Assembly (NCBI GenBank): GCA_021325195.1 | Contig: JAJPHQ010000096.1 | Span: forward strand, 1-43,998 | Reading direction: 5' to 3' | Source: Gammaproteobacteria bacterium | GTDB lineage: Bacteria; Pseudomonadota; Gammaproteobacteria; Xanthomonadales; Rhodanobacteraceae | DNA length: 43,998 nucleotides | Part shown: one piece after another, positions 1 to 43,998 of the stretch | Position numbering within the stretch: the stretch's first letter is position 1 | How the letters are laid out: each line of letters opens with the position of its first letter | Notes under the pieces: model-generated | What the model was told of the DNA's origin: nothing | Databases searched by the model: none | The model's input: only the letters and a program-made list of their open reading frames with translations | Made by a program: the position numbers and the translations under genes

Positions 1-406
1 ATTCCTCGAAATCGCGCAGGATGATCGCCTCGCGATACTTGTCCGGCAGCGACTGGATTGCCGCGGCCAGATCGGCGCGCAGGTCCGGCCGGGTGTAACA
101 GGCGAAGATGCGGTGATCCTCGTCGGGCAATTCGGTCTGTCCCCGCATGCGCCGCATCATCCGCTGACACTCGCGCCGCACGATCGAGAACAGCCATGCA
201 CCGAACGAACCAGCAGTGCGCAATGCGCCGATCCGGCGGTACACCGTCCACAGCGATTCCTGCACCGCGTCATCGGCATCGGCCGCCGATGCGCACTGGC
301 TCTGTGCGATCCGGCGCAGATCCGGCTGGCAGACCTCAAGCAGGCGCTCCAGCGCTGCCTGATCCCCCTGGCGCGCCGCTTCGATCAGGACGGGATCGTT
401 GGACAT
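1..406 (-). CDS. ECF-type RNA polymerase sigma factor, C-terminus beyond the window edge
   Basis: About 135 N-terminal codons read from an ATG at 404-406 leftwards to the edge. Seen: a sigma-70 region 2 with an acidic ADADDAVQES stretch and a W/R-rich core (FGAWLFSIVRRECQ), then the beginning of region 4 (SLPDKYREAIILRDFEE). This layout with no region 1 or 3 is typical of extracytoplasmic-function sigma factors. It lies 55 bp after the DoxX gene on the same strand, so it is probably the last or near-last gene of the bufferin-type operon. ECF factors are known to control bufferin/gig operons in other proteobacteria, so control of this operon is a reasonable inference. The DNA-recognition part of region 4 and any anti-sigma gene lie outside the window. 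Confidence 0.9.
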   Translation of the reverse strand, partial: MSNDPVLIEAARQGDQAALERLLEVCQPDLRRIAQSQCASAADADDAVQESLWTVYRRIGALRTAGSFGAWLFSIVRRECQRMMRRMRGQTELPDEDHRIFACYTRPDLRADLAAAIQSLPDKYREAIILRDFEE

Positions 407-461
407 GGCAATTCAGAAGACCGAATGGGCCATTGCCGGCTTGCATTGCGGTGTACGCGCA

Positions 462-968
462 TCATGCCTTTCGCGCCGCCGGTCGCCGGCGCCGCCACAC
501 AAAGCCGAACAACCCATCCAGCGACCAGCGCCCCGGCCCCCACGCGATCACGGTCATCAGCATCAGGCCCCAGATCTTGTGATCGGAGAAATCCGAGGTG
601 TTGAACAGCCCCGTCCAGAAACCGTGCGGCCACAGCGCGTGATACGAGACGAAGGCGATGATGTTGTAGACGAACAGGAACAGCGCGAGCGGCCGGCCGA
701 ACAGGCCGAGGCCCACGAACCACGGAACGATCAGTTCGATCCAGGTGCCGAGCACCGCGGCCACGTCGGGCGGCAGCAGCGGCACCCGATACATGGTGTT
801 GAACAGAAACCGTGTGCCTTCCGGGTCTTCGAACTTGACCACGCCGGCGTGCCAGAACGCCAGCGCCACCCACACCCGCATCAGCAGCAACACGGTCGGG
901 CCGAGCCACGCTCCCAGCCAGTCGGCGGTGCGGCGGCAGCAGCTGTCCACGCACTGGATCAGCGACAT
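462..968 (-). CDS. DoxX-family membrane protein of the bufferin-type operon (BufD/GigT-like)
   Basis: A 168-residue integral membrane protein with about four hydrophobic segments. The first contains VLLLMRVWVALAFWHAGVVK, and the C-terminus is basic (VWRRRRPAARKA). DoxX family members usually have this size and four-helix layout. The start at 966-968 was chosen because it begins the conserved hydrophobic protein and overlaps the end of the upstream DUF2063 gene by 10 bp, as expected for translational coupling. In known DUF2282/DUF692/DUF2063 operons a DoxX protein is the usual fourth member, and its role (membrane redox or export partner) is not settled. The family and operon membership are clear; the biochemical role is not. 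Confidence 0.88.
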   Translation of the reverse strand: MSLIQCVDSCCRRTADWLGAWLGPTVLLLMRVWVALAFWHAGVVKFEDPEGTRFLFNTMYRVPLLPPDVAAVLGTWIELIVPWFVGLGLFGRPLALFLFVYNIIAFVSYHALWPHGFWTGLFNTSDFSDHKIWGLMLMTVIAWGPGRWSLDGLFGFVWRRRRPAARKA

Positions 969-1765
969 GATCCGGGCTCCTCGCGGCAGTCGAGTGAAGC
1001 AAGCGCGACCAGCAGGCCGCGCTCGACGAGACCGGAGATGCAGACGGCAAGATCGAAACCGGCTTTCCGCGCGCAGGCCGCGGCAAGTGCGTCGTCCAGC
1101 GAGCGTCCCTGCGCGAGCGCCTCGACGCAGGCGAAGCTGGCGGCATCGAGTGCAGCCATCGCGACTTCGCCGTCTTCGCGCCACAACAACACCCGTTCAC
1201 CGGCTTCGGGCAGTTGCAAGCGTGCCTCGCCCGGATGCATGGCGTAGTCCCAGATGGTCAGCACGGCGTGCGGGCTGGCGAACAGACGCACACCGGGGTG
1301 CAGATCGATCCGCAGCGGCCCGTCGATCGCGATCAATGCTTGCGCGAATGCATCGGGCGACAACGATTCGGCATCCGCCGCCAGGGCAACTTCCTGGCGC
1401 AGCCATTCCAGCCGTGCGACGTCGGGCAGGTACGGCAAACCACGCGTTTCCGGCAGCGACCCGAGGTAGTCGGCGAAATGCGCGCCGAAGGCCTGCAAAT
1501 TGCCGGAACGCGAAGGATGAGCGGAGCGGTAGCCGCGCGCGGTCTGATCAAAAAAGTCCTCGCCGACCAGCGCCCGCACCGCCGGAAACGCGGTGCGCAG
1601 CGCGCCGGTCTGATTCTCGTTGCAACTGCGGCGGTAGATGCGCAGGCGCGCCGCCGGTTCCAGGCCGTTGCCGGCGATGGCGTCGAGCGGCCCGGGTTCG
1701 CGATCGTCGTACAGCGCCGCCAGAAAGCCGCGCTGCAACTCATGCAGCGCGGACACGGCGCGCAT
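959..1765 (-). CDS. DUF2063 protein, BufC/HvfC-like partner of the DUF692 enzyme
   Basis: A 268-residue soluble protein. The N-terminal part (LHELQRGFLAALYD through LRIYRRSCNENQTGALRTAFP) is the DUF2063 signature. It is followed by the family's HFADYLGSLPE and LPDVARLEW segments. Databases often call this domain putative DNA-binding, but in characterised systems it acts as the recognition partner of the DUF692 (MNIO) enzyme that modifies cysteines of a precursor peptide. It overlaps the DUF692 gene by 26 bp upstream and the DoxX gene by 10 bp downstream, which supports co-translation. The function is inferred from family and operon context. The C-terminal half is more variable and offers no catalytic motif. 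Confidence 0.87.
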   Translation of the reverse strand: MRAVSALHELQRGFLAALYDDREPGPLDAIAGNGLEPAARLRIYRRSCNENQTGALRTAFPAVRALVGEDFFDQTARGYRSAHPSRSGNLQAFGAHFADYLGSLPETRGLPYLPDVARLEWLRQEVALAADAESLSPDAFAQALIAIDGPLRIDLHPGVRLFASPHAVLTIWDYAMHPGEARLQLPEAGERVLLWREDGEVAMAALDAASFACVEALAQGRSLDDALAAACARKAGFDLAVCISGLVERGLLVALASLDCREEPGSCR

Positions 1766-2606
1766 CGAGCACCTCCTGGGCGTGGGCGGCTTCCGCCATC
1801 AGCACCTCCAGTCCGGGAATGTCCTGGTCCCACTCGATCAGGCTCGGCACGGGGCCGAACATTGCAATCGCCTCGGCGTACAAATCCCACACCTTGCCGT
1901 CCACGCGCCGGCTGTGCGAGTCGATCAACAGCGGCACCGGCAGGTTCTCCTTGCGCGTGAAGCCGGCCAGATGGATTTCGCGTACCGCCTTGCGCGGCAG
2001 TGCGCGCAAATAGGTCAGCGGATCGAAATCATGGTTGACGCCGTTGACGTAGATGTTGTTGACGTCGCACAGCAGGCCGCAGCCGCTGCGCCGCACCACT
2101 TCCGCGACGAAATCCCATTCGGTGTAATCGCCGTCGCGAAAGCGCAGATAGGTGGCAACGTTTTCCACCAGCAGCTCCCGCCGCAGGATGTCCTGGACCT
2201 GTCCGATCCGCGACACCAACAGCGTCACCGCCTCCTCGGTAAACGGCAGCGGCAGCAGGTCGTTGCCGTGGCGGCCGTCGATTGCGCCCCAGCACAGGTG
2301 TTCGGAGACCAGTTCCGGCTCGTAGCGATCGACCAGCGCGGCCAGTCGTCGCAGGTGCCCGGCATCCAGCGCATCCGCCGAACCCAGCGACAACCCGACG
2401 CCGTGCAGGCTGAGCGGATAGTCCACGCGGATGCGTTCGATGGCGACATGCATGGCCCCGCCCGCGCCGAACAGGTTCTCGCTGTGCACTTCCAGCCACG
2501 CTATCCGGGGCTGCTCGTGCAGCACCCGTGTGACATGCGGGGCGCGCAGCCCGATGCCGGCTGCAGCCGGCATCGGACGCACGCCCGTGGCGCCCGAGCT
2601 CGTCAC
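1740..2606 (-). CDS. DUF692 multinuclear non-heme iron oxidative enzyme (MNIO), BufB/HvfB-like
   Basis: A 288-residue TIM-barrel protein of the DUF692 family. Visible family segments are GIGLRAPHV near the start, WLEVHSENLF, LHGVGLSLGS, SEHLCWG, LLVENVATYLRF, LLCDVNNIYVN, EIHLAGF, DSHSRRV and LIEWDQDIP. They carry the His, Glu and Asp residues that bind the iron cluster in studied members. Such enzymes oxidise cysteine side chains in ribosomally made peptides, giving thiooxazole-type products in bufferins. The start is a GTG at 2604-2606, 11 bp after the precursor gene ends; an in-frame ATG near 2585-2587 (MPAAAGIG) is an alternative. Its substrate is almost certainly the small Cys protein encoded immediately upstream. 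Confidence 0.92.
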   Translation of the reverse strand: MTSSGATGVRPMPAAAGIGLRAPHVTRVLHEQPRIAWLEVHSENLFGAGGAMHVAIERIRVDYPLSLHGVGLSLGSADALDAGHLRRLAALVDRYEPELVSEHLCWGAIDGRHGNDLLPLPFTEEAVTLLVSRIGQVQDILRRELLVENVATYLRFRDGDYTEWDFVAEVVRRSGCGLLCDVNNIYVNGVNHDFDPLTYLRALPRKAVREIHLAGFTRKENLPVPLLIDSHSRRVDGKVWDLYAEAIAMFGPVPSLIEWDQDIPGLEVLMAEAAHAQEVLDARRVRAA

Positions 2607-2617
2607 GGAACCGGCTC

Positions 2618-2935
2618 TCAAGCCGACTTCAGGCTGCCGCCGTCGATCTTGGTGCACACGCCGGCCGGCACCGCGACGAAAGCGCTCGGATCCCGTGCCT
2701 TGGGATCCTGGCCTGCACAGGAATGGCCAGGGGACTGGCAGTCGTTCTTGAATGCGGCGTTGATGCCGTAGCAGGGGACGAGCTTGTCCTTTTTCATCAT
2801 CGCCATGGTTTCCTGCTTCTTCATCTTCATCATCGCGGGCGTCATGTTCATCGGCTGCTGCGCCGCGGCAGCGGAGGCCACGCCCAGCGCGACGGCACAG
2901 GCGAGGGCGGACTTGAGGAGTTGCGGATGGTTCAT
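2618..2935 (-). CDS. Bufferin-type precursor protein (DUF2282, BufA1-like) with Met-rich linker
   Basis: A 105-residue secreted protein. Residues 1 to about 25 form a signal peptide ([16 protein letters not shown]). Residues 29-47 carry eight methionines. Residues 52-105 are the DUF2282 module with four cysteines at 55, 66, 73 and 94, in the contexts [19 protein letters not shown] and [13 protein letters not shown]. Known bufferins are exported to the periplasm and sequester copper after the neighbouring DUF692/DUF2063 pair converts cysteines into heterocycles. The ATG at 2933-2935 follows a GGAG ribosome site about 8 nt away. This is the first gene of the tight cluster. The Met-rich segment could bind Cu(I) or Ag(I) in addition to the Cys module; that is inference. 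Confidence 0.9.
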
Positions 2936-3036
2936 GGAATGTCTCCGTGGAGGGAATGCCGGAAAGGCTCCGGTACCCCATGGAGGCGCCGAACAGGCAA
3001 AAGGATTCACGTCCGGAACCGGTTTCGAGACGGCGC

Positions 3037-3570
3037 TCAGCGTCGCTCGCTCACGCCACTGCCCGTTGTCGTCCAGTGCACGCCGTCGCCGCTGTTCTGG
3101 ATTTCGTAGCGGTAGCGATCGGGCGAATCGAAGACGTTGAGCGTCCGGAACCAGTGTTTCTTGCCTGCCTTGTCGGTGAAGCTGCCGGAGTAGCTCCACG
3201 TCTTGCCCTGCAGGCCGAGATCGGGGCTGGCAACGTCCGCATCGGTCGTGATGCCTGCAAAGCGGTATTTCCCGGAAGCCGCATCGTAGGTGTACACCGA
3301 AAGCTGGTACTGCGGCGCGGCGACGCCCTCGATGTGCGCCACGCCATTGCATACCAGGAACAGGTGCCGGTCGCTGGACCATTTGCAGTCGTTGACGCCG
3401 GTCACGTGCGTCGGTTTTTTCGCCCCGAATGCCATGAAGCTGCCATGCAATTGCCAGCGGCCCGCGAACATCGCCAGCGCCGCACTGCCCGTCGCTGTGG
3501 CGGGCGTGGCTGCGAAGGCCTGGAAGGGCGCGAGCAACGCGACAGGGAACAGGATGGCTGCGGATTTCAT
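3037..3570 (-). CDS. Secreted DUF1579-like protein of unknown function
   Basis: A 177-residue protein with a clear signal peptide ([21 protein letters not shown]). The mature domain resembles DUF1579 and lipocalin-like beta-barrels: an [11 protein letters not shown] start, then alternating strand-like segments ending in [14 protein letters not shown]. Two cysteines in the mature part (VNDCKW and FLVCNG) could form a disulfide. ATG at 3568-3570 was chosen over an in-frame upstream start because it begins the signal peptide. It lies 101 bp upstream of the bufferin precursor on the same strand, so it may be co-transcribed, but the gap also allows a separate operon promoter. No enzymatic role can be assigned. 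Confidence 0.8.
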
Positions 3571-3651
3571 CGGTTCGACTCCTCGCCAGACGCGCAGCAG
3601 GCTACGGCCTTGCTCCTGCGGCGCCGGTCCTGTCATCGGCATGCAGGCGCT

Positions 3652-5646
3652 TCACGGCGAAGCGGCGCCGCGGATCGCCGGGCTCCGCGCGGCCGCGGCG
3701 TTCGCATGCTGCGATGACTGTTGCTGCGCCATCGCCGCGGCCCTGGGCCACAGCGCGTCCAGCTTGTTCTTGAGCCTGAGCTGCGCGGCATTGCGCAGGC
3801 CTTCGTCGAGTTCGAGTTGCTGCGGGGTTTCGACGGGTGGCGGCGCATCGGGTGCGCGGGTCAGCGCGGCCAGTTCCGGCGCGACCAGCCCGGTCAGCGC
3901 GAACCAGGCATCGTCATGGATGCCGGCCTGCTGCAACAGCATGCCCGGCAGTTGCCATGCCGCGGCGTCCTGCCGCACCGCGCGGTCCATGTGCGCGGTG
4001 TCGATCAGCAGGTACGGCACCGTCTGCACCAGGAATCCGCCGCCGTTCCGGAAGCCGGCCTGCTGGTACGCCGGCACCAGCGCCGGCAGGTGATCGCCGA
4101 AGAACAGTACCAGTGTCCGGCGCTTGCGCTGCGCCAGCGTGTCGATCAGCCGGCCGAGCTGCTGGTCGGCGTGCTGCATGTGATAGATGTAGTTGCGCAG
4201 TATCAGTTGCGCATAGGGATCGGTCACGCTGGCCGGCACCGGGATCGCATCGCGCGCCCGGGTGTCGATGCCCGCGCTGTAATCGTAGGGTCCGTGCGCC
4301 TCGATGCTGATCCCCAGCACGAAACGCGGCGATCCCTCGTCCGGCAACTGGCGCAGCAGTTCGTCCGTGAAGGCCTTGTCCGACATGAAATTGCCGTCGT
4401 TGGCCTTGTCGGCGGCCGGAAAATCGCCGATCGAGATGAACCTTCCGAAGCCGAGCTCCCTGAACGCCTGCGTGCGGTTCCAGAAACCGGGCTGGTTGCC
4501 GTGCACGGCGAGGGTCAGATAACCCTGCTGATCGAGCGTGCGCACGATGCCCGGAATCTTCTTCTGGTGGATCTGCAGATACGGGAACTGCACGTCGGGG
4601 AAATAGCGCAGCGACAGGCCGGTCAGCACCTCGAACTCGGTGCGGATGGTGCCGCCGCCGAAGGTCGGCACGTGCAGTTGTCCCGAGATGCCGTGCCGCG
4701 CGAGGCGGTGCAGGTTGGGCGTGAGGTCGGTGCCCTCCGGCCAGCCGTTCATGATCGCGGGATCGAAGAACGATTCGGACAGGATCACCACGATGTCCGG
4801 CTTCTGCGCGTCGGCACCGCTCGCGGGCTGCGTGCGGGCGCTGACCTCGGGTTCGTAGCGGGCCATCAGGCGCAGCGCGGCGGGGACGTCGGCGTGTTTC
4901 TGCGCCGTCTTGAATTGCAGGTGAAACAGCAGCAGCGAGCTGATCAGCCCGGTGTGCTGGCGCGTCGCCGCGGCCGACCACGGCTGCATCCCCAGCCGCT
5001 GCTTGTTGTAAACCGTGCCCCACGCCGGCATGCCCGCCAGCAAGGTGACGAGCGCGGCCGCCAGCGCCAAGGCGCCGATCGCCCGCCCGCGCCGGGGGTG
5101 CCGCGCCAGCAGCGGCGGCTCGAAGCGGACCAGCGCGGCCAATGCGGCCACGCATGCCGCGAGCGCGAGGATCAGCCACGGGATGGCGGGCACGTAACCC
5201 GCCAGGAGATCGCCGCCGCCGTGCCGCAACTGGCCCAGCATCCGGAAATCGGCCGGCATCAGCGGCACCGCGAGGTTGCGCATCTTCAGCGCGTTGACGC
5301 CGTACAGCAGCGCTTCCACACCGAACGCGAGCAGCAGGGACAATCCCGCGCGGCGGGTCCACAGCAGCAGCAGGAACGCCAGCAGCAGGCCCGGCAGCGC
5401 GTTGCTGATCATCAGCAGCGGCGTGTTCCACCACGGCGTGGCCGCGGAATGATGCCACAGCGCGGAGGGCGCGATGTCCGCGCCACCGTCCAACCACGCG
5501 GTGCACAGCACGAAGATGCACGCCAGCAGCATCAGCAATGCGATGCGTGCCTTGCGCGATGTGCGCGGTGCGCCGGGCGCGGGGGGAAGCGGCATGGGTC
5601 GGCGGAGGGTCCGGATCCGGACAAGGGAGGGTAACCGGAATGACAT
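3652..5646 (-). CDS. LTA-synthase-like membrane sulfatase-fold transferase
   Basis: A 664-residue protein with about five N-terminal transmembrane segments (roughly residues 34-205), then a large periplasmic alkaline-phosphatase-fold domain. Catalytic landmarks are PDIVVILSESFFD, the GGGTIRTEFEVLTG motif near residue 330 whose first Thr is the usual nucleophile, and FFGDHLPAL near residue 512. The family transfers phosphoglycerol or phosphoethanolamine to envelope glycans; the Gram-negative substrate might be periplasmic glucans or LPS, which cannot be decided here. The start may instead be the ATG at 5593-5595 (MPLPPAPG); neither has a strong ribosome site. It is divergent from glnE with a 54-bp gap. 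The C-terminal tail after about residue 600 is low-complexity and Ala/Gln-rich. Confidence 0.88.
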   Translation of the reverse strand: MSFRLPSLVRIRTLRRPMPLPPAPGAPRTSRKARIALLMLLACIFVLCTAWLDGGADIAPSALWHHSAATPWWNTPLLMISNALPGLLLAFLLLLWTRRAGLSLLLAFGVEALLYGVNALKMRNLAVPLMPADFRMLGQLRHGGGDLLAGYVPAIPWLILALAACVAALAALVRFEPPLLARHPRRGRAIGALALAAALVTLLAGMPAWGTVYNKQRLGMQPWSAAATRQHTGLISSLLLFHLQFKTAQKHADVPAALRLMARYEPEVSARTQPASGADAQKPDIVVILSESFFDPAIMNGWPEGTDLTPNLHRLARHGISGQLHVPTFGGGTIRTEFEVLTGLSLRYFPDVQFPYLQIHQKKIPGIVRTLDQQGYLTLAVHGNQPGFWNRTQAFRELGFGRFISIGDFPAADKANDGNFMSDKAFTDELLRQLPDEGSPRFVLGISIEAHGPYDYSAGIDTRARDAIPVPASVTDPYAQLILRNYIYHMQHADQQLGRLIDTLAQRKRRTLVLFFGDHLPALVPAYQQAGFRNGGGFLVQTVPYLLIDTAHMDRAVRQDAAAWQLPGMLLQQAGIHDDAWFALTGLVAPELAALTRAPDAPPPVETPQQLELDEGLRNAAQLRLKNKLDALWPRAAAMAQQQSSQHANAAAARSPAIRGAASP

Positions 5647-5700
5647 GAACGCGGCCGTCCGGGTTCCGTTGACCGTTCAGGCGGCCGGCATAATGAACCG

Positions 5701-8541
5701 ATGTTGTCCCTGCCGCCTTCGCTGGAGCGCCTGGTCCGTGATCGCTACGAGGCGCTCGCCGCGTGCTGCCGTGCCGCGGGCGTGGCGATGCACGACGACG
5801 CCGGCGTGGGCGAGCGGCTGCGGCGTCTGCTGCTGGCCAGCGACTTCGCGTTCGAAGCGTTGCGCGCCGAGCCCGCGCTGCTCACCGCGCCCGGACTGGA
5901 ACGCCTGCGCGATCCTGCGCCGGCGTCCGCGCGCGCTTCGGTGCTGGCGGCGGGCGGCGATCCGCTTGCGCGGCTGCGGCGTTTCCGGCGCGCCGAGGCG
6001 GTGCGGCTGGTGTTCCGCGACGTCAACGGCCTCGACGAGATCACCGACACGCTGGCCGGCGCCACCGACCTGTACGAAGTGCTGATCGCCACCGCATTGC
6101 GGTGGGCGGAGGGCGCGGCGCGCGCGCGTCACGGCACGCCGCGCAACGCGGCGGGCGCCGTGCAATCGCTGGTGGTGTTTGCGCTGGGCAAGCTGGGCGG
6201 CGGCGAGCTCAATTTTTCCTCGGACGTCGATCTGGTGCTGGCGTGGCCCGAGGCCGGCGAGACCGACGGCGCGCGTCCGCTGGACAACGCCGAATTCTTC
6301 GCGCGCATCGCGCGCGAATTCGTGCGGCTGCTCGCCGAAGCCACCCATGACGGCATCGCCGCGCGCGTGGACCTGCGTCTGCGGCCGTTCGGCGAATCCG
6401 GACCGGTGGCGGCCACCTTCGCGGCAATGGAGCAGTACTACCAGCGCGAGGGACGCGACTGGGAACGCTACGCCTGGATCAAGGCGCGGCCGGTTGCGGG
6501 CGATCTCGCCGCGGGCCGGCGCCTGCTGGAAACCCTGCGGCCGTTCGTGTATCGCCGCTACTTCGATTACACCGCGCTGGCGGGTCTGCGCGACATGAAG
6601 GCGCTGATCGACGCCGAGGTCGCCCGCCGCGACCTGGCCGACCACCTGAAGCTGGGTCCCGGCGGCATCCGCGAGATCGAATTCATCGTGCAGTTGCAGC
6701 AGCTGATCCGGGGCGGACGCGACGCCGCGCTGCGCCAGCGCGGCCTGCTGCCCGCGCTGGATGCCTGCGCCGCGCGCGGTTATCTGCCGCAGGCGCAGGC
6801 ACGCGCGCTGCGCGGGGCCTATCTGTTCCTGCGCCGCCTGGAAAACCGGGTGCAGATGTTGGCCGACCGCCAGACCCACAGGTTGCCAACCGACGACGAA
6901 ACGCGCACGCGGCTGGCGCTGACGCTGGACTATCCCGACTGGAGCGCGCTCGAAAGCGCATTGAGCGCGCATCGCGAAAGGGTGGCGGCGCTGTTCGCCG
7001 AGGTCCTGCGGCCGCGCGCGACCGGGCAGGCCGCTGCCGACCGGACGGAACGGGCCCGGCACGGCGAAGCGATCTGGCAGCGCGCGCGCGGCGGCGATCT
7101 CGACGCGGGGCTGCTCGCGCAGGCGGGCTTCGTGCCGGCCGAGGCCGCTCTCGATGCCCTGCGCCAGGTCGCCGCGCTGCGGGGCCTGTCGGCGCGCGGC
7201 GCGCGGCGGCTCGATCAGTTGATGCCGGCCCTGATCGACGCCGCCGCCGAAACCGCTGCGCCGGCCGAGTCGCTGCCGCGCCTCGCCCGGCTGGTGCAGG
7301 CAGTGGCGCGGCGCTCGGCGTATCTGGCGCTGCTGCAGGAACAGCCCGCGGCGCGTGCACGGATCGCGCGGCTGTGCGCGGACAGCGCGTTCCTGGCCGA
7401 GCGCGTGATCGCGCAACCGCTGCTGCTGGACGACGTGCTCGATCCGCGGCTCGAACATCTGCCGCGCGAGCGCGCGCGCATCGCGGAAGAACTCGGACGG
7501 CAGCTTGCGGCGCAGCCGGAAGGCGATGCCGAATCGGTGCTGGTCGCGATCGCCGAATGGCGCGACAGCTTCGCGTTGCGCGCCGGACTGGCGCTGCGCG
7601 ACGGACACCTGGACGCCATCGGCACCGCCCGGCTGCTGGCGGCACTGGCCGACACGGTGGTGGCGGCGGTGCTCGGGCTGGCGACGGACGAATTGGTCGC
7701 GCAGCACGGCCGGCTGCCGGTCGAGGGCTCCGGCATGGCCGTGCTGGGCTACGGCAGCCTGGGCGGAGACGAAATGGGCTTCGCTTCCGACCTCGACCTG
7801 GTGTTTGTGTACGACGCCGCGCGCGGCGAGCAACCGAGCGACGGCAAACGTCCGCTGGAAGGCTCGCGCTGGTACGCGCGCCTGGCGCAGCGCGTGGTGC
7901 ACTGGCTGTCGGCCGCGGGTCGCGCCGGGCGGCTGTACGAGGTCGATACGCGCCTGCGCCCCGACGGCGGCAAGGCGCTGCTGGTCGCGAGCCTGCCGGC
8001 GTTTTTCGCCTATCAGCGGGAACGCGCGTGGACCTGGGAACTGCAGGCGTTGACGCGCGCGCGCGCCGTGGCCGGCGATCCCGCGCTGTGCGGCGCGTTC
8101 GCGCGCGAACGCGCCGCGGTGTTGCGGCGCGCGCGCGCTCCGGCACGGGTGTGCGCGGACGTGCTGAAGATGCGTGCGCAGTGGCGCGCCGAACGCGACC
8201 GTTCCGATCCGGAACACCTGGATCTCAAGCAGGGCGCGGGCGCGCTGCTGGACATCCAGTTCCTGCTGCAGGGACTGGTGCTGCAGCATGCCGCCGCCGT
8301 CCCGCCGTTGACGGAGCCCGGCGACACGCCGGGCCTGCTGGATGCCTGCGAAGCGGCGGGCTTGCTGCCTGCGCCGGATGCCGCGCACCTGCGCGCCGCG
8401 CACGCCGACCTCTTGGCGCGCTCGCTGGCCTGCACGCTGGCGGCGCAGCGGCGCGTGGTGCCGCGCGACGCGGCGCTGCAGGCGCAGTGCCTGAATGTGC
8501 TGGACATTGCGCGGCGCGCGGGCTTCGATTTCACGGCATAG
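5701..8541 (+). CDS. glnE: Bifunctional glutamine synthetase adenylyltransferase / adenylyl-removing enzyme
   Basis: A 946-residue protein with the duplicated nucleotidyltransferase layout of GlnE. The N-terminal domain has LGGGELNFSSDVDLVLAW near residue 166. The C-terminal domain has LGGDEMGFASDLDLVFVYD near residue 687. Each gives the G-G and D-x-D residues that bind metal and nucleotide. It reversibly adenylylates glutamine synthetase in response to nitrogen status through PII. The N-terminal half normally carries the adenylyl-removing activity and the C-terminal half the adenylylating activity. Length matches the family (about 940-950). It is monocistronic here, and its 3' end is followed by a dispersed repeat separating it from the convergent ELM1-like gene. 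Confidence 0.97.
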   Translation: MLSLPPSLERLVRDRYEALAACCRAAGVAMHDDAGVGERLRRLLLASDFAFEALRAEPALLTAPGLERLRDPAPASARASVLAAGGDPLARLRRFRRAEAVRLVFRDVNGLDEITDTLAGATDLYEVLIATALRWAEGAARARHGTPRNAAGAVQSLVVFALGKLGGGELNFSSDVDLVLAWPEAGETDGARPLDNAEFFARIAREFVRLLAEATHDGIAARVDLRLRPFGESGPVAATFAAMEQYYQREGRDWERYAWIKARPVAGDLAAGRRLLETLRPFVYRRYFDYTALAGLRDMKALIDAEVARRDLADHLKLGPGGIREIEFIVQLQQLIRGGRDAALRQRGLLPALDACAARGYLPQAQARALRGAYLFLRRLENRVQMLADRQTHRLPTDDETRTRLALTLDYPDWSALESALSAHRERVAALFAEVLRPRATGQAAADRTERARHGEAIWQRARGGDLDAGLLAQAGFVPAEAALDALRQVAALRGLSARGARRLDQLMPALIDAAAETAAPAESLPRLARLVQAVARRSAYLALLQEQPAARARIARLCADSAFLAERVIAQPLLLDDVLDPRLEHLPRERARIAEELGRQLAAQPEGDAESVLVAIAEWRDSFALRAGLALRDGHLDAIGTARLLAALADTVVAAVLGLATDELVAQHGRLPVEGSGMAVLGYGSLGGDEMGFASDLDLVFVYDAARGEQPSDGKRPLEGSRWYARLAQRVVHWLSAAGRAGRLYEVDTRLRPDGGKALLVASLPAFFAYQRERAWTWELQALTRARAVAGDPALCGAFARERAAVLRRARAPARVCADVLKMRAQWRAERDRSDPEHLDLKQGAGALLDIQFLLQGLVLQHAAAVPPLTEPGDTPGLLDACEAAGLLPAPDAAHLRAAHADLLARSLACTLAAQRRVVPRDAALQAQCLNVLDIARRAGFDFTA

Positions 8542-8555
8542 CGGTCATTTGCTTG

Positions 8556-8699
8556 GGAAGCTCTGAACAAATCCATCCAGGATTTGCCAGAACACGCCGA
8601 ATTCGGCTTCGCCAATCAAGCACGCGCAGCCCATGCGTGCTTGATTGGCGGTCGGCACATCCCTGTGCCGCATGGAAACTCTGATGAATCAGAGTTTCC
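8556..8699. repeat. Dispersed hairpin-rich intergenic element, copy A
   Basis: A 144-bp element filling the gap between two convergent genes. Its ends are GGAAGCTCTGA and TCAGAGTTTCC, an imperfect terminal inverted repeat. Inside are successive perfect stems: CAAATCC/GGATTTG (8568-8574 with 8580-8586), the palindrome GCCGAATTCGGC (8596-8607), a 15-bp stem with 9-nt loop (8611-8625 with 8635-8649), CGGCACA/TGTGCCG (8653-8659 with 8664-8670), and a 12-bp stem at 8674-8699. Close relatives occur at 13344 (inverted) and 33094. It may act as a bidirectional terminator. Confidence 0.85.
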
Positions 8700-8700
8700 C

Positions 8701-9660
8701 TTACGCCGCATGGCGCGCCGCGAACATCGCGCGCAGTTGCGCGGCGACTTCGCCCGTTTCGCGCAGCGGTGGCGCGTGGCCGGGCGGCGCACCGGGATCG
8801 GTCAGCAGCCCGCGTTCGCGCAGGGCGTCGTGGAAGCGTGCCCGGATGTCCGGCAGCGGCGCGGTCGTCACGGTGTGCACCGGCAGGCCGGTGGCGCAGG
8901 CTTCCGAGATCATGTTGACGGAATCGGGCGTGACCACGATCCGGTCCGCCCAGCCCAGGATGCCCGGGTAGGGATTGGCGCCGCCGCCGCTCCAGAACAC
9001 GCCGGGGAACTTCGCCAGCGCGTCGCGCAGGCTTTGCGCGAACGGCGCGGGCGTGCGCCGCGAGGCGGTGGCCAGCACGCTGCCGCCTTGCGCCAGCGCG
9101 GCCACCGTTCCGGCCAGTGCCTGCGCGAGCCTGGCGTCGAATTCGATGCCGCGGCCGGGGCCGCCGACCAGCAGCGCGATGCGCGGGCGCGGCAGCGCGC
9201 CAAAATCGGGAAACGCCTCCCGGGCCGAGGCCAGCCAGGCGTCGTCCACCGGATTCAGCGCACCCAGCGTGCGGATCACGTTCGCGCCGGCGAGATCGTC
9301 GTGGCGCGGCGCGATCACCGCGTCCCAGTGCCGGGTGTCGAGACGCGGATCGAGGATCTGCACGGTGAAGCAGGCGCCATCCGACAGGCTGCGCAGCATC
9401 CGCGTCAGCAGCGCGGCGTCGCGGCCGCAGCCGATCGCGAGGTCCGGCCACGGCGGCGTGAAAGCTTCCCGGTCGCGGGCACTCAATGCCAGCCGGCCGC
9501 CGGGCAGTTGCCGGGGCGCGCACCACGACCACGGCGGCCGCAGCGGCAGCACCAGCACCCGCGCCGGCACGTCCAGCGCCGCCGCCAGCGCCAGCGCCTG
9601 GCGCTCGTTGCCGGCGGCGCCATCGCTGATCACCCAGGCGGAGCGGGGCGTGAAGGGCAT
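8701..9660 (-). CDS. ELM1-family (DUF1022) protein, GT-B-like
   Basis: A 319-residue protein of the bacterial family named after plant mitochondrial fission protein ELM1. Visible signatures are WVISDGAAGNERQALALA at the N-terminus, DPRLDTRHWDAVIAPRHD in the middle, LVGGPGRGIEF, and VTPDSVNMISEACATGLPVH near the C-terminus. The last resembles the nucleotide-sugar-binding end of GT-B glycosyltransferases. The bacterial role is unproven; a glycan or lipid-linked transfer near the LPS cluster is plausible. It is convergent with glnE and divergent from the MgtC gene (90 bp apart). The 3' end abuts copy A of the repeat family. The family call is firm and the function is unknown. Confidence 0.85.
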   Translation of the reverse strand: MPFTPRSAWVISDGAAGNERQALALAAALDVPARVLVLPLRPPWSWCAPRQLPGGRLALSARDREAFTPPWPDLAIGCGRDAALLTRMLRSLSDGACFTVQILDPRLDTRHWDAVIAPRHDDLAGANVIRTLGALNPVDDAWLASAREAFPDFGALPRPRIALLVGGPGRGIEFDARLAQALAGTVAALAQGGSVLATASRRTPAPFAQSLRDALAKFPGVFWSGGGANPYPGILGWADRIVVTPDSVNMISEACATGLPVHTVTTAPLPDIRARFHDALRERGLLTDPGAPPGHAPPLRETGEVAAQLRAMFAARHAA

Positions 9661-9750
9661 CGGGGTCGGATCCGGCCGGAACGGTCGCGCGATTATGCGG
9701 GATTCACCGGGAGGTTAGACTGCGGCCACTGGAATCACGGGACATCCGCT

Positions 9751-10446
9751 TTGCTGCCGACGTGGGAAATCGCGGCCCGGTTGTTGCTTGCTGCCGTGCT
9801 GGGCGGCGTGATCGGCTTCGACCGCGAGCGGCACACCTGGGCCGCAGGGCTGCGCACGCACATGCTGGTGTGTCTGGGCGCATCGCTGGTGATGATCGTG
9901 TCGGCGTTCGCGTTCTCCGACATCCTGCAGCAGTGGCCGCGCGTGGTGCTGGACCCCTCGCGGATGGCCGCGCAGGTGATCAGCGGGATCGGTTTCCTGG
10001 GCGCGGGCACCATCCTGTTCCTGCGCCACGAGAACGTGGTGCGCGGCCTGACCACCGCGGCGGGGCTGTGGACGGTGGCGGCGATCGGTCTCGCGGTCGG
10101 CGGCGGCATGTACGCCGCCGCGGTGATCGCGACCGCGGTGGCGTGGGTGATCCTGGCGGTCCTGCGGCCGATCGAACGGCGTTTCCTCACCCGCCGGGCC
10201 GCGCCACAGGTGCGGGTCGGATTTGCCGGCAACGCCTCGCTGGCCGCGATCGAGTCGGTGCTGGCCGCGCAGGGTCTGCCGCTGACGGAAATGGTCACCC
10301 GCCGGCGTCCGGACGCGGGTGACGAAGTGAGCCTGCGCTTCGTCCGGGGCTGCGATCGCGGCCGCCTGGGCGGCGTGGCCGACGCCCTGCGCACGCTGCC
10401 GGGGGTGCAGTCGGTGTCGATGGATTTGACGCCTCCGCACGGATGA
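9751..10446 (+). CDS. MgtC/SapB-family inner-membrane protein
   Basis: A 231-residue protein with four to five N-terminal transmembrane helices and a soluble C-terminal domain from about residue 150. Family signatures are LLLAAVLGGVIGFDRERHTWAAGLRTHMLVCLGA and VISGIGFLGAGTILF, then VRGLTTAAGLWTVAAIGLAVGGGMY. The start is probably the TTG at 9751-9753 because the conserved family start (LLPTWEIAARLLLAA) begins there; no ATG exists nearby before the first helix. MgtC proteins are linked to magnesium limitation and modulate F-ATPase or cation homeostasis in pathogens, but the wider SapB family is poorly characterised. The C-terminal region resembles a small ACT-like fold. Confidence 0.88.
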   Translation: MLPTWEIAARLLLAAVLGGVIGFDRERHTWAAGLRTHMLVCLGASLVMIVSAFAFSDILQQWPRVVLDPSRMAAQVISGIGFLGAGTILFLRHENVVRGLTTAAGLWTVAAIGLAVGGGMYAAAVIATAVAWVILAVLRPIERRFLTRRAAPQVRVGFAGNASLAAIESVLAAQGLPLTEMVTRRRPDAGDEVSLRFVRGCDRGRLGGVADALRTLPGVQSVSMDLTPPHG

Positions 10447-10504
10447 GCCGACCCGGGCGGCGGTCGGGTAGAATGCCGGGGTCGATTTCGCATACCCAGT
10501 CCGC

Positions 10505-10726
10505 ATGAATTCCGACATGGCCTCGTCGATCCCGGTGGGAGAACCCGCCAATGCCCGGCGGCGCTACGAAGTGACGCCGGCCGACCTGCCGCTGTCGTGC
10601 CCGCTGCCGGAAATGACCCTGTGGAACTCGCATCCGCGGGTGTATCTGCCCATCGTCGAGGATGGCGGCGAGACCGTGTGCCCTTACTGCGGCGCGACTT
10701 ACGTCCTGAAGCGAGACACCGCCTGA
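10505..10726 (+). CDS. Small zinc-finger protein, zf-CHCC type (NDUFS6-like)
   Basis: A 73-residue protein with Cys32, His43, Cys59 and Cys62 in the order C-x10-H-x15-C-x2-C (LSCPLPEMTLWNSHPRVYLPI and VCPYCGATYVL). This matches the CHCC zinc-binding family related to mitochondrial complex I subunit NDUFS6. Bacterial members are widespread in proteobacteria and often lie near LPS or branched-chain aminotransferase genes, but their role is unproven. It sits directly upstream of the GT4 glycosyltransferase on the same strand with a 90-bp gap. ATG at 10505 gives the full domain. Confidence 0.85.
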   Translation: MNSDMASSIPVGEPANARRRYEVTPADLPLSCPLPEMTLWNSHPRVYLPIVEDGGETVCPYCGATYVLKRDTA

Positions 10727-10816
10727 ATTCCCGGCGGCCGGTCACGCCGCGAACGTGAAGCACGGCGTGTTTCTTGCAAGTAGTTTTGCATGCTCGCGCC
10801 TCGAATGCAGGGGACG

Positions 10817-11956
10817 ATGACCGACAGTGCCTCGCCCCGCCGTCCGCTGACCGTCGTCCAGCTGGTTCCCGCGCTGGAGAACGGCGGCGCCGAACGTTCC
10901 ACCCTCGAGATCGGCCGCGCGCTGGTGGATGCCGGGTACCGCTCGGTGGTGATCTCGCGCGGCGGCCGACTGGTGGAGCGCCTGCGCGAGGAGGGCAGCG
11001 AGCACCTGGAACTGGATATCGGCGCCAAGTCGCTGAAGACCCTGACCCGGATCGGCAAGCTCCGGCGCACGCTGGCCGCGCTCGGCCCCGACATCGTGCA
11101 CGCGCGTTCGCGGGTGCCGGCGTGGGCGGCCTGGCTGGCCTTGCGACGCATGCGGCCCCGGCCGCACTTCGTCACCACCGTGCACGGCCTCAACACGCCC
11201 GGTGCGTGGAGCCGGATCATGACCCGCGGCGAACGGGTGATCGTGGTGTCGCAGACGGTGCGGGATTTCGTGCTCAGCCACTACCGCGATGTCGATCCGG
11301 CGAAGCTGACCGTGATCCCGCGCGGGATCGATCCGGCCGAATTTCCGTACGGCTACCGCCCCGACGACCCGTGGCGCCGGCGTTTCTTCGGCGAGTTTCC
11401 GCAGCTCGCCGGCGCGCCGCTTCTCACGCTGCCGGGACGCGGCACGCGCCTGAAGGGGCACGCCGACGCGATCGCGCTGCTGGCGGGCCTGCGCGCGCGC
11501 GGCCTCGACGCGCGGTTGCTGCTGCTGGGGGTGGTCGAGCGCGGCCGTGAAGCCTACCTCGCCGAACTGCGCGCGCTGGCGCGGGACCGCGGTGTGCACG
11601 AGCTGGTGGTGTTCTCGCCGCCGCGCAACGACGTGCGCGACGTCTATGCCGCATCCGAACTGATCCTGCAACTGTCGAACAAGCCCGAGAGTTTCGGCCG
11701 CACGGTGCTCGAGGCACTGTCGCTGTGCCGCCCGGTGCTTGGCTATGCGCACGGCGGCGTGGGCGAACTCCTGGCCGAACTGTATCCGGCCGGACGGGTG
11801 CCCCCCGGCGACATCGAGAAACTCACCGAGCGCGCCGCCGAACTCCTGAGCCGCGCACCGCCGATCGCGCCGCTGCACCGCTATCGCCTGGCCGACATGC
11901 AGGCGCAGACGCTGGAACTGTACCGCGAGCTGGCCGCGGCTCCGCGCGCCGCCTGA
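10817..11956 (+). CDS. GT4-family glycosyltransferase, probably LPS biosynthesis
   Basis: A 379-residue GT-B enzyme. The N-terminal Rossmann half opens with VVQLVPALENGGAERSTLEI, the glycine-rich loop of GT4 enzymes. The C-terminal half carries RGIDPAEFPYG, LLTLPGRGTRLKGHADAI and the E-x7-E donor site region KPESFGRTVLEALSLCRPVLG. Such enzymes transfer sugars from nucleotide donors onto LPS core or O-antigen acceptors at the cytoplasmic face of the inner membrane. I placed the start at the ATG at 10817 (MTDSAS), preceded by AGGGGA; an upstream in-frame ATG at 10790 has no better support. It is followed 67 bp later by an O-antigen ligase-like gene, which supports an LPS role. Donor and acceptor are not predictable from sequence. 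Confidence 0.9.
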   Translation: MTDSASPRRPLTVVQLVPALENGGAERSTLEIGRALVDAGYRSVVISRGGRLVERLREEGSEHLELDIGAKSLKTLTRIGKLRRTLAALGPDIVHARSRVPAWAAWLALRRMRPRPHFVTTVHGLNTPGAWSRIMTRGERVIVVSQTVRDFVLSHYRDVDPAKLTVIPRGIDPAEFPYGYRPDDPWRRRFFGEFPQLAGAPLLTLPGRGTRLKGHADAIALLAGLRARGLDARLLLLGVVERGREAYLAELRALARDRGVHELVVFSPPRNDVRDVYAASELILQLSNKPESFGRTVLEALSLCRPVLGYAHGGVGELLAELYPAGRVPPGDIEKLTERAAELLSRAPPIAPLHRYRLADMQAQTLELYRELAAAPRAA

Positions 11957-12023
11957 CCGCAAGACGCGCGCGCCGTGCGCAGGTTACGATGCGCATTCCG
12001 TTCCGGCGCGGTTTCCGACCTGC

Positions 12024-13322
12024 ATGCCCGACACGCTGCGCACGAGGGCGTTTGCGATCCTGCGCTCGCCGCTGCTGCCGATCTGGCTGGTGATCTTCCT
12101 GCTGCCGTTCGGACGCGCCTGCGAGCTGGGCGTGCTGCTGTGCATGCTGGGCGCCGTGTTCCTGTTCGTGCGCGATCGGCATGCGCTGGCCGCCCATCCG
12201 GGCGCGCGGCTGTTGCTGTGGCTGTGGGCCGCGTACCTCCTGGCCGCGCTGATTTCCGCGCCGGCGGCGGTCGATCCCGCGCGCACCTGGAGCACGGTCG
12301 CGGCGCTGATCCGGTTCGCGCCGTTCGGCCTCTACGTGTGCTTCGCGGTGCGGCGCGAAGCACGCTTGGTCGCGCTGGGCGAAGCGACCGGCGTGATCGT
12401 CGCGCTGTGGGCGCTGGATGCGTGGGTGCAGGCGCTGACCGGATTCAGTCTGGGCGGTCACGCCGAGGCGCAGCGCATCTCCGGCATCTTCGGCGCGAAC
12501 GATTTGAAACTGGGACCGGTGCTGGCCTCGCTGGCGCCGTTCGTGCTGTGGGGTGCGCGGCGGCGGTTCGGCCGCGCGGGCCTGATCGCCGCGATGCTGT
12601 TCCTGCTGGGTCCGATCCTGCTGGCGGGCTCGCGCGCGGCGTGGATCACCTACGGCCTGGTGCTGCCGGCGTTTTTCTGGTGGGACGCGCGCAGGCTCAT
12701 GCCTTTTCTTGCTTGGGTGGCGGGGGCCTGCGTGGTCGCGGCGCTTGCAACCGGCGTCGCGTGGAAGACCTCGTCGCGTTTCGACGCACGGATGGACCGC
12801 ACCCTGGCCGCGCTGCACGACACCGCGCACGCGCTCGATTACGCCAGCAGCGGCCGTGTGGACATCTGGCGCGTGTCGGCGCGGATGATCGCGGCACATC
12901 CGCTGAATGGCGTGGGCGTGCGCGGCTTCCGCTACGCGTATCCGCACTACGCGGCGCCGGGGGATCATTTTCTGACCGAGGAAGCCTGCGGCCTGGGCGA
13001 GGGCGCCTGCCATCCGCACCAGATCGTGCTGGAAATCCTGTCCGATACGGGCGCGATCGGGCTGGCGCTGTGGCTGGCCGGTGCGGCGCTGGCGCTGCGC
13101 GCATGGCGCGAGGCCGGTGCGGCCGTGCGCGAGCGGGCGTTTCCGGTCACGGCGGCGCTGGCGGTCACGGTGTTTCCCCTGAACACCCACTTCGCGTTCT
13201 ATTCGGCGTGGTGGGGGTTGTTTTTCTGGTGGCTGCTGGCGCTGTGGTGTGCCGCGCTGTACGCGGACGTGCCGGACGATGCGCCGCAGACCATGCCGCG
13301 TGTACGGATACGAAGGGCATGA
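12024..13322 (+). CDS. O-antigen ligase / polymerase-like membrane protein (Wzy_C family)
   Basis: A 432-residue polytopic membrane protein with about ten to twelve hydrophobic helices. The long periplasmic loop holds family signatures: SSGRVDIWRVSARMIAAHPLNGVGVRGF, then HPHQIVLEILSDTGAIGLALW, with the conserved His-Pro-His and acidic residues of WaaL-like proteins. WaaL ligates undecaprenyl-linked O-polysaccharide to lipid A-core on the periplasmic side; Wzy polymerises it. The sequence alone does not separate these, but the position between GT4 and GT2 core-type genes favours a ligase. Basic cytoplasmic tail (MPRVRIRRA). Copy B of the dispersed repeat begins 21 bp after the stop. Confidence 0.85.
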   Translation: MPDTLRTRAFAILRSPLLPIWLVIFLLPFGRACELGVLLCMLGAVFLFVRDRHALAAHPGARLLLWLWAAYLLAALISAPAAVDPARTWSTVAALIRFAPFGLYVCFAVRREARLVALGEATGVIVALWALDAWVQALTGFSLGGHAEAQRISGIFGANDLKLGPVLASLAPFVLWGARRRFGRAGLIAAMLFLLGPILLAGSRAAWITYGLVLPAFFWWDARRLMPFLAWVAGACVVAALATGVAWKTSSRFDARMDRTLAALHDTAHALDYASSGRVDIWRVSARMIAAHPLNGVGVRGFRYAYPHYAAPGDHFLTEEACGLGEGACHPHQIVLEILSDTGAIGLALWLAGAALALRAWREAGAAVRERAFPVTAALAVTVFPLNTHFAFYSAWWGLFFWWLLALWCAALYADVPDDAPQTMPRVRIRRA

Positions 13323-13343
13323 AACACGGCTTCCAGTCCCCTT

Positions 13344-13583
13344 GGAAATTCTGATTGATCAGAGCTTCCATGTGGCACAGGGATGTGCCGACCGCCAATC
13401 AGGCACGCATGGGTTGCACGTGCTTGATTGGCGGAGCCGAATTCGGGCGTGTACCGAATTATTCGGTACATCCTTGTACCTCACCCTCGCTTCGCGAAGG
13501 CCGCCTTTGGCGTTCCGCCGCGCTCCAAGCGCGGCTGGTCGGCGTGCTCCGGCAAATCCAGGATGGATTTGTTCAGAGATTCG
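13344..13583. repeat. Dispersed hairpin-rich element, copy B (inverted, with an internal insertion)
   Basis: An element of about 240 bp in opposite orientation to copy A. It begins with GGAAATTCTGAT paired to ATCAGAGCTTCC, then the GGCACA/TGTGCC stem, a long stem around CCGCCAATCA/TGATTGGCGG, GCCGAATTCGG, and ends with GGATGGATTTGTTCAGAGATTC. About 90 extra bases (roughly 13455-13548) lie between these conserved parts and include CCTCACCCTCGC and other hairpin-forming runs, suggesting a second repeat inserted into the first. With its flanks it fills the 369-bp gap 13323-13691 between the ligase-like gene and the GT2 gene. I see no gene in it. Confidence 0.78.
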
Positions 13584-13691
13584 CTTGCGTCGAGGGGCAG
13601 CCCGCCACGCAGGCGGCGCGCGGCGGTTGCGGGGCGGCGGATGGCGAGCAAAGCCGGATACCGCCGCCCGGAAAACCTTGCAGGACACTCC

Positions 13692-14486
13692 ATGAGTCGC
13701 GAACCCTTTTCCCTCGTCATCATCACCTACAACAACGCCGCGACGCTGGAGCAATGCCTCGCCGCCGCGGATTTCGCCGACGAGATCGTGGTGCTGGATT
13801 CGGGTTCGACCGACCAGACGGTCGAGATCGCCAGGCGTCACGGCGCGCGGGTCGCGGTGCATCCCTTCGACGACTTCGGTCCGCAGAAGCAGCGCGCGAT
13901 CGACATGGCCAGCCACGACTGGATCCTGAACCTGGATGCCGACGAGGTGCTCTCGCCCGGTACCCGCGAGGTGATCGAGCGTGCCCTGGAGCATCCGCGG
14001 GTCGCGGGGTTCCGGCTGCCGCGCCGCGAGCGGATGTTCTGGAGCGTGCAGCACCCCTGGAGCCACCGCAACGGCCATTTGAGACTGTTCGACCGCCGGC
14101 GCGGACGGATGAACGAGGTGCCGGTGCACGCGGCGGTGGAGGTGGACGGCCCGGTCAAAACCCTGCACCGCGCCGATTTCGTCAACACCGGCGACGACGA
14201 CATCGCCGCGCGGGTCGAGAAGATCAACCGCTATTCGTCCGGCCTCGTGATCGACAAGCTGGCGCGCGGCCAGCGCTTCAGCGGACCGATGATGCTGGTG
14301 TACCCGCCGATCTTCTTCGTGCGCCAGTACCTGTTCAAGCGCTATTTCCTGTCCGGCTGGGCCGGTTTCATCGCCAGCGTGCTGGGCGCGTTCTACGTGT
14401 TCCTGAAGTACGCAAAATTGTTCGAGGCGAAAAAAACCGGGACTCGGGACTCGGGACTCGGGACTCGGGACCCGGAGAAGACCTGA
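13692..14486 (+). CDS. GT2-family glycosyltransferase (WaaE/KdtX-like)
   Basis: A 264-residue GT-A enzyme. It opens with FSLVIITYNNAATLEQCLAA, has the VLDSGSTDQTVEIA and DWILNLDADEVLS (D-x-D metal site) motifs, and has a C-terminal hydrophobic segment (FVRQYLFKRYFLSGWAGFI) typical of the WaaE/KdtX group, which adds a sugar to the LPS inner core. ATG at 13692-13694 starts the domain exactly. The last codons are unusual: an A7 run at 14430-14436 and the heptamer (CGGGACT)4 plus a partial copy encode the TGTRDSGLGTRDPEKT tail, so a repeat forms the C-terminus. The catalytic part is complete. Confidence 0.9.
   Translation: MSREPFSLVIITYNNAATLEQCLAAADFADEIVVLDSGSTDQTVEIARRHGARVAVHPFDDFGPQKQRAIDMASHDWILNLDADEVLSPGTREVIERALEHPRVAGFRLPRRERMFWSVQHPWSHRNGHLRLFDRRRGRMNEVPVHAAVEVDGPVKTLHRADFVNTGDDDIAARVEKINRYSSGLVIDKLARGQRFSGPMMLVYPPIFFVRQYLFKRYFLSGWAGFIASVLGAFYVFLKYAKLFEAKKTGTRDSGLGTRDPEKT
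14438..14471. repeat. Tandem heptamer (CGGGACT)4 plus partial copy at the 3' end of the GT2 gene
   Basis: Four full CGGGACT units and a fifth partial one (CGGGAC), directly preceded by seven A residues and CC. The unit length is not a multiple of three, so gain or loss of one unit would change the reading frame of the last GT2 codons. Confidence 0.93.
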
Positions 14487-14637
14487 AGCGACGCTGGCAG
14501 GTTGTTGAGGAAGTGCCGGTCATGCACTCGGTCCTGCGAGCGCGGTCCGGATCGCCGCGCGGCCTGTCCCGGACTTGGTCCGGTGTGGCGTCTGGAATGA
14601 CAGACAAAATTTTCATGTTGGAGTTGTGAGCTCAGTT

Positions 14638-15579
14638 CTAGCGAGTTCCTGTTCCCGAGTCCCGATCGTAAACGGCAGGTTGGCCCGGCGGCCGGGTCTT
14701 GAAGCGCTTGTGCGCCCACAGGTATTGCGCGGGCGCTTCGCGCACCATCCGTTCGATCACGGCATTGACGCGCGCGGTGTCAGCGACCACGTCGGCGCCC
14801 GGAAAATCCTGCAGGGGCGCTTCCAGCCGCAGCGTGTAGCCGCCGCCGGCGTTGCGGCGGTGAAAGAACGGAATCACCGCGGCGCCGGACAACCGCGCCA
14901 GATGATGCGTCGCCGTGATGGTCGATGCGGGGATGCCGAAGAACGGCGCGAACACGCAATCCTTGCCGCGCATGTCCTGATCGGGCGCGTACCACACGGT
15001 GCCGCCGCGCCTGAGATACCTCACCGTGGCGCGCAGCTCGTCCTTGTCGAACATCGCGTCGGCATAGCGCAAGCGCGCGCGCAGCACGTTCCATTCGAAT
15101 ACGGCCGAGTCCATCCGCCGGTACATGCCCGCGATCCGCAGCTTTCGCGAGATCAGCCGGGCGCACAGTTCCAGATGCGAGAAATGCCCGCCGACCAGCA
15201 GCACGCCACGGCCGGCCGCGCGCGCGCCGGCGAGGTGCTGCATGCCCTCGATCGCGACGCGCAGGCGGTCGAGCTTGCGCTCGGACGCGAACCAGCCCAG
15301 CGCGAACTCGCCCAGCATCCGGCCCATCTCGCACGTCGCTTCCTTGCGCAACGCGTGGCGCGCGGCGGCATCGAGTTCCGGAAAGCACAGTTCCAGGTTG
15401 CGCGCGATCACGTATCTGCGTTCGCGCAGCAGCGGCGAGATCGCGGCGCTGAATGCGGCGCCTGCGGCCAGCAGCGCGCGCGCGGGCAGCAGCACGGCGA
15501 GCCGGATCAGCCCGATGCCGAGCCACGCCGGCCAGTGGCGCGGCGCCAGCAGTGCGGCGCGGAACGGAGGTTTGGGCAT
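14638..15579 (-). CDS. LpxL/HtrB-family lipid A lauroyl-type acyltransferase
   Basis: A 313-residue protein with an N-terminal membrane anchor (GLIRLAVLLPARALLAAG) and the acyltransferase catalytic motif H-x4-E in GGHFSHLELCAR. Further family segments are RYADAMFDKDELR, VWYAPDQDM and the FFGIPASTITATHHLARLSGAAVIPFFHRR block. LpxL-type enzymes add a secondary acyl chain to Kdo2-lipid IVA at the inner membrane, so it follows the reaction of the divergently encoded WaaA. ATG at 15577-15579 is preferred over an in-frame ATG at 15595-15597. The C-terminal codons (YDRDSGTGTR) come from a degenerate CGGGACT heptamer like that in the GT2 gene. LpxL versus LpxM or LpxP cannot be fixed. Confidence 0.9.
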   Translation of the reverse strand: MPKPPFRAALLAPRHWPAWLGIGLIRLAVLLPARALLAAGAAFSAAISPLLRERRYVIARNLELCFPELDAAARHALRKEATCEMGRMLGEFALGWFASERKLDRLRVAIEGMQHLAGARAAGRGVLLVGGHFSHLELCARLISRKLRIAGMYRRMDSAVFEWNVLRARLRYADAMFDKDELRATVRYLRRGGTVWYAPDQDMRGKDCVFAPFFGIPASTITATHHLARLSGAAVIPFFHRRNAGGGYTLRLEAPLQDFPGADVVADTARVNAVIERMVREAPAQYLWAHKRFKTRPPGQPAVYDRDSGTGTR

Positions 15580-15654
15580 GGCGCGCGATGATAGCAACCG
15601 TCGGTGCCGTGACCGGCAAGGCTATACTCGCGCGTCGCGTCCGGCCGACCCCGC

Positions 15655-16995
15655 ATGCTGCGTTTTCTCTACACCGTCGCGATCTACCTGGCCACGCCGC
15701 TCATCGTCTGGCGGCTGTTCGCGCGCGGCTTCCGCTATCGCGATTATTTCCACCGCTGGCGCGAACGCTTCGGCCATTTTCCCGATCCCCATCTGCACGA
15801 CAGCATCTGGGTGCATGCGGTGTCGGTGGGCGAGGTCAACGCCGCGCTGCCGCTGATCCAGTCGCTGCGCCGCCGCTATGCGCCGCGGCCGATGGTGGTG
15901 ACCACGGTGACGCCGACCGGCTCGCAGCGCGTGCGCAAGCTGTTCGGCGACGAGGTGTTCCACGTCTATCTGCCCTACGACCTGCCGCGCGCGGTCACGC
16001 GCTTCCTCGACCGGGTGCGACCCGCGCTGGCGGTGGTGATGGAAACCGAGATCTGGCCCAACCTGTTCCACCAGTGCGGTCGGCGCGGCATTCCGCTGGC
16101 GGTGGTCAACGCGCGGCTGTCGGAACGCTCGCTGCGCGGTTACGCACCGATCCGGCCGCTGGTGCGGCAGGCGCTGCGCAACGTGTCGCTGGTCGCGGCC
16201 CAGTCGCACGCCGACGCACGCCGCTACCGCGCGCTGGGCGCGGAGCCGGCACACGTCAGCGTGGCGGGCAATCTCAAGTTCGACACGCCGCTGCCCAAGG
16301 GCGTGCGCGAACGCGGCGAGGAGCTGCGCGCGTCGTGGGGACCGTCGCGGCCGGTGTGGATCGCCGCCAGCACCCACGAACGCGAGGAGCTGGCGGTGTT
16401 CGAGGCGCACCTCGCGGTGCTGGCGCGGTTGCCCGACGCGCTGCTGCTGATCGCGCCCCGGCATCCCGAGCGGTTCCGGGCGGTCGAACATTCCGCGCGC
16501 AACCTCGGTTTTACCGTGGCGACCCACGGCGCCGGGGACGCGCCGGGGTCCGGCTGCCAGTGCTTCGTGATCAACGCGATGGGCGTGCTGATGCGCTATT
16601 TCGCCGCCGCGGATCTCGCCTTCGTGGGCGGCAGCCTGGTGCCGATCGGCGGTCACAACGTGCTGGAACCCGCGGCGCTGTCCAGGCCGGTGCTGGTCGG
16701 GCCGCACACCTTCAACTTCGAGGAGATCACCCGCAGCCTGATCGAGGCCGGCGGCGCGCGCCGGGTCGCCTCCGCGCGCGAACTGGGCACGACGCTGTTG
16801 CAGTTGCTGCGCGATCCCGCCGAGCGTTTCCGGATGGGCGCCGCCGCGCGCGCGGTGTGCGCGCGCGAACGCGGCGCGGTGCGCCGCACGATGGTGCTGC
16901 TGGGGCGGATCTACGCGCGATCGCACTTCAGCAGGAGTGCGGAATGCCGGGAACCGGGAACAGGAAGCGGGGAACGGGGAGAGATGGCGAGATAA
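15655..16995 (+). CDS. waaA: 3-deoxy-D-manno-octulosonic acid (Kdo) transferase
   Basis: A 446-residue inner-membrane GT30 enzyme. It has the N-terminal anchor (MLRFLYTVAIYLATPLIVW), the Glycos_transf_N signature WVHAVSVGEVNAALPLIQSL, TTVTPTGSQR, VMETEIWPNLFHQC, NARLSERSLRGY, GNLKFD, AASTHEREE and the donor-site end AFVGGSLVPIGGHNVLEPAALSRPVLVGPH. It transfers Kdo from CMP-Kdo to lipid IVA. The family usually has 420-430 residues; the excess here is a C-terminal tail (CREPGTGSGERGEMAR) encoded by degenerate GGGAAC-type repeats. It is divergent from the LpxL-like gene with a 75-bp gap, and convergent with tolC. Confidence 0.96.
   Translation: MLRFLYTVAIYLATPLIVWRLFARGFRYRDYFHRWRERFGHFPDPHLHDSIWVHAVSVGEVNAALPLIQSLRRRYAPRPMVVTTVTPTGSQRVRKLFGDEVFHVYLPYDLPRAVTRFLDRVRPALAVVMETEIWPNLFHQCGRRGIPLAVVNARLSERSLRGYAPIRPLVRQALRNVSLVAAQSHADARRYRALGAEPAHVSVAGNLKFDTPLPKGVRERGEELRASWGPSRPVWIAASTHEREELAVFEAHLAVLARLPDALLLIAPRHPERFRAVEHSARNLGFTVATHGAGDAPGSGCQCFVINAMGVLMRYFAAADLAFVGGSLVPIGGHNVLEPAALSRPVLVGPHTFNFEEITRSLIEAGGARRVASARELGTTLLQLLRDPAERFRMGAAARAVCARERGAVRRTMVLLGRIYARSHFSRSAECREPGTGSGERGEMAR
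16943..16982. repeat. Degenerate GGGAAC heptamer-like repeat forming the waaA 3' end
   Basis: Repeated CCGGGAAC, GGGAACAGGAAG and GGGGAACGGGG units lie within the last codons of waaA. A related inverted string (GGTTTCCTGTTTCC) lies about 70 bp downstream in the waaA-tolC gap. Related heptamers end the GT2 and LpxL-like genes. Confidence 0.65.
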
Positions 16996-17065
16996 TCGCG
17001 ATGTTGCAGGCGTCCAATCGGTCGCGATGACGCCGGCTGCCGGTTTCCTGTTTCCGCCTTTCGTC

Positions 17066-18499
17066 TTACTGCAATAGCGCGTTGACCGCTTCCAGATCCT
17101 TGACGTTCAAGGTGCCGGCCAGGTACTTCAGGTTGAGCTGGTTGATCACGAAGGCGTGGCGGGCCTGCGAGTAGTTGCTCTGCGCCTGGAACAGGGTCTG
17201 CTGGGCCAGCAGCACGTCCACGATGGTCTGGGTGCCGACCTCGTAACCCGCCTGCGTCGATTCCAGCGCCTTCTGCGCGGACATCACCGCCTCCTTCTGT
17301 GCCTGCACCTGGCTGATGCCGGCCTCGATCGAGTTGAACGCGTTGCGGGTGTTGGCGACGATGGTGCGGCGGTCCTGCTCCAGCAGGTCGCTGGCCTGGT
17401 CGCGTTGCGCGATCGACTGGCGCACCCGCGACTGCGTGAGTCCGCCCGAGAACAGCGGCACGCTCAGCACGAAACCCACGGTGGTGTTGGTGGTGCGGTC
17501 GTTGACGTGCAGCACGTCGGCGACCCCGCTGGGAAGGTTGGCGGGATTGACGTTGCCGGGACCCCACGAGGGCGTGCGCGAATAGCTGACCGAGGCGTTG
17601 AGGGTGGGCAGGTGGCCGGCGCGCGCGGCAGTGATCTGATGCTCGGCGGCCAGCACCTGGTCGCGCTGGGCCTGCAGGGTGGGGTTGGCCTGCAGCGCCA
17701 TGTTCACCCAATCGTCCACCGAATCGGGCTGCGGCTTGTTCAGCGGCAGGTTCTCGATCAGGGTCTTGAGGTTCCCGGGTGTCTGGCCGGTGATCTGGGC
17801 CAGAGCCTGGATGTCGTTGAAGAGCGTGTTCTGCGCCTCGATCACGCCGGCCGCGGCGGCGGCTTCCTGCGCCTTGGCGGAATCGGCATCGGTCACCGGC
17901 GCCAGGCCCACCTGGTATTTCGCCATCGCCTGATCGAGCTGCTTGGCCAGGGCCTTCTGGTTGGCCTGCGCGTAGCGCAACTGGTCCTCGTCCGTCAGTA
18001 CCGTGAAATATGCGGTGGCCACGCGCAGGATCAGATTTTGCTGCGCGGCCACGTACTGGGCGTCGGCGCTGTCGGCCTGCGCGCGGCTGGCGCGCAGTTG
18101 CGCGAAGTCGCTGAGGTCGAACAGGACCTGGTTGAGGCCCACCGATTCGCTGCGCGAACGGCCGCCGCTGTGGCTGTAGTCGGTGAAGGACATCTGCGGG
18201 CCGGCGGTGGTCTGCACCAGCTGCGTGGTGGTCTGCGTGCCGTGGCTGTCGTTGTAGTCCACGCTGCCGTTGATCTGCGGCAGCAGGATCGCGCGCGACT
18301 GCGCCACGCCTTCGGCGGCAATCCGGTTCTGGTCTGCAGCCTGCTTCAGCACCGGATCGGATTGCAGCGCCTGCCGGTAGGCGTCCATGAGATCCTCGGC
18401 CTGCGCGCTGGCGATGCCGGCCGTGCCCAGCAATGCCGCGATCGCGAGGGAACCCAGGCTGCGCGCCAGACGGTGGTGACGGGTGGGGCTGGGAGTCAT
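17066..18499 (-). CDS. tolC: TolC-family outer-membrane efflux channel
   Basis: A 477-residue precursor with a signal peptide (LGSLAIAALLGTAGIASAQAEDL). The mature protein has the internal structural repeat of TolC: two long helical hairpin units, each beginning with a DPVLKQAADQNR-like or NPTLQAQRDQVLAAEH-like segment, joined by beta strands (GSVDYNDS and NASVSYSR). The C-terminal LKYLAGTLNVKDLEAVNALL is typical of TolC proteins that pair with type I secretion or RND pumps. ATG at 18497-18499 begins the signal peptide. It is 46 bp downstream of the PCMT-like methyltransferase, likely one operon, with a divergent TetR regulator beyond. That conserved arrangement supports the call. Confidence 0.94.
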   Translation of the reverse strand: MTPSPTRHHRLARSLGSLAIAALLGTAGIASAQAEDLMDAYRQALQSDPVLKQAADQNRIAAEGVAQSRAILLPQINGSVDYNDSHGTQTTTQLVQTTAGPQMSFTDYSHSGGRSRSESVGLNQVLFDLSDFAQLRASRAQADSADAQYVAAQQNLILRVATAYFTVLTDEDQLRYAQANQKALAKQLDQAMAKYQVGLAPVTDADSAKAQEAAAAAGVIEAQNTLFNDIQALAQITGQTPGNLKTLIENLPLNKPQPDSVDDWVNMALQANPTLQAQRDQVLAAEHQITAARAGHLPTLNASVSYSRTPSWGPGNVNPANLPSGVADVLHVNDRTTNTTVGFVLSVPLFSGGLTQSRVRQSIAQRDQASDLLEQDRRTIVANTRNAFNSIEAGISQVQAQKEAVMSAQKALESTQAGYEVGTQTIVDVLLAQQTLFQAQSNYSQARHAFVINQLNLKYLAGTLNVKDLEAVNALLQ

Positions 18500-18545
18500 G
18501 CTCGAAGGATCCTCGGGGGTTTCCGGATACGGCCTGCCGCCGTGC

Positions 18546-19214
18546 CTACAGCGTGAATTGCGGCACCGGCGCGGCGCCGGCGAGATAGGGGACGTCGGTC
18601 TCGAACAGGCGCTCCTCGATCCAGCCGCCGTCGGGGGCGCGCTGCAGCAGGATCGCCCGCATCGCGGGCGAGCTGCCGGCAATCACGAACATCCGGCCGT
18701 CCGGCTTGAGCCAGTCGCGAAAGCGCTGCGGAATCTCCGTGACCGCGCCGCTGACCGCGATCGCGTCGAAGGCCTGTTCGGGCGCGAATTCGGCCAGCGC
18801 GTCGGCGTGGCGGCACTCGACGTTGCCGATGCCGAGTTCGCGCAGACGGCTGCGCGTGGCTTCGACGAAATCGGCATGACGGTCGATGCTGACGACGTGG
18901 CCGGAAAGGCGCGCCAGACAGGCTGCGAAATAGCCGCTGCCGGTGCCGATCTCCAGCACCCGCTCGTCGGGTTGCGGCATCAGCGCCTGCAGGATCCGGC
19001 CCTCCAGCACGGGTTTCAGCATGACTTCCCCGTGCGCCAGCGGCAGGGTGACGTCGGCGTAGGCCAGCGCGCGATAGGGCACCGGCACGAAGGCCTCGCG
19101 GGGCAGGTCGGACAACACCTCCAGCACGCGCGCATCCAGCACTTCCCAGGGACGGACCTGGTTTTCGACCATGTTGCGGCGGGCTTGTTCGAATCGGGGT
19201 TTCATGTTGGGCAT
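18546..19214 (-). CDS. PCMT-family (protein-L-isoaspartate methyltransferase-like) SAM enzyme
   Basis: A 222-residue protein with SAM-binding motif I (VLEIGTGSGYFAACLA), VVSIDRH and FDAIAVSGAVTEIP, all typical of the PCMT family. The N-terminus (MKPRFEQARRNMVENQVRPWEV) matches the branch encoded next to tolC. The canonical TISQP substrate motif of true repair enzymes is not seen; HGEVMLKPVLEG stands in its place, so isoaspartate repair is doubtful. A different methyl acceptor is possible. The start is either the ATG at 19212-19214 or 19203-19205; both keep the domain. Probably co-transcribed with tolC. The family is confident; the substrate is not. Confidence 0.85.
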   Translation of the reverse strand: MPNMKPRFEQARRNMVENQVRPWEVLDARVLEVLSDLPREAFVPVPYRALAYADVTLPLAHGEVMLKPVLEGRILQALMPQPDERVLEIGTGSGYFAACLARLSGHVVSIDRHADFVEATRSRLRELGIGNVECRHADALAEFAPEQAFDAIAVSGAVTEIPQRFRDWLKPDGRMFVIAGSSPAMRAILLQRAPDGGWIEERLFETDVPYLAGAAPVPQFTL

Positions 19215-19440
19215 GACGGGCGGTGACAAAAGCAACGAAGCATAGGGCGTCCGCGTGGACCCGGGCAACGGCCGCAAGGCTGCGGCAGCGGCGACGGCGG
19301 ACTAAGTGCCGGAAGTCACCGCGATGCGCTGACGCCGGTCACCCGCCACCGCCACGACTTCAGCAAGTCGCGCGCCAACCGCCGATCCGCCGGGCCGGCC
19401 CTGCAATCAGGCACATGCGGATCGCGGCTGCACTCCGCGC

Positions 19441-19454
19441 CTGTCCGCGGACAG
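19441..19454. promoter_or_regulatory. Palindrome CTGTCCGCGGACAG in the methyltransferase-TetR spacer, candidate operator
   Basis: A perfect 14-bp palindrome in the 383-bp divergent gap 19215-19597, followed within 20 bp by a further CGGACAG half-site. Its position about 70 bp upstream of the predicted tetR -35 would suit an operator for the TetR protein, but no consensus is known to me. I see no gene in the rest of the gap. Confidence 0.35.
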
Positions 19455-19522
19455 CCCGGCGGACGCGGCGGACAGGCCCCGCAGGCTCGCTCCTGCCAAC
19501 CTGAAGGGCTTGACCGGCGTGA

Positions 19523-19552
19523 TTGGGATATATCTGAACCAGCGCGTATAAT
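19523..19552 (+). promoter_or_regulatory. Probable sigma-70 promoter of the TetR gene
   Basis: TATAAT at 19547-19552 with TTGGGA at 19523-19528 and an 18-bp spacer, ending 45 bp before the tetR start codon. The -10 is perfect and the -35 is moderate. A TTGACC at 19510-19515 is too far away to be the partner. Confidence 0.6.
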
Positions 19553-19597
19553 AACGGTTGGCTCCCCACTCCGTCGCCCAAGACGGCAAGCAGAACC

Positions 19598-20236
19598 ATG
19601 AACGCTGTTCCCTCCGCCCGCCCCAGCGGCCCCGGCCGGCCCAAGGATCTGGAAAAGCGCGCGGCGATCCTGGACGCGGCCAAGCGGCTGTTTCCCAAGC
19701 ACGGTTACGAAGGCACCAGCATGGATGCGATCGCGGCCGAGGCCGGGGTGTCCAAGCTGACCGTGTACAGCCATTTCGGCGACAAGGATTCGCTGTTCGT
19801 CGAGGCCGTGCGCTGCAAGTGCGAGGAACGGCTCTCCTCCGGAATGTTCGCCGTCGAGCCTGGCGTCCCGGTGCGCCAGCAGTTGCTGGGCATCGCGCGC
19901 GCGTTCTTCGCGCTGATCACCAGCGACGAGGCGATCGGCATGCACCGCACCCTGGTGGCCAGCGCGCAGCAGTCGCCCAAGCTGGCGCAACCGTTCTGGG
20001 AAGCCGGTCCGGCGCAGGTGCAGCGGGGCTTCGCGGCCCTGCTGCAGGCCAAGGTCGAGGCGCACGAGCTGGACATTCCCGACACCCGCCGCGCGGCCAC
20101 CCAGTTCTTCGCCCTGCTCAAGGGCGAGTGCCACGCGCGGATGGAATTCGGCTGCTGCAATTTCGGCGAGCGCGAGATCGAGGAACACCTCAACGCGACG
20201 GTGGACATGTTTCTGCGTGCCTACGCGCCGCGCTAG
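19598..20236 (+). CDS. TetR/AcrR-family transcriptional regulator, likely of the tolC locus
   Basis: A 212-residue regulator. The N-terminal HTH is at about residues 20-67 (ILDAAKRLFPKHGYEGTSMDAIAAEAGVSKLTVYSHFGDKDSLF), the standard TetR DNA-binding domain. The C-terminal half is the AefR-like ligand-binding and dimerisation domain (VRQQLLGIARAFFALITSDEAIGMHR). TetR proteins usually repress a divergent or adjacent gene and release DNA on binding a small hydrophobic ligand. It is divergent from the methyltransferase-tolC pair, so efflux control is a sensible inference. Cysteines at CKCEE and GCCNF are present but not family markers. Its own promoter is visible immediately upstream. Confidence 0.93.
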   Translation: MNAVPSARPSGPGRPKDLEKRAAILDAAKRLFPKHGYEGTSMDAIAAEAGVSKLTVYSHFGDKDSLFVEAVRCKCEERLSSGMFAVEPGVPVRQQLLGIARAFFALITSDEAIGMHRTLVASAQQSPKLAQPFWEAGPAQVQRGFAALLQAKVEAHELDIPDTRRAATQFFALLKGECHARMEFGCCNFGEREIEEHLNATVDMFLRAYAPR

Positions 20237-20299
20237 CCGTGCGCGCACGGCGGCGGTCCGCTCGCGGCGGAAGCGCAAACGTGCTTCAATGACATGCTG

Positions 20300-22389
<2,090 letters not shown>

Positions 22390-22498
22390 TAGCCCGCGGC
22401 TATCGCATCGATCAAGGGGATGCGTTGGCGGCCGCCGCTTGCATGGCGTTACACTGGCGGCCTCGCCCGCGGGGCAGGCACCAGCGAAGGAGTCCGAC

Positions 22499-23077
22499 AT
22501 GGCCGCCAAGAGCAAACCGTTCCTCACCGACATCAAGACCATCCGCAGGCGCGCGCGCGAGCACATGCAGCGCGGTGCCGTCACCGACAGCTACACGCTG
22601 GATCGCGACACGGTGCTGAAGCTGCTCAACGAGGCGCTGGCCACCGAGATCATCTGCGTGCTGCGCTACAAGGCGCATTACTACATGGCGTCCGGCATCA
22701 ATGCCAAGAGTGTGGCGGCCGAGTTCCTCGAACATGCGAACGAGGAACAGCAGCATGCCGACCAGATCGCCGAGCGCATCACCCAGCTCGACGGCACGCC
22801 GAATTTCTCGCCGGAAGGCATGCAGACGCGCAGCCACTCCGAGTTCATCGTGCCGGACGACCTGGCCGCGATGATCGAGGAAAACCTCGTCGCGGAGCGG
22901 ATCGCCATCGACAGCTACCGCGAGATCATCAACTTCGTCGGCGACCAGGACACCACCACCAAACGACTGCTGGAAGGCATCCTCGCGATGGAAGAGGAGC
23001 ACGCCGAGGACATGAAGACGCTGATGGAGCGCTTCGGCAAGAAGGGCGAGCCCGCCAAGCCGCGCAAGAGCAGATAG
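22499..23077 (+). CDS. Ferritin-like diiron protein (bacterioferritin-like)
   Basis: A 192-residue four-helix-bundle protein. The two E-x2-H motifs are EEQQH (Glu83, His86) and EEEH (Glu165, His168); Glu50 and Glu133 complete a diiron site of the ferritin/bacterioferritin type. Such proteins oxidise Fe(II) and store or detoxify iron. I cannot see whether it forms a 24-mer cage or binds haem. An N-terminal extension (about 35 residues, Arg-rich RRRAREHMQRG) and a Lys-rich C-terminus (KKGEPAKPRKSR) exceed a standard bacterioferritin and recall DNA-binding tails of Dps-type proteins. ATG at 22499 is preceded by GAAGGAG, a strong ribosome site. The 109-bp gap after thiC suggests its own promoter. 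Confidence 0.88.
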   Translation: MAAKSKPFLTDIKTIRRRAREHMQRGAVTDSYTLDRDTVLKLLNEALATEIICVLRYKAHYYMASGINAKSVAAEFLEHANEEQQHADQIAERITQLDGTPNFSPEGMQTRSHSEFIVPDDLAAMIEENLVAERIAIDSYREIINFVGDQDTTTKRLLEGILAMEEEHAEDMKTLMERFGKKGEPAKPRKSR

Positions 23078-23189
23078 AAGCCTGCCCGCAGGATCGCGGG
23101 ATCGGCCGCCTCCGCGGCGCCGGGAAACGGCGAAGCGCCGGCCCCGAGGCGGCGTTTCGCCATGCCGCTTGCGCTATGCTGCGCGGCGC

Positions 23190-24776
23190 ATGGGCACCCC
23201 TGACACACCCGAGGCACCGTGGCGCTGGCTCGCCTTGTGGTGCGCGCTGCTGCTGCCGCTGGCACTCCTGTTTCCGCCGATCCCGATCGACGAAACGCGC
23301 TATCTCACCGCCGCGTGGGAGATGTTCAACTCCGGCCAGTGGCTGGTGCCGACCGTCAACGGCGCGTGGTATCCGGACAAATCGCCGCTGCTGTTCTGGC
23401 TGATCGCGGGCGGCTGGAAGATCGTGGGCGTGCACACCTGGGTCGCCCGTGTCGAGGCGCTGATCGTCGCGCTGGGGGTCCTGCTGACCCTGCGGCGTCT
23501 CGCGCAACGGCTGGGGATGGATGCACGCGGCGCCGGCGCTGCGATGTGGCTGCTGGCCGGCTGCGTCGGCTTCGCGGTGTTCTCGGTCGCGATCATGTTC
23601 GACCTGCTGCTGGCGTGGTGCGTGCTGGGTGCGCTGCACGCGCTGCTCGATCTCGACGGGCGCCGATGGGCACGCGGTTTCGTCGCGCTGGGCATCACGA
23701 TTGGCCTGGGCATGCTCGCCAAGGGTCCGGTGGTGCTGCTGCACGTTGCTGGCGTCGCGTTGCTGGCGCCGCTGTGGAGCGATGCGGCCCGCGTGCACAG
23801 GGCGCGCTGGTACCTGTCGCTGCTAGCCGGCCTGCTGATCGGCATCGCGATCGCGCTGTGCTGGCTGATTCCCGCGGCGTTGTATGCAGGCCCGCCTTAC
23901 TGGCAACCGCTGCTGGACAAGGTGAGCGGACGGATCGCGAACAGTTTCGCGCACAACCGGCCGTGGTGGTGGTACCTGCCGCTGGTTCCGGTCTTGCTGC
24001 TGCCATGGCTGCTGACGCTGCGTGCCCCGCGCGCGGCGTGGACCGCGCTGCCGCACGAACGGATCGGGCGTTTCCTGTTCTGCTGGTGGGTGCCGCCGTT
24101 CGTGGCCTTCTGCGCGATCAGTGGCAAGCAAATCCATTACCTGTTGCCGCTGCTGCCGGCGTGGATGCTGGGCGGCGCATGGCTGCTGCGGCACGAAGGC
24201 GCGCGCCTCCGGCCATTGCTGTTCGGCCTGCTGGCGTTGCTGGTCGGGATGGGGATGGTCGCGGCGCCGTGGCTGGCGGCACGCCGCTTCGGCTATCCGC
24301 CGCTTGCGCCGGTCGCGTGGCTGGCGCTTGTCGGATGGGTCATCGCGGCCGGGGTGTGGCGCGTGTGGGGTCGCGACGCGCGCTCATTGTCACTCGCCTC
24401 GACCGCGCTGGTTTCCGCGGCCATGCTGAATGGCGCGCTGGCGCTGCTGCCCGCCCTGGACGTGCGTCCGGAAGCCGCGTTCGTGGCGCAGGCGCAGCGC
24501 GAGCACGTCCCGGTCGCGCACATCGACTGGCACAACGGGCTGTTCGGCTACACCGGACGGCTGCGCGAGCCGCTGCCGTGGATTCCGGCCGCGCAGGTGA
24601 CGGCATGGTGCCGCGCCCATCCGGACGGCATTCTGCTTGCGAGCGACAGCCGCGACGAACCGAAGGACGCACCGCCGTTCGCGACCTGGCCTTACGTCCT
24701 GAGCGGCACCCGGCGTGTTGCCGCGTGGCGTGCGTCGAGCATTCTTGCCGTGCATCGCGAGCACGCCCGCTCCTAA
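23190..24776 (+). CDS. GT39 / ArnT-like membrane glycosyltransferase
   Basis: A 528-residue polytopic membrane protein with about twelve hydrophobic helices. The N-terminal periplasmic loop carries the family motif PPIPIDETRYLTAAWEM, whose Asp-Glu pair is catalytic in PMT/ArnT enzymes, and the WYPDKSPLLFWL segment follows. These transfer sugars (such as aminoarabinose in ArnT) from undecaprenyl phosphate to lipid A or other periplasmic acceptors. No arn operon is nearby, so the sugar is unknown. ATG at 23190 begins the conserved part. The stop codon TAA directly abuts repeat copy D. Confidence 0.87.
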   Translation: MGTPDTPEAPWRWLALWCALLLPLALLFPPIPIDETRYLTAAWEMFNSGQWLVPTVNGAWYPDKSPLLFWLIAGGWKIVGVHTWVARVEALIVALGVLLTLRRLAQRLGMDARGAGAAMWLLAGCVGFAVFSVAIMFDLLLAWCVLGALHALLDLDGRRWARGFVALGITIGLGMLAKGPVVLLHVAGVALLAPLWSDAARVHRARWYLSLLAGLLIGIAIALCWLIPAALYAGPPYWQPLLDKVSGRIANSFAHNRPWWWYLPLVPVLLLPWLLTLRAPRAAWTALPHERIGRFLFCWWVPPFVAFCAISGKQIHYLLPLLPAWMLGGAWLLRHEGARLRPLLFGLLALLVGMGMVAAPWLAARRFGYPPLAPVAWLALVGWVIAAGVWRVWGRDARSLSLASTALVSAAMLNGALALLPALDVRPEAAFVAQAQREHVPVAHIDWHNGLFGYTGRLREPLPWIPAAQVTAWCRAHPDGILLASDSRDEPKDAPPFATWPYVLSGTRRVAAWRASSILAVHREHARS

Positions 24777-24933
24777 GGAACATCTGATCAACCAGCCAGT
24801 TCGTACTTCATTTCCACAAGCTCACTCTTCCACAACCCCCGCCAAACCGTTGCAGAGCAACGGTTTGGCCGCCCCCTTGACTCAAGGGGGCCGAGGGTCG
24901 GAAACATCACGAGTGAGCGAAATCAGAGGTTCC
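24777..24933. repeat. Dispersed element, copy D, with two strong hairpins
   Basis: It begins immediately after the upstream stop codon with GGAACATCTGAT and ends with ATCAGAGGTTCC, an imperfect terminal inverted repeat like copies A-C, but the core is different. The core holds a 12-bp perfect stem with 5-nt loop (24841-24852 with 24858-24869) and GCCCCCTTGACTCAAGGGGGC (24871-24891), a near-perfect palindrome. It lies at the convergent junction of the GT39 and ppa genes and may terminate transcription. Confidence 0.7.
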
Positions 24934-24981
24934 CTGAAGCAAACCCGAACAGGAACTGCGTGCAGGCGATCGTGCGGGCGA

Positions 24982-25530
24982 TCAGAACTTCGGCTTGTCC
25001 GGCGCGTTGCGGTAGCGTTCCACCGACGCACGGATCTCCTCGCGCGCGGCCTGCGCGTTGCCCCAGCCCGACACCTTCACCCACTTGCCGGGCTCGAGAT
25101 CCTTGTAATGCTCGAAGAAGTGCGCGATGCGCTGGCGCCAGTGCTGCGGCACGTCGCCGATGTCGCGGATGTGCGCGTAGCCGGCGAACACCTTCTCGCT
25201 GGGCGCGGCAATCACCTTGGTGTCGGCGCCGGCCTCGTCCTCCATGTTGAGCAGGCCGACCGGACGGCAGCGGATCACCGCCCCCGGAATCAGCGGCAGC
25301 GGCATCAGCACCAGCACGTCGGCAGGATCGCCGTCGCCGCCCAGCGTGTGCGGCACGTAGCCGTAGTTGCACGGATAGCGCATCGGCGTGGACAACACGC
25401 GGTCCACGAAGATCGCGCCGGAAGCCTTGTCCACCTCGTACTTGACCGGCTCGGCGTCTTTCGGAATTTCGATGATGACGTTGATGTCGTCCGGCACGTC
25501 GCGGCCGGCGGGGACCAGGTCCAGGCCCAT
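24982..25530 (-). CDS. ppa: Inorganic pyrophosphatase, soluble family I
   Basis: A 182-residue cytoplasmic enzyme that hydrolyses PPi to two phosphates and drives biosynthetic reactions. The active-site residues of family I are visible: [40 protein letters not shown] (the D-G-D-P-x-D metal-binding signature) and [18 protein letters not shown]. The ATG at 25528-25530 (MGLDLVPAG) was chosen because AAGGA lies 8 nt upstream; an ATG six bases earlier would be too close to that site. Convergent with the GT39 gene. Its role overlaps with the membrane pyrophosphatase encoded 5 kb away. Confidence 0.96.
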
Positions 25531-25584
25531 GAGCATGATCCTTGCGAAAACCGATGATTTTACGCCACGCCAGGACCAGCGCGA

Positions 25585-27501
25585 TCAACCGAGCCCGCTT
25601 CCGGCGGACGTCGATGCCGGCAGCGGCGAGGATGATGCAGAACCAGCCACGCCGGGCCGTATATCGCCCGGCACCGGCAACCCGACCTTCCTGCAGAACG
25701 CCGCGAAGCGTGGGTCGTCCTTGTAGCGCTGGATGAATGGATCGGTGAGCAGGCCACCGATACCCGGATCGCGGTTGGCCCACGCCCGATCCAGCCATTC
25801 GAACATGTTGTCCGGGTCCTTGCGCACGGCGTAAACCATGGCGATCTGCCAGGCCATCGCGTCTGCGTGTTTGGCGATCAAAGCGTTCAACGCCGCATCG
25901 GCCGCGGCGCGGTCGTCGCCGATCTGCAATGCCAGTGCCAATCCGTCATCGCGCCACAGACCGGCCGGTTCCCTTTGCGCGGCGGCCAGCGCGGCCTTGG
26001 CATCCCCACGCTGGATTTCGATGATGACAAGAAAGGTCTGCGGGAGCGAACCGCCCGGCGCCAGTTCCATGGCCTTGTGCACGGCTTGCTCGGCTTCCTC
26101 CATCTGGCCCGCCGCGGCCAGGTTCCATGCCAACCAGGCATAGGAGAAGAAGTCACGCGGATCGGTCGCAACGACCTGCCGCAACAACACGATCGCCTCT
26201 TGAGGGCGCCCCAGCACGCCCAGCACGTCGCTCAATCTGTACTTCGACAGGCCGTCGTTGGGCGCCAGTTCCAACGCGCGCCGGTATTCGGCTTCCGCGC
26301 CCTGCCAGTCCAGATCCGCCCACTCGAGCACGACGCCTCGCGCATCATGGGCCGCGGCCAGGTTCGAATCCAATTGCAACGCCCGGTCGGCTGCCGCGCG
26401 TGCGCTGGCGAAGGCTGGCCGTTGCTCATCGCCACCCACGAAGACCGCGGCAAGATTGGCCCAGGCAATGGCCATCGCGGCATAGGCGCGTGCATAGCGC
26501 GGGTCGAGCGTCGTCGCCTGGGTATAAAAGCCGATCGCCTTGCGAAAGTCCGCTCGGGTGTAAAGGGCGGCGGCGAACTTGCCTTGCGAATAGGCGTTCC
26601 AGGCGGCAAGGTTGCCGCTGGGCGGCCGGTCGGTTTGCGTCGCAGCCGTATCGCTCGCCAGCAGTTCTGCCTTCAGTGCCGTGGCGACGGCGGTCGTGAT
26701 GTCGTCCTGCAGCGCGAACAGGTCCGTGTAAGGTCGGTCGTAGCGTTGCGACCACAGCGTGCTGCCATCGGCGGCGTTCACCAGTTCCGCCGTGATGCGC
26801 ACCATGTCGCCGGCGCGCTACACGCTGCCTTCCAGCAGATGCGCGACTCCGAGTTTCGCGCCGATGGTTTTCGCATCGTCGCTGCTGTCGCGGAACTGGA
26901 ACGAGGGATTGCGGCTGATGACCTTCAGGCCTGCAAACTGCGACAGCGCGGTGATCAGGTCTTCGGACAATCCATCCGAAAAATACTGCTGGTCCTTCTC
27001 GCCGCTTTCGTTGACCAGCGGCAGCACCGCGATGGACTTGTCCGGTACGGCGATCGTCGCGCCCTTGTGCGAAACGAAACGGTCGGTCACGAGCAGCACC
27101 ACCGCCAGCGCGAGCACGCCGATGATGGCGAAGTCGAGCTTGCGCGCGGTGGAATGCGTGACCGAAGGGTCCGGCGCGACTTCGCTCTCGCGCTTGATCC
27201 CCTGCGGCGTGATCTCGTAGTACCACGCGAACGCGATCCAGAACGGAAAGCCGATGGCGCACGCGATCACGAACCAGCGCGTCACCCAGTCGGGCGCGCC
27301 GAACGCGGGACCCAACTGCGAAATGCCCTGCGCCAGCGCCCACACCGCGCCGGCGTACAACACGCCCGCGCGCAGCACATTGCGACGCCGGAGTTCGAAC
27401 AAGAACCCGCGCGACCCCGTCACGATGTGCCCCGCCGTTTCCGCCGGCAACCGGCCGGCCTCTGATGCCCGCAGTGTCGGCAAACCCGACACGCGCTGCA
27501 A
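25585..27501 (-). pseudogene. Membrane TPR protein with TolB/FlgO-like domain, split by an in-frame amber codon
   Basis: One continuous frame of about 638 codons is interrupted only by TAG at 26818-26820. Before it: a short cytoplasmic segment (FELRRRNVLRAGVLYAGAVW), two to three membrane segments, and the domain KSIAVLPLVNESGEKDQQYFSDGLSEDLITALSQ ending HLLEGSV. After it, RAGDMVRITAELVNAADGSTLWSQRYDR continues the same domain and leads into about six TPR-like repeats. In intact relatives this junction usually reads GSVRRAGDRVRITAEL, so an Arg codon seems replaced by TAG. The second part could restart at the ATG 15 bases on, but it would lack half a domain. The start may be GTG at 27421-27423. 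Alternatives are sequencing error or readthrough. Confidence 0.8.
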
Positions 27502-27531
27502 GCGCGGCGCGCGGTAGCGACGGCGTCAAGC

Positions 27532-27556
27532 AAAAGCCCCGCCGTGGCGGGGCTTT
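27532..27556 (-). terminator. Rho-independent terminator after the S9 peptidase gene
   Basis: An 11-bp perfect stem AAAGCCCCGCC/GGCGGGGCTTT with a 2-nt loop. On the minus strand it is followed by TTTTG. It starts 26 bases beyond the peptidase stop codon. Confidence 0.8.
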
Positions 27557-27581
27557 CATGCAGCCGTTGCTGCGCGCGCCC

Positions 27582-29708
27582 CTACTTCAGCTTGTCCCAC
27601 AGGAAGTCGTAGGCCAGCGCGTGCATCGTGGCGGCCTGCGCGTTGTCGGCGCCGGCGCCGTGGCCGCCTTCGGTGTTTTCGTAGAACCACACGTTCGGGT
27701 AGCCCATCGCTTCCATCTTCGCGGCCATCTTGCGCGCCTGCGCCGGACCCACGCGGTCGTCGCTGGTGGTGGTGTAGAACAGCACCGCCGGATACTTCAT
27801 GCCGGCCTTGACGTTCTGGTAGGGCGAGAAGGTCCTGATGAAGGCCCATTGCTCCGGGTCGTCCGGATTGCCGTACTCGGCGATCCACGACGCGCCGGCG
27901 TCGAGGTGGGTGTAGCGCTTCATGTCCAGCAGCGGCACCTCGCAGGCGATGGCGCCGTAGAGTTGCGGATATTCGGTCAGCATGTTGCCCATCAGCAATC
28001 CGCCGTTGCTGCCGCCTTCGGCGCCGAGGCGCTGCGGAGAAGTGACGCCGCGCTTGATCAGGTCTTCGGCGACCGCCGCGAAATCCTGGTACGCCTTGGG
28101 ACGGTTGGCCTTGAGCGCGGCCTGGTGCCACGACGGACCGTATTCACCGCCGCCGCGGATGTTGGCGATCACGTACACGCCGCCGCGTTGCAGCCACGCG
28201 CGGCCGATCGAACCGGAATAGTGCGGCAGCAGCGACACCTCGAAACCGCCGTAGCCGTATTCCAGCGTGCGGTTCTTGCCATCCAGTTGCATGCCTTTCG
28301 GCGCGATCTCGAAATACGGCACGCGGGTGCCGTCTTTCGATGTCACGAAGTGTTGGCTGACTTCGAACTTCGAGGCATCGAAGAATGCCGGTTCCTGCTT
28401 GATCTTCGTCGCGGGCTCGCTGCCCAGCACGCCCCGTTCCAGCGAGGGCGGATCGAGGAAGCCGGTGACGGTGAACCAGTATTCGTCGGAGTGGTCGGGG
28501 TCGGTATCGACCACCGCGATGGTGCTGAACTTCGGTGCGCCAGGGAGCGCCGCCTGCGCCCATGCCCCGTCGCCCGATGCGGGCGGCGTCAGCACGTCGA
28601 GACGACTTTTCACGTCGTCCAGCACGTCGAGGATGACATGGTGCTGCGTCCACGCATAACCTGCCAGCGCGGTGTGCGCATCGGGCGTGAACAGCGCGGT
28701 GAAATCACGCTTGCCCGCCATGAATTCATCGAAGTTCATCGCGATCAGCGCGCCCGCGGGCCAGGTCTTGCCGCCGACCGTCCACGGCGATTTCGTCTGC
28801 ACCAGCAGCCATTGGCGGTGCGCGTCGGCGTTGGCATCGGAGGGCACATCGACCTTGACGAGCCTGCCGTCTTTCAGCAGGTACATGTCGCCATGGAAGA
28901 AATCCTTCTGCACGTTGACGAAGTCGCGTTCGAAGCCCGGCGTGCGGTCGTGGTACGCGCTGACCGCAAGATCATCGGGCGTGCCTTCGTACACCAGCCT
29001 GGCCGACGACAGCGGCGTGCCGCGCGTCCACTCCTTGGCGATGCGCGGATAGCTCGACTTGGTCATCGAACCGGGCCCGAAATCGGTGCCGACATAAACA
29101 TGGTCGGCATCGATCCAGCCAACCTCGGTCTTGGCGACCGGCAGGAAGAAGCCGTCCTTGACGAAGGAATTGGAGCGCAGGTCGAACTCGCGCACTTCCA
29201 CCGCGTCGCCGCCGCCGGGCGACAGCGAGACGAGGCAATGCACGTACTCGGGCTTCATGCACTCGGCGCCCTTGAACACCCACTGCTTGCCTTCGGCCTT
29301 GTTGAGGGCGTCGATGTCCAGCACCGTTTCCCATTTCGGGTCGGCCTTCTGGTATTCGGCCAGCGTGGTGCGACGCCAGATGCCGCGCGGGTGCGCCTTG
29401 TCCTGCCAGAAGTTGTAGAGGTATTCACCCATCCGGTGCACGTAGGGAATGCGCGCCTCGGAATCCAGCACCTCGAGGATTTGCGCGCGCGTCTTCGCGA
29501 ACTCCGGCGATTCCATGAAGGCTTTTTTGGTGACCGCGTTCTGCGCGTGCACCCACGCCATCGCACGCGGACTGCGGGTGGCTTCCAGCCACAGGTAGGG
29601 ATCGCCGGACGTCGCGTTGTCGGCCGGCGCGGCGGAAGCGGGTGCCTGTGCGTGGGCCATGGCTGCGAGCGAAATCCCCAATGCGAAGGACAGCGCGAAC
29701 GTTCTCAT
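27582..29708 (-). CDS. Secreted S9A-type prolyl oligopeptidase
   Basis: A 708-residue precursor with a signal peptide (MRTFALSFALGISLAAMAHAQ), so it probably acts in the periplasm or outside. The middle forms the beta-propeller. The C-terminal alpha/beta hydrolase has the nucleophile in GAEGGSNGG (Ser567), an Asp in TTSDDRVGPAQ (650 or 651) and His683 in EGGHGAG; GGFEVSLLPHYS and ANIRGGGEYG are also typical of S9A. It cleaves short proline-containing peptides. ATG at 29706-29708 was chosen for the signal peptide and the GAGGGG ribosome site; upstream codons look non-coding. It has its own terminator. Confidence 0.93.
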   Translation of the reverse strand: MRTFALSFALGISLAAMAHAQAPASAAPADNATSGDPYLWLEATRSPRAMAWVHAQNAVTKKAFMESPEFAKTRAQILEVLDSEARIPYVHRMGEYLYNFWQDKAHPRGIWRRTTLAEYQKADPKWETVLDIDALNKAEGKQWVFKGAECMKPEYVHCLVSLSPGGGDAVEVREFDLRSNSFVKDGFFLPVAKTEVGWIDADHVYVGTDFGPGSMTKSSYPRIAKEWTRGTPLSSARLVYEGTPDDLAVSAYHDRTPGFERDFVNVQKDFFHGDMYLLKDGRLVKVDVPSDANADAHRQWLLVQTKSPWTVGGKTWPAGALIAMNFDEFMAGKRDFTALFTPDAHTALAGYAWTQHHVILDVLDDVKSRLDVLTPPASGDGAWAQAALPGAPKFSTIAVVDTDPDHSDEYWFTVTGFLDPPSLERGVLGSEPATKIKQEPAFFDASKFEVSQHFVTSKDGTRVPYFEIAPKGMQLDGKNRTLEYGYGGFEVSLLPHYSGSIGRAWLQRGGVYVIANIRGGGEYGPSWHQAALKANRPKAYQDFAAVAEDLIKRGVTSPQRLGAEGGSNGGLLMGNMLTEYPQLYGAIACEVPLLDMKRYTHLDAGASWIAEYGNPDDPEQWAFIRTFSPYQNVKAGMKYPAVLFYTTTSDDRVGPAQARKMAAKMEAMGYPNVWFYENTEGGHGAGADNAQAATMHALAYDFLWDKLK

Positions 29709-29793
29709 CGTTTTCCCCTCGTGACCCGAACGCGGCATCACCCGGAAGCGTGGCGCGATCGGGAACGATACGCCTGTGACAGAAGTCAGGGCC

Positions 29794-29815
29794 AAGCCCC
29801 GCGCGTGCGGGGCTT
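29794..29815 (-). terminator. Possible terminator hairpin after hppA
   Basis: AAGCCCCGC/GCGGGGCTT stem with a 4-nt loop, about 120 bases beyond the hppA stop and upstream of the S9 start. There is no U-tract on the minus strand, so this is a weak call. A second hairpin, CTCTCCCGC/GCGGGAGAG (29879-29898), of the type also found in the mpl insertion, lies between it and hppA. Confidence 0.35.
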
Positions 29816-29935
29816 CGTCTGATTGACCGCCATCGCTTGTCGCTCACATCCCGCGCCGCGCGCCCGGCCCGCGGCCACCTCTCCCGCGAGCGGGAGAGAT
29901 GGCGGAATCATCGTCACGCCACACGCGGCCAAGGC

Positions 29936-31990
29936 CTATTTCAGGAGGGGAATGATCAGCAGCGCCACGATGTTGATGATCTTGATCAGCGGATTCACGG
30001 CGGGGCCGGCGGTGTCCTTGTACGGATCGCCCACCGTGTCGCCGGTGACCGCGGCCTTGTGCGCCTCGGAGCCCTTGCCGCCGAAGTTGCCGTCCTCGAT
30101 GTATTTCTTGGCGTTGTCCCAGGCGCCGCCGCCGGTGGTCATCGAGATCGCCACGAACAGGCCGGTCACGATGGTGCCGATCAGCACGCCGCCCAGCGCT
30201 TCCGGTCCCAGGATGAAGCCGACCAGGATCGGCACGATCACGGGCAGCAGCGAGGGAATGATCATTTCCCTGATCGCGGCCCTGGTCAGAAGATCCACGG
30301 CGCGCGAGTAATCCGGCTTGCCGGTGCCTTCCATGATGCCCTTGATCTCGCGGAACTGGCGGCGCACTTCTTCCACCACCGAACCCGCGGCGCGGCCCAC
30401 GGCTTCCATCGCCATCGCGCCGAACAGGAACGGCACCAGGCCGCCGATCAGCAGGCCGATGATCACCATGTGGTTGGACAGCGAGAAGTCGAACGTCGCA
30501 CCCGGGTGCAGCAGCGTCAGGTTGTGGGTGTAGTCGGCGAACAGCACCAGCGCGGCCAGGCCCGCCGAACCGATCGCATAGCCCTTGGTCACCGCCTTGG
30601 TGGTGTTGCCCACCGCGTCCAGCGGATCGGTCACCGCACGCACTTCCGGCGGCAGCCCGGCCATCTCGGCGATGCCGCCGGCGTTGTCGGTGATCGGGCC
30701 GTAGGCATCCAGCGCCACGATCATGCCGGTCATCGACAGCATCGCGGTGGCGGCCACGGCGATGCCGTACAGGCCGGCCATCCAGTAGGAGGCATAGATC
30801 GCCGCGCATACCGCCAGCACCGGCAGCGCGGTGGCCTTCATCGACACGCCCAGGCCCGCGATGATGTTGGTCGCGTGACCGGTCGTGGAAGCGTGCGCCA
30901 CGTGCCGCACCGGCTTGTACTCGGTGGCGGTGTAGTACTCGGTGATCACCACGATCAACGCGGTCAGCACCAAGCCGGTCAGCGCCGCGCCGAACAGTTG
31001 CGCCTTGCCGAACACGACGGCGCCGTCGTTGATGGAGAAGCCCTCGGGGAACATGCTGGCGGTGATGAACCAGAACGCGAACGCTGCCAGCACGGCCGAC
31101 ACGATCACGCCCTTGTACAGCGCGTTCATGATCTTGCCGCCGCTGGTGGTGCGCACGAAGAAGGTACCGATCACCGAGGCGATGATCGAGGCCCCGCCCA
31201 GCACCAGCGGATACAGCGCCGAGGTAAGGTTGCCGGCCGCCAGCACGCCGCCCATCAGCATGGTCGCGACCAGCGTCACCACGTAGGTCTCGAACAGGTC
31301 CGCCGCCATGCCCGCGCAGTCGCCCACGTTGTCGCCCACGTTGTCGGCGATCACCGCCGGATTGCGCGGATCGTCCTCCGGAATCCCGGCCTCGACCTTG
31401 CCGACCAGATCGGCGCCGACGTCCGCGCCCTTGGTGAAGATGCCGCCGCCCAGACGCGCGAAGATCGAGATCAGCGACGAACCGAACGCCAGACCCACCA
31501 GCGCGTGCAGGGCGCCCTCGAGCGGATAGCCGAAGCCCAGCGTCAGGATCACGAAATAACCGGTGACGCCCAGCAGCGCCAGGCCCACCACCAGAAGACC
31601 GGTGATCGCGCCGCCCCGGAACGCGACGCCCAGCGCCTTCGACACGCCGCTGCGTGCGGCTTCGGCGGTGCGCACGTTGCTGCGCACCGACACGTTCATG
31701 CCGATGTAGCCGGCCGCACCCGACAGGATCGCACCGACCGCGAAGCCGATGGCGGTGACCCAGTGCAATGCGAAACCGATGATCAGGAACAGCACGACCC
31801 CGGCGATCGCGATGGTCGAATACTGGCGGTTGAGATACGCGCGCGCGCCTTCCTGCACCGCCAGTGCGATCTGGCGCATCCGCTCGTTACCGGTGGGCTG
31901 CTTCATGATCCAGCCGGTCGAGAAGACGCCGTAGAGAATCGCCACGATCGCGCAGATCAGCGCGATCCACACACCGTACTGTTCCAGCAT
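29936..31990 (-). CDS. hppA: Membrane-bound proton-translocating pyrophosphatase, K+-independent
   Basis: A 684-residue inner-membrane pump with about 15-16 helices. The PPi site is in [42 protein letters not shown], and a second conserved loop is [16 protein letters not shown]. The GNTTKA segment ([20 protein letters not shown]) carries the Lys that marks the K+-independent H+-pumping class; K+-dependent enzymes have Ala there. It uses PPi to pump protons, saving energy when ATP is scarce. ATG at 31988-31990 with AAGGGG about 12 nt upstream. The gene for PPi-dependent phosphofructokinase lies about 1.2 kb away, suggesting linked PPi use. Confidence 0.97.
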
Positions 31991-32262
31991 CGGACAACCC
32001 CTTGTTCTTGGATTGAAAGAGAGTGTGCGTTCCAGGTTCTTTGCATGAACCTTCCGTGGCGCGTGCTTCCGGTCGGCATCCCTGGCCTTCCCGGTTCCGC
32101 TGGCGCGAGGATCCGGGCAGGGCAATCGCGGCCGCTCGCGGAGCCGCCGCAACGGACAACCGCGCGAGTATAGCGGCATCGCGGCCGCCGGCCAGCCCGG
32201 CACAGGCCGCCTAGAATCGGCACTTCGCCCGCTCCGGCGGTGCCTGCAGCCTTGGATCCGCC

Positions 32263-33093
32263 ATGCACGTCGCCCGTTTTGCCGCCCGCCGCGTCGCTTT
32301 CCGCACATTGCACGAAAGCGGTTGCTTCCTGATTCCCAATCCCTGGGACGTGGGCTCGGCGCGCGCGTTGCAGCATCTCGGTTTCAAGGCGCTGGCGACG
32401 ACCAGTTCCGGTTTCGCGTGGGCGAACGGCCGCCCCGACAACGCGATGGACGTGGAGGCGGTGCTGGCGCATTGCCGGGCGATCGTCGAAGCCACCGATC
32501 TGCCCGTGAATGCCGATTTCGAGGATGGCCACGCGCGCGATCTCGACGGCCTGAAGAAAAACGTCCGCCGCTGCATCGAGACCGGCGTGGCCGGCTTGTC
32601 GATCGAGGATGCCACCGGCGATCCGTCGCAGCCGCTGTACGAATTCGAGGAAGCCGTCGCGCGGATCCGTGCAGCGCGTGCGGCGATCGATGCGCGCGGC
32701 GAGGACGTGATGCTGATCGGCCGCGCCGAGTGTTTTCTCACCGGTCATCCCGATCCGTTGAACGAATCGCTGAAGCGGCTGCGCGCCTTTGCCGACGCCA
32801 GTGCGGATTGCCTGTATGCGCCCGGTGCCCGCACCCGGGAACAGATCACCGCGATCGTGCAGGCGGTTGCCCCCAAGCCGGTCAACGTGCTGATCGGCTG
32901 GCCCGCGCCGTTCACGCTGGCAGAGCTTGCGCAACTGGGCGTGCGCCGGGTCAGCGTGGGCGGCGCGCTGGCCGGGGCCGCGTGGGGCGGATTCCTGCGC
33001 GCGGCGCGGAGGCTCGCCGAGGGCCGCTTCGATGGCTTCGCGGACAATGCCGCGCACGCCGAGATGAACGGGATGTTCGACCCGCAGGCTTGA
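32263..33093 (+). CDS. Isocitrate lyase / PEP mutase-fold protein
   Basis: A 276-residue TIM-barrel protein of the PEPM/ICL superfamily. Visible landmarks are [19 protein letters not shown] near the N-terminus, [12 protein letters not shown] (metal-binding acidic residues), [23 protein letters not shown] and [11 protein letters not shown]. The narrow reaction is unknown; relatives are carboxyvinyl-carboxyphosphonate mutase-like, 2-methylisocitrate lyase-like or oxaloacetate decarboxylase-like. No phosphonate genes are nearby. It is divergent from hppA (272-bp gap with no visible gene) and convergent with the PPi-PFK gene. Its stop codon TGA is immediately followed by repeat copy C. Confidence 0.87.
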
Positions 33094-33236
33094 GGAAGCT
33101 CTGAACCGATCCATCCAGGATTTGTCGCAGCAAATTCGGTGCACGCCCGAATTCGGCTTCGCCCATCAAGCACGTGCTTGATGGGCGGGCGGCACATCCC
33201 TGTGCCGCACGGCAACCCCGATCAATCAGGGTTTCC
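33094..33236. repeat. Dispersed hairpin-rich element, copy C, exactly between two stop codons
   Basis: A 143-bp relative of copy A in the same orientation: GGAAGCTCTGA start, GATCCATCCAGGATTTG, CCCGAATTCGG, GCCCATCAAGCACGTGCTTGATGGGC (a near-continuous palindrome), CGGCACATCCCTGTGCCG, and CAGGGTTTCC at the end. It fills the whole gap between the convergent PEPM-like and PPi-PFK genes. Both genes end with GCTTGA before GGAA, so the repeat's extended end seems to include both stop codons. Confidence 0.85.
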
Positions 33237-34508
33237 TCAAGCGTCGAACGCCGGCAGTTTCCTTCTCACCGAAGCATTCTTCAACGCCACGTATTCCGGC
33301 ATGCCGTTCCTGTCGAACGGTGGCGGCGCTTCGCCCCGGATCAGTGGCGCGAGGTAACGCCGCGCCGCTGCGGTGATGCCGTAGCCGTCCATGGTGATGA
33401 ACGAGCGCGGCAGTTTCTTCTCGCGATTGGCGATCGCATCGAGTGGCGCCGTTCCGATCTTCCAGCGGTACGGCGAGTCGGAAACGCGGCGGATCACCGA
33501 CATCACCGCGTTCTCGCCCGCCAGCGCCAGTTCCACCGCCGCCCTGCCGACGGCAATGGCTTGTTCCAGATCGGTCTTCGAGGCGATGTGCCGGGCCGAG
33601 CGTTGCAGGTAATCCGGCAACGCCCAGTGCGTTTTCAGCTTCAGCTTGTCGCGCACCATGCCCGCGAGTGCGGGTGCGACGCCGCCGAGCTGGGTGTGGC
33701 CGAACGCATCGGTGCCGGCATGCGCGTCGGCGACGAACCGGCCGTCGGCATACCGGATGCCTTCGCTGGCCGCGACGACGCAACAGCCCACCCGCTCCAC
33801 GGTTTCGCGCACGCGCGCGAGGAACTTCTCCTCCTCGAATTCGAGTTCGGGAAACAGGATGATGTGCGGCGCGTCGTCGCGGCCCTCGCCCGCGAGCCCC
33901 GCCGAGGCCGCGATCCAGCCTGCGTGCCGGCCCATCACCTCCATCACGAACACCTTGGTCGAGGTGTCCATCATCGATTGGACGTCCAGCGCGCATTCGC
34001 GCAGGGAGACCGCGGTGTACTTGGCGACCGAGCCGAAACCCGGGCAACAGTCCGTCACCACGAGATCGTTGTCCACGGTCTTGGGCACGCCGATGCAGCG
34101 GATGTCGTAGCCCATGGCCTTGCCTAGCTTCGAGAGCTTCAGCGCGGTGTCGGCCGAATCGTTGCCGCCGTTGTAGAGGAACCAGCGGATGTCGTGCGCA
34201 CGGAACACCTCGATCAGACGTTCGTAACGCGCACGGTCGTCTTCCAGCGATTTCAGCTTCACCCGGCATGATCCGAATGCGCCGCCCGGTGTGTGTTTCA
34301 GTGCGCGGATCGCGGCGGGCGGTTCGCGCGTCGTGTCGATCAGGTCCTCGCGCAGCGCGCCGAGGATGCCGTTGCGTGCGGCGTACGCGGTGACCTTGTG
34401 CTTGCGGCACGTCTCGATCACCGCGGCGGCGGTGGCGTTGATCACGGCGGTGACGCCGCCGGACTGGGCATACAGCAGTTTTCCCGATTGCTTCCTGGAA
34501 GCATTCAT
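33237..34508 (-). CDS. pfp: Pyrophosphate-dependent 6-phosphofructokinase
   Basis: A 423-residue PFK-family enzyme. YNGGNDSADT (residues 112-121) has Asp117 where ATP-dependent enzymes have Gly in GGDGS, and GVPKTVDND (140-148) has the Lys143 typical of PPi use. Also seen are YAQSGGVTAVIN at the N-terminus and MEVMGRHAGWIAA. It interconverts fructose 6-phosphate and fructose 1,6-bisphosphate with PPi, and is reversible, so it can serve glycolysis or gluconeogenesis. ATG at 34506-34508 is preceded by GAGGAG at good spacing. Divergent from adk; its 3' end merges with repeat copy C. Confidence 0.95.
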   Translation of the reverse strand: MNASRKQSGKLLYAQSGGVTAVINATAAAVIETCRKHKVTAYAARNGILGALREDLIDTTREPPAAIRALKHTPGGAFGSCRVKLKSLEDDRARYERLIEVFRAHDIRWFLYNGGNDSADTALKLSKLGKAMGYDIRCIGVPKTVDNDLVVTDCCPGFGSVAKYTAVSLRECALDVQSMMDTSTKVFVMEVMGRHAGWIAASAGLAGEGRDDAPHIILFPELEFEEEKFLARVRETVERVGCCVVAASEGIRYADGRFVADAHAGTDAFGHTQLGGVAPALAGMVRDKLKLKTHWALPDYLQRSARHIASKTDLEQAIAVGRAAVELALAGENAVMSVIRRVSDSPYRWKIGTAPLDAIANREKKLPRSFITMDGYGITAAARRYLAPLIRGEAPPPFDRNGMPEYVALKNASVRRKLPAFDA

Positions 34509-34624
34509 CGTGGCTCCTCGCGTGCGTCGCGGCGTTTGACTCGGGCGCCGCCCAGCCGTTAGCGTACGCCTCATCCGGCATATTGCGACGGCGGCCGCCG
34601 AGGCGGCGCGCCACAAGGATCTGA

Positions 34625-35212
34625 ATGCGCATCGTGCTACTCGGCGCGCCCGGTTCGGGCAAGGGCACCCAGGCCGCGCGGCTGAAAGCGGAACTCGGCA
34701 TCGCCCACATTTCCACGGGCGACCTGCTGCGCGCGGCGGTCAAGGCCGGCACGCCGCTGGGACTCAAGGCCCGGTCGGTGATGGATGCCGGTCAACTGGT
34801 GTCCGACGACATCGTGCTGGGCCTGCTGGAAGAGCGTCTGGCGCAACCCGACACCCGCGACGGCTTCATCCTCGACGGCTATCCGCGCAACCTCGCGCAG
34901 GCGAACGCGCTGGACGGCCTGCTCGCGCGGCTGGGCCAGCCGCTGGACGCGGTGCTGAAGTTGAACGTGCCGGATGCCGACATCCTCAGGCGCACCGAGC
35001 TGCGTTTCAAGGCCGAAGGCCGCGCCGACGACAATCCCGACACCGTGCGCAAGCGGCTGGAAGTGTACGCGGCGCAGACCGCGCCGGTCGCGGATTTCTA
35101 TTCGCAGCGCGGCCTCCTGACCGAAATCGACGGCGTCGGTCCGATCGAGACCATCGCCGCGCGTCTGCTGGGAGCGCTGCGCGCACAGACCGGCGCCGCC
35201 GCGGAACGTTGA
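34625..35212 (+). CDS. adk: Adenylate kinase, short form
   Basis: A 195-residue kinase that converts ATP plus AMP to two ADP. The P-loop is GAPGSGKGTQ (residues 7-16), the AMP-binding part is HISTGDLLRAAV, and FILDGYPRNLAQA and RADDNPDTVRKRL complete the core. The LID is short, without zinc-binding cysteines, as expected for this length class. The stop TGA overlaps the TTG start of the following membrane protein gene, so the two are coupled. Divergent from pfp (116-bp gap). Confidence 0.96.
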   Translation: MRIVLLGAPGSGKGTQAARLKAELGIAHISTGDLLRAAVKAGTPLGLKARSVMDAGQLVSDDIVLGLLEERLAQPDTRDGFILDGYPRNLAQANALDGLLARLGQPLDAVLKLNVPDADILRRTELRFKAEGRADDNPDTVRKRLEVYAAQTAPVADFYSQRGLLTEIDGVGPIETIAARLLGALRAQTGAAAER

Positions 35213-35739
35213 TCGCGTTTCTCGCCAGCTTTCGTGACCTGTGCCTGTTCCGGCGCGGCCCGGAGGACATGCCGTATGCGCCGTGGCTGCTGGTCGCGCT
35301 GCTGATCGTGGCCGCGATCGCCGAAGCCGCGTTCGACCTGCACGGCGGCGTCAGGGCCGGCGTGGTCGCCGCCGCCTCGATCGGCACGCTGGCGACGCTG
35401 GCTGCGCTGCTGGGTCTGCTGCGCTGGCGCGGCAGGCCGGAGCGGTTCGTGCAGACCGCGCTGGCGCTGGTGGCGAGCAGCCTGCTGTTCGAACTGATCG
35501 CGATGCCGCTGACGCTGGTCATCGGCCATCCCGTCTCGCCGGCGGACATCCGGGGCGGTCAGGTGCTGGCCACTTTGGCGGTGCTGGTGCTGGCGATCTG
35601 GCAGGTCTGCATCTCGGTCAACGTGCTGCGGCGCGCACTGGACATCCCGGTCGCCGGCGGCGTGCTGGCGCTGCTGCTGCTGGGGTTCGTGGACCTGTTC
35701 GTGACCGCGCTCGGTACCGCCGCGCTGGGCATCACCTAA
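35209..35739 (+). CDS. Inner-membrane protein of unknown function
   Basis: A 176-residue protein with four to five transmembrane helices (WLLVALLIVAAIAEAAF, VVAAASIGTLATLAALLGLL, ALALVASSLLFELIAMPLTLVI, VLATLAVLVLAIWQVCISV, VLALLLLGFVDLFVTAL). The start is TTG at 35209-35211, overlapping the adk stop as TTGA, which supports translational coupling; the ATG at 35269-35271 (MPYAPWLL) is an alternative. mpl starts 22 bp after its stop, so adk, this gene and mpl look like one operon. I recognise no functional motif; adk-adjacent proteins of this type are conserved in related genomes as far as I know. Confidence 0.75.
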   Translation: MIAFLASFRDLCLFRRGPEDMPYAPWLLVALLIVAAIAEAAFDLHGGVRAGVVAAASIGTLATLAALLGLLRWRGRPERFVQTALALVASSLLFELIAMPLTLVIGHPVSPADIRGGQVLATLAVLVLAIWQVCISVNVLRRALDIPVAGGVLALLLLGFVDLFVTALGTAALGIT

Positions 35740-35761
35740 CCGGCTGGCAGGACGCGACGGC

Positions 35762-37327
35762 ATGCGCATCCACATCCTGGGCATCTGCGGCACCTTCATG
35801 GGCGGCGTCGCCGCGTTGGCGCGTGCAATCGGTTTCGAGGTCGAAGGTTCCGACGCCAACGTGTATCCGCCGATGAGCGACCAGTTGCGTGCCCTCGGCA
35901 TCACCTTGCAGGAAGGCTGGTCGGCGCAGCATTTGCAACCCGCGCCGGACCTCGTGGTGGTCGGCAACGCGCTCAGCCGCGGCAATCCTTCGGTCGAGTA
36001 CATGCTGAACGAAGGGATGCCGTACACCTCCGGCCCGCAGTGGCTGGGCGAGCACGTGCTGCGCGGCCGCGAAGTGCTGGCGGTTGCGGGGACACACGGC
36101 AAGACGACGACTTCGAGCCTGCTCGCGCATCTGCTCGATGCGGCCGGTTTGGCGCCGGGTTTCCTGATCGGCGGCGTGCCGGGCAATTTCGGGGTGTCGG
36201 CGCGACTCGGCGCTCTTGAACCCTTCTCCCTTCGGGAGAGGCGGCGCGGAGCGCCGAGCGCGCAGCGCTGGGGTGAGGGTCCGCACGAATCCGAACCCTC
36301 ATCCGTCCGACTACTTGAATCGCGAAATGCGGCGCAACCCCCATCTGCGTCGCAGGTTCAAGTGGTCGGACACCTTCTCCCGGGGGGAGAAGGGGGGGTT
36401 GCGTCGCCTTCGGCGACACCGTTCGTAATTGAAGCGGACGAATACGACACCGCCTTCTTCGACAAGCGTTCCAAGTTCGTGCACTACCGGCCGCAGATCG
36501 CGGTGCTGAACAACCTCGAATACGACCACGCCGACATCTTTCCCGACGTCGCCGCGATCCAGCGCCAGTTTCATCATCTGGTGCGCACGGTGCCGGGCAA
36601 CGGCCGGCTGATCGTCAATGCGGAGGACGCCCGACTCGCGGAGGTTCTGGCGATGGGTTGCTGGACGCCGGTCGAGACCTTCGGCATCGAAGCGGGCGAA
36701 TGGCGCGCGCGCCTGCTGGCCGGGGACGGTTCGGCTTTCGAAGTCTCGCGCCGCGGCGAACGCATCGGCACCGTGCACTGGAACCTGCTGGGCCGCCACA
36801 ACGTGATGAACGCGCTGGCCGCGCTGGCGGCGGCACACGCGGCAGGCGTCGAACCGCGGTCGCTGTTGGCCGCCTTCGCGAGCTTCGCGAGCGTGAAGCG
36901 CAGGATGGAATCGCTGGGCGAGGTGGACGGCGTGCGTGTCTATGACGATTTCGCGCACCACCCGACCGCGATCGCGACCACGCTGGCGGGCCTGCGCGCG
37001 AAGGTCGGCAACGCGCGGATCCTGGTGGCGCTGGAGCCGCGCTCCAACTCCATGCGCGCGGGCGCGCACGCCGACGCGCTGGCGCCCTCGCTGGGCGAGG
37101 CCGATGCCGTGGTGTTGCTGCAGCGCCCGGAACTGGCCTGGGATGCGCAGCGCGTCATCGATGCCCTGCAGGGCCGCGGAGCCACCGCGCCCAGCGTGGA
37201 CGAACTGATCACCGGGTTGCTGGAACGCGCGCGTCCCGGCGACCACGTGGTGTTCATGTCCAACGGCGGATTCGAGAACGCGCCACGGCGTTTTCTCGAT
37301 GCGCTGCGCGCTTCGCCGCGGCGCTAG
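35762..37327 (+). CDS. mpl: UDP-N-acetylmuramate:L-Ala-gamma-D-Glu-meso-DAP ligase with an extra inserted segment
   Basis: A 521-residue Mur-ligase-type enzyme that recycles the murein tripeptide onto UDP-MurNAc. The N-terminal domain has HILGICGTFMGGVAALA, the ATP site is VAGTHGKTTTSSLLAHLL (residues 108-125), then GGVPGNFGVSARLG, FVIEADEYDTAFFDKRSKFVHY, NNLEYDHADIF, LLGRHNVMNALAA and YDDFAHHPTAIATTL. Residues 151-220 are foreign to the family: E. coli Mpl has about four residues between HLG and FVIEADEYD, this protein about seventy. The extra codons come from a hairpin repeat. Minus the insertion, the length matches the family. Whether the product is active is unknown. Confidence 0.9.
   Translation: MRIHILGICGTFMGGVAALARAIGFEVEGSDANVYPPMSDQLRALGITLQEGWSAQHLQPAPDLVVVGNALSRGNPSVEYMLNEGMPYTSGPQWLGEHVLRGREVLAVAGTHGKTTTSSLLAHLLDAAGLAPGFLIGGVPGNFGVSARLGALEPFSLRERRRGAPSAQRWGEGPHESEPSSVRLLESRNAAQPPSASQVQVVGHLLPGGEGGVASPSATPFVIEADEYDTAFFDKRSKFVHYRPQIAVLNNLEYDHADIFPDVAAIQRQFHHLVRTVPGNGRLIVNAEDARLAEVLAMGCWTPVETFGIEAGEWRARLLAGDGSAFEVSRRGERIGTVHWNLLGRHNVMNALAALAAAHAAGVEPRSLLAAFASFASVKRRMESLGEVDGVRVYDDFAHHPTAIATTLAGLRAKVGNARILVALEPRSNSMRAGAHADALAPSLGEADAVVLLQRPELAWDAQRVIDALQGRGATAPSVDELITGLLERARPGDHVVFMSNGGFENAPRRFLDALRASPRR
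36212..36421. repeat. Composite hairpin repeat (REP/BIME-like) inserted in frame within mpl
   Basis: Two units in inverted orientation. The left one has TTCTCCCTTCGGGAGAG and GGGGTGAGGGT; the right one has ACCCTCATCCG and a 9-bp stem CCTTCTCCC/GGGAGAAGG (36373-36393). The net gain over a normal Mpl is about 66 codons, a multiple of three, and no stop codon occurs in the mpl frame. Similar CTCTCCCGC/GCGGGAGAG arms occur at 29879-29898. Confidence 0.85.
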
Positions 37328-37336
37328 ACTGGGCCG

Positions 37337-37927
37337 GTGGCACGCAAGGACATCCCGCTGTTTCCGCTGAACGCGGTGCTGTTTCCCGGCGGTACGCTGG
37401 GGCTCCGGATCTTCGAGCCGCGCTATCTGGACATGGTGCGGGAATGTACGCGGATGAACCAGGGCTTCGGCGTATGCCTGATCATGGACGGCCACGAGGT
37501 GGGCGCGCCTGCCCTGCCCGCCGCGGTCGGGACGCTGGCGCGAATCACCGACTTCGACACGCTGCCGGACGGACTGCTGGGCATCAGCGCGGCGGGCGAG
37601 GCGCGCTTCCGGGTGCTGAAGACCCGCGTGCGCAACGACGGACTGGTGCGCGGCGAGGTGCGCTTCTGGCCCGATGAACCGAAAGTGCCGGTGCCCGTGG
37701 AATACGCGCTGCTGCCCACGATTCTCGAACGCCTCGCCGAACAGGCCAGCCTGCCGTGGCGCAACGGGCCGCGCGACCGCTACGACGATGCGGCCTGGGT
37801 GGGTTTCCGGCTCGCCGAACTGCTGCCCTTGCTGGCCAGCGAACGCCAGCAGTTGCTGGAGATGACCGATCCGCTGGAACGCCTGGCCGCGCTGCGCGAT
37901 GCGCTGCCGCGGTTCCAGAAGGGGTGA
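37337..37927 (+). CDS. LON-substrate-binding (N-terminal) domain protein
   Basis: A 196-residue stand-alone Lon N-domain protein. It opens with IPLFPLNAVLFPGGTLGLRIFEPRYLDMV, continues with FGVCLIMDGHEVG and a beta-rich core, and ends in a helical part (VGFRLAELLPLLASERQQLLEMTDPLERLAALRDAL). It has no ATPase or protease domain. The family is widespread and thought to bind peptides or modify proteolysis, but the exact role is unknown. The start is GTG at 37337-37339, 9 bp after the mpl stop, so co-transcription is likely. A GC hairpin (37981-38000) lies about 55 bp after the stop, without a clear U-tract. Confidence 0.9.
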   Translation: MARKDIPLFPLNAVLFPGGTLGLRIFEPRYLDMVRECTRMNQGFGVCLIMDGHEVGAPALPAAVGTLARITDFDTLPDGLLGISAAGEARFRVLKTRVRNDGLVRGEVRFWPDEPKVPVPVEYALLPTILERLAEQASLPWRNGPRDRYDDAAWVGFRLAELLPLLASERQQLLEMTDPLERLAALRDALPRFQKG

Positions 37928-38102
37928 ACCGGGCATTCCCGGAAACGTCCTGAGCGCAGGCCGGGAACGCCACGCGGACGCGGCCCGTCCGGGCGGGCCG
38001 ATTGCCTTTGCGGCAGCCTTTACACATGCCGTGCTTTACTATGCCTCGCAGGGTGTGATGATGAGGAATCCGCCGCAAGGCGATCACCCGAGGAGACCCG
38101 TC

Positions 38103-38756
38103 ATGAAAGCCCTCACGCTTGCCTGCGCCCTGGCGCTCGGTTTGGCCGCGGCCGCGCCGGCCGTCCTCGCCCACCCCGGCGGCACTGCCGCGGTCTCGGC
38201 AACGGCCGCCGCGCCGGCCGCGCCGAAACTGCACGAAGCGATGCGTTCCCTCTGGCACGGCCACATCGTGGCCACCCGCGACTACGCGCTGGCCGTGCAC
38301 AAGGGTGACAAGACCGGCGCCGCCAAAGCGGCCGACGCGGTCGTCAGCGACGCCAGACAGATCGCGGACGCCGTGGCGGGCTTCTACGGCAAGCCCGCGG
38401 GCGAGCAGATGCTGAACCTGCTGGCCGGACACTGGGGCGGCGTCAAGGCGCTGACCGATTCGACGCATGCGGGCGACAAGGCCGGCGAGGAGAGGGCCAT
38501 GCATGACCTGAGCGGCAACGCCACCGCCATCGCGAAGTTCCTGGCGGGCGCCAATCCGAACTGGACCGAAGGCACGCTGCAGGGCGCGCTGATGATGCAC
38601 GTCAACGATCACAAGACCCAGATCGACCAGATGATGTCGAACGCGCCCGCCGCCGAGCAGGCGAAATCCTGGGCCGAAATGCAGCGGCACATGGACACGA
38701 TCGCCGACGTGCTGGCCGATGGCATCGCCAGGCAGTTTCCGGACAAGGTGCATTGA
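38103..38756 (+). CDS. Secreted helical protein of unknown function with conserved His residues
   Basis: A 217-residue precursor. It has a signal peptide (ALTLACALALGLAAAAPAVLA), a short Ala/Pro-rich linker, then an all-helical domain: SLWHGHIVATRDYALAV, FYGKPAGEQMLNLLAGHWGG, FLAGANPNWTEGTLQGALMMHVNDH and MQRHMDTIADVLADGIARQFP. This matches a family found in soil bacteria, with LW-x2-H, YG-x2-AG and ANPNW signatures, usually annotated hypothetical. His52, His54, His110, His166, His170 and His196 lie at helix positions that could form a metal site; that is inference. A GAGGAG ribosome site precedes the ATG. The next gene, a putative Fe-S regulator, starts 4 bp after the stop. Confidence 0.8.
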   Translation: MKALTLACALALGLAAAAPAVLAHPGGTAAVSATAAAPAAPKLHEAMRSLWHGHIVATRDYALAVHKGDKTGAAKAADAVVSDARQIADAVAGFYGKPAGEQMLNLLAGHWGGVKALTDSTHAGDKAGEERAMHDLSGNATAIAKFLAGANPNWTEGTLQGALMMHVNDHKTQIDQMMSNAPAAEQAKSWAEMQRHMDTIADVLADGIARQFPDKVH

Positions 38757-38760
38757 CCGC

Positions 38761-39429
38761 ATGCAACGCGCCAGCGTCCTGAAGCAACTCGGCGCCACCC
38801 GGCAGAAGCTGCTGCGCACGCTGCTGCTGTGCCCGCAGGGCGTGACCGTGGAGGACCTGTGCCGCGAACTCGGCGTCACCCACAACGCGGTCAGGCAACA
38901 CCTGGCCGCGTTGTCGGCGCAGGGTTTCATCGCGCGCGGCGAAGCCAGACCCAGCGGCGGCCGGCCGCGCGCGTGTTTCGTGCTGACGGCGTCCGGGCGC
39001 GAACTGTTTCCGCGCAACTACGCATTGATCGCACGCGGGATGATCGAATACCTGTACGCGCACTCGGGAGCCGCCGCGGTGCAGGCGATGCTGACCGAGA
39101 TGGGCGCGAAGCTGGGCGCCGCGGCTTCGGCGCGTCTCGCCGCAGCACGCGATCCCGACGAAGCCACCCGGCTGCTGGCCGAGCAACTCGATGCACTGGG
39201 CTACGAGGCGCAGACCGTCGAACGGGACGGTCACCTCGAGGCGGAAGCCTGGAACTGCGTGTTCCATTCGCTGGCGAAGGCGCATCCGGACATCTGTTAT
39301 TTCGACATCGCCTTCATGGGTGCCGCCACCGGCCGGCCGGTGCAGCGCACCGCGTGCATGCTGCACGGGCACACCGCGTGCCGGTTCCGCATCGGAGCCG
39401 CCACGGCGAAAACCTCCAGTGCGGACTGA
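38761..39429 (+). CDS. SufR-like winged-helix regulator with C-terminal Fe-S cysteines
   Basis: A 222-residue regulator. The N-terminal winged helix is at about residues 13-75 (QKLLRTLLLCPQGVTVEDLCRELGVTHNAVRQHLAALSAQGFI). The C-terminal domain carries Cys166, Cys179, Cys199 and Cys207 with spacing C-x12-C-x19-C-x7-C and the family context WNCVFHSLAKAHPDIC, RTACMLHG and CRFRI. Related regulators bind an iron-sulfur cluster and sense iron, oxygen or oxidative stress. ATG at 38761 is 4 bp after the stop of the His-rich periplasmic protein, so both form an operon. Neighbours do not include suf genes, so the regulon may differ from SufR. Confidence 0.85.
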   Translation: MQRASVLKQLGATRQKLLRTLLLCPQGVTVEDLCRELGVTHNAVRQHLAALSAQGFIARGEARPSGGRPRACFVLTASGRELFPRNYALIARGMIEYLYAHSGAAAVQAMLTEMGAKLGAAASARLAAARDPDEATRLLAEQLDALGYEAQTVERDGHLEAEAWNCVFHSLAKAHPDICYFDIAFMGAATGRPVQRTACMLHGHTACRFRIGAATAKTSSAD

Positions 39430-39432
39430 CGA

Positions 39433-40565
39433 TCAGGTCAATGCCTGCCGCAGGTCCGCGATCAGGTCTTCCACATCTTCCAGTCCCACCGACAGCCGCA
39501 GGAGGTTCTGCGGTGAAACCGGATGCGCGCCTTCGACCGAAGCGCGATGTTCGACCAGCGATTCGCAGCCGCCCAAGCTGGTGGCGTTGATGAAGAGCTT
39601 CAGATTGCCCGCCACGCGCAGCGCGGCTTCGCGCCCGCCGCGCACCTCGATGCTCAGCATGCCGCCGAAGTCGCGCATCTGGCGCGCGGCCACCGCATGG
39701 CCCGGATGGCTCTCCAATCCGGGATAGTTCACGCGCTCGATGGCCGGGTGCGCCGCGAGAAAATCCGCCAGCTTGCGCGCGTTGGCGCAGTGCATGCGCA
39801 TGCGCGCCGGCAGCGAGCGGCAGCCGCGCAGGATCAGCCACGCGGAAAACGGCGCCAGCGTGGCGCCGGTGACATGCCGCCGATGCAGCACGCGCTCGAA
39901 CCGTTCGTCCGCGCGCGCGAACACCAGCGCGCCGCCCAGCACGTCGCTGTGGCCGCCGAAATACTTCGTGGTGGAATGCATCACGACGTCGGCGCCCAAT
40001 GCCAGCGGGCGTTGCAGCACGGGCGTTGCGAAGGTGTTGTCGCAGGCGAGCAACGCGCCGTGCTCGTGCGCGATCCGCGCCAGCGCCGCGATGTCGCAGA
40101 TTTTCATGCGCGGGTTGGAAGGCGTTTCCGCCCACACCAGCGCAACGCCCCTGGCGCACGCCGCGCGCAGCGCTTCGGGCTCGCTCAAATCCACCGCGAC
40201 GGTTTCGATGCCGCGCTCGGGCAGGAAATCCGTCGCCAGATTGCGCAGGCCGCTGTAGCAATCGTCCGGAATCACCACGCGCGAATGCGCCGGCAGTGAT
40301 TCCAGCATGGCGCTGATCGCGGCCATGCCCGATGCGAAAGCCAGCGCGCGCTCGCCGCCTTCCAGCGCGGCCAACGCTTCCTGCAGGCGGCGCTGGGTCG
40401 GATGATCCTCGCGCTGATATTCCAGATCCTCGACGCGTTCGCCGGCCGGCCCGTGCCGGAACGTGGTCGAAAGATGGATGGGCGGCGCGACCGCGCCGGT
40501 TTGCGGATCGACTTCAGCGCCAGCGTGCACCGCCAGCGTGTCGAATTTCATGCCGAAGGTCGTAT

Positions 40566-40569
<4 letters not shown>
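39433..40569 (-). CDS. metB: Cystathionine gamma-synthase-type PLP enzyme
   Basis: A 378-residue PLP-dependent enzyme of the Cys/Met metabolism family. Lys202 in [13 protein letters not shown] is the PLP lysine. [40 protein letters not shown] and [22 protein letters not shown] are family blocks. [22 protein letters not shown] replaces the usual Y-x-R-x2-NPT. It most likely converts O-succinylhomoserine and cysteine to cystathionine, but a cystathionine gamma-lyase or homocysteine-forming activity cannot be excluded. ATG at 40567-40569 overlaps the hemL stop as ATGA, indicating translational coupling in the thiE-hemL operon. Confidence 0.88.
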
Positions 40570-41842
<1,273 letters not shown>

Positions 41843-41846
<4 letters not shown>

Positions 41847-42490
41847 GGTTCGTGTCGTGTGAAAAGTCCGGCGAAGGCGCTGGCGGCGGCACGGATGTCC
41901 GGCGCGCCGAACACCGCCGAGACCACGGCGAGGAAATCCGCGCCCGCTTCGACCAGCAACGCGCCATTGTCGATGGTGATGCCGCCGATCGCCACCAGCG
42001 GTTTGCCGAGCGCACGCGCCTGATGCAGCAATTCGGGCGTGGCGCGCCGCGCGTGCGGCTTGGTGGGCGAGGGAAAGAACGCGCCGAAGGCCAGATAATC
42101 GGCGCCCGCAGCGGCCGCGTCGCGCGCGCGTTGCAGCGAGTCGTAGCAGGAAACGCCGATGACGGCGTCCGGCCCCAGCACTTTGCGAGCTTGCGCGATG
42201 CCCGGATCGTCCTCGCCCAGATGCACGCCGGCCGCGCCGCTCTCACGCGCAAGTTCCACGTCGTCGTTGACGATCAGCGGCACGTCAAAGCGCGCGCGCA
42301 GCGCCGACAGCGCCGCGGCTTCTTGCAATCGCCGCGCATGATCGGCCGTCTTGTCGCGGTATTGCAGCAGCGCCGCGCCGCCTTGCAACGCGGCTTCCGC
42401 AGCGGCCAGCAGGTCGCCGCGCGGCCCATCGGTGATCGCATACAGGCCGTGCGGCGGCAGACGGCGTGGAAGGGGGGATGCGGGGGCCAT
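41843..42490 (-). CDS. thiE: Thiamine-phosphate synthase
   Basis: A 215-residue TIM barrel that joins HMP-PP and thiazole phosphate to thiamine phosphate. It has LYAITDG at the N-terminus, [60 protein letters not shown] and [12 protein letters not shown]. The usual IGVGPVFPTPTK loop reads [12 protein letters not shown]. It is the first gene of the overlapping thiE-hemL-metB group and is divergent from rubredoxin (90-bp gap). No TPP riboswitch fits in that gap, unlike thiC. Confidence 0.96.
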
Positions 42491-42580
42491 CGTGTGATTC
42501 GATCCCGGTCAAGTCCGCGCTTTCATGCGGCGGCGCAACTTGCGACAATAAGGCACACTGTCGTCCCCGTCACCCGGTCC

Positions 42581-42778
42581 ATGAGCGCTGCAGCCGAATC
42601 CGCCGTCACCTACCGCAAGTTCATGTGCGTGGTGTGCGGCTTCATTTACGACGAGGCGCTCGGTTTGCCCGAAGAGGGCATTGAACCCGGCACCCGCTGG
42701 GAAGACATTCCGGACACCTGGACCTGTCCGGATTGCGGCGTCACCAAGGACGACTTCGAGATGATCGAAGCGGGTTGA
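42581..42778 (+). CDS. Rubredoxin
   Basis: A 65-residue iron protein with two C-x2-C pairs at Cys16/Cys19 ([13 protein letters not shown]) and Cys49/Cys52 ([15 protein letters not shown]), the standard Fe(SCys)4 site. It has an N-terminal extension of about ten residues ([10 protein letters not shown]). It carries single electrons in the cytoplasm, for instance to alkane hydroxylase or oxidative-stress enzymes; no partner lies nearby. ATG at 42581 is the only suitable start in the gap. The 158 bp after it show no further gene before the next small reading frame. Confidence 0.95.
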
Positions 42779-42936
42779 CGCGCCTTGCCGCGCGGACCCC
42801 GGCCCTGCCTCGCTGGCGCGGCCCGGGTGCGTTCGATGCAGCCGGCCATTCGCCGCCATGCCGCTGCCTCATTTGCGCCATCGCGTTCGCACCTCGGTGT
42901 GCTTGGATGTCATAAGGAGGCCGAGGAGGGGTCGCG

Positions 42937-43143
42937 ATGCGTGAATTCGTTCCATTCGAGGACGGCTGGTATGACCGCGAGCTGCCGGGTCCGCTGGTGC
43001 CGTGGCGGCCGGATCTGCGTTGCGTCCACACCGAGGACGGTATGTTTCACTGGGTCGGTGCGGGCACGCCAGAGAAGGTCAGCACGTCGCCGATGCGCAC
43101 GCCCAGCTTCGCCGCGGTGCCGGCGTTGAGTTCCAGCACGTAA
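42937..43143 (+). CDS. Small protein of unknown function, possibly truncated
   Basis: A 68-codon frame starting at an ATG with a strong GAGGAGGGG ribosome site 6-8 nt upstream. The first 39 residues (MREFVPFEDGWYDRELPGP and following) have strongly GC-biased third positions and look protein-like. The last 32 codons run antisense to the end of the DUF192 gene and look shadow-like (KVSTSPMRTPSFAAVPALSSST). It may be a genuine short gene overlapping convergently, or a 5' remnant of a longer gene. I do not recognise the family. A small protein with this type of start may be conserved in relatives, but that needs a search. Confidence 0.42.
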   Translation: MREFVPFEDGWYDRELPGPLVPWRPDLRCVHTEDGMFHWVGAGTPEKVSTSPMRTPSFAAVPALSSST

Positions 43144-43508
43144 CGGGCCGGCGCGGTGCTGGGATAGATCGGGCAGGGATCGGCCTTGCAGGGCGGCACG
43201 TCGTGCAGCAGCGTGACGAGACGGCGGTTGCTGTCGAAGAACAGCATGTCCAGGGGAATCAGCGTGTTCTTCATCCAGAACGTGCGGATTTCCGAGTCCG
43301 GAAACACGAACAGCATGCCGTGATCGGCCGGCATCGAAGTGCGGTCCATCAAACCATGCTCGCGGCTGGCGTCGTCCGCCGCCACCTCGATGCTGAAGCG
43401 ATGGCCGCGCAACTCGGCCGTCGCCGGGGCGGTCCGGGCGACGCCGCCTGCGCCGGCCGTGCCGAGCAGGGCGAGGAAGGTCATACAGGCAAGCACCGGC
43501 GCGCGCAT
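43047..43508 (-). CDS. Secreted DUF192-family protein
   Basis: A 153-residue precursor with a signal peptide (LACMTFLALLGTAGAGG). The DUF192 domain has FSIEVAADDASREHGLMDRTSMPADHGMLFVFPD, RTFWMKNTLIPLDMLFFDS and the C-terminal LELNAGTAAKLGVRIGDVL. An extra CKADPC loop with two cysteines may form a disulfide. The function is unknown; archaeal and bacterial members are periplasmic or cell-surface small beta proteins. ATG at 43506-43508 begins the signal peptide. It is divergent from the rRNA operon; the 399-bp gap up to the 16S start holds the rRNA promoter and leader. Confidence 0.9.
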   Translation of the reverse strand: MRAPVLACMTFLALLGTAGAGGVARTAPATAELRGHRFSIEVAADDASREHGLMDRTSMPADHGMLFVFPDSEIRTFWMKNTLIPLDMLFFDSNRRLVTLLHDVPPCKADPCPIYPSTAPARYVLELNAGTAAKLGVRIGDVLTFSGVPAPTQ

Positions 43509-43652
43509 GGATCGGACCGTGGGATGGCGGGAACCGCAGTGTAGCGCGGCCGACGGCTGCCCACTTCCCCCGGCATGTACGTCGCGCTATCCTAATTGAC
43601 CCGCACGGCGGAACGCCGGACGGGAACGTGGCGGATCGACCGCCGATGGCCG

Positions 43653-43680
43653 TTGACAGGCATCGGGGAAACGCTACAAT
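43653..43680 (+). promoter_or_regulatory. rRNA operon promoter
   Basis: TTGACA at 43653-43658 and TACAAT at 43675-43680 with a 16-bp spacer, followed by GGCGGCTCGC, about 230 bp upstream of the 16S start. The perfect -35, the short spacer and the GC-rich start region are typical of growth-controlled rrn promoters. Confidence 0.85.
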
Positions 43681-43739
43681 AGGCGGCTCGCTCGACGAAA
43701 CGTGGGGCGATGCGCCGGCGGATGGCCGGCGCGACGCGA

Positions 43740-43751
43740 TGTTCCTTGACA
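43740..43751 (+). promoter_or_regulatory. boxA-like antitermination site in the rRNA leader
   Basis: TGTTCCTTGACA resembles boxA (TGCTCTTTAACA in E. coli) at 9 of 12 positions and lies in the leader between the promoter and 16S. It would recruit NusB/S10. The embedded TTGACA has no -10 partner. Confidence 0.6.
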
Positions 43752-43881
43752 GTGTGCACAGGTGACTTGTGTGGGCGCCTTGCGGATGGATGAAAGTTCA
43801 TCGATGCAAGACGTCCAAACCTTTGAACCTTAGTGATTCAGCGATGAATCGCAGTTCGGGTTCGGACCTTCAATGAAACAT

Positions 43882-43899
43882 GACGATCGCAAGATCGTC
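43882..43899 (+). other. Hairpin with GCAA tetraloop in the 16S leader
   Basis: GACGATC/GATCGTC stem closed by a GCAA loop, about 9 bases before the 16S start. It may help pre-rRNA folding or processing. ACCTTTGAA and two ACCTTCAA direct repeats flank it. Confidence 0.6.
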
Positions 43900-43907
43900 G
43901 AAACCTT

Positions 43908-43998
43908 CAAGTGAAGAGTTTGATCCTGGCTCAGATTGAACGCTGGCGGCATGCCTAACACATGCAAGTCGAACGGCAGCATGAGGTGTAGCAATACA
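43908..43998 (+). rRNA. 16S ribosomal RNA, 5' end (partial)
   Basis: GAAGAGTTTGATCCTGGCTC, then ATTGAACGCTGGCGGCATGC and CCTAACACATGCAAGTCGAA are the universal 16S 5' sequences. The mature 5' end is placed by alignment with E. coli position 1. The rest lies outside the window. Confidence 0.97.

Follow-up and report, generated by a model that had tools for sequence, protein, structure and literature searches.

Palindromic repeats of unlike families appear to enter one loop of the Mpl ligase repeatedly and in frame

How can a dispersed hairpin repeat lie within the gene of a conserved ligase and apparently leave the enzyme in working order? The question is raised by mpl in the window, the whole stretch of 43,998 nucleotides of gammaproteobacterial DNA that was analysed here. 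A sequence-only reading of this DNA had described an in-frame repeat insertion in Mpl, which it took for either a tolerated insertion or the mark of an enzyme being lost. Our comparisons make it highly probable that the repeat inserted in frame into a tolerant loop of Mpl, that the enzyme is functional, and that unlike repeat families have repeatedly invaded this loop.

An extra loop in the ATP-binding domain of Mpl

The mpl product contains three Mur ligase domains and scored 635 bits in a profile search with TIGR01081, against a cut-off of 389. The insertion (Table 1), comprising 210 nt or 70 codons with 67% GC, is bordered by the codons of L149-G150 (36206-36211) and F221 (36422-36424). In the short-loop protein L026 of the same genus, 4 residues stand in place of these 70, a net gain of 66, and the distance from GTHGK to VIEADE is 46 in L026 and 112 in the window Mpl. 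Alignment thus bears out the gain of about 66 residues noted earlier, and the reading frame is open throughout, as had been claimed. The site indeed lies between GVSARLG and FVIEADEYD; however, it is not next to the ATP-binding domain but inside this middle domain, between the P-loop (residues 110-117) and the metal-binding residue E224.

Table 1. Features of mpl and of its insertion, in window coordinates
Feature	Position	Strand	Remarks
mpl	35762-37327	+	521 codons (521 aa), single terminal stop, frame open
Repeat-derived insertion	36212-36421	+	between G150 and F221; folding z-score -7.9; residues 155-216 disordered in the model
Left unit, dispersed repeat (family A)	36215-36287	+	23 other own-genome copies, E<1e-8, 84-95% identical
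Outer inverted repeat, left arm	36221-36239	.	89% complementary to partner 36376-36394
Outer inverted repeat, right arm	36376-36394	.	partner 36221-36239
Inner palindrome, apparently nested	36306-36370	.	arms 36306-36319/36357-36370, 13/14 bases complementary, read from the sequence
Terminal GTCGCC-TTC-GGCGAC hairpin	36403-36417	.	several sister inserts with a similar hairpin at the same end
Strand FVIEADEYD with metal-binding Glu E224	36422-36448	+	directly after the insertion

All positions of FVIEADEYD except F221 and I223 are invariant among 41 Mpl proteins, and E224 is by alignment offset the equivalent of Glu178 in PaMpl, as given in the available text of PMC3060825. The ATP and metal residues, mapped from PaMpl in the same way (PMC3060825, available text), are likewise invariant in the 41 proteins (K114, T115, E224, N251, H256, H346, N350, R381, D396, and H399). 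With the loop left out, dN/dS was 0.06-0.17 in nine pairs, six of which carry inserts in both members. An AlphaFold2 model of Mpl had a mean pLDDT of 85.0, with residues 155-216 as the sole segment below 50, and its best solved-structure match was the Psychrobacter Mpl 3hn7. The earlier statement that the other Mur ligase motifs are intact is in agreement with the profile score and these invariant residues. Of the two fates envisaged for Mpl, a tolerated insertion is the one that motifs, dN/dS, and model point to, and loss of the enzyme finds no support; the insertion thus looks tolerated and Mpl does not look lost. Modelling as a surface loop, which had been suggested, yielded a disordered loop in an otherwise confident model and no folded extra domain.

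A composite palindromic repeat

Inverted-repeat arms were found in the insertion at 36206-36230/36234-36258, 36221-36239/36376-36394, and 36320-36342/36394-36416. Its folding z-score of -7.9 against dinucleotide shuffles compares with -0.1, 0.1, and -2.0 for three other mpl segments, and the hairpins are beyond chance. Parts of the insertion match 24 other places in the own genome (2.92 Mb) at E<1e-8, 23 of them with the left ~70 bp and one with the right part, and 11 of the 15 other genomes of the genus contain matches at the same threshold. The stretch 36350-36394 has an own-genome match at C50:4123-4167. The description as a composite inverted hairpin repeat is therefore upheld by the arms, the z-score, and the dispersed matches. 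At the position of the inner palindrome, other copies have only a short loop, which suggests the nesting of a second repeat within the first.

A repeat that is specially poor in stop codons was considered and rejected: 22 own-genome copies have on average 4.36 of six frames open, compared with 4.34 after shuffling, and since the shuffles are equally open, the openness of these copies is no more than base composition gives. Family A inserts in mpl itself mostly exceed their shuffles in open frames (4 versus 1.7 for L017), with the opposite found for L070 (2 versus 2.6). At 29863-29898 of the window, a hairpin resembling family A lies between two long minus-strand ORFs, and copies thus occur outside genes too.

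Long loops in related Mpl proteins

The loop was read in 69 of 100 sampled relatives (14 of the same genus, 44 from the rest of the family, and 11 from other families of the order) and in the own genome; the other 31, among them the same-genus genome G002 without a full-strength Mpl match, stand outside the loop counts. We called a loop long when the GTHGK-to-VIEADE distance was at least 60; the remaining proteins range from 46 to 53. Including the own genome, 14 of 15 Mpl proteins in the genus have long loops, with 22-66 extra residues, compared with 8/44 in the rest of the family (Fisher test, p 3e-7, relatedness ignored) and 1/11 elsewhere in the order. Comparison with sister proteins, proposed earlier as a check, therefore confirms the window insertion relative to L026 and finds long loops to be usual in the genus. 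It also answers the concern that the insert might be a normal domain of most Mpl proteins there: most do have a long loop, but close sisters differ and no single homologous domain is present. One conserved extra domain was accordingly rejected, the sister inserts being unlike and the loop disordered in the model.

Among 80 named loci, 78 were read by motif and 13 of these have long loops: L046-L048, which fall within the Lysobacterales tree, nine betaproteobacterial or unnamed loci, and one from Psychrobacter. The two loci missed by the loop motif were inspected by eye and kept out of the counts of long loops, z-scores, and insertion positions; a long insert is lacking in L080, whereas that of L088 (Methylotenera) is repeat-like. 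In total, 148 of 150 Mpl loci are in frame through the loop by motif, and the remaining two by eye. An even sample of the class gave Mpl matches in 59 of 71 genomes. For 52 of these, both gene halves are listed on the same contig; the halves are no more than 12 nt apart and together cover 436-461 codons, which argues that long loops are not general.

Relative to L026, insertions of at least 15 aa occur at this loop in 35 of 148 sequences and at another internal place, nine residues wide, in 3 of 148; with at least 10 aa, the counts are 40/148 and 7/148. After residue 77 of L026, 15 sequences have an 8-residue insertion.

Unlike repeats in the loops of sister species

Hairpin z-scores below -3 were obtained for 23 of 36 long loops (median -3.5), whereas among 106 control segments taken from these genes (median -0.2) only 3 scored so low. 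The other 13 long loops scored -3 or above, so a hairpin repeat is not demonstrated for every long loop. L059, L062, L068, L082, L111, and L143 scored near zero; five Burkholderiales or Psychrobacter inserts are among the near-zero scores.

We sorted the Lysobacterales inserts by eye, without clustering, into family A, with hairpins of the CCCTCTCCC type and including the window insertion, family B with GGGGTCAG ends, family C with GGGATTGGGGATT runs, and family D with GGGGACGGAGG ends. By this sorting, at least four unlike repeat families appear to occupy the Mpl loop in related species. Own-genome searches scored at most 40 candidates per genome, and the counts are matches rather than places, as both strands are counted. 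With three pooled inserts at E<=1e-10, the matches listed numbered 45 in G013, 42 in G004, 28 in G005, 25 in G007, 24 in G071, 23 in G008, 20 in G014, 19 in G056, 10 in the L046 genome, 4 in G024, 3 in G011, 1 in G040, and 0 in G041. A search with six inserts pooled as the query (E<=1e-4) listed 58 for G009, 36 for G010, and 20 for G001; in G015, G033, and the L048 genome, self matches were the only ones among the matches listed. Separately, Mpl of Hydrogenophaga, Rhodoferax, and an uncultured bacterium (L060, L074, and L101) share a similar insert of the AVRSAQVKEEPAQRAGDTEQ type, with z-scores of -5.9, -6.6, and -7.8.

A quick tree of Mpl, in which the alignment omitted the loop and comprised 88 rows (85 different), requires at least 13 changes for presence or absence of an insert and at least 20 for the five states (families A-D or none), counts that do not distinguish gain from loss on a tree with many unsettled forks. 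Close sisters contrast in L022 (A) and L023 (D), in L025 (A) and L037 (B), in L034 (none) and L043 (A), and in L137 (none) with L129 (B) and L046 (A). As far as these comparisons reach, the window insertion is apparently one case of a recurrent event.

Links to Y1 transposons

Three sister inserts look like MITEs of Y1 transposons. The L024 insert of G009 matches both TIRs flanking the Y1 transposase L186 in the same genome, the L023 insert of G003 matches both TIRs of the Y1 transposon L188 in G005, and the L045 insert of G010 has a 97% match to a 31-nt TIR upstream of the Y1 gene in G010, the other flank of which is lost at a contig end. Thus, two TIRs link L024 and L023, and one links L045, to TIR-flanked Y1 transposons (TIRYT) and their MITE-like derivatives, whereas the window insertion has no such link. 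The TIR motif GGGGWSAS has been described beside Y1 transposases (PMC3733652, available text). Family B ends fit it, and family A GGGGTGAG does so as well, which is weak evidence for a link to Y1. No Y1_Tnp match was found in the own genome at E<=0.001, nor did the surroundings of 13 Y1 genes from seven sisters contain a match to family A; a Y1 transposase was rejected as the mobiliser of family A on these searches, and no other mobiliser was found. In the L017 insert, an unlike inner segment has REP-like matches to either side of the Y1 gene L189 in G004.

In-frame copies in other genes

We examined 35 stretches around own-genome repeat matches, mpl included, and counted a copy as in frame when family models lie on either side of the repeat or run across it. 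Besides mpl, at least eight in-frame copies were found in six genes, namely three in lhr and others in an argE-like deacetylase gene, rmlD, hrpB, nuoG, and hutF; several spanning ORFs stand outside the family scan. For hutF, the repeat match at the DNA level covers only 30 nt (E 1.6e-4), and the model match spanning the repeat in nuoG scores below its cut-off. We excluded L183, where a lipoyl/Lpd linker contains a short match, and in the TPM protein (L003) and RfbB (L181) the repeat lies upstream of the domain. Pfam gave no family for nine of ten further ORFs spanning repeat copies and, for the tenth (L007), a domain only downstream of the repeat. The three lhr copies (L002, L004, and L005) lie in a large Lhr-type helicase gene on contig C25 of G000.

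The earlier view that conversion of a repeat into protein is rare does not hold in this group, given these copies and the long loops of 14/15 Mpl proteins in the genus. In HutF of the genus (L190-L195), one loop is longer by 10-48 residues in 5 of the 15 loci that could be read, with 1 of 16 unreadable, and four sister HutF inserts were read by eye as repeat derived. Mpl as the sole recurrent site is ruled out by this loop.

Explanation and alternatives

We propose that a dispersed palindromic repeat, which nested hairpins have made larger here, entered a surface loop of Mpl in frame, at a point just ahead of the strand carrying the metal-binding Glu. Its translation would lengthen the loop by about 66 disordered residues, and the enzyme would remain functional. 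Selection may allow such insertions at only a few sites, of which this loop is one, and unlike repeat families would therefore have entered it repeatedly in related bacteria. We infer that the insertion is translated, that Mpl is active, and that the loop is a hot spot through tolerance and not through site-specific targeting.

The repeat might instead have been wrongly joined into mpl during assembly or binning, as the assembly has 118 contigs and repeats are where assemblies fail. Yet the frame is kept and the single-contig sisters G004 and G014 have inserts at the same place, and we consider such an artefact extremely improbable. That Mpl is decaying, with the insertion as an early step of gene loss, would suit 66 residues placed within a catalytic domain, and in E. 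coli the recycling served by Mpl is dispensable. We nevertheless reject gene loss, and regard decay as very improbable, in view of the open frame, the invariant ATP and metal residues, the low dN/dS outside the loop, which includes insert-bearing pairs, and a frame preserved across the loop in the 150 loci read by motif or by eye.

Two further explanations concern why the loop is hit so often. Transposases might select a DNA motif in this region of mpl; Y1 transposases are an enzyme group with target preferences, families B and D resemble MITEs of Y1 transposons, and very many insertions lie at a single place. However, four families that are unlike one another (A, B, C, and D) occur at this place, a common target motif was not worked out, and HutF has another such loop. 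The copies in six genes together with the HutF loop favour tolerant loops over a target specific to Mpl, and we hold targeting to be unlikely. Slightly less likely still is that the repeat-derived residues are kept for a function, altering domain opening, stability, or partners of Mpl. The site is near the boundary of the first two domains, where the authors of the PaMpl structure propose in the available text that loop 161-171 affects, and may control, opening (PMC3060825), and long loops are kept throughout most of the genus. On the other hand, close sisters differ in sequence and length of the insert, the model is disordered, and G006, the source of L026, lives without one. Insertion into a tolerant loop thus remains our preferred reading. 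We only tentatively extend it, with more doubt than belief, to the notion that the Mpl loop is a protein-level landing pad or safe harbour for unrelated mobile palindromes, in which cassette-like turnover over short evolutionary times continually renews a disordered loop near the domain hinge and perhaps affects activity.

Relation to known protein-coding repeats

Rickettsia palindromic elements (RPE) in protein-coding genes were described by Ogata et al. (2000, 2002), as summarized in the available text of the review PMC10969869. According to that text, they are dispersed palindromes of ~100-200 bp that lie in frame in unrelated genes and add tens of residues. The window insertion resembles them as a dispersed palindromic repeat and in standing in frame in several unrelated genes of one genome, mpl and six others. 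We draw this likeness for the mode of working and not for the sequence; the organism group is another, and in the present case a single loop of a single enzyme has received several unlike families.

For GTAG/CGTC REPs, in-frame positions within genes have been reported from many species, and in two Xanthomonas species the recB genes carry one at nearly the same position (Di Nocera et al. 2013, PMC3733652, available text). They share with the repeats studied here a short palindromic form, a location within ORFs, and an association with GGGGWSAS-type TIRs beside Y1 transposases (PMC3733652). In contrast, the window repeat as a whole does not appear to have the short GTAG/CGTC-headed design. A plain motif count in 36212-36421 gave CTAC once (36311), CGTC at 36304, 36348, and 36402, and neither GTAG nor GACG. 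Recurrence is also much wider here, and Mpl does not appear in the main text of PMC3733652.

In the Psychrobacter and Neisseria enzymes (3hn7 and 3eag), PaMpl 161-171 and NmMpl 153-162 precede the same metal-binding strand by alignment, and the loop before this strand is, on this comparison, apparently a naturally length-variable place in Mpl. Those loops have only ~10 residues and are modelled in the crystals, and no repeat origin is given for them in the available text of PMC3060825.

An open-access literature search found no report of repeat insertions in Mpl. Protein-coding palindromes are thus known, and what appears to be new is that unlike families recur at a single loop. Selfish DNA read as protein, known from Rickettsia and from intragenic REPs, is mostly scattered, whereas here the loop of one conserved enzyme is hit repeatedly, which gives a direct view of protein sites that accept foreign sequence. 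Close sisters with a different insert or none offer natural comparisons of Mpl with and without repeat-derived residues. For annotation, the findings are a warning that repeat DNA can be the source of long loops with poor conservation in such genomes.

The window also carries a second dispersed repeat of ~110 bp with companion arms of 38-44 bp, at 8557-8699, 13344-13582, and 33095-33236. Its copies are 92% and 77% identical, inverted, and located at or near gene ends.
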